Below are positions 1-64,000 of a stretch of DNA of 64,000 bases, one piece after another. Source of the stretch: Kangiella sediminilitoris (lineage in GTDB: Bacteria > Pseudomonadota > Gammaproteobacteria > Enterobacterales > Kangiellaceae); NCBI RefSeq assembly GCF_001708405.1, contig NZ_CP012418.1, positions 2,418,001-2,482,000 of the forward strand, given 5' to 3'. The notes beneath the pieces are model-generated. The model made no database searches. It had not been told where the DNA came from and saw only the letters and a list, made by a program, of their open reading frames with translations. How positions within the stretch are numbered: the first letter of the stretch is position 1; every line of letters starts with the position of its first letter. A program made the position numbers and the translations under genes.

Positions 1-36
1 AGGTACAACCTTTTACTTGTTTGACTAGATCGGCAG

Positions 37-870
37 TCATGAAACCAGGCTGTAGTAGCGGTTTTCACCGGAAATGGGGCATTTAAACATCAATTTAGCT
101 GCTTTTAACTGCAAATCAATATCGCCCTCGGTTGCGTTACCATACAGCCTATCACCAATAATCGGACAGCCAATCCCCGATAAATGTTTTCTAATCTGAT
201 GTTTTCTCCCGGTTTCAATACTCACTTCCAGCAAGCTTTCATCCTTCTCAACCGTTAGTTCTTTAATGTGGCTTTTCGCGGGCTTACCGTCAATTGCCTC
301 ACTGACTGTCATTTCAGGCTCTGGTAGTCTTCCTTTAATTCGAGCGATATATATTTTCTCGACTTCCCTTTTGGCAAAAAGGTGTGACAAAGCAGCTGCA
401 GCTTTCTTGTTATGAGCAACAATCATCAGTCCGCTTGCAGCCCGGTCTAATCGATGCACAATATAACTTTGACGATTATAGTCAAAGTACTTTTCTACTA
501 AACGCCCTATGGAACAGTGATCGCCCCATTTAGAGCCCTGAGCCCATACGCCATAGGGCTTATCCCACACTGAATAATCGCCTTCGTCTGCTACTAGTTT
601 TGGCTCCGTCACTTTTTCAGCCAAAATATCCGGGTTATAGTAAAGATACAGTTGATCGCCTTCGCGTAATTTACTGTTCTTACGACGCACCGGCCTGGCG
701 GAACCTTTCTTATTTTTACTTTGGGATAACCAGACAGCCCCTTTTGTCATCGCTTCTTTTATCTTCTGCTTTGACAAACCACTCTCATCAGCTAATAATT
801 CAAGCGGATTTTGTTCAGAAGAGGTTACACCAACCTGTACCTCTAAACTGGAATCATTAGTTTCTATCAT
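37..870 (-). CDS. RluA-family RNA pseudouridine synthase
   Basis: Predicted to isomerise uridine to pseudouridine in rRNA or tRNA. The protein has 277 residues. An N-terminal S4-like RNA-binding segment (about residues 20-80) precedes the RluA catalytic domain. The signature HRLDRAASGL carries the presumed catalytic Asp142, and the C-terminal half has the family's GRKHQIRKHL and GDRLYG motifs. The start is the ATG at 870. It is divergent from rsmJ with only 39 bp between the two starts, so the promoters overlap. The family is clear. The exact target nucleotide (RluA, RluC, RluD or TruC type) cannot be read from the sequence. Confidence 0.87.
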   Translation of the reverse strand: MIETNDSSLEVQVGVTSSEQNPLELLADESGLSKQKIKEAMTKGAVWLSQSKNKKGSARPVRRKNSKLREGDQLYLYYNPDILAEKVTEPKLVADEGDYSVWDKPYGVWAQGSKWGDHCSIGRLVEKYFDYNRQSYIVHRLDRAASGLMIVAHNKKAAAALSHLFAKREVEKIYIARIKGRLPEPEMTVSEAIDGKPAKSHIKELTVEKDESLLEVSIETGRKHQIRKHLSGIGCPIIGDRLYGNATEGDIDLQLKAAKLMFKCPISGENRYYSLVS

Positions 871-909
871 ATTGATATCATTACTCTTTTATTAAAGAAG
901 GAAACATCA

Positions 910-1689
910 GTGACTCAATCGTTCGCATTTTATTCATCACCGGATTCTCCGAATTCTCCCAGTTTACTCAGCGAGCTACCGACTGTCACTGACTCTGTTG
1001 AATTAGATAACTATAGTGGCTTTTTCTCATACCAGATTGTTCACGAAGATCCTTGCCTTACATTTTCAGCAATGCTCGACGGAAAGCTTTCTTCTTTTCA
1101 TCTTGACTTCACGCAGGGTAAAGTTGCCTACCGACGCCAACATGGGGGAGGGCGTAAACAACACATTGCTAAAGCCTGTGGCCTCAAACACAACTGGACT
1201 CCTAACATTATAGACGCTACCGCTGGACTGGGAAGAGATGCTGCAGAACTGCGCAGCCTGGGTTGCTCAATGCGTTTAATAGAACGCTCGCCTTTTGTCG
1301 CCAGTTTACTCGAGGATGCCATAAACCGCGCAGCTGAAGCCAATCCCGAATTATTCGGTTCCAATTTTGAGTTATTCCAAGGCCAGTCGCTAGAACTGAT
1401 TCGTCGGCTTAGTCAGGAGCAGCAGCCGGATATTATCTACCTAGACCCTATGTTTCCGCCGCGCAACAAAAGTGCTGCGGTAAAAAAAGAAATGCGTTTG
1501 GTGAAATTACTCGTCGGAAATGATCCTGACGCAGATGAACTTTTACCCATAGCCCTAGACAATGCAAAATATCGAGTTGTTGTAAAACGACCAAGTTATG
1601 CGCCTTATCTCAATGAAATGAAACCCTCCATGAGTATCGAATCTAAAGGCAATCGTTTTGATGTGTATGTGCTGAAAGGAATCAACTAA
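910..1689 (+). CDS. rsmJ: 16S rRNA m2G1516 methyltransferase RsmJ
   Basis: Methylates N2 of a guanosine in the 3' region of 16S rRNA using S-adenosylmethionine. The protein has 259 residues, a normal RsmJ length. The SAM-binding motif DATAGLGRDAAEL lies near residue 100 and is followed by ERSPFVASLL. The catalytic motif YLDPMFPPRNKSA is of the (D/N)PP(F/Y) type, and the RsmJ-typical LLVGNDPDADELL follows it. The start is GTG at 910, preceded by a GAAGG Shine-Dalgarno sequence about 7 bases upstream. Upstream is a divergent pseudouridine synthase, so both neighbours are RNA-modifying enzymes. Confidence 0.92.
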   Translation: MTQSFAFYSSPDSPNSPSLLSELPTVTDSVELDNYSGFFSYQIVHEDPCLTFSAMLDGKLSSFHLDFTQGKVAYRRQHGGGRKQHIAKACGLKHNWTPNIIDATAGLGRDAAELRSLGCSMRLIERSPFVASLLEDAINRAAEANPELFGSNFELFQGQSLELIRRLSQEQQPDIIYLDPMFPPRNKSAAVKKEMRLVKLLVGNDPDADELLPIALDNAKYRVVVKRPSYAPYLNEMKPSMSIESKGNRFDVYVLKGIN

Positions 1690-1803
1690 CCCTTCGCTAG
1701 ACTGCCATGAATTTTTACAACTCATAAATTTAAATCCAGTTTAAGGTATTATTGACTCATAACCTGAAGGCTTATAAACGAACTTTTAACCTCTCAATAA
1801 CTC

Positions 1804-1869
1804 TAACCAATACCCTCCTGATCGCTTAACGGAATAGCACTGCTTTTACGGACATAGGGTCATTGGTTA
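1804..1869. repeat. Imperfect inverted repeat downstream of rsmJ
   Basis: TAACCAATACCCT (1804-1816) and AGGGTCATTGGTTA (1856-1869) are inverted copies that differ by one inserted C. They flank about 39 bases, inside the 234-bp gap between rsmJ and the next (frameshifted) gene. No T-tract follows, so this is not a standard intrinsic terminator. It could be an operator, an mRNA structure or a small element end. The role is unknown. Confidence 0.35.
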
Positions 1870-1923
1870 AAGGTAGGCCGTATTGGCAGTCTTTTCATAA
1901 GTCCTTATAGGAAAGGATGTGCC

Positions 1924-2657
1924 ATGAATACCCCAATTCTAACAGCACTTGCCCTGGCATTAGGGCTGGTTGGTGCTGTGCAATCTAAAGATAAACGAGA
2001 TTTTCCGACCAATTTCCACTTGGTGACTGTACCTTCACCACCACAGGCAATAACCCCTATTTTACTTTACAGGCAGGTCGACAGTTTTACTTTAATAATC
2101 TTTCCTGCCTAGACGAAGGTGAATGTGATGAATTTTCAGAACTAATTATTACTGTTACCGACGACATTGAAGTCATCTCACTGGAAATTGATGGTGTAAT
2201 AACAAATGTAAGTACCCGCATAGTGCAGGAATATGAAACGACCGACGGAGAATTGGAGGAAATCTCCCGTAATTACTTTGCAGAATGCAGTGAAACACAA
2301 GACGTCTACTATTTCGGCGAGGAAGTAGACATTTACGATGATGGTGAAATTGTTAGCCATGAAGGTGCCTGGAGAGCAGGGCAGAACGAAGCTCAGCCCG
2401 GAATCATTTTTCCCGGCGGTGCATTTATTTTAGGCGCCCGCTATTATCAAGAAATAGCACCTGATGTAGCATTGGATCGCGCCGAACATACTGGTTCTGA
2501 TCTAGATTTTAGCGTACCAGCTGGTGATTATTCGAGCTGTGTTGAAATAACTGAGACTACTTCACTAGAAAAACACGAAGAGTCCATCAAATACTATTGT
2601 CACGGAGTTGGCCTTGTATTTGACGATGATTTGGAGCTAGTGCTTATTTTTGAATAA
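1924..2657 (+). pseudogene. Frameshifted gene for a secreted/lipoprotein-like protein
   Basis: An ATG at 1924 opens a reading frame with a hydrophobic signal-like start (MNTPILTALALALGLVGAVQ) that stops at 2112. A second frame is open from 1995 to 2657 but has no good start before the GTG at 2223. Read through, it gives a coherent soluble domain: FTTTGNNPYFTLQAGRQF, then NYFAECSETQDVYYFGEEVD, IVSHEGAW, PGIIFPGG, ARYYQEIAP, VPAGDYSSCVEI and YYCHGVGLV. From memory, this order of motifs resembles an uncharacterised bacterial secreted family. The two frames join if one base was lost between about 1995 and 2020, giving roughly 244 residues. It is either a real pseudogene or a sequencing error. The function is unknown. 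Confidence 0.6.
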
Positions 2658-2855
2658 GTAAGCTCAGCAAGGCTATAAATGATACAGCCTGTAAAGAGCT
2701 GGGGTGTGTTTTTGTCTATCAACAGCTGCTAATTGGTCTGTTGACGGCTTGATATTCTAAACGCCAACAACTCTCCATAAGTATTGCCTCTGAACCGCCC
2801 GACCGATATGAGTGTTCTTGATTGGCCACAGTTGTACTAGTAATAAATTGACATT
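2658..2855. other. Intergenic stretch with no recognised feature
   Basis: About 200 bases lie between the end of the frameshifted gene and the next degraded reading frame. I see no convincing promoter, RNA gene, terminator or open frame here. It continues into decayed coding sequence at 2856, so the 530-bp gap between intact genes looks like gene decay rather than a regulatory region. Confidence 0.5.
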
Positions 2856-3191
2856 ATGACTATTAGCTCCATTGTCATAAGTGTGGGTGTGACATAAGGT
2901 ACAAAAGTACTGCCGTTTTTATTGAGCGTGGCAAGATTCCTCTAGGCACACTTAAAGCGGAACATGTTTTAGAAGATATGTATGCAATTTATAAAGACGC
3001 AGAAATCTGGCACTATAAAGCTATGGCAATTCACTCAATTGGTGATATTGATGCGCCTGTAGCTTTAGATTTACCCCCAAAAAGCTTCCAAAGACTTATC
3101 TCAAGCAAACGACAAAGAAAAAATGTGGAGCGGGGAAGTTATTGATTTATATCTACAACTCTTCTTTTCTCGGCTAAGAGGCAAGCATTAG
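2856..3191 (+). pseudogene. Degraded small gene of unknown function
   Basis: No single frame spans this stretch, but segments in different frames join into protein-like sequence. An ATG at 2856 gives MTISSIVISVGVT and stops. A second frame open from 2867 gives KSTAVFIERGKIPLGTLKAE and continues to VALDLPPK. A third frame after the run CCCCCAAAAA (3074-3083) gives ANDKEKMWSGEVIDLYLQLF and ends at the TAG at 3189-3191, overlapping the end of rsmD. Single-base changes near 2890 and within the C/A runs would restore one frame of about 110 codons. I do not recognise the family. Confidence 0.35.
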
Positions 3192-3796
3192 CCGATAACC
3201 CGATACAGTTTATACTGTAGCTGTCCTGCTTTTTTAGCTTTTAATTCTTCCCAGCTCTCAGGAATCGTTATCTCCAAACCTTGTTCAATTTCGATATATA
3301 TCAATGAGTCAACACCTAACAGGTTTGTAAGCACCAACTTGTCAATTATTTCCTGTGCCATTCCTTTATTAAAGGGCGGATCCAGAAATACAATATCGTA
3401 TGGCTGGTGCGTGCTCGTTAGGAATTGCTTGGCATCCTGGTGCCAGACATTACCGTCATCAGCCTCCAGCAGCCCCAGGTTCGTTTCAAGTTGTCGCGAA
3501 GCTTTCTTGTTTAGTTCAACAAAATCCACATGAGCAGCACCTCTCGACAAGGCTTCAATCCCAATAGCGCCAGAGCCGGCAAAAAGATCCAGACAGCGGG
3601 CTCCCCTTACTTCCCGTTGAATCCAATTGAACAAAGTCTCACGAATTCGATCCAGGCTCGGTCTAAGACCCTCAACCTCAATAAACTTCAATTTGCGACC
3701 TTTCCACTGGCCTCCGATAATTCGAAATTGACCGCTTTTATTGACCCGTTTGATGCTCCGCCGGTTATCGGCGAAAATCTTTTCACGATTAGCCAT
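3188..3796 (-). CDS. rsmD: 16S rRNA m2G966 methyltransferase RsmD
   Basis: Methylates N2 of G966 in 16S rRNA during 30S assembly. The SAM-binding motif DLFAGSGAIGIEALSRGA and the catalytic motif FLDPPFNKG are both clear, and the family's N-terminal SGQFRIIGGQWKGRKLKF is present. The frame is open to an upstream start at 3850. I chose the ATG at 3796 because it begins 202 residues that match usual RsmD length and avoids an extension unlike the family. It is divergent from ftsY, the standard gammaproteobacterial arrangement. Confidence 0.93.
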   Translation of the reverse strand: MANREKIFADNRRSIKRVNKSGQFRIIGGQWKGRKLKFIEVEGLRPSLDRIRETLFNWIQREVRGARCLDLFAGSGAIGIEALSRGAAHVDFVELNKKASRQLETNLGLLEADDGNVWHQDAKQFLTSTHQPYDIVFLDPPFNKGMAQEIIDKLVLTNLLGVDSLIYIEIEQGLEITIPESWEELKAKKAGQLQYKLYRVIG

Positions 3797-3911
3797 TTCC
3801 CAAACCACCCTCAAATACGCACGTCCTTTAAATAGCTGACGGCAACTCACTTAAAATGGTAGGATAGCGCTTTTATTGTTTTGAATAAATATATTACGGA
3901 TCAATCGACTC

Positions 3912-5348
3912 ATGAGCGATAACAAATCTAAGAAACGCGGCCTTTTTGGCTGGTTTGGCAAGAAAGATGATGCTTCGCAAAATAATACTGAAGAGAGTGT
4001 CAGTCCCGAAGAGCTTGACGAAAAACTGGAGCAGGCAGAAGAAGCTTTGGAAGAGGCCCTTGAGAGCGATTTAGAACAGCAGCTTGAAACCGAAGCTAAT
4101 CACAAGGAAACAGTGAGTGATCATGCTGAGGAATCCAATGAACATGCTCAAACCAGAGATACCGACAGTACTCAGGCCAAAAAGCCGACTGATTTGGAAC
4201 ATTCGCAGCATACCGAAGCTGATAATAAAGACTCAATAGCCGACAGTAATGCGGAACCTGATAAAAATACGATTGATACTGATAGCACACAGGCCAAAAA
4301 GCCCACCGATTTAGAACAAAAAGCTGCCACAGAAGCGCAGCACTCCGAAGTTACTGATAACGACATTTCTGCAGGCCCTGAGACCGTTATTACAAGCGGA
4401 GATACCCAGGAAAAACCAGCCCGCAAAGGCTTTTTTTCCAGACTGAAGGACGGCTTAAGCAAAACTCGCTCACAACTTACCAGTGGTATCGCTGACCTGG
4501 TTCTGGGTAGTAAACAGATTGATGATGATTTACTAGAAGATATTGAAACTCAACTGTTAATGGCAGATGTGGGTGTTGAGGCGACTCGACGAATAATAGA
4601 CGATCTCACGCAGAAGTCTGAACGTAAAGAGCTTAAAGATCCTCAAGCGCTAATGGACCGCCTTCGTGAATTGTTATCAGATATTTTAAGACCATGCTCA
4701 GAACCATTAAGTATCGATAACAAGCCCCACGTTATTCTGATGGTTGGAGTTAACGGTGTTGGTAAAACAACAACCATCGGCAAACTGGCCAAGAAGTTCC
4801 AACAGGAAGGCAAGTCCGTTATGCTAGCAGCAGGTGACACTTTCCGTGCCGCTGCAGTTGAACAACTTCAAGTTTGGGGTGAACGCAACAATATCCATGT
4901 TACTGCACAGCATACTGGAGCAGACAGTGCTTCAGTAATTTTTGATGCGCTGCAATCCGCTCAAAGAAAAAATATAGATATTTTAATTGCCGATACCGCG
5001 GGACGACTGCATACAAAATCCAACTTAATGGATGAGTTAGCCAAGGTTAAGCGTGTCATGCATAAACTGGATCCAAGCTCGCCCCATGAGGTTATGCTGG
5101 TGGTCGACGCTGGTACTGGTCAAAATGCACTGAATCAGGCCGAGCATTTCCATAAAGCCATAAATTTGACCGGTGTCACGATCACTAAACTGGATGGAAC
5201 AGCAAAAGGTGGTATTATCTTTGCATTAGCGGATAAATTACAACTTCCTATCCGCTTTATCGGGGTCGGTGAAGGAATTGATGATTTACGCGAATTTAAT
5301 GCCAATGACTTTATCGAAGCTCTTTTTACTACAGAAGAGACGAGCTAG
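3912..5348 (+). CDS. ftsY: Signal recognition particle receptor FtsY
   Basis: GTPase receptor for the signal recognition particle, delivering ribosomes with membrane-protein nascent chains to the translocon. The protein has 478 residues: a basic start, a long acidic A domain to about residue 170, then the NG domain. The GTPase motifs are VGVNGVGKTTTIGKL, DTFRAAA, DTAGR and TKLDGTAKGG. The acidic domain has a diverged tandem duplication: DTDSTQAKKPTDLE occurs at residues 83-96 and again at 122-135. It is first in an ftsY-ftsE-ftsX operon, with 13 bp to ftsE. Confidence 0.97.
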   Translation: MSDNKSKKRGLFGWFGKKDDASQNNTEESVSPEELDEKLEQAEEALEEALESDLEQQLETEANHKETVSDHAEESNEHAQTRDTDSTQAKKPTDLEHSQHTEADNKDSIADSNAEPDKNTIDTDSTQAKKPTDLEQKAATEAQHSEVTDNDISAGPETVITSGDTQEKPARKGFFSRLKDGLSKTRSQLTSGIADLVLGSKQIDDDLLEDIETQLLMADVGVEATRRIIDDLTQKSERKELKDPQALMDRLRELLSDILRPCSEPLSIDNKPHVILMVGVNGVGKTTTIGKLAKKFQQEGKSVMLAAGDTFRAAAVEQLQVWGERNNIHVTAQHTGADSASVIFDALQSAQRKNIDILIADTAGRLHTKSNLMDELAKVKRVMHKLDPSSPHEVMLVVDAGTGQNALNQAEHFHKAINLTGVTITKLDGTAKGGIIFALADKLQLPIRFIGVGEGIDDLREFNANDFIEALFTTEETS

Positions 5349-5361
5349 AATATAATTATAA

Positions 5362-6042
5362 ATGATTGAATTTCATCATGTTTTCAAACGTTATCAAGGT
5401 GGCCATGAAGCGCTGAAGGGTGTTAGCTTTGGCTTACCCCGAGGTGAAATGGCCTTTCTGACCGGTCACAGCGGTGCGGGAAAGAGTACTTTATTGAAAC
5501 TCATAGCTCTGATGGAGCGCCCAACACGCGGGCAAATCATTCTTGATGATATCAACATTTCTAACGTTAAAGATCGCCAAATTCCCTATCATCGCCGAAA
5601 AATAGGCATGATTTTTCAGGATCATCGCTTATTATTCGATCGCACGGTTTACGATAATGTCGCTTTACCGCTGATCATTGCCGGTGTTGCTGATCGCGAT
5701 ATACCCAAGCGCGTACGTGCAGCCCTCGATAAGGTCGGCTTGCTGAATAAAGAAAAACAATTACCCATCGAATTATCTGGCGGAGAACAGCAGCGAGTGG
5801 GTATCGCCCGTGCTGTGGTAAACAAGCCGCCATTACTGCTTGCAGACGAACCAACAGGTAACCTCGACCCAGAGCTTTCTCAGGACATCATGAGCCTCTT
5901 CGAACAATTCAATCAAGTAGGTGTCAGCGTCTTAATTGCCAGTCACGATCTAGGGCTCATTGCCAGAATGAAGCACCCGCTCATCACCCTGAAAGAAGGC
6001 CGTACTATCCGCAATGAACTCGCTGAGGTCGATTTTGCATGA
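5362..6042 (+). CDS. ftsE: Cell division ATP-binding protein FtsE
   Basis: ATPase of the FtsEX complex, which links the divisome to activation of peptidoglycan hydrolases at the septum. The 226 residues match normal FtsE length. Walker A is GHSGAGKST, the ABC signature is LSGGEQQRVGIARAV and Walker B is LLLADEPTG. Its stop codon overlaps the ftsX start in an ATGA junction, indicating translational coupling with its membrane partner. Confidence 0.96.
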   Translation: MIEFHHVFKRYQGGHEALKGVSFGLPRGEMAFLTGHSGAGKSTLLKLIALMERPTRGQIILDDINISNVKDRQIPYHRRKIGMIFQDHRLLFDRTVYDNVALPLIIAGVADRDIPKRVRAALDKVGLLNKEKQLPIELSGGEQQRVGIARAVVNKPPLLLADEPTGNLDPELSQDIMSLFEQFNQVGVSVLIASHDLGLIARMKHPLITLKEGRTIRNELAEVDFA

Positions 6043-7022
6043 GTAATTCTCAGCCGACACATAGAAAGTCTAGTGCTACCAGCTACAAGGTGAAGTTGAC
6101 CGATCGTATTCAAAATACGATGAAACTGCATCGCGAGAATGTGGTTCAGACACTGCTGGATATCCTGCGCCAACCGACCAATAGTCTGATGACTATCCTG
6201 GTGCTGGCAATTGCCTTGGCCTTACCGGCTGCCTTTTACTTATTTATGAGCAACGCCCAATCTGTCTCAGAGTCATGGGATGGCGGAGTTAAAATGGCTA
6301 TTTATCTTGATGATAAAGCCACAGAGAATCAGGCCCAGGATTTATTCACTACACTTAGTCAGAGAGTTGAGTTTGAGGAAGTAGTTTTTGTTAGCAAAGA
6401 CGATGGTCTGGAAATGTTCAAGCAATATTCTGGTTTGGGTAATAGTCTTGAATACCTTGATACCAACCCCTTGCCATATGCTATTACCTTGAAACCTACG
6501 CCTTCTTTTAGTGATTCAGACCAGCTAGAGCTACTGGCAGCTGAACTGGCTCAGTTGCCATTGGTTGCACAGACTAAACTCGATAGCTCATGGATTAAAA
6601 AATACAATTCAATTCTCGAAATCTCTGAGCAAATTGCGACCTTTATCAGCATCATGTTGGCTCTCGGCGTGCTACTGATCGTTGGCAACACCATCCGACT
6701 GGCCATTTTAAATCGTCGCGAAGAGATACAGGTCATAAAACTTGTTGGTGCCACTGATGCCTTCATTCGTCGGCCATTTCTTTATACTGGACTATGGTAT
6801 GGTGCCATAGCGGCGCTTTTAGCGGCACTGATGGTAAACATCATGTTCGTGCTACTGCAGCAATCGACTCACCAGCTAGCACAGCTATACAGTAGTAATT
6901 TTTCATTACTCGGACTTGCTCCTGGCTTTACCCTAAGCTTACTCCTTTGCGGCGCTTTACTGGGATTACTTGGAGCCTGGGTTTCCGTTCGTAAACACTT
7001 AAAAGACATAAATCCACAATAG
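6039..7022 (+). CDS. ftsX: Cell division membrane protein FtsX
   Basis: Membrane subunit of the FtsEX complex. The 327 residues have a cytoplasmic N-terminus, a first membrane segment near residues 55-75, a periplasmic loop of about 120 residues, and three further hydrophobic segments in the C-terminal half (around ISIMLALGVLLIVGNTIRLA and after residue 245), the usual FtsX layout. It overlaps ftsE by 4 bp and is the last gene of the ftsYEX unit. yceI follows after a 130-bp gap. Confidence 0.95.
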   Translation: MSNSQPTHRKSSATSYKVKLTDRIQNTMKLHRENVVQTLLDILRQPTNSLMTILVLAIALALPAAFYLFMSNAQSVSESWDGGVKMAIYLDDKATENQAQDLFTTLSQRVEFEEVVFVSKDDGLEMFKQYSGLGNSLEYLDTNPLPYAITLKPTPSFSDSDQLELLAAELAQLPLVAQTKLDSSWIKKYNSILEISEQIATFISIMLALGVLLIVGNTIRLAILNRREEIQVIKLVGATDAFIRRPFLYTGLWYGAIAALLAALMVNIMFVLLQQSTHQLAQLYSSNFSLLGLAPGFTLSLLLCGALLGLLGAWVSVRKHLKDINPQ

Positions 7023-7152
7023 CACTATTTAATCACATCATAGTGAATATATAGCCTGTGCATTGGATTAGCTCGATTGAGCCTGATAAAAATGATTGCA
7101 AGATTAGATATATACTTTTTACTCTCAGCTTAAAACAAAGGAATCTATTAGC

Positions 7153-7731
7153 ATGAAGAAATTAATTTTCAGCCTAGCCGCTATTTCTGGATTAGCTTTT
7201 ACTCAAAGCAGTAATGCCCAAGCGGTTGATTATGAATTTGATACCGTACACAGCCAAATTATATTTAAGGTGAATCACCTCGGTTACTCCAATTCCTTTG
7301 GTAAATTTCCAACCTTCCGCGGTGAATTAACTTTTGACCAGGAAGATTGGTCAAACTCATCCACCAGCGTTGAGGTTAAAGCTTCTTCCATTGATCTTGA
7401 AAATAAGAAATGGAATGAGCACATGCGCTCTGCCGATTTCTTTCACGTAGAAAAACACCCAATCATGAGCTTCAAAAGTACCAAGCTTGAGAAAACAGGT
7501 GAAAAAGAGGGCGTTCTACATGGTGAGCTGACTATTTTAGACAAGACTCAGCCTATCACTCTAGATTTAACCTTGAACCAGGCTGGTATCCACCCAATGT
7601 CTGAAAAACAGCATGTTGGCTTTTCTGCCCGCGGCTCGATCAAACGCTCGGAGTGGGGCATGGAATACGGTGTGCCAGCAGTGGGTGATAATGTCGATAT
7701 CATTATTGAAGTTGAAGCATCTGCCAAATAA
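7153..7731 (+). CDS. YceI-family periplasmic protein
   Basis: The 192-residue protein has a clear signal peptide (MKKLIFSLAAISGLAF, cleavage likely after SNAQA). The YceI lipocalin-like domain starts at YEFDTVHSQIIFKVNHLGYS and includes HMRSADFF, KHPIMSFKST and the C-terminal GFSARGSIKRSEWG. Family members bind isoprenoid-type lipids in the periplasm. The exact ligand here is unknown. It is inserted between ftsX and rpoH, which are usually adjacent in this class. A strong hairpin without a T-tract follows the stop. Confidence 0.9.
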   Translation: MKKLIFSLAAISGLAFTQSSNAQAVDYEFDTVHSQIIFKVNHLGYSNSFGKFPTFRGELTFDQEDWSNSSTSVEVKASSIDLENKKWNEHMRSADFFHVEKHPIMSFKSTKLEKTGEKEGVLHGELTILDKTQPITLDLTLNQAGIHPMSEKQHVGFSARGSIKRSEWGMEYGVPAVGDNVDIIIEVEASAK

Positions 7732-7740
7732 AATCCCGTA

Positions 7741-7780
7741 ACAGCCGGTTTGGAGTGAACCTCAACTCCTAACCGGCTGT
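7741..7780 (+). other. Strong hairpin after yceI without T-tract
   Basis: ACAGCCGGTT (7741-7750) pairs with AACCGGCTGT (7771-7780). Inside it GGAGT pairs with ACTCC, separated from the outer stem by a single T-T mismatch, with an 8-base loop. No run of T follows, so intrinsic termination is doubtful. It starts 9 bases after the yceI stop and may protect the 3' end of the mRNA or act with Rho. Confidence 0.55.
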
Positions 7781-7816
7781 CTAACAGTAATACTTTCGAT
7801 CAAAGCCACGTATTTA

Positions 7817-7859
7817 TTGACAATTCTTTACCCCAAGAGTTGAAACTTTTGTTATATTT
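7817..7859 (+). promoter_or_regulatory. Possible rpoH promoter elements
   Basis: TTGACA (7817-7822) is a perfect sigma-70 -35 sequence but has no good -10 at 16-18 bases. TATATT (7854-7859) matches five of six -10 positions but lacks a good -35 at the right distance. The latter overlaps the first bases of the CIRCE element, as expected of a repressed promoter. The transcription start cannot be fixed from sequence alone. Confidence 0.3.
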
Positions 7860-7884
7860 AGCACTCTGATATCTAAAGTGCTAA
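7858..7884. promoter_or_regulatory. CIRCE operator 1 (HrcA site) upstream of rpoH
   Basis: TTAGCACTC (7858-7866), a 9-base spacer, then AAGTGCTAA (7876-7884). This matches the CIRCE consensus TTAGCACTC-N9-GAGTGCTAA with one mismatch and the exact spacer length. CIRCE is the binding site of the heat-shock repressor HrcA and usually controls groESL or dnaK. Here it lies 66 bases upstream of the rpoH start. Confidence 0.88.
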
Positions 7885-7888
7885 AAAA

Positions 7889-7915
7889 TTAGCAGTCTCC
7901 GTTAAAGAGTGCTAA
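7889..7915. promoter_or_regulatory. CIRCE operator 2 (HrcA site) upstream of rpoH
   Basis: TTAGCAGTC (7889-7897), a 9-base spacer, then a perfect GAGTGCTAA (7907-7915). One mismatch from the CIRCE consensus, with correct spacing. Its start is 31 bp from that of operator 1, close to three helical turns, so two HrcA dimers could sit on the same face of the DNA. It ends 34 bases before the rpoH ATG. Confidence 0.87.
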
Positions 7916-7949
7916 TATCAACGTAACCATTAATTTTAGGAGGGGATGA

Positions 7950-8801
7950 ATGAGCAATATCCCAATGAACATGGCGCTAGCCGTACCAACTGGTAGTATT
8001 GACGGATACGTCAGTACTGTTAACGCGGTTCCTGTTCTCTCCGTTGAAGACGAACAGGCACTAGCGCATCGATTCCGCGATGAACAAGATCTCGACGCTG
8101 CACGTCAGTTAGTAATGGCTCACTTACGCTTTGTTGTCCATATTGCTAAGAGTTACAGTGGTTACGGCCTGCCTCAGGCGGATTTGATTCAAGAAGGCAA
8201 CATCGGCTTGATGAAAGCCGTCAAACGTTTCGACCCTACAATGGGCGTTCGTCTGGTGTCTTTCGCCGTACACTGGATTAAAGCTGAAATTCACGAATAC
8301 GTGCTGCGCAACTGGCGTATAGTGAAAGTTGCGACAACCAAGGCTCAGAGAAAGCTTTTCTTCAATTTACGCTCTAAAAAGAAGTCACTTAACTGGCTTA
8401 ATAATGAAGAGGTAAAAGCTGTAGCTGACGACTTAGGTGTAAAACCGGAAGAGGTTCGTCGCATGGAAGGGCGCCTTAATGCCCGCGATGCTGCTTTTGA
8501 TGCCCCAGCGCAAGACGATGAAGCAGATACAGCTTATGCTCCTGTTCATTATCTTCAGGCTTCCGATGCCAATCCAGCTGATGCAGTTGAAAAAGAGCAA
8601 TGGCAGGATCAGCGTGAAGAAAGACTGATGTATGCTCTAAAGGCACTTGACGATCGAAGTCAGGATATATTGCAACAACGCTGGCTAAGCGATCAAAAAG
8701 CAACTCTTCACGAGTTAGCTGACAAGTACGGAGTTTCCGCGGAACGTATCCGTCAACTTGAAAAAAACGCCATGAATAAGATCAGAAATGCTATCCAGTA
8801 G
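7950..8801 (+). CDS. rpoH: Heat-shock sigma factor RpoH (sigma-32)
   Basis: Alternative sigma factor that directs RNA polymerase to heat-shock promoters. The 283 residues show region 2 ([35 protein letters not shown]), the diagnostic RpoH box QRKLFFNLR near residue 132, and a region 4 helix-turn-helix ([20 protein letters not shown]). A strong AGGAGGGG Shine-Dalgarno (7938-7945) precedes the ATG. Two CIRCE elements lie in the upstream region, so transcription is probably under HrcA control, placing one heat-shock regulator under another. An intrinsic terminator follows. Confidence 0.97.
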
Positions 8802-8820
8802 CAATGATAACCTCCAAAAA

Positions 8821-8846
8821 AGCAGGCACACCGCCTGCTTTTTTTA
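8821..8846 (+). terminator. Intrinsic terminator of rpoH
   Basis: AGCAGGC (8821-8827) pairs with GCCTGCT (8833-8839) around a 5-base loop and is followed by a run of seven more or less continuous T. It lies 20 bases after the rpoH stop. Confidence 0.9.
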
Positions 8847-9030
8847 TGTCCGAATTATTTTTTAATGCACAAAGAAATCATGCCCAGTTAGCCTAAAAAC
8901 AGCAAATTGTATAAAAAATTGACACTTTTTGGGTAAAAAAGCGACTATTTTGGCTTTATTCACTTGATCCAGTTCACATTTCGTAGCAGTATAAAATACG
9001 AACAATAAGTAATTGCTGGAGAGGCTAACA

Positions 9031-9819
9031 ATGACAATGAGTAAAATTCTAACAATAGCAGCAATCTTCCTTCTCACAGCATGCGGTGGCGAAGAAACTC
9101 AAAAACAAGAACAACAACAGGTGACGGCTAAGCGTGACTGTAATCTGAAGATGGGCTGGGAGTCGCGAGCTCCATACCAGTTTGAACGCAATGGTGAAGT
9201 GACTGGTATTGATATTCAAATTTTCACAAAAGCAGCAGACTCAATAAATTGCGATGTCAGTTTTGTTGAGAAAAGCTGGACAGAGTTGCTTACTGCATTA
9301 GAAAAGGGCGAAATCGACGTTCTTGCAGGCGCAACAATAACTCCTGATCGTGAGTCCTATGCTCACTTTTCAACTCCATATCGTGATGAATCTTTTACCC
9401 TTTTCATCCGTGCCAGTAACAGCTATAACGGTAACACTTTAAGCGGATTCCTCAGTCGCAGCCAGAAAGTTGGCATTACCAGCGATTATTTTTATGGTAA
9501 AGAAGTCTATGAACTGATGAATCATCCTCAATACTCAAGCCTCTTTGTAGACTCAAAATCAGGCGAGCAAAGCTTTTTCAATATCCTATATAGCGAAATT
9601 GATGGTGTTCTGGCAGATCCGGTTGAAGGGCGTTACATACTCAACCGTAAGCGTCTAGGTGATAAAATCAAGGCATCAAAGGTTACTATTCCCAGTGATA
9701 GTGTAGCCTTTATGTTCAGTAAAAAGACGTTAAAGGACGAGCAGCTTGACAGACTACAGGAAGCTGTCAAAAATATGGTTGCAAATAATCAGATAAAACC
9801 ATTGGTCGCTCAGTTCTAA
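9031..9819 (+). CDS. Family-3 solute-binding lipoprotein
   Basis: Extracytoplasmic binding protein of the amino-acid-type family (SBP_bac_3). A lipobox, LLTACGG, follows a short hydrophobic signal. The mature domain begins CNLKMGWESRAPYQFERNGE and includes GIDIQIFTKAA, ALEKGEIDVLAGATITPDRE and FSTPYRDESFTLFI, all typical of the fold. I set the start at the ATG at 9031 because a TGGAGAGG Shine-Dalgarno sits at 9017-9024; the longer frame from a TTG at 9013 would start upstream of it. No permease or ATPase gene is adjacent, so it may act alone, as a sensor or with a distant transporter. The ligand is unknown. Confidence 0.85.
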   Translation: MTMSKILTIAAIFLLTACGGEETQKQEQQQVTAKRDCNLKMGWESRAPYQFERNGEVTGIDIQIFTKAADSINCDVSFVEKSWTELLTALEKGEIDVLAGATITPDRESYAHFSTPYRDESFTLFIRASNSYNGNTLSGFLSRSQKVGITSDYFYGKEVYELMNHPQYSSLFVDSKSGEQSFFNILYSEIDGVLADPVEGRYILNRKRLGDKIKASKVTIPSDSVAFMFSKKTLKDEQLDRLQEAVKNMVANNQIKPLVAQF

Positions 9820-9840
9820 GCCGAGCAAGTCTTCACCCGA

Positions 9841-9868
9841 AGCTGAGCCTTTGTGCTCAGCTTTTTTT
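9841..9868 (+). terminator. Intrinsic terminator after the binding-protein gene
   Basis: AGCTGAGC (9841-9848) pairs with GCTCAGCT (9855-9862) around a 6-base loop and runs into seven T. It separates the binding-protein gene from the pigment operon downstream. Confidence 0.92.
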
Positions 9869-9891
9869 ATTTCATTCCACATTCCATGAGT

Positions 9892-9920
9892 TTGATGTTA
9901 TTTATTAATTCGGATAGACT
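9892..9920 (+). promoter_or_regulatory. Candidate promoter of the aryl polyene operon
   Basis: TTGATG (9892-9897) and TAGACT (9915-9920) are separated by 17 bases. Each matches four of six sigma-70 consensus positions. They lie between the upstream terminator and apeC, the only gap before an operon of about 16 kb, so a promoter must be near. The match is weak. Confidence 0.3.
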
Positions 9921-9955
9921 TTCGCCAGAAATACTTCACCGGTGTGGATAGAATA

Positions 9956-10705
9956 ATGACAAGTAATAACACCCTTTCTTTTAGTATTCTATCCTCCCAT
10001 TGCTGGGTAGATGCTGCATATATAGAGGGTAAATCCCCTGCCTCTGATACATTACTATCAGCGGACTTCAATCCGATTGAATTAAAGCAAATTCCAGCCA
10101 TCAAGCGTCGCAGATTAAATGGAATTAGCAAAATGGCCATGCACTCTTCACTCAAGTGCCTGGAAAAAGCCTCGGTTGATCCCAGTAGCGTGATTACCGT
10201 ATTTGCCTCACAGCACGGAGAACTCAACCGGACCGTCAGTATCGTCGATGACATGGTCAACAACCAGGAAGTCTCCCCCAAAGATTTTAGCCTGTCAGTC
10301 CATAATGCCGCCTTGGGGCTATTCTCTATTTTTAACAAGAACAAACATCCCGGGACCAGCATTGCAGCCAACACTAATACTTTCGGTTATGGATTAATTG
10401 AAGCATTAAATCTTTTACATCGATTCCCTGACTGTCTGGTACTATTGACCTGTTTCGATTCACAGGTAAATCCGCCTTTTCAGTCGTTGCAGTCTGCCCT
10501 ACACCCGAGTCACAGCTACTCGTTACTCCTATCGGCTCCTGACTCCCAGCAATACATTTCCATGAAATTTAATAAGTTTGAAAAGAGAACGTACCCCGAA
10601 TTGCCTCTTGAGCTACAGTTTTTTAACTTTCTGCAGAATGATGTTTCCAGTACCACCATCCGTTCTGAGGATACTGACTGGGAGTTTACAAAACATGCGC
10701 TATAG
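9956..10705 (+). CDS. apeC: Chain-length-factor-like ketosynthase domain, ApeC
   Basis: Only the N-terminal half of a ketosynthase fold is present (about 249 residues against about 400 for a full enzyme). In the region where the active-site Cys would lie the sequence is SIAANTNTFGYGL, with no Cys. This fits ApeC, the non-catalytic partner of the ketosynthase ApeO, known to form a KS/CLF heterodimer that extends the polyene. I chose the ATG at 9956 over a GTG at 9944. The end overlaps apeD by 11 bp. First gene of the operon. Confidence 0.83.
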   Translation: MTSNNTLSFSILSSHCWVDAAYIEGKSPASDTLLSADFNPIELKQIPAIKRRRLNGISKMAMHSSLKCLEKASVDPSSVITVFASQHGELNRTVSIVDDMVNNQEVSPKDFSLSVHNAALGLFSIFNKNKHPGTSIAANTNTFGYGLIEALNLLHRFPDCLVLLTCFDSQVNPPFQSLQSALHPSHSYSLLLSAPDSQQYISMKFNKFEKRTYPELPLELQFFNFLQNDVSSTTIRSEDTDWEFTKHAL

Positions 10706-11489
10706 GCTTAATTACCTGTGGCGCGTTTTCGCAACGGGACTCTCATTTACTACCTTTGGACTGGGTGGCCTGTTCCTATCAATTTTTGTTTTTCCATTTA
10801 TTAAGCTAATGAACCCGGATCCACAGGTTCGTAAACGTAAAGCACGGTACCTGATTCATCGCAGTTGGAACTTTTTTATTAATTTCATGGAAAGCCTTGG
10901 CATCTTTACCTTTCACTTAGAGGAGGCACGCCAGCAACTGGAGGGTGTTGAGGGTAAGGTTATCATCGCCAACCACCCATCTTTAATTGATGTTGTGGCT
11001 CTGATCTCACTAATTCCAAGAGCTGACTGCGTAGTCAAACAGGGACTGTGGAACAATTTTTTCCTAAAACGCGTGGTTCGAGTCGCTGACTTTATTAATA
11101 ACGATCAGGATGTAAATAAACTGATTGAAAACTGTAAAAGATCCCTTGAAGAAGGTTATAATCTGGTCATATTTCCTGAGGGTACTCGCACTGTTCCTAA
11201 TCGCCCGATAAAACTTCAGCGTGGCGCGGCTAATATAGCCGTTCGCTGCCAGCAAAACTTATTGCCGGTGATTATCGACTGCAACCCAACAACTCTGACA
11301 AAACAAGAAAAATGGTATCAAATACCCCCTCGTCGAGCTCAATTCTCGATGAGAGTTGTAGAGGAAATTGATGTTTCTCCGTTCATCCATAACGAAAAAA
11401 ATGAGTCTATAGCAGCCAGACGACTGACGGAGGAAATAAAAAAGGTATTCACAGAGGAACTAGCAAAAAATGAGAGCGATAGAAAATGA
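10695..11489 (+). CDS. apeD: 1-acylglycerol-3-phosphate acyltransferase-like protein, ApeD
   Basis: PlsC-type acyltransferase of 264 residues with the catalytic NHPSLID motif (NHX4D), an FPEGTRT substrate motif and a hydrophobic segment near the N-terminus that probably holds it at the inner membrane. Within an APE cluster it likely helps transfer the polyene or another acyl chain to a glycerolipid-like carrier (inference). The frame is open from 10578, but the ATG at 10695 begins MRYRLNYLWR, gives normal family length and overlaps apeC by only 11 bp. It overlaps apeE by 20 bp. Confidence 0.82.
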   Translation: MRYRLNYLWRVFATGLSFTTFGLGGLFLSIFVFPFIKLMNPDPQVRKRKARYLIHRSWNFFINFMESLGIFTFHLEEARQQLEGVEGKVIIANHPSLIDVVALISLIPRADCVVKQGLWNNFFLKRVVRVADFINNDQDVNKLIENCKRSLEEGYNLVIFPEGTRTVPNRPIKLQRGAANIAVRCQQNLLPVIIDCNPTTLTKQEKWYQIPPRRAQFSMRVVEEIDVSPFIHNEKNESIAARRLTEEIKKVFTEELAKNESDRK

Positions 11490-11733
11490 GATTAAGGGCG
11501 TCATTATTGAAGCACTTGATCTCGAAGATATGAGCATTGATGATATTGATACTGAAGAACCATTGTTTGGGGATGGCCTGGGCCTGGACTCAATAGATGC
11601 TTTGGAGCTGGGCTTGGCTCTAAAGAAAAAATTCGACATCAAATTGGACTCTGATTCGGAAGAGTCTAAAAAGCACTTTTATTCCGTGCAGACACTAGCT
11701 GACTTTATTGAAGAACAAAAAGGAGCTGAATAA
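11470..11733 (+). CDS. apeE: Acyl carrier protein ApeE
   Basis: Acidic 87-residue carrier protein. The phosphopantetheine attachment Ser is Ser41 in GLGLDSIDALELG. It begins inside the end of apeD and its stop overlaps the start of apeF by one base. In characterised APE systems one carrier holds the growing chain and the second has a separate loading or transfer role. Which is which cannot be read from this sequence; the symbol follows position in the cluster. Confidence 0.87.
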   Translation: MRAIENEIKGVIIEALDLEDMSIDDIDTEEPLFGDGLGLDSIDALELGLALKKKFDIKLDSDSEESKKHFYSVQTLADFIEEQKGAE

Positions 11734-11990
11734 TGGCAAGCATGGAAACTAAAGAACAGATTTACGATCAATTGGTCGACATACTGGTGGATGACTTTGA
11801 AGTTGATGAAGACGATATCAATTTAGAAGCCAACCTTTACACGGATCTTGATCTGGACAGTATCGATACGGTTGATTTGGTGATTAAGCTTCAAGAAATG
11901 ACGGGGAAATCGGTTAACCCCGAAACGTTTAAAGCTGTACGTACCATGCAACATGTAGTTGATGCCGTTCACGACTTAGTCCACGGCTAG
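11733..11990 (+). CDS. apeF: Acyl carrier protein ApeF
   Basis: Second acidic carrier, 85 residues, with attachment Ser43 in the motif DLDLDSIDTVDLV. It is clearly diverged from apeE, so the pair is not a recent duplication. The start overlaps the apeE stop by one base, implying coupled translation and similar amounts of both carriers. apeG follows 11 bp downstream. Confidence 0.88.
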   Translation: MASMETKEQIYDQLVDILVDDFEVDEDDINLEANLYTDLDLDSIDTVDLVIKLQEMTGKSVNPETFKAVRTMQHVVDAVHDLVHG

Positions 11991-12001
11991 AACTTTATCG
12001 T

Positions 12002-12565
12002 ATGGCCATCCTGCTAAAAATAGCAATCGCTGTTGTGGTATTGCTGTACCCGATAGCGATTTATTTTGGCTTACAGTATATCGAACCGAAATATCTCGCC
12101 CTAACCTTGGCGGGTTTGGTCATTCTAAGAGCATTACTGTCCAAGAGCCAATTACTTAGTAGCGTTAAAGGCCTTTGGTTCATCATCTTAATGGCTGGCC
12201 TGACAGTTGCAGCATTAAGCTTTCTTCAAAACTCGACGTTAGGCCTTAAACTTTACCCAGTTATTATAACCACCAGCTTTCTTGTCGTTTTTGGCTATAG
12301 TTTATATAAGCCTCCAACAGTCATTGAACGCTTAGCTCGACTCCAGGAGCCTGATTTACCCCCTGAAGGCGTCGCCTATACCCGTACCGTAACAAAAGTC
12401 TGGTGTGGTTTCTTTATTCTTAATCTTGCCATTTCTATATACACGGTTTTTTATAGCAGCATGGCGGTTTGGACCCTTTATAATGGCCTTATTTCCTATG
12501 TTTTAATGGGAATTCTTTTTCTCGCTGAACTTATTGTAAGAAAGTTCATTATAAAGAAGGTATAG
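12002..12565 (+). CDS. apeG: Integral membrane protein of APE clusters (COG4648 type), ApeG
   Basis: The 187 residues are mostly hydrophobic, with about five or six membrane segments (for example IAIAVVVLLYPIAIYFGL at the start and YVLMGILFLAELIV near the end). A conserved-looking loop, PPTVIERLARLQEPDLPPEG, sits mid-protein. The family occurs in aryl polyene clusters but its biochemical role is not established. It lies between the carriers and the ligase and may assemble lipid-handling enzymes at the inner membrane (inference). Confidence 0.75.
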   Translation: MAILLKIAIAVVVLLYPIAIYFGLQYIEPKYLALTLAGLVILRALLSKSQLLSSVKGLWFIILMAGLTVAALSFLQNSTLGLKLYPVIITTSFLVVFGYSLYKPPTVIERLARLQEPDLPPEGVAYTRTVTKVWCGFFILNLAISIYTVFYSSMAVWTLYNGLISYVLMGILFLAELIVRKFIIKKV

Positions 12566-12575
12566 GGAAATTGTT

Positions 12576-13919
12576 ATGAAAGCCATTTCTCAACTACAAA
12601 CGTTGCTTACTGATGATAAGCCCAGCATAGTCGCATTTGATTCAAATAAAAGCATCTATTTGCAGCAATTACAGCATGATCTATTACAATGTGTCGCTAG
12701 CCTCAAAAGCAACCCCTCAAATACCTATCTGCTCTTCATAGACAACAGCTACCATTTCACCGTTAATCTTCTGAGCCTCTTATTACTGAATAAAAATGTT
12801 GTGTTGTCTGCTAATAATAAACCGGATTGGCTGGATAGTATTGCTAGTGCTTATGGCGCCATAATTTCTGATGCCCCTTTACATCAAAGCTACCTCAGCG
12901 CAACTCATTATGAAGACATACAGACCGAACTGGACAACTCGGCCCTAACGGTACCGCCAAATTTTGATAGTGAAATCCAGTTTTATACTTCAGGCTCAAG
13001 CAGTAGGCCAAAGGCTATTTCCAAAACTATTTCTCAACTTTTAATAGAAGTTGATACCCTGGAAGAACTTTTCCAGGAACAATTGGGAACATGTCACGTT
13101 TTAGCCACAGTATCTCACCATCATATTTATGGCCTGATTTTCAGGTTGTTGTGGCCTTTACTTTACCGGCGGCCTTTTTTCATCGATATCATCCTATACC
13201 CAGAACAATTGATTGAGCTTAATAGGCTGTACCCGCAAAGTTGCCTGGTTTCAAGTCCTGCATTTTTATCTCGGCAAGATCATAAATTGACTAAAGTCTC
13301 CCTTGCTGCATGTTTTAGCTCAGGAAGCTTGTTGATAAAGTCGGCCGCCGAAGCAGCCCATAAACAGCTGGGCGTTTTCCCGATAGAAGTATTTGGCAGC
13401 ACAGAAACTGGCGGAATTGGCTATCGGACTCAGCACAACCACAATATTCTGTGGACGCTATTTCCCGGCCTGTCACTAACAACAGATGATCATCAAAAAG
13501 CAACTCTTGAGTCACCTTATTTAATAGCACCGCAAAGGCTTGATGACCGAGTCAAGCTCCTGCCAAACGGGCAATTTGAATTATTAGGCAGAGCAGATAG
13601 AGTAGTAAAAATCGAAGAGAAAAGGGTGTCACTGGATGCCGTTGAAGCAACTCTTTGCGAGTCTCCGTTTGTGGAGGAGGCAAAGCTGGTTGTACTACAA
13701 CAAAATAGACGCTTCCTCGGTGCTGTCATCAAGTTGAGCCCAAAAGGGCTGACCCATCTGCAACAACACTCTAAGCTTGAGCTAAACAAGTTATTAAAAC
13801 ACTCCTTGATACAAAGGTTTGATGCCGTTGCCATTCCTAGAAAATGGCGCTACCTTGAACAGCTACCCTATAATGCTCAGGGAAAGTTACCTGTAAATAC
13901 CTTAACGGAGCTTTTTTGA
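12576..13919 (+). CDS. apeH: Aryl/acyl-activating AMP ligase ApeH
   Basis: Member of the adenylate-forming superfamily, 447 residues. The phosphate-binding loop reads FYTSGSSSRPKAISKT, the adenine-binding region is FGSTETGGIGYR, and a C-terminal YNAQGKLPVNTL supplies the usual catalytic Lys. It should activate an aromatic acid starter as the AMP ester and load it onto an acyl carrier. In studied clusters the substrate is a hydroxybenzoate-type acid. It is about 50-100 residues shorter than typical acyl-CoA ligases, as usual in these clusters. Confidence 0.85.
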   Translation: MKAISQLQTLLTDDKPSIVAFDSNKSIYLQQLQHDLLQCVASLKSNPSNTYLLFIDNSYHFTVNLLSLLLLNKNVVLSANNKPDWLDSIASAYGAIISDAPLHQSYLSATHYEDIQTELDNSALTVPPNFDSEIQFYTSGSSSRPKAISKTISQLLIEVDTLEELFQEQLGTCHVLATVSHHHIYGLIFRLLWPLLYRRPFFIDIILYPEQLIELNRLYPQSCLVSSPAFLSRQDHKLTKVSLAACFSSGSLLIKSAAEAAHKQLGVFPIEVFGSTETGGIGYRTQHNHNILWTLFPGLSLTTDDHQKATLESPYLIAPQRLDDRVKLLPNGQFELLGRADRVVKIEEKRVSLDAVEATLCESPFVEEAKLVVLQQNRRFLGAVIKLSPKGLTHLQQHSKLELNKLLKHSLIQRFDAVAIPRKWRYLEQLPYNAQGKLPVNTLTELF

Positions 13920-13920
13920 T

Positions 13921-14289
13921 ATGAAGTTTCCCCCAGTGATCAATCAGCAAGTCAATACGGATAAATCTTGTACTTTTAGTTTAATGATTACACCGGAACT
14001 AGATGCCTTCGAAGGCCATTTCGATAACTTTCCTATTGTTCCGGGTGTGGTTCAAATTCAGTGGGCTTTACACTTCTTCAGTCACTACATGGCCCAATCA
14101 AATAGCAGTCATCGCTGGCAAGTCGATAGATTATCCGCCATCAAGTTCCAGCAAGTGATTACCCCCGAATTGTCAGTCAATTTAGAACTACATTTTGATG
14201 AGCAAAAACAGCTTTTACAGTTTAAAATCACCAGTTCTGAGCATCAACATTCTTCCGGGAAGCTGCTACTGAAAGCAGTAGAGGACTAA
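13921..14289 (+). CDS. apeI: Hotdog-fold 3-hydroxyacyl-ACP dehydratase ApeI
   Basis: Small hotdog protein of 122 residues. The motif EGHFDNFPIVPGVVQ corresponds to the FabZ/FabA GHFxxxPxxPGV signature and contains the probable catalytic His33. It removes water from the 3-hydroxyacyl chain to form each double bond. In studied APE systems ApeI works as a complex with the second hotdog protein, ApeP, also encoded here. It starts one base after the apeH stop. Confidence 0.86.
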   Translation: MKFPPVINQQVNTDKSCTFSLMITPELDAFEGHFDNFPIVPGVVQIQWALHFFSHYMAQSNSSHRWQVDRLSAIKFQQVITPELSVNLELHFDEQKQLLQFKITSSEHQHSSGKLLLKAVED

Positions 14290-14294
14290 TTTTT

Positions 14295-16031
14295 ATGAAG
14301 CCCGGTTACTGCATCGTCATCCCAAATTATAACCATACCCAGCACATTGAACATGTACTGCAGTCCATTGCACCATTATCCATACCTGTCATTATGGTCA
14401 ACGATGGAAGCGATGATGTAACGACACAGCTACTTGATAAATTACCAAGTCAGTTTCCCTTTCTGGAGGTGATACACCTTACAGAAAATCAGGGCAAAGG
14501 TGGCGCAGTGATGACTGGATTGCTGGCAGCCAGCCAAAGAGGTTATAGTCACGCCATTCAAGTTGATGCTGATGGACAACACAATCTGTCTGATATCCCA
14601 GAGTTCATCCGCTTAAGTCAGCAAAGTCCAGACTCTGTTATCTGTGGCATTCCTGATTATGATGAATCAGTTCCTCTAGGACGTCTTATTCCCCGTTACC
14701 TTACGCATTTCTGGGTCTGGGTAGAGACATTATCTTTTCAAATTAAGGACTCAATGTGTGGCTTTCGTCTTTATCCTCTCAAAGCTACCTGCCAGCTGAT
14801 AGGCAATAGCCGTATCGGCAAACGTATGGACTTCGATACCGAAATACTGGTTAAGCTTTATTGGCAGAATGTTCCCGTTATTAATTTGCCGACTAAGGTA
14901 ACCTACCCAGAAGACGGCTCGTCTCATTTCCAGCTATTCAGGGACAACTGGCTGATTACCAAAATGCATACTCGACTGTTTTTTGGGATGTTGCCAAGAG
15001 CGCCTCGGCTGATATCTAAGAAGTTTAAGCGAGCCTCCGCAGAGCAACGTGATACACACTGGTCTGCGACCAAGGAGCGTGGCTCCACACTTGGAATTCA
15101 ACTGCTTGTCTGGCTCTACAGAGTACTCGGTCAATGGTTTTTCCGCCTAATCTTACTACCGGTAATTGCCTACTTCGTACTTACTGGCAATAAAGCACGC
15201 AGGGCTTCCTATGATTTCTTGAGAAGACTAAACCGCTATCAAAACAATCAAAGTCCCGTTCGCTGGTACCATGTGTATAAGCATTTCTATCAATTTGGAC
15301 TGGCGGCGGTAGATAAAATCCGAGCCTGGCTTGGTGATATTCGTCGAAAAGATATCATTTTCCATAACGTTGACGCCTTTGAGGCATTACGCCAAAGCGG
15401 GAAGCAGAAAGGAGCTATTTTTATTGGCTCCCACCTGGGCAACCTTGAGCTGTGCAGGGCAATTGGTGAAAGCGACAGTAAACTGACTATCAATGCACTT
15501 GTCTTCACTAAACATGCACTCAAGTTCCAGGCTGCTTTAGATAAATTCAATCCCAAAGCTTCGGTCAACTTAATTCAAGTTGACACTATGGGGGCAGACA
15601 CAGCCATCAAATTGAGGGAAAAGGTAGATGCGGGAGAGATTGTTATTATTGTCGGCGACAGAACATCAGTGACTCAGTTTGGAAGGGTAAATTACGCTCC
15701 CTTCCTGGGAGAGCCGGCACCATTTTCACAGGGCCCTTTTATTTTAGCCGGACTTCTGGAGTGTCCTGCTTACCTGCTGTTCTGCCTTAAGCAGTCCGGC
15801 CAGTATCATATCTATCTGGAGCACTTTTCTGATAGCTTGAAGCTGACTAGAACTCATAAGAAGCAGCAGTTACAATCCATTATTGAGCGATATGCGGAAC
15901 GACTCGAGTACTATTGCCTGAAAGCACCATACCAATGGTTTAATTTTTTCGATTTTTGGCAAAAAGACGATCAGGAGCATATACAGCGGACGATCCAACA
16001 ACAAGAGAAACACCACAGTGACGACAACTAG
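14295..16031 (+). CDS. apeJ: Glycosyltransferase-2 / LpxL-type acyltransferase fusion, ApeJ
   Basis: Two-domain protein of 578 residues. The first half is a family-2 glycosyltransferase with VIPNYNHTQHIEHVL, VNDGSD and a DADGQHN metal-binding motif. After a hydrophobic stretch near residues 275-295, the second half resembles the lauroyl acyltransferase LpxL: GSHLGNLELCRA contains the HX4E motif, followed by IIVGDRTS and PAPFSQGPF. It likely builds a sugar-containing lipid anchor and acylates it (inference from domains). The stop overlaps the ammonia lyase start by 14 bp. Confidence 0.84.
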   Translation: MKPGYCIVIPNYNHTQHIEHVLQSIAPLSIPVIMVNDGSDDVTTQLLDKLPSQFPFLEVIHLTENQGKGGAVMTGLLAASQRGYSHAIQVDADGQHNLSDIPEFIRLSQQSPDSVICGIPDYDESVPLGRLIPRYLTHFWVWVETLSFQIKDSMCGFRLYPLKATCQLIGNSRIGKRMDFDTEILVKLYWQNVPVINLPTKVTYPEDGSSHFQLFRDNWLITKMHTRLFFGMLPRAPRLISKKFKRASAEQRDTHWSATKERGSTLGIQLLVWLYRVLGQWFFRLILLPVIAYFVLTGNKARRASYDFLRRLNRYQNNQSPVRWYHVYKHFYQFGLAAVDKIRAWLGDIRRKDIIFHNVDAFEALRQSGKQKGAIFIGSHLGNLELCRAIGESDSKLTINALVFTKHALKFQAALDKFNPKASVNLIQVDTMGADTAIKLREKVDAGEIVIIVGDRTSVTQFGRVNYAPFLGEPAPFSQGPFILAGLLECPAYLLFCLKQSGQYHIYLEHFSDSLKLTRTHKKQQLQSIIERYAERLEYYCLKAPYQWFNFFDFWQKDDQEHIQRTIQQQEKHHSDDN

Positions 16032-17565
16032 CTCACCCATAATTTTTGGTAAAAACAAAATTCTGATAGAAGATATCCATGCTCTGGCTCACGGGCAGGC
16101 AACAGCTCGCCTGAATAATGATCCTGCCTTTCAAAAGACCATTCAGTGCGGCGCAGACTTTCTTCAAGAGCTACTAAAAGAAGATGGCGTCATTTATGGT
16201 GTAACAACCGGTTATGGTGACTCTGTTACCGAGCAGGTACCACTGTCGAATGTAAATGAACTACCACTACACCTGACACGTTTTCATGGCTGTGGTCTCG
16301 GCGAGACCTTTTCGGTAGAAGAAACACGAGCTATCCTGGGCGCACGTCTAGCTTCTTTAACACAGGGTTATTCAGGGGTCAGCTGGCGCTTACTGCAGCA
16401 GCTAGAAACTTTACTAACCAATGACATCATGCCGCGCATTCCACAAGAAGGCTCGGTGGGGGCTAGTGGTGATTTAACGCCATTATCCTATGTCGCTGCG
16501 GCTTTGATTGGTGAAAGAGATGTGATCTACAAAGGCCAGACGGTACCAACCAAAGAAGCCTTTGATGAACTGGGTATAGACCCCATTCAACTTCAGCCCA
16601 AAGAGGGCCTGGCTATCATGAACGGTACCGCCGTCATGACAGCTCTAGCCTGCCTTGCCTATAAGCGAGCAGAGTATCTAATCGAGCTATGCTCACGAAT
16701 CACCTCGCTCTGCTCTATTGCATTGCAAGGGAATAGCGCGCATTTCGATGAAATCCTGTTCAACGCCAAGCCACATCCGGGCCAGAATCAGGTGGCGGCC
16801 TGGATCCGTGAAGATTTGAACCATCATAGCCACCCACGTAATTCCAGCCGATTGCAGGATCGATATTCTATTCGCTGTGCTCCTCATATCATTGGCGCCC
16901 TGAAGGACTCCATGCCCTGGATGCGCCAGATGATAGAAAATGAGCTCAATAGCGCTAATGACAACCCCATTATTGACGGAGAAGGCCAGCACGTACTCCA
17001 TGGTGGTCATTTCTATGGCGGTCATATCGCCATGGTCATGGATACCCTTAAAACCGGTATCGCAAACCTGGCCGACCTGATGGATCGTCAGATGGCGCTC
17101 TTAATGGATCGCAAATTTAATAATGGCCTGCCAAATAATTTATCGGCAGCAAGCTCCGAACGTAAAGCCATCAATCACGGCTTTAAAGCGGTGCAGATTG
17201 GCATTAGCGCCTGGACCGCGGAAGCTTTAAAAAACACCATGCCAGCCAGCGTTTTTTCACGCTCCACCGAGTGCCACAACCAGGACAAAGTCAGCATGGG
17301 CACCATTGCAGCTCGTGATTGCCTAAGGGTCTTACAGCTAACAGAGCAAGTGGCCGCTGCATCATTGATGGCATCTTCCCAGGCAGTGCAAATTCGTATG
17401 AACCAGGATGAAGTGGACTCAGCGTCCTTATCGCAAGGTGTTACAGCAACGCTTTCAGAAGTCTTTGCCAAGTTTAAGCTGGTTGATGAAGACAGACCAT
17501 TAGAACAGGAATTACGTTATTTTGTGCAACTTATCCAGGCCCGCCACTGGAGTACCTATGGATAA
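16018..17565 (+). CDS. Aromatic amino acid ammonia lyase (HAL/PAL/TAL family)
   Basis: The 515 residues match a histidine/phenylalanine/tyrosine ammonia lyase. The MIO prosthetic group forms from Ala149-Ser150-Gly151 in GSVGASGDLTPLSY. Other active-site pieces are YGVTTGYGDS, NSANDNPI and FYGGHIAM. At the selectivity site, where HAL usually has Ser-His and TAL has His-Leu, this enzyme has Phe89-His90 (LTRFHGCGLG), so the substrate is uncertain. With tyrosine or phenylalanine it would yield coumarate or cinnamate as an aryl building block. The start is GTG at 16018 inside apeJ. No hut genes are nearby, which argues against histidine degradation. Confidence 0.88.
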   Translation: MTTTSSPIIFGKNKILIEDIHALAHGQATARLNNDPAFQKTIQCGADFLQELLKEDGVIYGVTTGYGDSVTEQVPLSNVNELPLHLTRFHGCGLGETFSVEETRAILGARLASLTQGYSGVSWRLLQQLETLLTNDIMPRIPQEGSVGASGDLTPLSYVAAALIGERDVIYKGQTVPTKEAFDELGIDPIQLQPKEGLAIMNGTAVMTALACLAYKRAEYLIELCSRITSLCSIALQGNSAHFDEILFNAKPHPGQNQVAAWIREDLNHHSHPRNSSRLQDRYSIRCAPHIIGALKDSMPWMRQMIENELNSANDNPIIDGEGQHVLHGGHFYGGHIAMVMDTLKTGIANLADLMDRQMALLMDRKFNNGLPNNLSAASSERKAINHGFKAVQIGISAWTAEALKNTMPASVFSRSTECHNQDKVSMGTIAARDCLRVLQLTEQVAAASLMASSQAVQIRMNQDEVDSASLSQGVTATLSEVFAKFKLVDEDRPLEQELRYFVQLIQARHWSTYG

Positions 17566-18001
17566 CGCATCTCTTAAAGACTTATCCATTGCAGCAGAAT
17601 ATTTTGCTGAAGTTCCCTTCTTCGACCTCGACCCGATGCAAATAGTCTGGCATGGCAACTATGTTAAGTACTTCGAAGAAGCTCGTTGTCAGCTGTTACG
17701 CAAGATTGATTATGATTATCCTGATATGAAACAGTCAGGCTATTACTGGCCAATTATTGATATGCGACTGAAGTATGTTAAACCAGCCAGGTACGGCGAT
17801 AAGTTAATTTGTATCGCTGTACTGAAAGAGTTTGAAAACCGTTTAAAAATTGAATATCAGGTTCAGCATGCACAAAGTGGTGAAAAACTATGTAAGGGCT
17901 ACACAGCCCAAGTAGCGGTTACCGTCGACACCTTTGAAATGCAGCTGATCTCACCGCCAATCCTAAAACAAAAAATAGAAGATTATTGCGAACAATTATG
18001 A
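17558..18001 (+). CDS. apeK: Hotdog thioesterase (4-hydroxybenzoyl-CoA thioesterase type), ApeK
   Basis: Single-domain hotdog thioesterase of 147 residues. The core motif is FFDLDPMQIVWHGNYVKYFEEAR, close to the YbgC/4HBT signature with Asp in DLDPMQIVWHGNY. It likely releases aryl or polyene chains from a thioester, or edits mis-loaded carriers. I chose the ATG at 17558, which overlaps the end of the ammonia lyase by 8 bp; the longer frame from 17522 lies inside that gene. Its stop overlaps the next start as ATGA. Confidence 0.84.
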   Translation: MDNASLKDLSIAAEYFAEVPFFDLDPMQIVWHGNYVKYFEEARCQLLRKIDYDYPDMKQSGYYWPIIDMRLKYVKPARYGDKLICIAVLKEFENRLKIEYQVQHAQSGEKLCKGYTAQVAVTVDTFEMQLISPPILKQKIEDYCEQL

Positions 18002-18630
18002 ATACATTAAAGCAGACAATTCTAGTTCTCAGCTATACTTTATTGGCAATGGTATCTACTACGGCTCACAGCAGCTCTTTAGAAGAATGCTCTCTGGACA
18101 CAATCACTGACAGACTGTCCAACCAGCCAGAGTTGTCACGCTTCGAGCAACTAAAAACAATAACCGTTTTATCGCGTCCTTTATCATCTGAAGGCTTTCT
18201 GCTGCTGACTCCTCAATCCGGTTTAATCTGGCAAACACGCAACCCCATCAAAAGCACCACCGTGATTACCGCTTCTGAATTTAAGCAATTCAATAAAAAA
18301 GATCAGCCACTGTCATTGCCGGAATCAGCTGATACTGAAGCAAGCCAGGTTATTTCATCCACTTTTCTGGCCATACTGTCTGGCCATTTTGATCAGTTGA
18401 AGCGAAATTTTACCGCTGAAACGTCATGTAGTAATGGTGAATGGCAGGTTTCTTTAACACCCAGTAATGACGCCATCGAGCAAATCATGACTTATATCCA
18501 TATTGCTGGAACAGACCATATAGATGAAATCGCTTTCACGGAAAGCAGTGGTGATAAAACAGCTTTGCAATTCTTTCCTGAAGAGGCGGAGCCAATAGCT
18601 GAGCAATTAAGGAAATATCTTGCAAAATAA
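17998..18630 (+). CDS. apeL: LolA-like outer-membrane lipid carrier, ApeL
   Basis: Periplasmic protein of 210 residues with a signal peptide (MNTLKQTILVLSYTLLAM, cleavage probably after AHS). The body resembles LolA-type carriers: LSRPLSSEGFLLLTPQSGLI and WQTRNPIKSTTVIT are the strand-rich region seen in that family. In APE clusters it is thought to shuttle the lipid product across the periplasm (inference). The start overlaps the apeK stop as ATGA and the end overlaps apeM by 11 bp. Confidence 0.78.
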   Translation: MNTLKQTILVLSYTLLAMVSTTAHSSSLEECSLDTITDRLSNQPELSRFEQLKTITVLSRPLSSEGFLLLTPQSGLIWQTRNPIKSTTVITASEFKQFNKKDQPLSLPESADTEASQVISSTFLAILSGHFDQLKRNFTAETSCSNGEWQVSLTPSNDAIEQIMTYIHIAGTDHIDEIAFTESSGDKTALQFFPEEAEPIAEQLRKYLAK

Positions 18631-20947
18631 TTATCGCGCCACACTTTGGTTTGCTTTATTACTGATAGTCGGTTTACTTTTTTATGGACAACTTAAGCAG
18701 GGCTTTAAGGTTGAAACCAATATTCTTAAACTGTTACCACAAACAGAAGTAGACCCTTTTGCTGAAGAAGCTTTTACCCGCTTTTCTGATAACAATTTTA
18801 AACAGTTAATTATTGCCGTCTCAGCATCTGATAAGAATGGAGCTTTGGATGGCGCACAAAGACTCAGCCAGCAATTATCAGCTACGAAATTGATAGAGTC
18901 CTTTCAAAGTCAGCTGACTCAAACAGAGCAACGGGCGATCGCTGAGCTATACTTTAACCACAGGTTTTATTTGTTATCGGACAAGGATCGAAGACTGATG
19001 CATGAAGAGGGACGCGATCCCTTTATTGATGACACGCTCCAGCTAATCTATTCGCCCTTATCAGGCCGATTAGTCAGTCTGATTCCTAGCGACCCTTATT
19101 TATTATCCTATCGTTATATACAAAATATAAACGCTCTCAATAACAAACGAAATCAGGCAGCAGAGTTGGTTGATGAATTTATGGTGTTCAACCAAAATGG
19201 ACGGTTCACGGCGTTACTCAGCGCCAGGATCTCAAGCTCCCCGTTCGATACCGATACACAAAACGAACTCAAGGGCGTTATCGAAAAGTTCGAGCGGCAG
19301 AATAACGAGCTGTCCATTCTTAGAACCGGCGCCCTTTTTTATGCTCAACATGCTGCAGCATCAGCAAAGCAGGAAATTTCAACCATAGGCCTTGGCTCAT
19401 TAATTGCAGTTATCGTTTTACTACTGGTGGCTTTTCGTAGTTCAGTTCCACTGCTATTAACATTGAGCTCACTTGCCACCGGAATTTTCATCGCTCTGAC
19501 AGTGGTTCATCTTACCTTTAGTTCGATCCATATCCTGACACTGGTATTCGGTTCAAGTTTAGTCGGTGTAGCGGTAGATTACTCATTTCATTATTTTGCC
19601 ACTGCTAACATTCACCAAAGACCCCTGAAGCACATCCTGATTGCCATTACGATGGGGCTTATCTCTAGTGTCATTGGCTACGTTGCCTTGTTTACAGCAC
19701 CATTCCCTGGTTTGCGTCAGATGGCATTATTTTGTGCCGTAGGGCTAGCCGGTGCTTTTTTCACAGTGGTGCTGTTATTCGACAGAATACCTTACAAGGT
19801 CAATACACCAAACTGGATCCTTAACTGCTTCAAACTACAGTTCCAAATGAGTCGATATGTAGCACGACCAACGTTTATCATCCTTTTATTGGCAGCGCCA
19901 ATAGTGGCAGTATTCATTCTCTCTAATACAGATGAAAATAATGACAACATTCGCCAGCTGCAATCAATCCCCGATGAACTCTATCAACAAGAACTACAGA
20001 TAAAAGCTTTGGTCAACGCGCCGGCCACTAATCAATTTTTTGTGGTTAGGGCAGATAATCCACCTGAACTGCTGCGTCTACTAGACCAGATAAACCCGTC
20101 ACTTGAACAGCTGGTCACCAACAATGCCATGGGTAGCTACCAGCACCTTGCACAGTTTGTGCCCGCCCTTAAACAACAGCACAACAACTACAACCTGATA
20201 GGTCAGTACTTTCTGCAAGATAACCAGCGGGAATTAGTAGAGCTAGGTTTACTGCAGCCAGATCAGGTGGATGAACTAAAGCAACAATATAATAATCAAG
20301 AACCCCTGCAGCTAACCGATTGGCTTAAATCACCGCTCGGACAGCGCTTTAATTATCTTTGGCTAGGTCAGGTCAGTCAGCAATACGCGGCTATTATTAC
20401 TTTGAATAATATTCAAGATATTCCTTCGCTAGAAGCCGCAGCTAGCAAGCATGAGAACCTTTATTTCATAAATAAAGTGGATAAAATCTCGACAATGTTC
20501 GCTAATTATCGCGAGCTGGCATTAATGATGCTAATCCTGGCTATTGGTGCTGTATTCATTGTTTTGACTCTTAAGTATCGCGCTTTAATCGCAGGGTATG
20601 TATTGATGGGACCACTGGTTGCTGGTTCTCTAGCCATTATCATCAACATTTTAATTAACAATAGCTTCAATCTATTCAGTACCCTCGCATTATTCCTGGT
20701 GTTTGGTATAGGCATAGACTATGGGTTATTTTATGCTGAAGCCAAAAAGCGTTCTTCCTACATAAGTCTCGCTATTGGCTTGTCTGCAATCACTACATTA
20801 CTATCCTTTGGCCTGTTATCCCTGAGCCAAACCCCGGCTATCCATGCCTTTGGATTAACAATGCTTACCGGTATTTTGACGGTTTTCCTATTATCACCGA
20901 TACTGGGACACCTTATTTACAGACATAAAGGACTGAAATATGAATAG
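18620..20947 (+). CDS. apeM: RND/MMPL-family exporter ApeM
   Basis: Large inner-membrane transporter of 775 residues with the two-fold layout of RND/MMPL proteins. One membrane segment near residue 12 precedes a periplasmic domain, five segments around residues 255-390, another segment near 415, a second periplasmic domain, and five segments from about 630 to 770. VAVDYSFHYF and GIGIDYGLFYAE are the paired signature segments of transmembrane helix 4 and its repeat. It likely moves the lipid product from the inner membrane to the ApeL carrier (inference). The start is TTG at 18620, inside apeL. Confidence 0.85.
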   Translation: MQNNYRATLWFALLLIVGLLFYGQLKQGFKVETNILKLLPQTEVDPFAEEAFTRFSDNNFKQLIIAVSASDKNGALDGAQRLSQQLSATKLIESFQSQLTQTEQRAIAELYFNHRFYLLSDKDRRLMHEEGRDPFIDDTLQLIYSPLSGRLVSLIPSDPYLLSYRYIQNINALNNKRNQAAELVDEFMVFNQNGRFTALLSARISSSPFDTDTQNELKGVIEKFERQNNELSILRTGALFYAQHAAASAKQEISTIGLGSLIAVIVLLLVAFRSSVPLLLTLSSLATGIFIALTVVHLTFSSIHILTLVFGSSLVGVAVDYSFHYFATANIHQRPLKHILIAITMGLISSVIGYVALFTAPFPGLRQMALFCAVGLAGAFFTVVLLFDRIPYKVNTPNWILNCFKLQFQMSRYVARPTFIILLLAAPIVAVFILSNTDENNDNIRQLQSIPDELYQQELQIKALVNAPATNQFFVVRADNPPELLRLLDQINPSLEQLVTNNAMGSYQHLAQFVPALKQQHNNYNLIGQYFLQDNQRELVELGLLQPDQVDELKQQYNNQEPLQLTDWLKSPLGQRFNYLWLGQVSQQYAAIITLNNIQDIPSLEAAASKHENLYFINKVDKISTMFANYRELALMMLILAIGAVFIVLTLKYRALIAGYVLMGPLVAGSLAIIINILINNSFNLFSTLALFLVFGIGIDYGLFYAEAKKRSSYISLAIGLSAITTLLSFGLLSLSQTPAIHAFGLTMLTGILTVFLLSPILGHLIYRHKGLKYE

Positions 20948-22190
20948 GCCATCGCCAGATTATGACGTCATCATTATTGGCGCAGGCCCTGCGGGAAGTC
21001 TTGCTTCCAGTTTGCTGGTTCAACAGGGCTACAGTGCTTTAGTCATAGAAAAAGAAACATTCCCACGTTTCTCAATTGGTGAAAGCCTATTACCACAATC
21101 CATGATCTATCTTGAAGAAGCAAAGATGCTGAAGGCAGTTGAGGAAGCTGCCGAATCTCTAGGCTTTCAGTATAAGAATGGAGCGGCCTTCATAGCTAAC
21201 GACCAGTACAGTGACTTTAATTTTTCGGAGAAATTCAGCGCTGGCCCCGGCCACACCTATCAGGTCAAACGAGCCCACTTCGATCAGTTATTGGCGAATG
21301 AAGCGGAAAACCAGGGTGCGGACTTTAAGTTTGGCTGTTTGCTGACCTCATTACAGCTCGAACCGGAACCGGTTCTTACCATCCAGACAGAAAAGGGCAT
21401 CAGTGAACAGCTAACCGCTCGCTTTATTCTCGATGCCAGCGGGTTCGCACGGGTTCTACCTAGGCTGCTTGATCTTAGTCAACCCAGTGACTTCCCCGTC
21501 CGTAGCTCAGTTTTTTGTCATATCAAAGATAATATTAGTGACACCGATTATGATAGAAATAAAATTTTAATTGAAACCCATCCAGAGCTGGATGATGTAT
21601 GGTTTTGGCTAATACCTTTTTCCGATGGCACTTCTTCCCTTGGCTGCGTAGCCAAGCCAGAATATTTTGAGCAGCTCACTACTGCTGATACCCCTGAGGC
21701 TCTGTTGGATCAAGCCATTGCAGAAACCAGTCGTTTTCAGACTTTATTGGCATCCTCTACGAAAACTTCAGACACTCGCCAAGTCACCGGATTTTCATCT
21801 AATGTAAAACAGCTTTACGGAAGGAATTTCGCTTTGCTCGGTAATGCGGGTGAATTTTTAGATCCCATATTTTCCTCGGGAGTGACTATTGCCTTCAAGT
21901 CTGCAAAGCTCGCTACTGATATTTTAAACAAACAGTTCACTAACCAGCCCTACTGCTGGCAAACCGAGTTTGCAGAACCTCTTCAGCAGGGAGTAAATAC
22001 CTTTAAAGCATTTGTTAACTCCTGGTATCAGGGAGATTTCCAGAATATTATTCATTTCAAAGATGCTCCGACAGAAGTCAGAGAAATGATCTGCTCTATT
22101 CTAGCTGGATATGCCTGGGACAAGGACAACCCCTTTGTACAACAACCCGAACGTCGTCTACAGGTAGTGGGTGGTCTATGCGCATCTTAG
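20940..22190 (+). CDS. Flavin-dependent halogenase-like oxidoreductase
   Basis: FAD-dependent enzyme of 416 residues. The N-terminal dinucleotide motif is IIGAGPAGSLASSLL, followed by PRFSIGESLLP, typical of the halogenase/geranylgeranyl-reductase superfamily. A WFWLIPF segment fits the WxWxIP motif associated with flavin-dependent halogenases, and GFQYKNGAAF contains a Lys at the position conserved in phenolic halogenases. GNAGEFLDPIFSSGV is the second FAD motif. It may halogenate or hydroxylate the aryl head, as in brominated xanthomonadins. Hydroxylation or reduction cannot be excluded. It overlaps apeM by 8 bp and the next gene by 13 bp. Confidence 0.78.
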   Translation: MNRPSPDYDVIIIGAGPAGSLASSLLVQQGYSALVIEKETFPRFSIGESLLPQSMIYLEEAKMLKAVEEAAESLGFQYKNGAAFIANDQYSDFNFSEKFSAGPGHTYQVKRAHFDQLLANEAENQGADFKFGCLLTSLQLEPEPVLTIQTEKGISEQLTARFILDASGFARVLPRLLDLSQPSDFPVRSSVFCHIKDNISDTDYDRNKILIETHPELDDVWFWLIPFSDGTSSLGCVAKPEYFEQLTTADTPEALLDQAIAETSRFQTLLASSTKTSDTRQVTGFSSNVKQLYGRNFALLGNAGEFLDPIFSSGVTIAFKSAKLATDILNKQFTNQPYCWQTEFAEPLQQGVNTFKAFVNSWYQGDFQNIIHFKDAPTEVREMICSILAGYAWDKDNPFVQQPERRLQVVGGLCAS

Positions 22191-22786
22191 TACTTCTATT
22201 CTTCGCGGCTATACTAACAGCCTGTCAGAGTCTTTACCAAAGCTCTGAGAGGAAGGTTATGGTTGCTGAAGAAGTTGGGTTTAGTTTGCTGTCTTCCGTT
22301 CCATTCGAAGATGGCTTAAGACTGACTCAGAGTGCTACTGCCGAATATAATAATGAAAGCCATGACTTAATTTTTCAGACGGAAATCCGTCAAGGCAACC
22401 TGGCGATGGTTGGTTTAACCCCCACAGGTACTCGACTGTTTACCATCATATTAAAGCAGGGAGAGATCACTGCAGAGGGGTTGTCAGCCATTGTCGAAAA
22501 TATTAAGCCTGATTATTTGCTGGCCGATCTCCAGCTTAGCTTATGGCCAGCAGCAGAAATACAACAGGCTTTATCAGGCGGTAAGATCATAACGGCGCCC
22601 AGCGGGCAGAGGCTAATCACCCGTAATAATCAGCCTATTATCCAAATTGAATACAGCCAGCAGCCAGCGTATGAGGGGACCATCAGGTTTAATCATCTTG
22701 AGCGCGGTTACAGCTTATATATAGAACCTCTTAGTATTGAAACCATTGACCAACCATTTCCAGAGAATAGCAATAATGACCTCTAA
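22178..22786 (+). CDS. apeN: DUF3261-type lipoprotein ApeN
   Basis: Lipoprotein of 202 residues with a clear lipobox (LTACQ, after MRILVLLFFAAI). The mature part is strand-rich and resembles the DUF3261 proteins found in aryl polyene clusters, including LIFQTEIRQGNLAMVGLTPT and DLQLSLWPAAEI. Its role is not established; a place in the outer membrane, receiving the pigment lipid from ApeL, is an inference from context. Overlaps both neighbours. Confidence 0.76.
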   Translation: MRILVLLFFAAILTACQSLYQSSERKVMVAEEVGFSLLSSVPFEDGLRLTQSATAEYNNESHDLIFQTEIRQGNLAMVGLTPTGTRLFTIILKQGEITAEGLSAIVENIKPDYLLADLQLSLWPAAEIQQALSGGKIITAPSGQRLITRNNQPIIQIEYSQQPAYEGTIRFNHLERGYSLYIEPLSIETIDQPFPENSNNDL

Positions 22787-23969
22787 ATCACCGGTTTATA
22801 TCAACAACATGGCTTTGATTAATGCCATGGGTTTTGAACACGAATCACTGCTTCATAAGCTAAGAATCGGTGATTGCTCTGGAATGAAGCCCTACGATTC
22901 AAAACTGACAGGTCATAATTTTCTAGTCGGCAAAGTAACTCAACAACTGCCCAATCTGCCATCTCATTTACAACACCATAATACTCGCAATAACCGCCTG
23001 CTTTTACATTGTTTACAGCAACTTGATACAACCCTGTCAGACTTATTAAATACTTATTCTAAAAGCAGGGTTGGCGTTGTCATGGGTACCAGCACTTCTG
23101 GTATCGCTGAAGGTGAGCGGGCACTTTCTCAGTATATGGAAGAAGAAAGTTTTCCCGATGAGTTTGACTATTCACAAATTCAGATGTCATCTCCTGCAGA
23201 ATTCGTCGCTGATTATCTTGGTTTAAAAGGCCCAGCCTACTCGATTTCCACAGCCTGCTCCTCAAGCGGTAAAGTATTTGCTTCAGCTCAGGGGATGATT
23301 CAGAACGATTTGTGTGATGTCGTTATCGTCGGTGGCGCAGACTCGCTGTGTGACATGACACTGAATGGTTTTAATTCTTTGGAAGCCGTTTCCAGTGAAT
23401 TATGCCAGCCCTTCAGCACCAACCGTTGCGGTATTAATATTGGCGAAGGGGCAGCTATTTTTATCCTCAGTCGTGAACCGTCTGAAATTGAACTTTTGGG
23501 CACAGGAGAATCATCTGATGCACACCATATCTCAGCCCCACATCCCAAGGGAGATGGAGCCGCCGAAGCTATGGTAATGGCACTTAAGGAAGCCGGCTTA
23601 AACTCAGATAGCATTGACTATTTGAACCTACACGGCACGGCAACCGAACTGAACGACAGCATGGAAAGTCAGGCTGTTTCCAGGGTTCTTGGCAGTGATA
23701 CACCCTGTAGTTCTACAAAGCCTCTAACAGGGCATACCCTAGGTGCCGCTGGAGCAACGGAAATAGGTATCTGCTGGCTACTGTTACAACAGGAAAATTC
23801 TCATTTCCTCGCTTTACACCAGTACGACGGCGATTTTGATCCAGAACTGCCTCCAATCAATCTTGTCTCGGAGCAGACAGCAGCCAAGCCTCCCAAAATC
23901 GTCATGAGTAATTCTTTCGCCTTTGGCGGCAATAACGTCAGTGTTATAATTGGCCGAACACAGAGGTAA
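22776..23969 (+). CDS. apeO: Beta-ketoacyl-ACP synthase ApeO
   Basis: Complete ketosynthase of 397 residues with the Cys-His-His triad: Cys161 in SISTACSSSGKV, a His in LNLHGTATELND and a His in STKPLTGHTLGAAG. It is the likely catalytic partner of the Cys-less ApeC, condensing malonyl units onto the growing polyene. I chose the ATG at 22776 because the upstream part of the frame lies inside apeN and adds 13 residues unlike the family. It ends just before apeP. Confidence 0.88.
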   Translation: MTSKSPVYINNMALINAMGFEHESLLHKLRIGDCSGMKPYDSKLTGHNFLVGKVTQQLPNLPSHLQHHNTRNNRLLLHCLQQLDTTLSDLLNTYSKSRVGVVMGTSTSGIAEGERALSQYMEEESFPDEFDYSQIQMSSPAEFVADYLGLKGPAYSISTACSSSGKVFASAQGMIQNDLCDVVIVGGADSLCDMTLNGFNSLEAVSSELCQPFSTNRCGINIGEGAAIFILSREPSEIELLGTGESSDAHHISAPHPKGDGAAEAMVMALKEAGLNSDSIDYLNLHGTATELNDSMESQAVSRVLGSDTPCSSTKPLTGHTLGAAGATEIGICWLLLQQENSHFLALHQYDGDFDPELPPINLVSEQTAAKPPKIVMSNSFAFGGNNVSVIIGRTQR

Positions 23970-23972
23970 GTG

Positions 23973-24449
23973 ATGTTAGATAACCACAACGACAAATTAA
24001 ACATTCTATCGATTCCATTAAGAGATTTGGTACCTCATTCCGAGCCTATGGTGTTGCTTGACTCCATCGTTGAGTTTAACGATAACTCATTACTGGCCGA
24101 GTTTAATGTAACTGAAAATAGCCGGTTCTATGACGCTTCATGCCAAGGGATCGAATCGTGGGTAGGCATTGAATACATGGCTCAGGCCATAGCTGCCTTA
24201 GCTGGTATCAGAGCCAAACTTTCTGGTGAGGAGGTCAAGCTTGGCTTCCTTCTAGGCACACGAAAAATGAATATCTCTGTACCTATCCTGGCAGTGGGTA
24301 ATCGCTACCAGGTTTACATTGAAGAACTTTACATGGATGATTCAGGTCTAGGTGCCTTTAATTGCACCATTAGACATAATGATTCAGTGGTTAGTGACGC
24401 CAAGCTCAATGTATTTGAGACAAGCGACAGCAGCCAGCTTAAACCATAA
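23973..24449 (+). CDS. apeP: Hotdog-fold dehydratase ApeP
   Basis: Second hotdog protein of the cluster, 158 residues. LVPHSEPMVLLDSIVEF resembles the FabZ N-terminal strand, and GIESWVGIEYMAQAIAALAG is the central-helix motif of ApeP proteins. It lacks the GHFxxxPxxPG motif of ApeI, consistent with a heteromeric dehydratase in which the partners supply different parts. A GTG lies directly before the ATG at 23973; either could serve, and the AGAGG Shine-Dalgarno fits both. Confidence 0.83.
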   Translation: MLDNHNDKLNILSIPLRDLVPHSEPMVLLDSIVEFNDNSLLAEFNVTENSRFYDASCQGIESWVGIEYMAQAIAALAGIRAKLSGEEVKLGFLLGTRKMNISVPILAVGNRYQVYIEELYMDDSGLGAFNCTIRHNDSVVSDAKLNVFETSDSSQLKP

Positions 24450-24467
24450 CAACCATAAATATTAATC

Positions 24468-25193
24468 ATGAGTAGAAGAGTTTTAGTGACAGGTTCTAGC
24501 AGGGGCATTGGTAAAAGTATTGCTCTGCAATTAGCACAAGACGGTTTCCATGTTACTGTTCATTGCCGCTCGGGCGTTGAACAGGCTAACGAGACCATAG
24601 AACAAATCCAAAAGGCAGGCGGAAGTGCCAACCTGATCCAGTTTGATATCGCTGATCGAAAGCAGACACGTTCGGCGCTGGAAATCGATATTGAACAACA
24701 TGGAGCCTACTATGGCGTAGTCTGTAACGCAGGTATTACTCGTGATGGTGCTTTCCCTGCATTAACGGATAGCGACTGGGATGACGTCATTCATACCAAT
24801 CTTGACGGTTTTTATAATGTTGTCCACCCCCTGGTAATGCCGATGGTACGCAATAAAAAAGGTGGTCGTATCGTTGCCATGTCGTCCGTTTCAGGTGTTC
24901 TAGGCAACCGTGGTCAGGTCAACTATAGCGCCTCAAAGGCTGGCTTAATTGGCGCCACTAAAGCTCTAGCAGTAGAACTTGCTCGTCGCAAAATAACCGT
25001 AAATTGCGTCGCCCCGGGGTTAATTGAAACCGATATGATCGATGATGAAATCACCAAAGAAGCAATGAAAGTGATACCCGCTCGTCGTATGGGAAAGCCA
25101 GAGGAAATTGCCGGTCTCGTCAGTTACCTTTTCTCCGATACAGCGGGCTATCTTACCCGACAGGTTATCTCGGTTAATGGAGGGATGGCGTAA
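24468..25193 (+). CDS. apeQ: 3-oxoacyl-ACP reductase ApeQ (FabG-like)
   Basis: Short-chain dehydrogenase of 241 residues that reduces 3-oxoacyl-ACP to 3-hydroxyacyl-ACP in each elongation cycle. The NADPH motif is GSSRGIGKSIA, NAGITRDG is present, and the catalytic Ser-Tyr-Lys are in VAMSSVSGV and NYSASKAGL. The C-terminal GYLTRQVISVNGGM is typical of FabG. It overlaps the apeR start by one base. Confidence 0.9.
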   Translation: MSRRVLVTGSSRGIGKSIALQLAQDGFHVTVHCRSGVEQANETIEQIQKAGGSANLIQFDIADRKQTRSALEIDIEQHGAYYGVVCNAGITRDGAFPALTDSDWDDVIHTNLDGFYNVVHPLVMPMVRNKKGGRIVAMSSVSGVLGNRGQVNYSASKAGLIGATKALAVELARRKITVNCVAPGLIETDMIDDEITKEAMKVIPARRMGKPEEIAGLVSYLFSDTAGYLTRQVISVNGGMA

Positions 25194-26413
25194 TGAAGCG
25201 AGTGGTAGTGACGGGGATGTCAGGTATAACTGCCTTTGGTGATACCTGGGAAGACATTTCTGGCAAGTTCAAAGAAGGTAAGAATGCTGTACGCTTTATG
25301 CCCGAATGGGAACAATGCGAAGGATTGCGAACCAGCTTAGCGGCGCCTGTTGACTATCAGTTCCCTAAGCTACCAAGAAAAAAAATACGCAGCATGGGCC
25401 GTGTCTCATTGCTAGCAACCTGTGCGACTCAAAAGGCTCTTGAGGAAGCTGGACTACTGAACCATATGGCTCTGACGGATGGCAGCACCGGAATTGCCTA
25501 CGGCTCTTCATCAGGAAGTACTAAAACAATTCCAGTATTTGGTGACTTGATCAAGGGTGGCCCTATGACAGGTTTTACTTCCACATCTTATGTCGAGATG
25601 ATGAGCCACACAGCGCCCGTCAATATGGGCGTATTTTTCGGGACTAAAGGCCGTATTATACCCACCAGTAGCGCTTGTACTTCGGGTAGCCAGGGCATTG
25701 GTTATGCCTATGAAGCGATCAAGTATGGACGACAAAAAGTGATGATTGCAGGAGGTGCAGAAGAACTCTGTATAACACAGGGCGCCGTGTTTGACTCATT
25801 GTTCGCCACCTCGGTACAAAACAATAGCCCAGAGACGACACCAAAACCTTTTGATAAAAAGCGCGATGGTCTGGTGGTTGGCGAAGGTGCTGCAACTTTA
25901 ATTCTCGAGGAATATGAACATGCTATGGCACGTGGCGCCACCATATTAGGCGAAGTCATAGGGTTCGGCTGTAACTCAGACGGAGCACACGTAACTCAGC
26001 CGCAAAAAGATACTATGGCCGTAGCGATGAAGCTCGCCCTGCAAGATGCTGATGTGAGCAGCGATGATATTGGTTATGTAAGCGCGCATGGAACAGCCAC
26101 TGATCGTGGTGATGTAGCAGAAACGCATGCAACGTACGAAGTTTTTAAACGAGCCGTACCCATCAGCTCTCTTAAAAGCTATTTTGGCCATACGCTGGGC
26201 GCCTGTGGTGCCATAGAGGCCTGGCTTTCTATCGAGATGATGCGTAATAACTGGTATGCGCCAACGGTAAATCTTACAGAGGTAGATCCTGAGTGTGCTG
26301 AGTTGGATTACATCATGGAAAATGATCGTCATATGACACACGACATGATCATGAGTAACAACTTTGCCTTTGGTGGGATCAACACATCACTAATCTTTAA
26401 ACGGGCTCAGTGA
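25193..26413 (+). CDS. apeR: Beta-ketoacyl-ACP synthase ApeR
   Basis: Second full ketosynthase, 406 residues, with Cys162 in PTSSACTSGSQG, a His in SAHGTATDRGD and a His in SYFGHTLGACG. It is close to FabF in layout. In studied APE systems ApeR is a separate homodimer thought to carry out an early or priming condensation. It is the last gene of the operon. Only 4 bp separate its stop from the stop of convergent fre, with no obvious terminator hairpin between. Confidence 0.87.
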   Translation: MKRVVVTGMSGITAFGDTWEDISGKFKEGKNAVRFMPEWEQCEGLRTSLAAPVDYQFPKLPRKKIRSMGRVSLLATCATQKALEEAGLLNHMALTDGSTGIAYGSSSGSTKTIPVFGDLIKGGPMTGFTSTSYVEMMSHTAPVNMGVFFGTKGRIIPTSSACTSGSQGIGYAYEAIKYGRQKVMIAGGAEELCITQGAVFDSLFATSVQNNSPETTPKPFDKKRDGLVVGEGAATLILEEYEHAMARGATILGEVIGFGCNSDGAHVTQPQKDTMAVAMKLALQDADVSSDDIGYVSAHGTATDRGDVAETHATYEVFKRAVPISSLKSYFGHTLGACGAIEAWLSIEMMRNNWYAPTVNLTEVDPECAELDYIMENDRHMTHDMIMSNNFAFGGINTSLIFKRAQ

Positions 26414-26417
26414 GCCA

Positions 26418-27155
26418 TTAATCTAACTGGCCCATATCACGTTTAATATCAAGGATGTCAGAATGAATGGAGTCTTTTGATACCCCGCGATCCAGTAAAT
26501 CCTGATAGACCGACATCACCATCGGCTCAGAACCCCCAATGTAAATATCCATGTTGGTAATATCAGTGTGATCAAGCAGAAATGCATGGTGAACAAAACC
26601 TTTGCGGCCCTGCCACTCCTCATCCAGTCCTGATAGCACAGGCACATAAGTGAAATGGTCGTATTTAGAGGACCACTCGTTTGGTTCACGATGCAAATAA
26701 AGATCGGCTGAAGTTTGTGCTCCCCAATATAAAATCAAATCGCGATTGGTGTTCTTCCATAACGCTGTTTTAATGACCGAATGGAAGGGAGCAAAGCCTG
26801 TGCCCCCAGCAATGAATACTGCAGGACGCTTTGAGTCTGTGAGTACGCAGTTGCCAAATGGGAGCTGTACCTTAACCCGGTTCTGGTGCTTTAACTGACT
26901 GATAATTTTGTCTGCTTCGTCATGCCCCGGTAGTCGTCTAATATGCAGTTCCAGAACATCCTGAAGTGGTGAGCTGGCGATAGAAAAAGGTCTCAGCGAA
27001 CCATCTTCCAGCTGTAACATTAAATATTGCCCAGCTTTATAGGGTGGAAGTTCTCCGTTTACTGGCTCTAGTTCTACCCAGAAAACGTCACGCCCAGCGC
27101 GGCGAACTAACGACACTTCACACTCAACAAACTCCGCTTCTACTTGTTCAGACAT
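26418..27155 (-). CDS. fre: NAD(P)H-flavin reductase Fre
   Basis: Reduces free flavins with NAD(P)H. The 245 residues have the ferredoxin-reductase FAD/flavin motif RPFSIASSP and the nucleotide-binding GGTGFAPFHSVI. It lies 12 bp downstream of ubiD on the same strand, the arrangement known in enterobacteria, and could supply reduced FMN for the prenyl-FMN cofactor of UbiD. Free reduced flavin is also what a flavin-dependent halogenase needs, so its place beside the pigment cluster is suggestive, though fre-ubiD pairing is independently conserved. Confidence 0.86.
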   Translation of the reverse strand: MSEQVEAEFVECEVSLVRRAGRDVFWVELEPVNGELPPYKAGQYLMLQLEDGSLRPFSIASSPLQDVLELHIRRLPGHDEADKIISQLKHQNRVKVQLPFGNCVLTDSKRPAVFIAGGTGFAPFHSVIKTALWKNTNRDLILYWGAQTSADLYLHREPNEWSSKYDHFTYVPVLSGLDEEWQGRKGFVHHAFLLDHTDITNMDIYIGGSEPMVMSVYQDLLDRGVSKDSIHSDILDIKRDMGQLD

Positions 27156-27167
27156 ATAACCTCAGTT

Positions 27168-28649
27168 TTAAGAATTTTCTTCAGGTTCGAGTCCAAGCTC
27201 ATCCCACATGGAATCGACTTTATCTTTCACTTTCTGATCCATCACTATAGGCTCACCCCATTCACGATCCGTTTCCCCAGGCCATTTATTAGTGGCATCA
27301 ATCCCCAGCTTTGAACCGAGCCCTGATACCGGGGATGCAAAATCTAGATAATCAATCGGCGTATTATCGACCATAGTACAGTCGCGAGTTGGATCTACTC
27401 TTGTAGTGATAGCCCAAATGACGTCTTTCCAGTCACGAGTGTTGACGTCGTCATCCACCACGATAACAAACTTGGTGTACATAAACTGGCGCAAGAATGA
27501 CCATACGCCCATCATCACGCGTTTGGCATGCCCCGGATATTGCTTTTTCATCGAGACCACGGCCAGACGGTATGAGCAACCCTCAGGTGGTAGGTAGAAA
27601 TCAACAATTTCAGGGAATTGTTTCTGTAGTATTGGCACAAATACTTCATTCAATGCTTCGCCAAGAATAGCGGGCTCATCAGGTGGCCGCCCAGTATAGG
27701 TCGAATGATAGATTGGATCAGCCCGTTGGGTAATTCGTTCTACTGTAAAAACCGGGAAACTATCGACTTCATTATAGTAACCGGTGTGATCCCCATAAGG
27801 TCCTTCATCAGCCATTTCACCCGGCTCAATATAACCCTCCAATACAAATTCAGCGGAAGAGGGAACCTGTAGATCGTTCCCCAGGGACTTTACCACTTCG
27901 GTTTTTTGTCCGCGTAGCAAGCCTGCAAAACCATACTCACTGAGTGTATCGGGTACCGGAGTCACTGCGCCTAAAATGGTCGCCGGATCGGCACCGTATG
28001 CAACGGAGACGGGGAACCGCTCGCCCGGATTTTTTTCACACCAATCCTTAAAGTCTAATGCGCCACCTCGATGCGCCAACCAGCGCATGATCAGTTTATT
28101 TTTGCCGATAACCTGCTGTCGATAAATACCTAAATTTTGTCGATTCTTGTTTGGACCTTTGGTCACTGTTAAACCCCAGGTCATTAACGGGGCGGCATCA
28201 CCCGGCCAACAGGTCTGCACCGGAATACTGGTTAAATCTACCGCATTGCCTTCTATGACAATTTCCTGACACGGTGCTTTTTTGACCTGCTTCGGTGCCA
28301 TATTCATGACCTGCTTAAATACCGGAAGCTGCTGCCAGGCGTCTTTAAAGCCTGAAGGTGGCGTTGGCTCCTTTAAGAAAGCCAATAACTCCCCCAGCTC
28401 TCGCAACCCCGTCAGGTCGTCTTTTCCCATAGCGAGGGCAACGCGGCGAGTTGTGCCAAATAAGTTACCTAACACAGGGATCGAATGGCCTTTAACGTTT
28501 TCAAAAAGAATTGCCGGGCCACCAGCACGCAAAGTCCGATCACATATCTCAGTCATTTCCAGATTGGGATCAACTTCCATCGACACGCGCTTTAACTCGC
28601 CCATCGACTCAAGCTTTTCGATAAAGTCTCTCAGGTCTTTATATTGCAT
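27168..28649 (-). CDS. ubiD: 3-octaprenyl-4-hydroxybenzoate decarboxylase UbiD
   Basis: Decarboxylates the polyprenyl-4-hydroxybenzoate intermediate of ubiquinone synthesis using prenylated FMN made by UbiX. The 493 residues match the usual length. The sequence shows [20 protein letters not shown], the active-site region [11 protein letters not shown] and [15 protein letters not shown]. It is followed closely by fre. No ubiX is seen in the window. Confidence 0.96.
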
Positions 28650-28690
28650 AGATTTCGGCTATAGTATTTATTGTGATTATATTAACGAAA

Positions 28691-28717
28691 AAGCGGCAGA
28701 AATGATATCTGCCGCCT
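28691..28717 (-). terminator. Intrinsic terminator of the S41-like gene
   Basis: Read on the minus strand, GCGGCAG pairs with CTGCCGC around a 9-base loop and is followed by five T. It lies 22 bases downstream of the peptidase-like gene and before ubiD, so it separates the two transcription units. Confidence 0.85.
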
Positions 28718-28739
28718 ATAGTTAAAGTTAATTAACCCA

Positions 28740-30287
28740 TTACTCCAGGATCGTTCGTAACACGTCACTTGCATAGTGTTTTCTATTGCTTATTGTGTAG
28801 GGCACAACATTGATATTCACAGGCTCGGTGTTTCGTAATTTACCTTCCTCGGTGACAGTTTTAGAGTATGGCATTTTAACTTCCGCCAATAATAGCTCTT
28901 TATCGCTTACCTTAAACTCCGTCATTTCACCGACGACCTTCTTTTGAACTTGCCCATTTGCACCCAGATAGAGGTATAACTTTATTCGTGCATAGGTTGC
29001 ATCCTGTGCTGGTGCAATTCCATACACTTCAGCTCCAGCATAGTCTTGCATTCTCCATACAAAATCGTCGCATGACGAGACGCATTTCCAATCAGATATA
29101 ATTGATATTTTTTCAGCCTTAAAGGCATCTTTTCTCGGCTCAATCCACTCTAATGAACAATCATCTGCTCCTTGGCAGAAATCTGCTCGTGGCGCAAAAT
29201 ATTCGCCCTCAACATTCTTACTCTTTTGATACCAGTTTTCTCCTTTGGGGTTTCCATAAAACAACTCCTGCCGAATAGTAGGATTATGTATTTCTTTAGT
29301 ATTTTTATAGGCCACAGTTAAATCTTTAAATTTATCAGGCATGAAAGCAGCGAGTAGCGGAGAGTTTTCCATCCCACCGATATTATGGGTCATATCAAAA
29401 ACAAGATGTTCTATGTTGTGCTTTTTTAACTCAGCTAACACGCCATTAATATCACTACAATATGAGCTCGTCGCATCTTTAGTATCACAATAGATACTTG
29501 GATCCTGATGGTCGGGATAAATAAAATGCCGAAGTCTTAATACCGCTGTTTTTTCCTTCGAATAAAGGCAGGCGTTTTGCCCTTTAAATATGGAAGTAAA
29601 ACCTTCGTACCCTGAGTGCGCATCACAGTAATTTTCGGACATATAATCGGTACGTGACTTTGGTGGCGCATCATATATAGCTTCGTACTCGACAGTCTCT
29701 TCATTACCGTTCGATAATGTTATTTCCTTTATTTTCGCACCATCGACAGTTATAGCGCCAGCTTCTATTCGACGGGCAAAATCTGCCACACAACCTGCTT
29801 CGTTATTATGACGGCATCGGTAGTCACTAAAAGCCTTAAACAGCTTCCCTATAGGTTTTTTATTTAATGCCACTATCGGTTGCTTAGTTTTTGCCAGATA
29901 AAACTTTGGGATAGGGTACTCAAACCATATAGCGCTATTAAGCCACTGACTTTTTTTCGGTTCAGGTTCATAAGCTAAGAATATTGCACTCGAATGCAAG
30001 TTAACCAGCCCGTCATGAAACTCATCAAATGTTTGGTATAACTCATCCCAGTCTTTAGCATTCAGGAACTTATCTTTTTGGTAATCGACAAATTCCCGCC
30101 AGGACACATTTTTTGAGTTATTCCTAGTTTCTATAATCTCAGCATCCAGACGTTCTATTTCACTGATCAATAAGTTATAAAAGTCCTCTTGTTGTTGAGC
30201 TGTTAAAAAAGGTTTTTCGTTGGTCTCGGATTTTCCATAACTAGTTATGGTCATCAGGCACAATAAAGCTGACATCAATATCTTCAT
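28740..30287 (-). CDS. S41-peptidase-like secreted protein
   Basis: The 515-residue protein has a short signal-like start (MKILMSALLCLMTITSYG). The C-terminal half resembles the S41 (C-terminal processing peptidase) fold: TAVLRLRHFIYPD, then HLVFDMTHNIGGMENSPLLA and KISIISDWKCVSSCDDFVW. The last segment aligns with the nucleophile region, with Ser near residue 404. I cannot find the usual catalytic Lys about 25 residues later, where GIAPAQDATYA is found, so it may be tricorn-like or inactive. The start is the ATG at 30287, preceded by AAGGA. The substrate is unknown. Confidence 0.65.
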   Translation of the reverse strand: MKILMSALLCLMTITSYGKSETNEKPFLTAQQQEDFYNLLISEIERLDAEIIETRNNSKNVSWREFVDYQKDKFLNAKDWDELYQTFDEFHDGLVNLHSSAIFLAYEPEPKKSQWLNSAIWFEYPIPKFYLAKTKQPIVALNKKPIGKLFKAFSDYRCRHNNEAGCVADFARRIEAGAITVDGAKIKEITLSNGNEETVEYEAIYDAPPKSRTDYMSENYCDAHSGYEGFTSIFKGQNACLYSKEKTAVLRLRHFIYPDHQDPSIYCDTKDATSSYCSDINGVLAELKKHNIEHLVFDMTHNIGGMENSPLLAAFMPDKFKDLTVAYKNTKEIHNPTIRQELFYGNPKGENWYQKSKNVEGEYFAPRADFCQGADDCSLEWIEPRKDAFKAEKISIISDWKCVSSCDDFVWRMQDYAGAEVYGIAPAQDATYARIKLYLYLGANGQVQKKVVGEMTEFKVSDKELLLAEVKMPYSKTVTEEGKLRNTEPVNINVVPYTISNRKHYASDVLRTILE

Positions 30288-30396
30288 ATGCAATCCTTAG
30301 TTTTGTTCTTATCGTAAGAATATACTGAGATTAGATGCTATTTATATAGGGAGGGTTTATTAATGTGTAACAAGTTATATTTGAGACCCTTTTTGT

Positions 30397-30687
30397 TTAT
30401 TCTTCCAGTACAAACTCCATTTTATAAGTCATGTTTTTTTGCTCTACAGCTTTACCACCTTTATACCTAATTTTGAAAGACCACTTCTTTAATGCTTTTA
30501 GCGCGCTTTCTACAAATACACCTTTAGGATGGTCTTCTATGACCTCTATATTTATGGGCTTACCTTTTTTTGAAATATCAAATTCAAATAGAACATAACC
30601 AGACTCAATACCTTCAGAGAATACAACTTCATCAGCCTTTAGAAGAGGTGATATTAATATTAACAATGTGATTATTAGAATTCTCAT
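30397..30687 (-). CDS. TonB C-terminal-domain protein, secreted
   Basis: Small protein of 96 residues. After a signal peptide (MRILIITLLILISPLLKA) comes a single domain like the TonB C-terminus: GYVLFEFDISKKGKPINIEV, then EDHPKGVFVESALKALKKW. It lacks the Pro-rich spacer of true TonB, so a periplasmic interaction role is likelier than energy transduction. I chose the ATG at 30687, which has AAGGG 5 bases upstream, over the GTG at 30699 that lies within that site. Confidence 0.7.
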   Translation of the reverse strand: MRILIITLLILISPLLKADEVVFSEGIESGYVLFEFDISKKGKPINIEVIEDHPKGVFVESALKALKKWSFKIRYKGGKAVEQKNMTYKMEFVLEE

Positions 30688-30724
30688 ATAGCCCTTCACA
30701 TTTTTACTTTTTATAATTTTATAC

Positions 30725-30827
30725 TTTCATTTTCTTCGTGTCTGACCAACGGGAATCCCTGCGGGGCAAAGAAAACGAACCAAAAGAAACGACACCCCAG
30801 TCGCCTGGCATACGCCTACCCTCGCTT
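30725..30827. repeat. Probable dispersed intergenic repeat
   Basis: A stretch unlike its AT-rich surroundings, with ACGGGAATCCCTGCGGGGC followed by AAAGAAACGACACCCCAGTC and GGCATACGCCTACCCTCGC. On the minus strand GCGAGGGTAGGCGTATGCC leads it. I recall near-identical phrases scattered between genes of marine gammaproteobacteria, often near the ends of unrelated small ORFs; this is memory, not a search. It abuts the stop of the following small gene. Confidence 0.4.
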
Positions 30828-31037
30828 TTTAAGAGTGATTAGCACATTTATTTTTTTAAAGTATATTAATAAAGAAATTACAGGAAGATATACTACAAAT
30901 GCATATGGTGGGTAAGTAAGGCCATACATTGTAGCTAGGAAAGGAACTAACAAAGCGTCAAACTTCCATGCAGTAATTAGCAAAAAAGCTCCTAGGATTA
31001 ACCCTCCTCGAAAAGACCCCAGTAAAACCCGAGACAA
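30816..31037 (-). CDS. Small two-helix membrane protein of unknown function
   Basis: A 73-residue reading frame with two strongly hydrophobic segments (GGLILGAFLLITAW and YAFVVYLPVISLLIYF) and a basic C-terminus (KKINVLITLKKRG). Its stop lies at the edge of the repeat-like stretch at 30725-30827. It has no relatives I recognise and no clear Shine-Dalgarno, so it could be a real small membrane protein or a decayed gene. Confidence 0.35.
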   Translation of the reverse strand: MSRVLLGSFRGGLILGAFLLITAWKFDALLVPFLATMYGLTYPPYAFVVYLPVISLLIYFKKINVLITLKKRG

Positions 31038-31127
31038 AAGCAGGGACTATATTAACCTTACGAAACTCAAGATTTTTCTTAGTAAAAATATCACTAGAAA
31101 AAAGGATTATTAGGAATTTTGTGAGGC

Positions 31128-31184
31128 AGTCTCTCGCACAGCGAGGGCGCGTATACTAATACGTAACCGAGCGAGCAAGAGACT
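31128..31184. repeat. Palindromic intergenic element downstream of rho
   Basis: AGTCTCTCGC (31128-31137) and GCAAGAGACT (31175-31184) are inverted with one mismatch. An inner inverted pair CGTAT/ATACG (31150-31163) and GCGAG-rich segments lie between. The whole can fold into a long cruciform or RNA hairpin. It sits 35 bases past the rho stop and could be a dispersed palindromic element or part of rho 3' processing. Confidence 0.45.
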
Positions 31185-31196
31185 AACAAAACAAAA

Positions 31197-31220
31197 ACCT
31201 AAAAAGACGTTTTCTAGGTT
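31197..31220 (-). terminator. Weak hairpin at the end of rho
   Basis: On the minus strand AACCTA (including the region of the rho stop) pairs with TAGGTT across a loop of about 12 bases and is followed by a T-rich tract interrupted by G. The stem is AT-rich and short, so termination here is only possible. Confidence 0.3.
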
Positions 31221-32475
31221 ATTTTTTCATGGATGTGAAGAACTCATCGTTCGTCTTCGTCATCGCCATCTTATCGATCAAGAATTCGATAGCATCTAAC
31301 TCATCCATTGGATGTAAGATTTTACGTAAAATCCACATCTTCTGAAGTTCTTCCTGAGTTGTTAATAAGTCTTCTTTACGCGAACCTGAGCGGTTGAAAT
31401 CAATCGCTGGGAATACACGTTTTTCAGCTATCTTACGAGATAGGTGAAGCTCCATGTTACCCGTTCCCTTAAACTCCTCGTAGATGACTTCGTCCATCTT
31501 AGAGCCAGTATCTACCAGCGCCGTTGCGATAATGGTTAAGCTACCGCCTTCTTCGATATTTCGGGCAGCACCGAAGAAACGTTTTGGGCGTTGCAGAGCG
31601 TTAGCATCAACACCACCGGTCAAAACTTTACCTGATGATGGAACAACCGTGTTATAGGCACGTGCAAGACGAGTAATCGAGTCGAGCAGGATAACCACGT
31701 CTTTCTTGTGCTCTACCAGACGCTTGGCTTTTTCAATAACCATTTCGGCAACCTGCACGTGACGAGCAGCTGGCTCATCAAAAGTCGAAGCAACAACTTC
31801 TCCTTTAACCGAACGCTCCATTTCCGTAACTTCTTCCGGACGCTCATCAATCAACAATACAATCAACATACATTCAGGGTGATTGTTGGTAATCGACTGT
31901 GCGATGTTCTGTAACATCATGGTTTTACCGGCTTTAGGTGGCGACACGATAAGCGCACGCTGACCTTTACCAATTGGAGCAGCCAGATCAATAACACGTG
32001 CCGTAATATCTTCTGTCGAACCATTACCACGCTCCATGCGCATACGGTCATCTGGATGTAGTGGAGTTAAATTTTCGAAGAGAAGTTTTCGGCGAGAGTT
32101 TTCTGGGCTGTCGTAATTGATTTCAGCAACTTTTAATAGGGCAAAATAGCGTTCCTGATCTTTAGGTGGGCGTATTTTGCCAAATATCGTATCACCCGTG
32201 CGTAGGTTGAAACGACGAATCTGGCTTGGAGAGACATAAATATCATCTGGGCCAGCCAGGTATGATCCTTCCGCTGAACGTAAGAAACCAAAACCATCAG
32301 GTAAAATTTCCAATACCCCACCACCAAAAATATCTTCGCCGCTTTTGGCGTGATTTTTTAGAAGACCGAAGATGATGTCTTGTTTGCGCATGCGCGCCAT
32401 GTGCTCAAGACCAACGGCTTTTGCCATTTCAGACAGTTCTCGAGCGGATTTCTGCTTTAATTCTGTAAGATTCAT
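31219..32475 (-). CDS. rho: Transcription termination factor Rho
   Basis: Hexameric RNA-dependent ATPase that ends transcription. The 418 residues match the standard length. The N-terminal Rho domain ([20 protein letters not shown]) is followed by the cold-shock-like RNA-binding domain ([15 protein letters not shown]) and the ATPase core with Walker [29 protein letters not shown] and the Q/R loop region [12 protein letters not shown]. The leader between rho and trxA is about 210 bp, consistent with the autoregulatory leader typical of rho. Confidence 0.98.
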
Positions 32476-32685
32476 AATGTTGAATGATTTTTCTTTGACG
32501 CATTGATAGACAATGCTTAGTGTTCCCGTGAAATATGTTTGGAGTAGAAACGGAATTTGCCCGCGGGCTTATTTTAGGACGCTGTGTTCAGCAAGGTTAA
32601 ATGTAGCACTAGAACTCAGGGGTGTCTAGCCTTTTAGGCTAACTATTAACCAATACCGGCCAAAAAGTAGATCATGATCAATAAA

Positions 32686-32707
32686 AAAAGAGGCCGAAGC
32701 CTCTTTT
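32686..32707 (-). terminator. Intrinsic terminator of trxA with TTCG loop
   Basis: On the minus strand AAAAGAGGC pairs with GCCTCTTTT around a TTCG tetraloop, followed by further T. The stem is perfect and the loop is the very stable UUCG type. It lies 20 bases after the trxA stop. Confidence 0.93.
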
Positions 32708-32726
32708 GAATCACAAACAATACTGA

Positions 32727-33053
32727 TTAAATATTGCTGTCAATAAATGCCATCAATTGTGATTTTGATACAGCACCTACTTTAGTTGCTTCGACGTTAC
32801 CGCCTTTGAACAACATCAATGTTGGAATACCACGGATACCGTATTTAGGCGGTGTATCGCTGTTTTCATCGATGTTTAACTTAGCAACTTTAACTTTGCC
32901 TTCATAAGAATCCGCGATCTCATCCAGAATTGGCGCGATCATTTTACAAGGACCACACCACTCAGCCCAATAATCCACTAATACTGGGCTATCAGAGTTA
33001 ATTACCTCTGCTTCAAAGTTGTCATCAGTTAACTTAACAATTTTGTCACTCAT
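32727..33053 (-). CDS. trxA: Thioredoxin 1
   Basis: Cytoplasmic disulfide reductase of 108 residues. The active site is WCGPC (Cys33, Cys36), preceded by VLVDYWAEW and followed by the cis-Pro segment [11 protein letters not shown]. It lies between rho and divergent rhlB, the standard gammaproteobacterial order. A strong terminator isolates it from rho. Confidence 0.97.
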
Positions 33054-33167
33054 TTATCTAATCTCCTGCTAATTCACTTGCGCTTGGCAACTATCAGACG
33101 CACAATGGCTCTATTTGATACAATGACTTGCGATTTTGCAAGTATCCAACGGTAAAAAATTTAATAC

Positions 33168-34409
33168 ATGGACAAATCACATTTATCCGATACACGATTC
33201 AGCGACCTGGGTTTACACCCTAAATTACTCGAAGCAATCAACGATCTAGGCTTCCAGTATTGTACGCCCATTCAGGCAAAAACATTACCCTTGCTACTTA
33301 AAGGACAAAATGTTGCCGGACAAGCTCAAACAGGTACTGGAAAAACCATCGCTTTTCTACTAGGGGTAATGAACGACATCCTCACGTTACCCGAGATAGA
33401 TGGTCGTCGACCCAATGAACCTCGCTCAATCATTATTGCACCAACTCGTGAGCTGGCAGTTCAAATTGCTAAAGATGCGCTGAAGTTAGCCAAACATGCT
33501 AATTTCAAGATTCGAGTAGTATATGGGGGCGAAGATCATGAAAAACAACGCCGTCAACTTGAAAATGGTGTCGATATTCTGATTGGAACAACTGGCCGAC
33601 TGATAGATTACCTCAAGCAAGGGGCTTATGGTCTTGAAGCAATTGATAGTGTGGTTCTAGATGAAGCCGATCGGATGTTTGATCTTGGCTTCATTAAAGA
33701 TATCCGCTATTTGTTCCGCCGTATGCCTCCTGCGGAGGATCGACTGAACATGCTATTCTCAGCAACATTATCGCACCGCGTGCAAGAGCTGGCCTATGAA
33801 CATATGCACAATCCGCAACATGTGCAGGTTGCGGCAGAACAGGTCACCGCAAAGAAGATACGAGAAGCGCTGTTTTACCCAAGCCGCGATGAAGCTCTTC
33901 CTTTACTTGTGGGTTTAATGCAACGTTTGGAACCACCTCGTTCTATTATTTTCACCAATACTAAACGTGCAGCAGAGCACGTATGGGCATGTTTGCGAGG
34001 TAACGATATTCCTGCTGGATTACTTACTGGTGATGTGCAGCAAAAAAAGCGTCTGCGCCTGTTAGATGATCTCAAAAATAACACGGTGAATGTTTTAGTT
34101 TGCACCGATGTTGCGGCACGTGGACTGCATATAGACGATGTGACACATGTCTTCAACTATCACCTCCCAGATGATCCAGAGGACTATGTTCACCGTATTG
34201 GTCGGACAGCAAGGGCAGGAGCGGAAGGTGACGCTGTCAGCTTTGCTGGTGAAGATTTTGCAATGAACTTAACCGCTATTGAAAAATATGTGGGGCATGA
34301 ACTACCTAAGCTTGAAATCAAAGCTGAGTATCTTGCTGAGCTGAAGCCTTCTATTGCCCTGAAGCAGAAACGTCGCCACCCCTCTCAACGTCGTCACAAT
34401 AAAAATTAA
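33168..34409 (+). CDS. rhlB: ATP-dependent RNA helicase RhlB
   Basis: DEAD-box helicase that unwinds RNA for the RNA degradosome. The 413 residues carry the Q motif ([14 protein letters not shown]), Walker [19 protein letters not shown] in [13 protein letters not shown], the motif SAT and the C-terminal [10 protein letters not shown]. The position divergent from trxA/rho is the usual place for rhlB. The basic C-terminal tail is short ([14 protein letters not shown]). Confidence 0.94.
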
Positions 34410-34420
34410 ACTTCTATTAT

Positions 34421-34447
34421 GCTCAGCTGCTGTTTCCGCGGCTGAGC
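34421..34447 (+). terminator. Possible weak terminator after rhlB
   Basis: GCTCAGC (34421-34427) pairs with GCTGAGC (34441-34447) across a 13-base loop. The following sequence, CTTCCAG, has few T, so this is a hairpin of uncertain function. The remaining 235 bp to the next gene are AT-rich with nothing else recognisable. Confidence 0.35.
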
Positions 34448-34682
34448 CTTCCAGCTTTATGAGACTTGATTCACATTTTTTTATTTATCTCACCCTGTAA
34501 GCTAAGCGCCGCTTCTTCTCTAACTTTTTAGTTGTAAGCCTTATACCCTATATTTCTAGAATATTCAGAATAACAATGAGTTAAAAGTCTATCTTTGGCA
34601 ATATTTTGTTACAAACTCTACCTTATTTTAGTTTGGTTTATTTGCTAATTTCAGAGCTCATTTAAGAGAAAGGAATGTACTG

Positions 34683-34967
34683 ATGTTTAAGCCATTGATA
34701 ATTATAGGGCTATCTTTTGCATTTTTAGGCTGCGCTACAACAACTTCTAAAACTGCAAATACAGCTCCACAAGCTTCCAAACAGGTTGCTGAAAAAGAGG
34801 ATGATGAAGGTCCAAAAGTCATTTGCAAAAGAACTCATCGTGTTGGAACAAACTTTAAGCAAGTCCAATGCTGGAATAGAGAAGAATACGCGGCCAAAAA
34901 AGAAGCCGACAAAGAGGCAATAAGACAGCTTCAGCGCTCCACTATGGCTCCGCCAGAAGGACAGTAA
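34683..34967 (+). CDS. Small lipoprotein of unknown function
   Basis: The 94-residue protein has a lipobox (FLGCA) after a short hydrophobic signal. The mature part has a Thr/Ala-rich linker, then a charged conserved-looking region (VICKRTHRVGTNFKQVQCW) with two Cys, and an acidic/basic C-terminus. This pattern occurs in small outer-membrane lipoproteins of gammaproteobacteria. An AGAGAAAGGA Shine-Dalgarno precedes the ATG. It is convergent with the thioesterase gene, sharing a terminator. Confidence 0.7.
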   Translation: MFKPLIIIGLSFAFLGCATTTSKTANTAPQASKQVAEKEDDEGPKVICKRTHRVGTNFKQVQCWNREEYAAKKEADKEAIRQLQRSTMAPPEGQ

Positions 34968-34976
34968 GCATATCAA

Positions 34977-35004
34977 AAAGGAGCTGATTGAACTCAGCTC
35001 CTTT
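34977..35004. terminator. Bidirectional terminator between convergent genes
   Basis: AAAGGAGCTGA (34977-34987) pairs perfectly with TCAGCTCCTTT (34994-35004) around a 6-base loop, with A-rich sequence on one side and T-rich on the other. It can stop transcription from both strands and sits between the lipoprotein gene and the thioesterase gene. Confidence 0.88.
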
Positions 35005-35021
35005 CTTCACATACTTTCAAG

Positions 35022-35525
35022 CTACTTCCATTTTTCAACAACATTTTTAATTCTTCCCTCTCGTCTGCCGACATGAGCTTTTATTTGCTCGGCCAGCTCA
35101 AAGTGCTTTTTCTCCTTATCTGTTTCAATAACAAGATCTGGGACAGTAACGGGATTGCGCTCTTCATCAAACGCAACCAGGGTGAAGTGAGCGGTAGTGC
35201 TTAAGACGTCACCCTCATCACCCCCTTTATCCACAAATACATCCGTACGCACCATCATTGATGACGAGCCGACCAGAACAACCTTGGCGACAGTCTTAAT
35301 TCTATCCCCGACAAAGATAGGTCGCTTGAAAATAACGCGCTCAACAGAAGCCGTAGACACTGTTCTGCCTGAATAACGAATCGCAGCCAAAGCCGCTGTT
35401 GAATCCATAATAGCAAGTAGCTCTCCACCGAACATATTGCCATAGGGATTACTCTGATTTGGGAAAACAAAGTTCCAGGTCTCGATGGACTCCGCTGGTT
35501 TCCTTTCACGCTCTGACATAGTCAT
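35022..35525 (-). CDS. Acyl-CoA thioesterase (YciA/BFIT hotdog family)
   Basis: Hotdog thioesterase of 167 residues. NQSNPYGNMFGGELLAIMD is the characteristic segment with the Asn and Gly residues of the acyl-CoA hydrolase family, and VERVIFKRPIFVGDRI follows. It hydrolyses acyl-CoA to free acid and CoA. It lies 2 bp downstream of an alpha/beta hydrolase on the same strand, so the two are probably cotranscribed. Confidence 0.85.
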   Translation of the reverse strand: MTMSERERKPAESIETWNFVFPNQSNPYGNMFGGELLAIMDSTAALAAIRYSGRTVSTASVERVIFKRPIFVGDRIKTVAKVVLVGSSSMMVRTDVFVDKGGDEGDVLSTTAHFTLVAFDEERNPVTVPDLVIETDKEKKHFELAEQIKAHVGRREGRIKNVVEKWK

Positions 35526-35527
35526 AC

Positions 35528-36409
35528 CTAATCGTTCAAAAAATTAAGTATAGGTTGCCATATTCCTTTCTCAATTTCTTGTTTTTTCTTGAACAGCCCA
35601 AAATGGCCGATGGTTTTACGCCCGATGTCCGCAGGTGTAATGAATTGAGTCTCGATATGACAGTTTTCGTAATGCTTTAATAACCCGTCCCTTGCTTCCT
35701 GAGGTGCATACCAGTCATCGGAAATGGTCAACCCAAGCACTTTGCTTTTTATTTTGCTATAGATTGATGTATCGAGTCCGTGCTTTGGCGTGAATAAATA
35801 TTCTTCTGAGCGCGCCCAACGTAGCCATTGCTTAACCGCTGACTTTGGAACAGGGATAGGTCCTAAAAGCTTAGAAGAGAAATAAGCACCTGACTGGAGT
35901 GCTAGTACCAGTGGGAAAATGACATACCAGATTGCTGCAAGCCCATACTTTTGCCATCCCGGCCATAATCTCCAGCTACCGACACCACTGGCAGCGATGA
36001 CAATCTTGTCAAACTCGATACTGGTTTTCGCCAGACCTGCAATTTGCCCACCGGCACTGTGTCCCAAATAATAAAACCCATCGGGCTCATAGCTTTTCTT
36101 TACGAATTGCAGTGCCGCTTCAAGATCCAGCTGCCCCCAATGCTCCATCAGTATCTCACCAGGAGGCATATTACCTTTCTGCGAATGACTAATCCCACGA
36201 TAGTCAAAAGTTAAAACAGATATGCCGTTGTCAGCTAAAAAGGCTGCAATATGTTTGTAGTACTGGTAGGGGACTCCAAACGCCGATCCAATCACCAAAA
36301 ATCGACTGTTTTGTTTCTGCCTTTCTTTATTATTTGCGGGGTAAACAGCACCCTTGAGTTCGAAACCATCAGATGCAGTGAATGTCACTTCTTGAAACTG
36401 ATAAGACAC
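35528..36409 (-). CDS. Alpha/beta hydrolase
   Basis: Alpha/beta-hydrolase fold protein of 293 residues. The nucleophile elbow is YLGHSAGGQIAG (Ser in GHSAG), an Asp follows in ISDWYAPQEA, and a C-terminal His is in IGHFGLF. It belongs to the lipase/serine-aminopeptidase-like group seen widely in gammaproteobacteria. The substrate is unknown. It precedes the thioesterase gene in an apparent two-gene operon. Confidence 0.78.
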   Translation of the reverse strand: MSYQFQEVTFTASDGFELKGAVYPANNKERQKQNSRFLVIGSAFGVPYQYYKHIAAFLADNGISVLTFDYRGISHSQKGNMPPGEILMEHWGQLDLEAALQFVKKSYEPDGFYYLGHSAGGQIAGLAKTSIEFDKIVIAASGVGSWRLWPGWQKYGLAAIWYVIFPLVLALQSGAYFSSKLLGPIPVPKSAVKQWLRWARSEEYLFTPKHGLDTSIYSKIKSKVLGLTISDDWYAPQEARDGLLKHYENCHIETQFITPADIGRKTIGHFGLFKKKQEIEKGIWQPILNFLND

Positions 36410-36459
36410 AATAGAACCTGTTTAGAAATAGTGTCCTATTGATACCTTATTTTAGAGCA

Positions 36460-36481
36460 AAAGGCCAGAGGTCCGGCCTTT
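36460..36481 (-). terminator. Intrinsic terminator downstream of the DUF4197 gene
   Basis: On the minus strand AAAGGCC pairs with GGCCTTT across an 8-base loop, followed by further T. It ends the unit of the DUF4197 gene before the hydrolase gene. Confidence 0.7.
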
Positions 36482-36549
36482 ATCTAAACTCTCAAACAAT
36501 TATGACTGACTTAAGCGCAGGAACTGTATTAATCGTTCATTCTTTTTGT

Positions 36550-37266
36550 TTACTGCCTGGCAAACACTTTTTGCAATAGCTCTGTCGTACGAGCCATAGG
36601 ATTATCTCGAATCTTCTTTTCTTCCTGTGCTACCAGAGTGAAAATTCCATCCAATGTTTCATCCATAACATAGTCTTCAATGTCCATGTTGGGCTTATCT
36701 TTAAAAGGCAATTTTTCATAAGCCCCTAATAGCCTTTTATAATCACTATAAAAACCTACCTGCTCCATACTATCGGTAATGATTGGCTGGAAACGTCTTT
36801 CCAGGCTGGATGCCGTTTTATCACGAAAATAATTTGTCGCTGCATTATCACCACCGCGTAAAATTCCCCATGCATCCGCGATAGACATGCTACTGATAGC
36901 ATCAAAAAATACGGCTTTAGCTTCTCCTGAAGCCTTCTCTGCTGCGCGATTCATCTGGCCTTCAAAGTTATTAACATAAGAGCCAAGGCCCACTTTTCTT
37001 AACGTAGTGGCAACATCATCCAGCTGATCTGGCACAGCAATTTTTATGAGAGGATTGTTGCTAAAACCACCAGGGCGATTAGTACTGCTAACGCTGTTTT
37101 CCGTTCCTACTTCTAAGGCTTGCTTTAAACCCGCAATAACCGTTTGCTCAGATAACTGTTGCTGGCCACCAATCGTATTCAATACTCTGTTTATATCGGT
37201 GGTTTTACAACTCGTCAGTAACAATATTGTGGTTGCTACCGCCAGAAATGCTTTAAACAACTTCAT
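36550..37266 (-). CDS. DUF4197 lipoprotein
   Basis: The 238-residue protein has a lipobox (LLTSCKT) and then a helical domain of the DUF4197 type: QTVIAGLKQALEVGTENSV, VGLGSYVNNFEGQMNRAAEK, and a conserved NAATNYFRDKTASSLERRF. Proteins of this family are conserved, exported and of unknown function. It has its own terminator and no clear operon partner. Confidence 0.82.
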   Translation of the reverse strand: MKLFKAFLAVATTILLLTSCKTTDINRVLNTIGGQQQLSEQTVIAGLKQALEVGTENSVSSTNRPGGFSNNPLIKIAVPDQLDDVATTLRKVGLGSYVNNFEGQMNRAAEKASGEAKAVFFDAISSMSIADAWGILRGGDNAATNYFRDKTASSLERRFQPIITDSMEQVGFYSDYKRLLGAYEKLPFKDKPNMDIEDYVMDETLDGIFTLVAQEEKKIRDNPMARTTELLQKVFARQ

Positions 37267-37337
37267 GATATACCTCTATAATTATTAAACGATACCCAAA
37301 CAGGGCATGGCTCGGTATCATCCGTTCGAGTGACTCT

Positions 37338-38234
37338 TTAAAAGAAGGATTGCACCAGCCATATCGTAGTCGGAATCGTAATCACCGACAACAACGTACT
37401 TAACGCTATAGCGTTATGAGCAACCTTCCTCTCCGATTCTACGGCCTCGACGAAAGGCATAACGCTGATACCGGTCGGGCATGCAGCTAGTATGGTTAAT
37501 GACATCAATTGGGTCTGATTTAAACCCATTGCCCAATAACCAAAGATAAACACTGCAAAGGGCAGGGCAATAAGCTTAATCGTTGTCACCATCACTGTTT
37601 TAGTTATGACAGTACGATTTATTCCGCCTAACGATGCCAGCGAACTGCCAAGAATAATAAGTGCCAACGGTAATGCTGCATCCGAAATCATTTCCAGCGG
37701 CTTGAACAGCTGTTTCGGAATAGGAATTTCGAACAGGTTAAATAGTAACCCTAGTACCACACCCAGAATCACTGGGTTACTGAAAATATTCAACGCAGCT
37801 TTAAATTTCGATGGAGTGACATTGACCCGGGTAGAGAATAGAAAAAAGGTGGAAAACAATATCAGGCTGTGACCCGAAATCACCGCCAGACTGATGACGA
37901 GCCCTTTTTGACCTGTTACGGACAAAATAACCGGAATGCCAACCAAGACATTATTGGAAAAAGTAGAGGTTAAGGCTATGCGATGACTGAATACTAGAGC
38001 CAGTACAATAAACACCGCCAGTACCGGAACAAAGTAAGAGAAAAGGGTAGTGCCGATATCCTCCAGTCCCGTCTCATAAACATTAACGAATAGGAAAACC
38101 GGTACAAAGGCTTTGAAGACGACCTTTGATAGGTCGTCAAAGAATTCATTTCGGACCAGGCGCCATTTAACCAATACCACCCCGATTAGCACGACCAGTG
38201 CAACCGGAATGATAGCGTTTAAGATAACCGTCAA
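37338..38234 (-). CDS. AEC-family (auxin efflux carrier) transporter
   Basis: Integral membrane protein of 298 residues with about ten hydrophobic segments in the two five-helix halves of the AEC family. FSNNVLVGIPVIL and ILAACPTGISVMPF are the paired broken-helix motifs. The substrate is unknown; relatives move small organic acids. It lies 11 bp downstream of hemB, so it may be cotranscribed with the haem genes, though no functional link is evident. Confidence 0.85.
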   Translation of the reverse strand: MTVILNAIIPVALVVLIGVVLVKWRLVRNEFFDDLSKVVFKAFVPVFLFVNVYETGLEDIGTTLFSYFVPVLAVFIVLALVFSHRIALTSTFSNNVLVGIPVILSVTGQKGLVISLAVISGHSLILFSTFFLFSTRVNVTPSKFKAALNIFSNPVILGVVLGLLFNLFEIPIPKQLFKPLEMISDAALPLALIILGSSLASLGGINRTVITKTVMVTTIKLIALPFAVFIFGYWAMGLNQTQLMSLTILAACPTGISVMPFVEAVESERKVAHNAIALSTLLSVITIPTTIWLVQSFF

Positions 38235-38245
38235 ATTAATGCCTG

Positions 38246-40801
<2,556 letters not shown>

Positions 40802-41026
40802 CGCCTGTTAAATTTGGCATGCTGTTCGAGTGGAATATTCACTATTCCCGACTCGTTCCAATATTGTTCAAATTTACAAATCTGTCCGAATTTTACAGAG
40901 TTAGCGTGCCTTTGTGTAGATGTTTAGAACTATAACAGTTTTCTAGAGCTCTGTAGTCTAGCTAGGTTATTGTTTAGCTGGTATATTACCGCTGCAGGTA
41001 TGCTCAGGAGAATAATAAGGAGCCTC

Positions 41027-41335
41027 ATGTTAGAACTCAGACCCAGCTGCGAACAATGTAATAAACCACTCCCACCAAACTCAACGGAAGCAATGATTTG
41101 TACCTTCGAATGCACCTTCTGTCGGGATTGTGTTGAAAAGGTTCTTTTGAATGTTTGTCCCAACTGCGGGGGCGGATTTACACCAAGACCAGTCAGACCC
41201 GCGACTAACTGGAAAGACGGTAACCACTTAAGCAAACACCCCGCCAGTGATAAAGTTGTCTATAAACCAGTCGATCCACAGCAGCATGAGGTGTTCTCTC
41301 AGGACATTAAAAACATCGCACCAGAAAAACGATGA
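41027..41335 (+). CDS. DUF1272 Cys-rich protein
   Basis: Small protein of 102 residues with a zinc-ribbon-like Cys pattern: CEQC, CTFECTFC, CRDC-type spacing and CPNCGGGF, eight Cys in the first 60 residues. This is the DUF1272 family, function unknown. The ATG at 41027 has AAGGAG 5 bases upstream; the longer frame from 40970 lacks this. The coding end forms one arm of a terminator. Confidence 0.85.
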   Translation: MLELRPSCEQCNKPLPPNSTEAMICTFECTFCRDCVEKVLLNVCPNCGGGFTPRPVRPATNWKDGNHLSKHPASDKVVYKPVDPQQHEVFSQDIKNIAPEKR

Positions 41336-41356
41336 ACAGTCTCTGGTGCTTTTTTT
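41318..41356 (+). terminator. Intrinsic terminator overlapping the DUF1272 gene end
   Basis: GCACCAGA (41318-41325) pairs with TCTGGTGC (41342-41349) and is followed by seven T. The stop codon lies in the 16-base loop, so the hairpin begins inside the coding sequence. Confidence 0.75.
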
Positions 41357-41373
41357 AGCTTTATCCGTGCAAC

Positions 41374-42210
41374 TTACTGTGGTTTAGGGCTACCCATCAT
41401 TGTTTCCAGAACCTCATCCTGAGGTAGTCCCTGTATTGCCTTAACTTTACCGTCTTTATCTTTGAAAAGAGAACTTGGCGTAGCACCAAAACCTAATCGC
41501 TGCATCATGTTGGTATTTAACTGAACTCGAACCTGACCTTTTTCTATAGCTTCGGGATCTATTTCTATACCACCCTGGTCAAATTGCTCATGATGCTTTT
41601 GCAACATAGTTTCCGGGTCCTTACTACCCATAATGGTTGCCGCTTTATCCATGCTACTTTTGCGTAATATGGCTACCATGATGTGTCTAAGCTGTACCTT
41701 ACCAGCCTTAATCCAGGGATCCGCTGCTTCGCGGAATTTATAACAATAAGGACAATTTGGATCAGTAAATGTGTAGATTGTTACCGGCGCATCATCTTTA
41801 CCATCAGCTATCCAGTTACTGTCTTCCAGCTCCTTCCATGCCCTGGCCATACGTGGCCCTTCAACTAAATCTTCCATCACTTTTGAAGTAAGATTAACTC
41901 CCTCTTTATCGATTAAAGTCCCTACGATGGCATACTGCTTATCTTTTGTGACATATATAGCTAAGGGTTGACCACGCATCATCCCTGCATAGCCCATCAT
42001 TCCCGCCGGAGCGTCGAATGTATCGATAATTTCGACACCCTGTTCAATAATACTTTCGATGGGTGCCGGATATTGTTTGCTTCGTTCCAAAGCACCTTGT
42101 TCAGAGTTAATGCTGCTATCATCTACCACTGAATCCTTCTTAGCTGCATCATCATTACAGCCGGATATTAGTGCCAGCATTAAAGCCATGCTCAGGGCAA
42201 TCTTGTTCAT
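41374..42210 (-). CDS. DsbG/DsbC-like thiol:disulfide interchange lipoprotein
   Basis: Periplasmic thioredoxin-fold protein of 278 residues. The active site is DPNCPYCYKF (Cys153, Cys156), matching the CPYC of DsbG rather than CGYC of DsbC, with the cis-Pro loop ATPSS. Unlike Escherichia DsbG it has a lipobox (ISGC, Cys18), so it is probably membrane-anchored. The N-terminal region has the dimerisation-type domain. Family role is reduction or isomerisation of periplasmic disulfides. A TlpA-like protein is encoded 5 bp upstream, suggesting a reducing pair. Confidence 0.83.
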   Translation of the reverse strand: MNKIALSMALMLALISGCNDDAAKKDSVVDDSSINSEQGALERSKQYPAPIESIIEQGVEIIDTFDAPAGMMGYAGMMRGQPLAIYVTKDKQYAIVGTLIDKEGVNLTSKVMEDLVEGPRMARAWKELEDSNWIADGKDDAPVTIYTFTDPNCPYCYKFREAADPWIKAGKVQLRHIMVAILRKSSMDKAATIMGSKDPETMLQKHHEQFDQGGIEIDPEAIEKGQVRVQLNTNMMQRLGFGATPSSLFKDKDGKVKAIQGLPQDEVLETMMGSPKPQ

Positions 42211-42215
42211 AAAAA

Positions 42216-43049
42216 CTATTCCTCAGAATATGTTGTTGAGTTCTGTGTTAATTGGTTAATTTTTGCCTTTAGTGTTGCTCTGGATAACTCCCCTAGATGC
42301 GCATCCCTTAATTTTCCATTTGCATCGACAAAGAGCGTTGTCGGCAAGGCTCTACTACCTAACAAGTTGCCCAGAGTCGTTCGCGGATCCGCCAACACAT
42401 TACTCAGGCCAAGGCCTTCCCTTTGCAAATATTCTTCTACTGCCTGTCTGTGCTCTCCCTGATTGACAAAGACAAATCCCAAGTCTTGATACTGTTGTTG
42501 TGCCTGTTCCAATATTGGCATTTCACGTCTGCAGGGAGGGCACCAGGTTGCCCAAAGATTTATAACTCTGGGTTTTCCACTCTCAACGTCTGCAAGGTCT
42601 ATGGCCTGGCCCTTGCTGTCCATCAAGATCACACGTGGCAACTGTTGCGCTGTATCATTTATAGCCCAAAGTCCAAATTGGGTTAAACCTATAAATAATA
42701 GGCCGGCACTGATGCCGGAAATTAATGTTACCCTTTTTGTTGGCTCTCGCCACAGATAAATAGCCACTATAATTGCTGCGGTAATTGCACCAGCCAAAAG
42801 ACTAAAACCACCGTCTCTGATATCCATTACTGCCAGCCAATTAGCTTGATACTCTTCAAAATACTGTAAAACGAAAGTTACTCGCGCCACCACAAATGAT
42901 GCAATAACAATGTTTGCTATTTGTCCACTGGCTACCACCTTTTTTCGCTTTCCGACCAAACCGGCTACTACTAAAGCCACTACCAGGCTCAATAAAAACA
43001 ACAAGCGTTCAAAAGGTAAACTAATTGGTCCAATATCAATGGTTAGCAC
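42216..43049 (-). CDS. TlpA-type thioredoxin with Lgt-like membrane domain
   Basis: Fusion protein of 277 residues. The first 130 residues are membrane-embedded, with about four segments and features reminiscent of the prolipoprotein diacylglyceryl transferase fold (DGGFSLLAGAITAAIIV). The rest is a periplasmic TlpA-like thioredoxin with WATWCPPCRREMP (Cys170, Cys173) and cis-Pro in SRALPTTLFVD. It may pass electrons across the membrane or maintain periplasmic thiols, perhaps reducing the DsbG-like protein encoded just downstream (inference). The start is a GTG at 43049 with a poor Shine-Dalgarno. Confidence 0.8.
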   Translation of the reverse strand: MLTIDIGPISLPFERLLFLLSLVVALVVAGLVGKRKKVVASGQIANIVIASFVVARVTFVLQYFEEYQANWLAVMDIRDGGFSLLAGAITAAIIVAIYLWREPTKRVTLISGISAGLLFIGLTQFGLWAINDTAQQLPRVILMDSKGQAIDLADVESGKPRVINLWATWCPPCRREMPILEQAQQQYQDLGFVFVNQGEHRQAVEEYLQREGLGLSNVLADPRTTLGNLLGSRALPTTLFVDANGKLRDAHLGELSRATLKAKINQLTQNSTTYSEE

Positions 43050-43186
43050 AAATAATACGGTTTTAGGTTTAATATCAACTTAGTGGGATTGTACGAGTTT
43101 TAACGGTACATTGCCGTTATCTGCGTGTAAAAATTGAGTAAATATCAGGTTTGTCGCTAACTCCGACAATGATATGACTAAGGTGG

Positions 43187-43275
43187 AACCGCTCTGTTTG
43201 TTCAAGCGGTTAACTGGTCATGGCCTTAACAGTTGCGGCGAATGGCCGCTGTGATCAGTGAACCCGAGCTCCAGA
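43187..43275. repeat. Cluster of short inverted repeats upstream of tlpA-like gene
   Basis: Within the 240-bp gap after smg: AACCGCT/AGCGGTT (43187-43211), GCGGC/GCCGC (about 43227-43242), and AACTCC/GGAGTT (about 43276). The segment is more GC-rich than its surroundings. No T-tract in either direction marks a terminator. It could be a repetitive palindromic element or a structured leader; the role is unknown. Confidence 0.35.
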
Positions 43276-43289
43276 ACTCCAGGAGTTAT

Positions 43290-43769
43290 CTAGTGAGCTT
43301 GAGAACCCTTCTCTAAGTTTTCAACCCAGGCGAATTCTGCATCACGATCTTGCATATTAAACAAGACCATCATCACCACCCAGCGTAATCGCTCCAAAGC
43401 CACTTCTTCATCTTCCTGCTGACCAAGTGCAGTCATTCGATCAATGACCATTTCCCGTGCATGAGCATCGAGAATGCCTCTTTGTTCGAAGTACATAATG
43501 GCGCCCTGAACGGCTGGGGTTAATACCAACTGTTCCTGCGGCGAGAAGAGACGGATTGATTGGCTTGCTTCTGGCGTTGGTTTAAAGCTCTCTGAGGTAG
43601 CAAGCACTAAACCGTCTAACCAATCGATAGCTCCTTTTATTTCACCGTCAGTAAAACCAACGTCTTCCAGAGCTTCGACCAAGGTATCATTCGCCAGAAT
43701 GTGGTTGTTTTCTTCGTCTTGGAAGTTTTCAAAGATATAAAGTAGTACGTCGAGTACGTCTTCTTTCAT
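43290..43769 (-). CDS. smg: Smg (DUF494) protein
   Basis: The 159-residue protein has the Smg/DUF494 start (MKEDVLDVLLYIFENFQDEE), EALEDVGFTDGEIKGAIDWL and the C-terminal LERLRWVVMMVLFNMQD. The family is conserved next to dprA and def-fmt in gammaproteobacteria; its function is not established. Here it follows dprA by 78 bp on the same strand. Confidence 0.93.
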   Translation of the reverse strand: MKEDVLDVLLYIFENFQDEENNHILANDTLVEALEDVGFTDGEIKGAIDWLDGLVLATSESFKPTPEASQSIRLFSPQEQLVLTPAVQGAIMYFEQRGILDAHAREMVIDRMTALGQQEDEEVALERLRWVVMMVLFNMQDRDAEFAWVENLEKGSQAH

Positions 43770-43847
43770 TGAACTCTCTTTTCCAGGCTAAACGCCCATT
43801 AAAAGCCAGTTGTGCCATTTGCTAAGTGTGCCGAAGTTCTGCTTTCT

Positions 43848-44990
43848 TCAGTCAGACCGGCGCTGATAACCGCCTGCCACACTCACAATATGGTTATTTA
43901 ATTCTAACAGTAATAACATATGGCTGACTACATCTATTTCAAGTCCCGATCGATCAATAATGCTGTCCATGGAGGTAGTGTCGTAATCGATGACCTGCAT
44001 AAGCTTCTGATAATCATCGTCTAACTCAAACTCATTACTCGATCTCTTTTGTGTTTCTCCTCCACCCAGATTATTTGATGTCTGCCAACTCTGTGCCTGC
44101 CATAATGCCAGCGCTTGCAGTTCTTCAATAATTTCCTCAGCCGTCTCTACCAGCTTAACCCCTTGTTTAATCAGTGCATGACAGCCACGTGCCAAAGGAT
44201 TATGAATTGAACCCGGTATGGCAAACACTTCACGCCCTTGCTCCATCGCCAGTCTAGCTGTAATTAGCGATCCACTCTTTATCGCCGCCTCTACCACCAG
44301 AGTACCAAGGCTCATTCCTGCAATAATTCGATTACGAGCGGGGAAGTGCGATGCACGGACCCCTTTTCCTAGGGCAAACTCCGACACCAGTGCGCCATGT
44401 TCAACAATGTCTTGTGCCATATCTTTGTGACTGGCCGGATAAACTCTATCCAGCCCCGTTCCTGCCACAGCAACTGTAGGTAAACCCTGATCTAAAGCTG
44501 CCTGATGAGCGCACCCATCCACACCTAAAGCCATACCGCTGGTAATCACCGCACCGGCCTGTGCCAGCGTCTTAGCAAAGTTAGCAGCATTTTCTTTACC
44601 TTGTGGAGTCGGGTTGCGACTACCCACAATTGCAATCTGGTATTGATTGAGTAACTCTTTGTTTCCTTGCACAAACAGCAACTTAGGAGCTGACTCTACT
44701 TCTTTCAGCAATGCAGGGTAGTCAGGACTGTTAAACGGAATGAGATGTTTATTATCACTGTCAAACCAGCTCAGGTCATGCTCTATGATATCGTCTGTGA
44801 CATTATCTAGACGCTCTTTCAGTCCTGCTCTGAAACCGAGTTGGACCAGTTGCTTTTCTGACAATTCAAAGAGTTCACAGATTGAAGAGTATCTTTCAAG
44901 AAATTGTTGTAGCTTATTACTGCTGATGTTGATGTGAGACAGAGCCAGCCAGGCTCGTTTCTCGTCATGAGTCATATCCCTGTACTCCAT
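43848..44990 (-). CDS. dprA: DNA processing protein DprA
   Basis: Protects incoming single-stranded DNA and loads RecA during natural transformation. The Rossmann-like core has QIAIVGSRNPTPQGKENA, SGMALGVDGCAHQAAL, VAGTGLDRVYPASH and ARNRIIAGMS, all characteristic. A winged-helix domain (DVVSHMLLLLELNNHIV) ends the protein. The frame opens at a TTG at 45026; I set the ATG at 44990, and an ATG at 44975 is also possible. A terminator separates it from the upstream LysM gene. Confidence 0.92.
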   Translation of the reverse strand: MEYRDMTHDEKRAWLALSHINISSNKLQQFLERYSSICELFELSEKQLVQLGFRAGLKERLDNVTDDIIEHDLSWFDSDNKHLIPFNSPDYPALLKEVESAPKLLFVQGNKELLNQYQIAIVGSRNPTPQGKENAANFAKTLAQAGAVITSGMALGVDGCAHQAALDQGLPTVAVAGTGLDRVYPASHKDMAQDIVEHGALVSEFALGKGVRASHFPARNRIIAGMSLGTLVVEAAIKSGSLITARLAMEQGREVFAIPGSIHNPLARGCHALIKQGVKLVETAEEIIEELQALALWQAQSWQTSNNLGGGETQKRSSNEFELDDDYQKLMQVIDYDTTSMDSIIDRSGLEIDVVSHMLLLLELNNHIVSVAGGYQRRSD

Positions 44991-45031
44991 GATTTTATCT
45001 TGTTCTTTATTTTTTGTTGTTGCCAATAAAA

Positions 45032-45060
45032 ACTGACCTTGTCATCACGACAAGGCCAGT
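45032..45060 (-). terminator. Intrinsic terminator of the LysM gene
   Basis: On the minus strand ACTGGCCTTGTC pairs with GACAAGGTCAGT (one G-T pair) around a 5-base loop and runs into five T. It lies between the LysM gene and dprA. Confidence 0.88.
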
Positions 45061-45089
45061 TAAATATAACAATAGCTGCTAAATACTTT

Positions 45090-46142
45090 CTAGTATGGAT
45101 TTCTAGCCACATCGAATAAGTGCATTGGACGTTCAGCATCCATGATCAAGGCCAGGCTTACCTTCTCGTAAGTGCGGAACACCATCAGGGTTCCTGCACG
45201 CTCTTCAGGCAATGTCACATAAGGATCTTCTTCGCCACGCTTCTCTGCAACCTGATCAATAACCTTTTTTCCACGCTGATACACTGTCAGCACATGACCT
45301 TCTTCCAGGCCATCACGCTCGCCTTTGTTCAGCGTTACAACATGATATTGTCCAATTTGAGATACACCACCATAGACTGAGATAAGCTGTGCCTCTATAT
45401 CTGTTTTTGGAGCACGTGGAGCATAAAGTGGAGGCATAGGATCTTCAGTACGAGGAAGTGCAACGTCACCCCTCAGCACTTCCAGCTTGGACTTTTTAAC
45501 ATCCAATGTTGCTGGATCGCCTTCTTTGATAACTTCACCATTAGCCAGATAGCGTGCTTCAATTCCTAGCAACTCATTAGTTACAGGATCGCGATACTCT
45601 TTGCCTTGACGGTAAATACCATAGGATGAGCCCTGACCTGCGTCCAGACCTCTTATATACAATCTATCATCGAGACCGCCGCTGATAACTCGCTCTTCTG
45701 CTAACGCCACAACGTATGGAGCCTCATCGAAGATAGAAGCATCATCCACCACCAGCTCATTAATCAGGAACGGTCGGATGATTTCCATTGGTATGGTAGT
45801 AATCGCGTCTCCTTCAGAGAGAACACGAGCTTTCGGGCGGAGTTTGATGGTGCCATCAGACGCTTTAACCAGATATGGTTTGCCGTCAATATAGACCAGT
45901 TTCAGGATGTCACCCGGATAAATGAGGTGCGGATTTTCTACCTGTGGATTAACATGCCAAATCTCAGGCCAGTTCCAAGGTTTGGTTAAAAATCGACCTG
46001 AAATATCCCACAAGGTATCACCTTTTTCGACCACGTAAGTATCAGGATGATCTGCACGAAGCTCCACTTCCTGACTTGATTGCGCGATACTCCCCAAAAA
46101 TAGAGCTGCTGTTGCAGCTGCTGCTGTAAGTATTTTTTTCAT
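45090..46142 (-). CDS. LysM-domain secreted protein
   Basis: Exported protein of 350 residues: signal peptide (MKKILTAAAATAALFLGSIA), then a LysM peptidoglycan-binding domain (DTYVVEKGDTLWDISGRFL to YPGDILKLVYIDG). The C-terminal part is of the type found in proteins encoded beside dprA/smg in this class. It probably binds cell-wall peptidoglycan; no hydrolase motif is seen. I chose the ATG at 46142, with AAGGAAAG upstream; the frame is open to 46250. It is divergent from def. Confidence 0.87.
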   Translation of the reverse strand: MKKILTAAAATAALFLGSIAQSSQEVELRADHPDTYVVEKGDTLWDISGRFLTKPWNWPEIWHVNPQVENPHLIYPGDILKLVYIDGKPYLVKASDGTIKLRPKARVLSEGDAITTIPMEIIRPFLINELVVDDASIFDEAPYVVALAEERVISGGLDDRLYIRGLDAGQGSSYGIYRQGKEYRDPVTNELLGIEARYLANGEVIKEGDPATLDVKKSKLEVLRGDVALPRTEDPMPPLYAPRAPKTDIEAQLISVYGGVSQIGQYHVVTLNKGERDGLEEGHVLTVYQRGKKVIDQVAEKRGEEDPYVTLPEERAGTLMVFRTYEKVSLALIMDAERPMHLFDVARNPY

Positions 46143-46447
46143 GGCTTTCCTTTGTAATTTACTGGTAGTCGGATCCCATTGGCTCACTATACCCCGAATA
46201 TACCGCGAAACATAGCCAAGGGAAACAGCCAAAACCCAAACGTAGACCATCTAAAGTCTTTAAGGATCATCATCTTATCAACAATTCTTAGCAGATTACT
46301 ACAACTTAATCACAGTCTATTCATTATTTTCGGGGTTTTAATGCCTTTTTTTTCCCCTAAAAATGGTCATTCCGGGTCGAATTGATTATGATCGCCCCAA
46401 TATATTTATCAATACGACATTAATTGTAAGTTTAACAGTGATAATCC

Positions 46448-46951
46448 ATGGCTAAATTAGAGATTTTAGAGTTTCCAGATACACGCTTACGAACCAAAGC
46501 AACTGACGTTACTGATTTTGGTGAAGAGTTTCAGCAGCAGGTCGATGATATGTTCGAGACCATGTACGATGCCCCTGGCATTGGCTTAGCAGGAGCTCAG
46601 GTCAATTATCATAAGCGCCTATTTGTTATTGATGTTTCCGAGGATAAGAGTGAGCCGCTGGTTTTTGCCAATCCGCAGTTTATCGAGAAGCGGGGTGTTG
46701 AAGAGATGGAAGAGGGCTGTCTATCATTTCCGGGAGTTTATGCCAAAGTCCAAAGAGCCAATGAAGTCGTAGTAAAAGCACAGGATCGTCACGGAGAGGA
46801 GTTCGAGCTTGAAACTGATGGTTTATTGGCCGTTTGCATTCAACACGAGCACGATCATATAGAAGGCAAACTTTTTGTTGACTATTTATCACCTCTAAAA
46901 CGGAATAGAATTCGAAAAGCCCTCGAAAAACAACACCGTAACAAAAAGTAA
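46448..46951 (+). CDS. def: Peptide deformylase
   Basis: Removes the N-formyl group from new proteins. The 167 residues include the three deformylase motifs: GIGLAGAQ (Gly replaces the more usual Ala), EGCLSFP and QHEHDHIEG, with metal ligands Cys and two His. It is the first gene of def-fmt-rsmB, the conserved order, and 10 bp separate it from fmt. Confidence 0.96.
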
Positions 46952-46961
46952 GTACTTGCTT

Positions 46962-47927
46962 ATGAGCGCTTCTCTAAAAGTTATTTTTGCTGGCACGCCA
47001 GATTTCGCAGCCTCCAGCCTGCAGGGTTTGATTAACTCTCAGCACGAGGTGGTTGCCGTCTATACTCAACCCGACCGTCAGTCTGGTCGCGGCAAGAAAA
47101 TTCATATGAGTCCTGTTAAGGAGCTGGCGCTTGAGCATGGTATACCCGTTGAGCAGCCACTAAATTTTAAATCTGAAACAGATCGGAAGCTATTGGCCAG
47201 TTTTAACGCTGATGTAATGGTTGTAGCTGCGTATGGCTTGCTTTTACCTCAATCCGTACTTGATACCCCTCGGTTAGGCTGCATTAATGTTCACGGCTCT
47301 TTGCTTCCCCGCTGGCGTGGTGCCGCGCCAATTCAGAGAGCCATTCAGGCTGGTGATACGGAGACAGGTATTACCATTATGCAAATGGAGGCTGGACTCG
47401 ATACTGGTCCCATGCTGAGTAAAGCCACAACCCCGATTTCTGCTGATGACACCGGTGCAACACTCCATGATAAATTAGCGGTGAAGGGAGCCGACCTCCT
47501 GATCGAGACAATGGATGCTTTAGCTGAAGATAATCTCAAAGCCATACCCCAAGATGACACATTAGCTACCTACGCCCATAAATTAACTAAACAGGAAGCT
47601 TTTATCGACTGGTCTATGGATGCCACCTCAATAGAGCTTACAATCAGGGCGTTTAATAGCTGGCCTGTGGCCCAGACTTTAATTGATGGTAAAGTGATTC
47701 GAGTCTGGCAGGGGAGCGTTCTTGCGGAAGATACCAATAAGGCACCCGGGACAATTGTCAAAGCAGACAAAAACGGAATCCAGGTTAGCTGTGGTCATCA
47801 CCAGCTCCTATTAAGCGAACTGCAGTTACCAGGCTCACGAAAAATGTCGGTTCGCGACTTATTAAATGCTCCTAAAAATCAGGCTCTGCTTGCCGTGGGT
47901 GCTAAATTTTCAGACCCTCAGGCGTAA
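46962..47927 (+). CDS. fmt: Methionyl-tRNA formyltransferase
   Basis: Formylates initiator Met-tRNA with 10-formyltetrahydrofolate. The 321 residues show FAGTPDFAASSLQGL, NVHGSLLPRWRGAAPIQRAI (the SLLP and Asn-His catalytic region) and the C-terminal domain from about residue 205. I chose the ATG at 46962; a TTG two codons earlier is less likely. It lies between def and rsmB. Confidence 0.96.
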   Translation: MSASLKVIFAGTPDFAASSLQGLINSQHEVVAVYTQPDRQSGRGKKIHMSPVKELALEHGIPVEQPLNFKSETDRKLLASFNADVMVVAAYGLLLPQSVLDTPRLGCINVHGSLLPRWRGAAPIQRAIQAGDTETGITIMQMEAGLDTGPMLSKATTPISADDTGATLHDKLAVKGADLLIETMDALAEDNLKAIPQDDTLATYAHKLTKQEAFIDWSMDATSIELTIRAFNSWPVAQTLIDGKVIRVWQGSVLAEDTNKAPGTIVKADKNGIQVSCGHHQLLLSELQLPGSRKMSVRDLLNAPKNQALLAVGAKFSDPQA

Positions 47928-47934
47928 GTAGCTC

Positions 47935-49251
47935 ATGCCTATACTCAACGCTCACCAAATCCGTAGCCAGGCTGCGATCAGCCTTCATGAAATAGCTTTC
48001 AAGGGCCACTCAGCCAATGATGTCCTTGCTCAGTATGAGTTTAGCAACCCAAATGATACCTCGCTCTATAAAGCTCTGGTACTTGGCAGCTGTCGATACT
48101 TCCTGCGTATGCAAGCTGCAACAGAAAAACTCCTACGTAAACCCTTCAAGCCCAAAGATCGCGATCTGCTGTGCTTGCTGATCGTTGGACTGTACCAACT
48201 GGAATATACGCGGATTCCCGATCATGCCGCTTTGAGTGAGACTGTTAACGCCTGCCGTGAATTAAAAAAAGACTGGGCCGCCAAGTTAATTAATGGGGTG
48301 TTGCGAAATTTTGTTCGTCAGCAAACTTCAATCATGGACGAGCTGAATAAAAACTGGGACACAAAGTTTTCGACTCCCGACTGGCTTATCAATAAAATTA
48401 AGCCTGTCTATAAGGGTCAGATAGAATCCATTCTAGAAGCCTCTAACCAACAGGCTCCAATGTCACTGCGGGTGAACCTTAGCAAATTAACCCGCCAGGA
48501 TTATTCCAACCTTTTAGATGAAGCTGGCATTGAGCATTTATTGCATCCTCTTGCAGATACCTCGATTATTCTTAATTCCGCACTCCCGGTAGAGCAGCTA
48601 CCCGGATTCGAGGAGGGTCTTTGTTCCGTTCAGGATGCGGCGGCACAAATGGCAGCTATCCTGTTAGCCCCCAGACCTGGAGCATATAGTTTAGACGCTT
48701 GTGCTGCGCCTGGTGGAAAGACTGCCCACCTGTTAGAGCAAACCAATAATAAACTTCATCTAGATGCTGTTGATATAGATCCTCAGCGCTGTTTCAAAAT
48801 CCAGGAAAATCTTGAACGTCTTGAACTAAGCGCAGATATCCATGCTGAAGATGCGCTACATTTCATGCAGGGCAAGAACGGATATTACGACACTATTCTG
48901 CTTGATGTTCCATGTAGTGCAACAGGTGTAATACGCCGTCATCCAGATATTAAATTACTCCGACGGGAAGAAGATATTGCAGAGTTGGTTACTATCCAGC
49001 AACAACTCCTAGAAAGTGCCTGGAAGGCATTAAAGCCGGGTGGCAAGCTGTTATATGCTACCTGCTCTATACTGACTGAGGAAAACAGTCAGCAAGTTAG
49101 TCATTTCCTAAAGAAGACTGAGGATTGTCAGCTTTCTGAATTACCAAAGGAGCTGGTCAATATTAGTAGCAGCAATATTGGCTGTCAGATTTTGCCTGGT
49201 ACAAAAGATATGGATGGCTTTTACTATGCCTTGCTGCACAAAACCGCCTGA
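47935..49251 (+). CDS. rsmB: 16S rRNA m5C967 methyltransferase RsmB
   Basis: Methylates C967 of 16S rRNA. The 438 residues have an N-terminal NusB-like RNA-binding domain (residues 1-140), the SAM motif LDACAAPGGKTAHLLE, LDVPCSATGVIRRHPD with the Pro-Cys motif, and ATCSILTEEN with the catalytic Cys. It starts 7 bp after fmt, in the usual def-fmt-rsmB order. Confidence 0.96.
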   Translation: MPILNAHQIRSQAAISLHEIAFKGHSANDVLAQYEFSNPNDTSLYKALVLGSCRYFLRMQAATEKLLRKPFKPKDRDLLCLLIVGLYQLEYTRIPDHAALSETVNACRELKKDWAAKLINGVLRNFVRQQTSIMDELNKNWDTKFSTPDWLINKIKPVYKGQIESILEASNQQAPMSLRVNLSKLTRQDYSNLLDEAGIEHLLHPLADTSIILNSALPVEQLPGFEEGLCSVQDAAAQMAAILLAPRPGAYSLDACAAPGGKTAHLLEQTNNKLHLDAVDIDPQRCFKIQENLERLELSADIHAEDALHFMQGKNGYYDTILLDVPCSATGVIRRHPDIKLLRREEDIAELVTIQQQLLESAWKALKPGGKLLYATCSILTEENSQQVSHFLKKTEDCQLSELPKELVNISSSNIGCQILPGTKDMDGFYYALLHKTA

Positions 49252-49411
49252 GCAGTTACATAAGGTCTCTCTTTCAAGGTGCCAGTTATCAATATTTACG
49301 CTAAATCCCTGATATTAAAACCCAAAAGCTCAAAAAAGCCTTCCGATCAGACGCCGTTAGCGTTAGCATAAGCAACAGATAACGTAAGAATAAGGTTACC
49401 AATTTGTCGTT

Positions 49412-50785
49412 ATGAAAATCATAATCCTCGGCGCCGGACAAGTCGGCACCAGCCTTGCATTGAGCTTAGAAGGTGAAAATAACGACATTACGCTTATCGA
49501 TTCCGATCCGAAACGCTTGCGTTATATTCAGGATCATCTTGATCTTAGGACTATAGTCGGTCATGCGGCGTTTCCAGATGTTCTTGAAAATGCCGGCATT
49601 GATGATAGTGATATGTTGGTTGCTGTGACTAGCAGCGATGAAGTCAATATGATTGCCTGTCAAATTGCTCATACCCTGTATCAAACTCCAAGTAAGATTG
49701 CTCGAATTCGTGCAAGTAATTACCTAAACAATGATAACCTTTTCGCTCATCAGCACATTCCGGTTGATGTTGTTATTAGTCCGGAACGCCTGGTCACAGA
49801 ATACATTGAGCGCCTGGTAGATAATCCAGGGGCTTTCCAGGTTCTTGATTTCGCTAAAGGTCTACTGCGATTGGTCGCTGTTAAAGCCTATTATGGTGGG
49901 CCTCTGGTAGGCAATGCTTTGTCAGAACTTAAGCAGCATCTGCCCAATGTCGATACCCGTGTTGCCGCTATTTTCCGTCGTGGACGCCCTATTGTCCCAA
50001 CTGGCCACACCGTCATTGAAGCCGATGACGAAGTATTCTTCCTGTCAGCCAAAAAGCATATTCGTTCGGTAATGAGCGAGCTTCAGCGGCTCGAGAAAAA
50101 ATACCAGCGCGTTATTATTGCCGGCGGAGGTAATATCGGTGAAGGCTTAGCCAAAAAGCTCGAAAAGAAAATGTTGGTTAAAATTATTGAAAGAGACCCT
50201 CATCGTGCCGAAGAGCTAGCCAACAACCTTGAAGATACTTTAGTACTACAGGGTGATGTTTCTGACGAAGATCTCCTCAATGATGAAAACATCAGTGAGT
50301 TTGATTTATTCATTGCTGTCACCAATGACGATGAAGCTAATATCATGTCAGCCTTGCTTGCAAAACGGCTAGGTGTCCGAAAAACCATGGTACTGATCAA
50401 CCGTACAGCCTATGTTGATTTAATACAGGGTCATGAGATTGATATCGCTATTTCTCCACAACAGGTGACCATTGGCAGTTTACTGACACATATCCGTCGC
50501 GGTCATGTTTCCAGCGTCTACTCGTTACGACGGGGCGCTGCAGAAGCCATTGAGGCTATCGCCAAAGGGAATGAACAAACCTCCTCGGTTATTGGAAGAA
50601 CCATCAGTGAGCTGGCCTTACCCCCGGGTACATCTATTGGTGCAATCGTACGGGATGAACAGGTTATTATTGCCCATGACAACGTGATCATCCGTGAAAA
50701 TGACCATGTCGTCCTCTTTATGGTCGACAAGGGCTATATCCAGGACGTTGAGCGTTTGTTCCAGGTCAACGTTACTTATTTCTAG
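49412..50785 (+). CDS. trkA: Trk potassium uptake regulator TrkA
   Basis: Peripheral NAD-binding subunit of the Trk K+ system. The 457 residues contain two RCK modules, each with a dinucleotide motif ([16 protein letters not shown] and [16 protein letters not shown]) and a C-terminal TrkA_C domain. It follows rsmB after 160 bp, as in other gammaproteobacteria, and its membrane partner trkH is next. Confidence 0.96.
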
Positions 50786-50794
50786 GACCGCTTA

Positions 50795-52246
50795 ATGCAG
50801 TTTGCCACCATTACACGTATTTTAGGCCTTCTGATCATGGTGTTCAGCTTGACCATGATTCCGCCCAGTGTGGTGGCTTTGATCTATCAGGATGGTGGCG
50901 GAAGCGCATTCTTTATAACTTTTATACTCTCGTTAATTTCTGGTTTTGTAATTTTCTTTTCGAAGCGCCATGCTAAACAAGAACTAAAAATTCGGGATGG
51001 CTTTCTGGTTGTATCGCTGTTCTGGACAGTGCTAAGCCTTTTTGGCTCGCTTCCTTTTATGCTGATAGAAAATCATGCTTTATCGCTGGCGGATGCAGTT
51101 TTTGAATCTTTCTCAGGCATCACTACTACCGGTGCAACGGTTATCAGTGGCATAGATGAGTTACCTCACTCGATTCTATTCTATCGTCAGCAGTTACAGT
51201 GGCTTGGCGGTATGGGTATCATCGTGTTAGCGGTAGCAATTTTACCCATGCTGGGAATCGGTGGTATGCAGCTTTATCGCGCTGAAACACCGGGTCCGAT
51301 TAAAGACTCGAAATTGACCCCGCGTATCGCAGGTACAGCCAAAACGTTATGGTTCATTTATGTTGGGTTAACCATTGCCTGTGCAATTTCTTATTGGCTG
51401 GCAGGAATGTCTGCCTTTGATGCCATAGGTCACAGCTTTAGCACCATCGCAACGGGTGGATTCTCCACCCACGATGACAGTATCGGTTACTTTGACAGTG
51501 ACCTGATTGAAATGCTGTGCATTCTGTTCATGTTCCTGGGCGGCGTAAATTTTTCACTGCATTTTTTCGCTGTGCGGAAACTCAGCATGACGCCCTATCT
51601 TAGAGATCCTGAGTTTAGGGTCTATACCATGATCCTACTGACCGTAGGATTGGTTGGCGCAATAGTACTTTTGGTTGATCATGACTATACGTCCTTCTAC
51701 GAAGCTTTTTTACACACTCTGTTCCATACGGTTTCCTTCGCTACATCTTCAGGCTTCTCAACAACTGACTATTATTTATGGCCTTTAGCCATATCTGTAC
51801 TGCTGATTTTCGTCAGCTTCCCTGGCGGTAGTGCAGGTTCTACCTCAGGAGGTATGAAGGTAATCCGAATCATCCTTTTATTTAAACAAGGGTTCCGGGA
51901 AATCAAGCGTCTTATCCACCCCAGCGGCGTGTTCATCATCAAGCTTGGAAAAGAATCGGTTAACGATCGTATTGTTAATGCAGTTTGGGGTTTCTTCGCC
52001 ACCTACATTATGTTCTTTGTGATATTCATGTTTATTCTGCTGTCACAGGGACTGGATCAGGTTACTGCCTTTTCAGCAGTCGCAGCAACAATGAATAACC
52101 TCGGGCCTGGTTTGGGTGAAGTTTCTCTTAATTATGGTGGGCTGAACGACCTTACGAAATATGTTCTAAGTTTCGCCATGCTATTAGGTCGACTGGAAAT
52201 ATTTACACTGCTGGTCTTATTCACGCCATACTTCTGGCGTCGATGA
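50795..52246 (+). CDS. trkH: Trk potassium channel TrkH
   Basis: Inner-membrane K+ translocating subunit of 483 residues with ten or more hydrophobic segments. The four pore-loop filters are visible around SGITTTGATV, FSTIATGGFST, FATSSGFSTTD and TMNNLGPGLGE. It starts 9 bp after trkA, so the two subunits are cotranscribed. Its stop directly abuts that of the convergent acyltransferase gene. Confidence 0.95.
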   Translation: MQFATITRILGLLIMVFSLTMIPPSVVALIYQDGGGSAFFITFILSLISGFVIFFSKRHAKQELKIRDGFLVVSLFWTVLSLFGSLPFMLIENHALSLADAVFESFSGITTTGATVISGIDELPHSILFYRQQLQWLGGMGIIVLAVAILPMLGIGGMQLYRAETPGPIKDSKLTPRIAGTAKTLWFIYVGLTIACAISYWLAGMSAFDAIGHSFSTIATGGFSTHDDSIGYFDSDLIEMLCILFMFLGGVNFSLHFFAVRKLSMTPYLRDPEFRVYTMILLTVGLVGAIVLLVDHDYTSFYEAFLHTLFHTVSFATSSGFSTTDYYLWPLAISVLLIFVSFPGGSAGSTSGGMKVIRIILLFKQGFREIKRLIHPSGVFIIKLGKESVNDRIVNAVWGFFATYIMFFVIFMFILLSQGLDQVTAFSAVAATMNNLGPGLGEVSLNYGGLNDLTKYVLSFAMLLGRLEIFTLLVLFTPYFWRR

Positions 52247-53176
52247 TCATCGACGATAGGGGTTGGCGCCACCACACTCTGTTGTTTTAAAGCGCTTGTA
52301 AGACCACTGATACTGCTCAGGATAACGCCGGATCATATCCTCAAGCTTTGCATTGACTTGCTTTGCGTATTCACACTCGCCAATTTCAGGATCCAAATCG
52401 ATCGCCTCAATTTTAATGTCATATTGACCTTGATCATTTCGGATTGCAGCAATTTGATAGAGATCGGCATGACTCTTAAGGTGGATTTTCTGGACCAATG
52501 TCATTGTCAACGCCTCTTTACCACAAAAAGGAACAAAAACCCCGGCGCCACGCCCAGGTTCCTGGTCGCTTAGCACCGCTGCAACTTTACCTTCTTTTAA
52601 CGCTTTTATCAGTTCCATTACACCGCGACTATCACCCCTCACCATTGCCGTCTGATTCTGGCAGCGTCCTTTAGTAATAACCTCGTCCATTTCCAGCTGC
52701 CGAGGAGGGCGGTACATACAATAAAATGGGAAGTTTTTCCCAAGATAGTATAAAGCAACCTCCCAGTTACCTATATGAGCCCCGGTGAATAAAACCCCTT
52801 TGCCCTCAGCCAGACTTCGCTGCATCCGTTTTTCTCCCTCAACGGCGCCCAAAAACTTTTCTCCCTGGCAGCTTCTCCATATCTTTGCGACCTCAAAAAA
52901 CAACCTTCCGGTATGTTGAAGACTCTTCTTAGCCAGCTGTTGTCTTTTTTTGTCTGAATAGTCGGGGTAGCAAATGGTTAAGTTAGTCAGGGATGTCGTA
53001 TAGCTCCGTGTCTTGAACAGTTTCGACAGTAGTGCGAATAACCTCGCAAAAGCTCTTCCCGCAACTCCAGGGAGAAACGCAAACAACCCTATTAACGTAC
53101 GGATTAGTTTAACTTTCCTGGGGTTTGAACGAACTTCCTTACCTTTTGATACAGGCTTTGTTTCTTGATTGGTCAT
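52247..53176 (-). CDS. LpxL/HtrB-type lipid A acyltransferase
   Basis: Late acyltransferase of lipid A synthesis or a close relative. The 309 residues have GAHIGNWEVALYYLG with the HX4E motif, FPFYCMYRPPR, VLSDQEPGRGAGVFVPFCG and a C-terminal PEQYQWSYKRFKT. There is one hydrophobic segment near the N-terminus. The frame is open to a GTG at 53215; I chose the ATG at 53176 for length, but neither has a good Shine-Dalgarno. The stop is directly adjacent to the trkH stop on the other strand. Confidence 0.85.
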   Translation of the reverse strand: MTNQETKPVSKGKEVRSNPRKVKLIRTLIGLFAFLPGVAGRAFARLFALLSKLFKTRSYTTSLTNLTICYPDYSDKKRQQLAKKSLQHTGRLFFEVAKIWRSCQGEKFLGAVEGEKRMQRSLAEGKGVLFTGAHIGNWEVALYYLGKNFPFYCMYRPPRQLEMDEVITKGRCQNQTAMVRGDSRGVMELIKALKEGKVAAVLSDQEPGRGAGVFVPFCGKEALTMTLVQKIHLKSHADLYQIAAIRNDQGQYDIKIEAIDLDPEIGECEYAKQVNAKLEDMIRRYPEQYQWSYKRFKTTECGGANPYRR

Positions 53177-53258
53177 ATTCGTACTAATGTTATAACGTGA
53201 ATTTATCAATGACACAGCGATTGCTGTTTATTATTTTGCTACTTTAGTATAACCATAA

Positions 53259-53284
53259 AAAATGCCAGTGAACACTGGCATTTT
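53259..53284 (-). terminator. Intrinsic terminator of dsbA
   Basis: AAAATGCCAGT (53259-53269) and ACTGGCATTTT (53274-53284) form a perfect 11-bp stem with a 4-base loop. On the minus strand it ends in T-rich sequence. It lies 29 bases past the dsbA stop. Confidence 0.88.
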
Positions 53285-53312
53285 AAAATAGTAAAACGAC
53301 TGACCAATCTAT

Positions 53313-53906
53313 TTATTTTGTATTTTCTAGCGCGAAAGGACCCAGTAATTCACTCAAATTCTGTAAGCTTTCTACTTTATATTTTTTGTTTACCATAAGA
53401 GTAGGGGTAGAAGTCACTTTAAAGTCTCTGGCCAATTTGTTGGCATACTGAACCTTGTTTGCAACACCGAAAGAGTTATAGGCTTTTTCAAAATCTGCTT
53501 CTTTTACACCTAGCTCTTCAAAGATTGGTATTAATGCCGCTTTATCCTTAATAGGTTGTTTTTCAACGTGCCACTTATAGAAAAACGCTTGATGAGCTTC
53601 CTCTTTAATACCCAGTGCCTCGGCTGTGTAGTAGGCATAGATCATATGCTCAATAAACACCGGTACCTGCTCGAACTTTACTTCTTCAGGCTTCTCATTT
53701 TTCTTCCATTTTTGCAAAACAGGCTCTACGTTATAACAGTGACCACAGTGATAAGAGAAAAATTCGTAAACATGTGGTTTTGAGCTGGCTTTTTTGCCGC
53801 TTAGTACAGAATAATCTTTACCTTCTTTAACTTCTGCATTACCTGTGTTCCAAGCCAAAGATAACAATGTCACCGCAGCCATCAATAATATATTCTTAAC
53901 TTTCAT
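53313..53906 (-). CDS. dsbA: Thiol:disulfide interchange protein DsbA
   Basis: Periplasmic disulfide-forming oxidase of 197 residues with signal peptide (MKVKNILLMAAVTLLSLAW, cleavage after GNA). The active site is SYHCGHCYN (Cys54, Cys57), a slightly unusual CGHC instead of CPHC. The cis-Pro loop is STPTLMVN. The ATG at 53906 has GAGGA upstream. It follows a related lipoprotein gene on the same strand, 35 bp downstream. Confidence 0.9.
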   Translation of the reverse strand: MKVKNILLMAAVTLLSLAWNTGNAEVKEGKDYSVLSGKKASSKPHVYEFFSYHCGHCYNVEPVLQKWKKNEKPEEVKFEQVPVFIEHMIYAYYTAEALGIKEEAHQAFFYKWHVEKQPIKDKAALIPIFEELGVKEADFEKAYNSFGVANKVQYANKLARDFKVTSTPTLMVNKKYKVESLQNLSELLGPFALENTK

Positions 53907-53941
53907 AAATATCCTCATCTTCAAATGGGTCTAATATTGCT

Positions 53942-54592
53942 TTATTGAGTGTTACCTATCGCAAAGGTTCCCAGCATTTCATTAATATTCTCATAAGAGG
54001 TCACCTTAAATTTTTCATTCACTATCAACTGCGGAAAGCTCATGATTGAAAACTCACGCATCATCTGTCGCGCTCGATCCACCTTCGCTTGTACCGCGGC
54101 AGAGTTGTACGCTGCTTCAAACTCTTCCTTTGAAACGCCTACCTGTTTAAATATCGGTATTAGGCCCTCTTTATTTCGAATGATATTTTTCTTTCTGTGC
54201 CACTCGTCAAATATTAAAGGATGAACCTTATCTTTAACTTTTAACTCTTCGGCCGTGTAATAACCGTATGTTAAATGTGAGACCTGTGCCATAAATACGG
54301 GGATTTGTTCGAATGTCACCGCATCCGGTTTATCATTTTCTTTCCACCTGACCATCAGTGGTTCCAGGTTGTAGCAATGCGGACAGGTGTAAGAGAAAAA
54401 CTCGTATACCACCGGCTCCTTAGTAGCTTCCTTACCCGCTATTACCGTATAGTCCACACCCTCTTTTACCGAATATACAGGAGCTTCTAGAGTGACTTTA
54501 TCTTTTTTCTGTTCCTCGTCGTTTTCAGAGCAACCAGTAAGGGCTAGGGACAAAGTCATAAGGGTCGCAAATAACTTATTTGTTAGGGTCAT
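53942..54592 (-). CDS. DsbA-family lipoprotein
   Basis: Second DsbA-like protein, 216 residues. It has a lipobox (LALTGCSEN, Cys21) and a charged linker, then a DsbA fold with SYTCPHCYN (Cys70, Cys73) and the cis-Pro segment MSFPQLIVN. It resembles the adjacent DsbA in most of its length, so the pair probably arose by duplication, one copy soluble and one membrane-anchored. It lies between glmS and dsbA on one strand. Confidence 0.85.
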   Translation of the reverse strand: MTLTNKLFATLMTLSLALTGCSENDEEQKKDKVTLEAPVYSVKEGVDYTVIAGKEATKEPVVYEFFSYTCPHCYNLEPLMVRWKENDKPDAVTFEQIPVFMAQVSHLTYGYYTAEELKVKDKVHPLIFDEWHRKKNIIRNKEGLIPIFKQVGVSKEEFEAAYNSAAVQAKVDRARQMMREFSIMSFPQLIVNEKFKVTSYENINEMLGTFAIGNTQ

Positions 54593-54605
54593 TCATTTCT
54601 CCGCG

Positions 54606-56435
54606 TTACTCTACGGTAACTGATTTTGCTAAATTTCTTGGTTGATCGACGTCAGTGCCTTTGATTACTGCTACATAATAAGACAGCAACTGCATTGGGA
54701 TGGTGTAAACCATAGGCGCTGTAATGGCATACTGACTGTCTACCGGAAATACCGTTATACCATTTGAAGCCTGAATATTAGCTGACTTATCAGCAAAAAC
54801 AAAGAGCGACCCCCCTCGGGAGCGAACCTCTTCTACATTGGACTTCAACTTTTCCAACAAATTGTCATTCGGCGCAACTACCACGGTTGGCATCTCTTTG
54901 TCGATCAAGGCTAACGGACCATGTTTCAACTCACCTGCGGCATAAGCCTCAGCGTGTATATATGATATTTCTTTCAACTTCAGGGCAGCTTCCATGGCGA
55001 TCGGATATTGCTGTCCACGTCCAAGGAATAAGGTGTGATGTTTCTCAGCAAATGCCCCGGACAGCTTTTCCAGTTCCTTGGCCTGATCCAGTGCCAGCTG
55101 AATCTCATGCGGTAAATGCTCCAGCGCTTCAACAAACTCGTGCTCTATGGATGACTTCATTCCTTTAGCTTTACCTATCGAAATCATTAATAACAGTAAC
55201 GATACCAGCTGTGCTGTAAATGCTTTGGTTGAAGCCACTCCTATTTCTGCGCCTGCTCTCGTTAGCAAGGTCAGGTCTGACTCCCTGACCATTGAAGAAG
55301 CAGGGGAGTTACAAACCGTTAAACTGGCCAAGTAGCCTTCATCCTTTGATTTTTTTAAAGCTGCTAGCGTATCCGCTGTTTCACCTGATTGTGAAATAGT
55401 TACAAACAGACTATTAGGCAATACTGCCGTTTCCCTATAGCGATACTCACTTGCTATTTCCACTAGACAGGGGAGCTTTAAATAATGTTCTATCCAGTAT
55501 TTAGCTACCAACGCCGCATGGTAACTTGTGCCACAGGCTATAATTTGAATTGCATCCAGCTGCTCAAAAACTTTAGTAGCATTCTCACCTAAGGTTTCAA
55601 TATATACCTGGTGATCAACAACACGACCCTCTAGAGTTTCAGCAACAACATTTGGCTGCTCAAAAATCTCTTTCAACATAAAGTGGCGGTATTTACCTTT
55701 ATCCACCGCATCATGCTGTAGGTCTGATACTTCGAACTCACGACTAATTTCTACACCGTCACTATTAAGCAGTGTAATTCCGTCCCGACGCACCTCTGCG
55801 ACTTCACCTTCTTCCAAATATAAAAACTCTCGTGTCACCGGAAGGAGGGCCAGCTGATCAGAAGCTACGAAGTATTCTCCAATTCCTTTTCCTATAACCA
55901 GAGGACTGCCTGAACGAGCCACCACCATTTTATCCGGCTGTGTTGCGTCAATCGCAACAGTGCCGTAAGCACCTTTTAACCTCTTAGTCGTAGCTAATAA
56001 GGCTTTCAACATTGTATCGTGTTCCTTCAAGGCTTCGTGCAGGCAGTGTGCTATAACCTCCGTGTCCGTATCCGATTCAAAACGATATCCTTTTCCTTTC
56101 AACTCATCTCTTAACTCATCATGATTTTCGATAATGCCATTGTGAACCAAAGCAATATTGTCTTCAGACATATGCGGGTGAGCGTTTTTTTCATTAGGTT
56201 CGCCATGCGTAGCCCAGCGAGTGTGAGCGATACCAAGACCTCCCTGGATAGGGTTTGCTGCTAGCGCTTCCTTTAACTCAGAAACTTTACCGGCTCGACG
56301 AATTCGCTCGATTTGCTCATCATGGTAAATGGCTACTCCCGCAGAATCATAACCTCGGTATTCCAGCCGTTTCAATCCTTCTACTAATATATCGCTGACG
56401 TCTCTTTGTGCTATGGCACCTACAATTCCGCACAT
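54606..56435 (-). CDS. glmS: Glutamine-fructose-6-phosphate aminotransferase GlmS
   Basis: Makes glucosamine-6-phosphate for peptidoglycan and lipopolysaccharide. The 609 residues match the standard length. The start is the ATG at 56435, so that Cys1 of MCGIVGAI becomes the N-terminal nucleophile after Met removal; the longer frame would block this. The glutaminase domain has [18 protein letters not shown] and the C-terminal isomerase half has two SIS domains ([12 protein letters not shown]) and ends KSVTVE. glmU lies immediately upstream. Confidence 0.97.
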
Positions 56436-56437
56436 TC

Positions 56438-57811
56438 TTAACCTTCCTCTTTTGATTTTTTTATTGGTCTTTGCCATCCAGAAATATGTTTTTGCGGCGA
56501 ACGACTAATACATAATTCCTCTGCCGCCACATCTTTAGTTACCGTTGTTCCAGCACCAATAGTCGCATTTTGACCGATGGTAACTGGTGCAACTAACTGT
56601 GAATCTGAACCGATAAAAGCACCATCTTCTATGCGTGTTGTAAATTTATTGGCTCCATCATAGTTGCAGGTAATAACTCCCGCACCCACATTTACTTCCT
56701 GTCCAATTTCAGCATCACCTAGATATGCCAGATGACTAGCCTTACTGCCTTTACCAAGGGTTGCTTTCTTTGTCTCGACAAAGTTTCCTATGAAAGCTTC
56801 GTCCTCGAGTTTTGTGCCAGGCCGTATTCTTGCAAACGGTCCAACCGAACAGCGTTTACCAATGTCCGCGTTTTCTATCATCGTATTCGGTTTTATTTCG
56901 GTCTCAGCGCCAATGACACAATCTTTCAAAATAACATTGGCTCCAATTTTCGCTCCGGACTCTATCTTCACCTTGCCTTCTATAATAACGTTTACATCAA
57001 TCAAGACATCATTATCGCAAGCAAGGTCTCCACGAATATCAAGTCGAGCAGGGTCGATTAATGTTACCCCTTCTTCTAATAGGCTTTGTGCCTTTGCTAA
57101 CTGATAGCGCCTTTCAAGTTGAGATAACTGTACTCGACTATTAACACCCTCAACTTCGATTTCAGAAGCGGGGTGCCAGGCCTGTACACCAGTGCTTTGA
57201 GCTGCCATGGCGATACAGTCAGTAAGATAGTATTCACCCTGGGCGTTGTTGTTATCGATGTTAGATAACCATTGTTTTAATGATTTTGCTTGAGCACACA
57301 ATATCCCGGTGTTCACTTCATTAATTAACAGCTGTTCATCGTCTGCATCTTTTTGCTCGACTATGGCGGTAACGTCTCCGTTCTGGTTACGAATAATCCG
57401 ACCATACCCCATTGGGTCATTCAATTTTACCGTTAGTAAGCCAATTCCTGACTGTGGCTGAGCCTTAAGCAGGCTTTCCAGTGTTGAGCTCTGAATGAGA
57501 GGCACATCTCCATACAAAACTAATATTTGATTTTCATCCGGTATTTCTGGAAGCGCCTGATCAACTGCATGTCCTGTGCCAAGCTGATCAGCTTGCTCAA
57601 CAATTTGAACATCTTCTTCGACCAGGTTCTGTTTTACGGTTTGAATACCGTGTCCAGCAACCACAATGACTTGGCTAGGTGACAGTTTTTTTGCCGTGTC
57701 GATTACGTGTTGAACCATCGCGCGGCCAGCTATAGGGTGTAATACTTTGGGCAACTTAGAGTGCATGCGGGTACCTTTTCCCGCTGCTAATATCACTACA
57801 CTTAATGCCAT
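56438..57811 (-). CDS. glmU: Bifunctional UDP-N-acetylglucosamine pyrophosphorylase/acetyltransferase GlmU
   Basis: Carries out the last two steps to UDP-GlcNAc. The 457 residues begin with the pyrophosphorylase signature [17 protein letters not shown] and have a C-terminal left-handed beta-helix of hexapeptide repeats ([20 protein letters not shown] region), with the acetyltransferase residues in [16 protein letters not shown] and ITCNYDG. It is cotranscribed with glmS, 2 bp downstream. Confidence 0.97.
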
Positions 57812-58004
57812 AATTGTTTTAGTTAAAAAAATTTAAGCGTCTATTCTAACATCAAAGTTCAAATTTGACTCAACCCCTTAACCCTTTTTCAGCGATCTCT
57901 TACTTTTTTTTAAGTATTTACTGCTTTTTTCAATTATTACAACCACTTAAAGTTAAAGCGCTTCATGAAGAAGCTTTAGTAATCGGATTTCAAAGGAGAA
58001 TGAA

Positions 58005-59450
58005 ATGAAAAAATTACTAATTCTCGCTGCTTCGACAGCGTTAATAAATGGCTGTATTTACGGTACGGTACAAGATGCAAATACTGGCTCTGGAATTCAG
58101 GCCGCTAAAGTCAGCGTCATCAACGGTAACTGTTATGGCAATGGCTGCGGTTTTCCCGAGGCTACTGACAGTTCCGGTTTATATGTCTTTGATGCTTATG
58201 GTGATCGCAATGGTGACGCCAATACTAAATTGATTTTACCCGCCAATGGACAAGAAGCTGTTACGTTAAGGGTCAGTAAACCTGGTTATTACTCAAGAAC
58301 CTTTTACCATAAGCCAAAATACAGGACTGTCACTTATGACGGCGCCGATTATCAGATAAGTGAAACCCCAATCGTTTATCTATGCCCATATGGAAGTATC
58401 GACAGCGATGGTGACACTATCTGTAATGACGCTGAAACCCGTTATGGTACAGACCCTTATAATAGTGATACTGATGGGGATCGACTAAGTGACGCTGCTG
58501 AAATTTTTGGCTATGACGGCGTCGATATTCGTTACTATGGCGCTGATCCATTACGAAAAACGGTCCTCATTGAAGCTGATTACTATGCTGACTTTAAACC
58601 CGACCAAGCAGCTTTAGATCAGGTTATTCAGTCATTTGCAGATGCGCCAGTAAATAATCCTGATGGCAGCACAGGTATAACCTTAGCCATCCATCTAGAT
58701 GACCAAATTGCTTCAGCTGATGTTGATCCTGATCTTAACCCTGTGTGGTCCGATTTTGATGTTATTAAAAACAAGTACTTTGAAACGCGCCGCGACAAAC
58801 TTTTCCATTATGCTTTATTTGCCGATCAGATTTTAAGCGCAGGTTATAGCGGTATCTCGAGAGGTATCCCTGCACATGACTTTGTTGTTTCTTTGGGCGC
58901 ATGGCCAACCCCGGGAGGGACTACACAGCAACAAGCTGGTACTTTAATGCACGAGTTTGGTCATAACCTTGGCCTCCGTCATGGTGGTAATGAAAACGCA
59001 AATAGAAAGCTTAACTACATCAGTGTGATGAGCTACGATTATCAGATGCCAGGACTAACTATCAATGGAACAACGGGTATCGTTGATTATTCCAGACTTA
59101 AAATTAACGCGGTAAGCTCTACCATCAACGAATTTTCCGCAATGTCTGGCTATGGTGGCACAACCGAAAGTCATCTTGATGAATATAGTGTCAGAAGAAA
59201 TGGTGTTTGGTTATCTGGCACGGCAAGTGAGAATTTGGATGTTAACAATAACGGCGTCTTACAAAACTCCGTGTCGTTAACAGCTGCAAATGCATCGCAA
59301 AATGATTGGGATAATATTAGTTTTGCTGCAGGCGGTAGCATTGGTGACGGCCATCTTGGTTTATCAGCCGAGCTAGATAGTATGTTATTGCAGGTTCAGA
59401 GTATGCCAAGTTATATGGTTGAACCTTGCTTAACTCCGGACTCTCAATAA
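58005..59450 (+). CDS. Metzincin-type zinc metalloprotease lipoprotein
   Basis: Surface or outer-membrane lipoprotein of 481 residues with a lipobox (LINGC, Cys17). A carboxypeptidase-regulatory-like beta domain (about residues 20-120) is followed by Asp-rich calcium-binding repeats of the thrombospondin type-3 kind (DSDGDTICNDAE, NSDTDGDRLSDAAE). The protease domain has HEFGHNLGLRH (residues 316-326), the HExxHxxGxxH zinc site, and SVMSYDYQ as the likely Met-turn. The substrate is unknown. The ATG has AAAGGAG upstream, and the upstream 190 bp are AT-rich with no clear promoter call. Confidence 0.8.
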   Translation: MKKLLILAASTALINGCIYGTVQDANTGSGIQAAKVSVINGNCYGNGCGFPEATDSSGLYVFDAYGDRNGDANTKLILPANGQEAVTLRVSKPGYYSRTFYHKPKYRTVTYDGADYQISETPIVYLCPYGSIDSDGDTICNDAETRYGTDPYNSDTDGDRLSDAAEIFGYDGVDIRYYGADPLRKTVLIEADYYADFKPDQAALDQVIQSFADAPVNNPDGSTGITLAIHLDDQIASADVDPDLNPVWSDFDVIKNKYFETRRDKLFHYALFADQILSAGYSGISRGIPAHDFVVSLGAWPTPGGTTQQQAGTLMHEFGHNLGLRHGGNENANRKLNYISVMSYDYQMPGLTINGTTGIVDYSRLKINAVSSTINEFSAMSGYGGTTESHLDEYSVRRNGVWLSGTASENLDVNNNGVLQNSVSLTAANASQNDWDNISFAAGGSIGDGHLGLSAELDSMLLQVQSMPSYMVEPCLTPDSQ

Positions 59451-59464
59451 GTTATAGGTATAAA

Positions 59465-59490
59465 AAAAGGTGGCTAGAGCCACCTTTTTT
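59465..59490. terminator. Bidirectional terminator between metalloprotease gene and atpC
   Basis: GGTGGC (59469-59474) pairs with GCCACC (59479-59484) around TAGA, flanked by A-runs on the left and T-runs on the right. It terminates both the metalloprotease gene and, in the other direction, the atp operon. Confidence 0.93.
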
Positions 59491-59512
59491 TTTGATCGCA
59501 AGAAAAGTAAAT

Positions 59513-59938
59513 TTACTTACCACTTTTCTTTTTAATCGCTCGTAAGGTACGTAATTGAGCAACAGCTTCTGCAAGCTCTGCAGCCGCTTTTGAATACTCA
59601 ATTTCAGAGTTCTGATCAGACAGAGCTTCGCGAGCGTCCTGTTCTGCTTCTAAAGCTTTCGCTTCATCCACATCTTCTGCTCTGATTGCTGTATCAGCCA
59701 GTACCGTTACTATGTGCGGCTGAACCTCTAACATTCCACCAGAAACGAAGAATAGCTCGACCTCACCTCCAGGTAGAGTCACTTTGACTGGACCCGGGTT
59801 TAATGACGTTAGCAGGGGAGCGTGGCCAGGTTCAACACCTAGCTCACCAAGTTCACCCGTTGCAATCAAGCGTTCAACTTTTCCTGAGAAAATTGAGCTC
59901 TCTGCGCTAACGATGTCCAAATGTACTGTCATTGCCAT
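59513..59938 (-). CDS. atpC: ATP synthase epsilon subunit
   Basis: Central-stalk subunit of F1 that couples rotation and can inhibit ATP hydrolysis. The 141 residues begin [20 protein letters not shown], have [16 protein letters not shown] and a C-terminal two-helix region rich in Ala/Glu. The ATG at 59938 has GGGGGAG upstream. Last gene of the atp operon, 37 bp after atpD. Confidence 0.97.
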
Positions 59939-59975
59939 CAGTCTCCCCCTTTCTTAGAGAACAAGCAAGGGTTCA

Positions 59976-61376
<1,401 letters not shown>

Positions 61377-61415
61377 TTAAAAACTTCTCTTTCTACTTTA
61401 CGAAAAAGTAATGTA

Positions 61416-62276
61416 TTAAACCGCAGCTGCACCAGCACTAATCTCAGCCAACTCTTGAGTAATAGCTGCTTGACGTGCTTTATTGTAAACAAGCTCAAGG
61501 TCATCAATAAGATCACCGGCGTTATCCGAAGCAGCTTTCATCGCCACCATTCGTGCTGCCTGTTCACATGCTATGTTTTCTACAACTGCCTGATAAACCT
61601 GAGACTCAATGAAACGCACCATTAATTTATCCAATAATGGCTTAGCTTCTGGCTCGTACAAGTAGTCCCAGTGATGGCGCAATTCATCATCTTGACCAAC
61701 CGGTAGTGGCAATAGTTGCTCTACCTTAGGATCTTGCGTCATCGAGTTTACAAACTCATTCGTTACGATAAATAATCGATCAATGCGACCTTCGTCGTAG
61801 GCTTTTAACATCACTTTCACTGCACCGATCAAATCTTCAATCTCCGGTGTATCACCCAAGTTTGAAGTTTTAGCAACAACTGAACCACCGAACTTCTTAA
61901 AGAAGCTAGTCGCTTTGCTGCCGATCAGACACATATCAACTTCGATGTCCTGCTCAGACCATTTTTTCATGTCGTTAAGCGCTGCTTTAAACAAGTTAAT
62001 GTTTAAACCACCACACAAACCTCGGTCTGTTGATACAACGATATATCCTACACGTTTAATGTCACGTTCTGTGATATAAGCATGACGATACTCAGGAGTA
62101 CCCTGAGCGATATGCTTAATCACGTTACGGATTTTTTCCGCGTAAGGACGTGATGATGCCATACGATCTTGCGCTTTACGCATTTTACTCGCTGCAACCA
62201 TTTCCATCGCAGAAGTAATTTTTTGCGTATTCTTAATCGATCCAATTTTAGTACGAATCTCTTTAGCGCCTGACAT
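61416..62276 (-). CDS. atpG: ATP synthase gamma subunit
   Basis: Rotor shaft of F1, 286 residues. The N-terminal helix begins [20 protein letters not shown] and the C-terminal helix ends [29 protein letters not shown] is the conserved gamma motif. It lies 67 bp downstream of atpA. Confidence 0.98.
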
Positions 62277-62343
62277 ATATTATTTCCAGTCTAAATTAGT
62301 GTTTGGAAGCAGGGAAGGGTGCCAAAAGCACCCATCTCAATTC

Positions 62344-63891
<1,548 letters not shown>

Positions 63892-63903
63892 GCTTCTTCC
63901 TCA

Positions 63904-64000
63904 CTAAGCTCTTAGCGTTTCGGAAAGCTTGTTGAGCTTACCGCGTATTGATCCGTCAATAACCATGTCACCTGCTCTGATAACCAGGCCACCAATCATT
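63904..64000 (-). CDS. atpH: ATP synthase delta subunit, C-terminal end (partial)
   Basis: The last 31 codons of a gene that continues beyond the window edge. The readable end, [20 protein letters not shown] followed by NKLSETLRA, matches the C-terminus of the delta subunit of F1. Its stop is 12 bp before the atpA start, in the usual atpH-atpA order. Confidence 0.92.

Follow-up and report, generated by a model that had tools for sequence, protein, structure and literature searches.

Two phased predicted HrcA operators and a predicted sigma-E promoter upstream of rpoH in Kangiella sediminilitoris

The heat-shock sigma factor gene rpoH of Kangiella sediminilitoris is preceded by two CIRCE sites, operators of the type bound by the repressor HrcA, and the first of them is interlocked with a promoter motif of the sigma-E type. 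Positions 7842-7915 of the window (the whole stretch of 64,000 nucleotides that was analysed) are read as a sigma-E stress promoter of rpoH with two HrcA operators, such that HrcA would gate both rpoH and groESL, and the probability of this reading is put at roughly 0.78. HrcA control of rpoH is strongly predicted from the sequence because hrcA is present in the genome, the sites are conserved at a fixed spacing, and CIRCE at rpoH tracks hrcA across the class (Gammaproteobacteria as delimited in GTDB). The parts are of known kinds; a phased CIRCE pair interlocked with a sigma-E promoter is new here.

The operator pair and the genes it may serve

The features of the region, in window coordinates, are as follows.

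7842..7848, + strand: sigma-E-type -35 element GAAACTT, 6/7 to GGAACTT, at the class-wide peak position relative to CIRCE
7858..7884, + strand: CIRCE site 1, TTAGCACTCTGATATCTAAAGTGCTAA, one mismatch (17/18), overlapping the sigma-E-type -10 element and the predicted transcription start
7865..7869, + strand: sigma-E-type -10 element TCTGA, 16 nt after the -35 element and within CIRCE site 1, 4/4
7889..7915, + strand: CIRCE site 2, TTAGCAGTCTCCGTTAAAGAGTGCTAA, one mismatch (17/18)
7938..7945, + strand: Shine-Dalgarno-like AGGAGGGG before rpoH, read from the sequence
7950..8801, + strand: rpoH, heat-shock sigma factor sigma-32, 283 aa, ATG start (TIGR02392, 414 bits against a cut-off of 323)

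Both sites conform to the CIRCE consensus, the inverted repeat TTAGCACTC-N9-GAGTGCTAA with the N9 spacer exact, and they start 31 bp apart with a gap of 4 bp between them, which confirms the sequence-only reading in its description of two sites at 7858-7884 and 7889-7915, each with a single mismatch and an exact spacer, at a distance of 31 bp. At up to three mismatches they are the only CIRCE matches in the 64-kb window, for which chance gives a mean of 0.05, two matches having arisen in 1 of 100 shuffles. The search for further sites that had been proposed along with that description yielded one more: the whole genome (a single 2.50-Mb contig) contains three CIRCE matches at the same threshold, the rpoH pair and one at groES, every one of them with one mismatch. 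A control pattern, CIRCE read backwards, also gives 2 matches in the genome at up to three mismatches, so the threshold by itself is no proof.

The genome contains one hrcA gene (TIGR00331, 310 bits against a cut-off of 197), the absence of which had been named in advance as evidence against the proposal; its product has a winged-helix DNA-binding domain (PF01628 and PF03444, both above cut-off). The next gene is grpE, and hrcA-grpE has no CIRCE in this genome at up to three mismatches. A gene for sigma-E is also present (rpoE, TIGR02939, 323.8 bits against the curated cut-off of 236.15). RpoH finds a sole other match in the genome, at 30% identity in an open frame of 623 codons that is presumably rpoD; among named relatives that share the arrangement, its identity is 95% to Kangiella shandongensis (L256), 93% to K. 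taiwanensis (L259) and 66% to Aliikangiella coralliicola (L240).

The third operator lies 70 bp before the start of groES (named by PF00166), on the other strand (L001:1501-1527). Among the matches listed for CIRCE sites away from rpoH, at up to two mismatches, 17 of 20 have CCCC in the spacer on one strand, their gene context having been looked at in the K. sediminilitoris genome only. CCCC resembles the sigma-32 -10 element, which raises the possibility that a sigma-32 promoter is interlocked with the groES operator in the way that the sigma-E-type one is with the operator of rpoH.

Conservation of the pair and occurrence of CIRCE at rpoH in the class

All 20 genomes of the genus, K. sediminilitoris included, have both sites with at most two mismatches each and always 31 bp apart, the distance staying fixed while the N9 spacers vary; loss of the sites in close relatives, which the sequence-only reading had offered as grounds for abandoning the idea, is not what is found. 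The family was sampled with 40 genomes, 37 of which gave an RpoH match at E <= 1e-60. None of the 17 that lie outside the genus lacks a site at up to two mismatches, and a second at up to four mismatches occurs in 10 of them, 30, 31 or 33 bp away, which brings the pair to 30 of the 37 family genomes with rpoH. In genome G012 a second rpoH-like copy (C30:5496-6302) with seven in-frame stops has a perfect CIRCE upstream (C30:6454-6480).

Whether the second operator matters is a separate question. One operator might suffice, the pair being a redundant duplication to which the second site adds nothing: most CIRCE-bearing class genomes have one site only, and 7 of the 17 family genomes outside the genus are single-site, some with it at the distance of site 1 from the promoter-like motif and some at about that of site 2. 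The exact 31-bp distance kept in 20/20 genus genomes despite varying spacers speaks against redundancy, as does the spacing found farther away. Outside the family, 5 of 102 CIRCE-bearing rpoH upstream regions have a second site (at up to five mismatches and within 120 bp), and four of these five second sites lie 30-33 bp from the first, which argues for a phase constraint. Redundancy is for these reasons considered doubtful, at about one chance in four, and a functional, phased pair is preferred.

Genome contigs were also scanned for CIRCE pairs with 3-6 bp between the sites, a pattern outside which the window pair itself falls, the seventh base of site 2 being G. The scan returned 60 stretches (L224-L283), adjoining rpoH in 15 cases, groES in 3, hrcA in 1 and none of the four tested genes in 41. 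The 15 at rpoH belong to Kangiella (8), Kangiellaceae (1), Aliikangiella (2) and other Gammaproteobacteria (4); the 45 of 60 away from rpoH are mostly from Actinomycetota and mostly at 33-bp spacing.

A single CIRCE at rpoH is widespread. The class sample comprised 149 genomes including that of K. sediminilitoris, nearly every one representing a different family; RpoH was matched at E <= 1e-55 in 139, and the 400 bp upstream of the best rpoH copy were read in each of the 138 others. CIRCE is present there in 98 of the 138 at up to three mismatches, in 92 at up to two, and in perfect form in 50, compared with 0 of 6,900 base-shuffled class upstream regions at up to three mismatches. The suggestion that CIRCE at rpoH is exceptional in K. 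sediminilitoris consequently fails, though its other half, that rpoH is wired to HrcA, is strongly predicted. The sites go with the repressor gene: CIRCE at rpoH is found in 93 of 102 class genomes with hrcA and in 5 of 36 without it (Fisher p ~1e-17, uncorrected for kinship). Nine of the 102 hrcA-bearing genomes have no site at the rpoH copy examined, among them G069, which has a CIRCE at its second rpoH copy (L175), and one of the five CIRCE genomes lacking an hrcA match, G120, carries part of hrcA at the edge of a contig. Within the order the same association appears in small numbers, 3 of 3 genomes with hrcA having the site versus 1 of 31 without (Fisher, likewise not corrected for kinship); 69 order-mates outside the family had an RpoH match, 34 of which were read, with G161 counted with the class, and the reading covered 3 of the 7 such genomes that have hrcA, leaving out G226, G234, G239 and G243.

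Wiring common to the whole phylum was rejected, CIRCE at up to three mismatches having been found at the best RpoH copy of only 1 of 20 genomes read outside the class, out of 68 (L292, a perfect site).

That the sites are accidents or functionless relics is hardly credible. Relics might be suspected from the one mismatch in each window site, site 2 being perfect in several relatives, but the sites are conserved in genus, family and class, and CIRCE at rpoH is associated with hrcA. A chance origin was rejected on the 0.05 matches expected per window and the empty set of shuffled class upstream regions.

The sigma-E-type motif and its overlap with site 1

The sigma-E promoter consensus consists of a GGAACTT -35 element, about 16 nucleotides, and a -10 element resembling TCTNA. 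The sequence-only reading overlooked a predicted promoter of this type that contains part of site 1: GAAACTT-N16-TCTGA at 7842-7869, 108 bp before rpoH (-108), from which transcription would start, as judged by the position of the motif, at about 7875-7877, within site 1. The shortness of such motifs tells against the reading, since two other places in the 64-kb window, 1779 and 12566, match at 10/11 as well. When the 98 class sites are aligned on CIRCE, the conserved columns are G A A C T ahead of the site (-15 to -11) and, within the spacer, T (+9) and A (+11), in agreement with the sigma-E consensus. The start of a GGAACTT-like -35 element (at least 5/7) falls exactly at -16 from CIRCE in 54 of the 98, with 9 cases at -17, 6 at -15 and no more than 4 for any of 37 other offsets. 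Sixteen nucleotides after it, the TC that closes the left arm and the opening three bases of the spacer together form TC..A in 74 of 98 class sites and TCTNA in 48. The TC is fixed by CIRCE and so is no independent evidence for a promoter; the information resides in the -35 element and in the T at +9 (67/98) and the A at +11 (74/98).

Matches of at least 10/11 to the sigma-E-type motif occur in 46 of the 98 class upstream regions with CIRCE (0.6% in shuffles), and also in 6 of 40 class upstream regions and 10 of 30 order-mates without CIRCE (0.3% in shuffles in each case), a pattern that points to the sigma-E promoter persisting after the operator is gone. In the genus, a motif of at least 9/11 is present in 20/20 genomes. 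It has the interlocked geometry, within 1 bp, in 13; in the other 7 (L015, L021-L026) it is displaced upstream by 14-23 bp relative to the window and is clear of site 1, so that both operators are just downstream of the promoter.

HrcA might instead repress rpoH at a housekeeping sigma-70 promoter, such as one with the extended -10-like TGTTATATT at 7850-7858, or at a sigma-32 promoter. The letters of TGTTATATT stand directly before site 1 and have similar counterparts in L008-L014, and at 33 of the 98 class sites no sigma-E -35 match falls within 1 bp of the position expected (at the remaining 65 one does). Against such a promoter, the TGTTATAT-like stretch is not conserved in L015-L026, across a genus in which the sigma-E-like motif persists throughout, and a sigma-70 scan of 7700-8000 gave one promoter-like site, at 7706-7734, compared with 0.7 in shuffles. 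Since that was the only site found, a sigma-70 promoter adjoining the CIRCE sites was rejected, and the broader possibility of a promoter other than sigma-E is regarded as unlikely.

The inverted repeats could also act as RNA hairpins in the rpoH leader, affecting stability or sensing temperature, and not as operators. CIRCE by nature has inverted arms, and the transcript would include site 2 in full; from the predicted start, however, it would contain only part of site 1, and across the class the sites track hrcA. Base pairing between the arms was counted over 882 arm pairs from the 98 class sites, of which 818 are unchanged. Among single changes, 37 preserve pairing as G-U and 23 abolish it, which speaks for a hairpin, but both-sided changes to another Watson-Crick pair number only 3, with 1 double change to G-U, and the count lends little support to an RNA role, though one is conceivable for site 2. 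Nothing in the window matches Rfam at gathering score, and a known RNA family, an RNA thermometer in the leader included, was rejected for that reason. A hairpin function is accordingly rated very improbable, and the sites continue to be treated as operators.

The predicted circuit and its relation to known systems

Under the preferred reading, RNA polymerase with sigma-E (RpoE) would recognise GAAACTT-N16-TCTGA and begin transcription inside site 1. In the unstressed cell, site 1 would be occupied by an HrcA dimer that covers the -10 element and the start and so blocks polymerase, and a second dimer on site 2 would strengthen the block, either by cooperation or as a roadblock; site 2 lies about three helical turns downstream, so that both dimers would sit on the same side of the DNA. 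Inactivation of HrcA by heat, or titration of GroE by unfolded protein, would free rpoH transcription, to which envelope stress would contribute through sigma-E, and sigma-32, once released, would drive the rest of its regulon. Bacillus HrcA needs GroE for activity; with the same dependence, groESL and rpoH would both be relieved of repression when GroEL is titrated.

Since groES has its own CIRCE, HrcA control would extend to both tiers, rpoH and groESL. The proposal that HrcA and sigma-32 form a cascade instead of working in parallel is therefore retained in its first step, HrcA acting on rpoH, which is predicted here, and is too simple beyond it: with operators at both rpoH and groES, the arrangement would be feed-forward and not a plain cascade.

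The corresponding region of E. coli K-12 served as a control for the motif search. The 300 bp upstream of its rpoH contain TGAACTT-N16-TCTGA at -121, the sole match of at least 9/11, which we take to be the P3 promoter of rpoH; the gene and the N16 spacing between -35 and -10 elements are the same as in the window, but CIRCE is found in the window only, the best match in those 300 bp of E. coli having 7 mismatches. A search for HrcA in 14 control genomes was positive in 7, and E. coli was not among them. The use of rpoHP3 as a sigma-E reporter in E. coli is described in the portion consulted of PMC2215328.

Classical CIRCE/HrcA systems at groESL and dnaK operons have the same operator sequence and spacer as the window sites; what differs in the window is that the operators are two, phased, and placed before the heat-shock sigma factor gene. 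The nearest published case, and the only one of CIRCE at rpoH in the literature examined, is that of Geobacter sulfurreducens, for which a single CIRCE was predicted computationally upstream of rpoH at position -51 (PMC545781, as excerpted) and which, together with the class-wide counts, contradicts the supposed uniqueness of the K. sediminilitoris wiring. It resembles the present case in having CIRCE at rpoH and differs in being a single site outside the class; neither an interlock with sigma-E nor a pair is described in the excerpt of PMC545781. For beta-, gamma- and epsilonproteobacteria the same excerpt refers to Permina and Gelfand 2003. That work, which lay outside the literature search, is the likeliest source of earlier beta- and gammaproteobacterial predictions and may contain more; the search itself found no report of CIRCE at rpoH in this class or of its overlap with a sigma-E promoter.

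The distribution of operator and promoter leans, by a modest degree, toward an ancestral gammaproteobacterial (GTDB) rpoH promoter of the sigma-E type with its -10 element inside an HrcA operator, of which E. coli P3 would be the remnant after loss of hrcA and operator, and to which Kangiellaceae would have added a phased second operator. If so, envelope stress and a shortage of cytoplasmic chaperones would be read at one overlapping site before any sigma-32 is made, and the second, helically phased operator of Kangiellaceae would sharpen the switch. In E. coli, the textbook model of the heat-shock response, sigma-32 is controlled chiefly through its translation and stability. That species would become the derived case if the prediction holds: of the 102 class genomes sampled that carry both hrcA and rpoH, the 93 with the site would control sigma-32 transcriptionally through HrcA, and many of these would use one promoter for both HrcA and sigma-E control. 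The region thus offers a testable circuit in which two stress inputs fall on overlapping DNA and HrcA also acts directly on groESL, and the pair, as a natural tandem-operator variant with fixed phasing, is suited to tests of HrcA cooperativity.

Gene order around rpoH is partly shared with E. coli. The window has ftsY, ftsE, ftsX and rpoH in a row at 3912-8801; in E. coli rpoH directly follows ftsX, whereas in the window a YceI-like gene (7153-7731) intervenes between the two. Downstream, at 9944-14289, is a run of open frames, named by eye, resembling a ketosynthase, an acyltransferase, two acyl carrier proteins, an AMP ligase and a dehydratase, and this run resembles a pigment cluster of the aryl polyene type.
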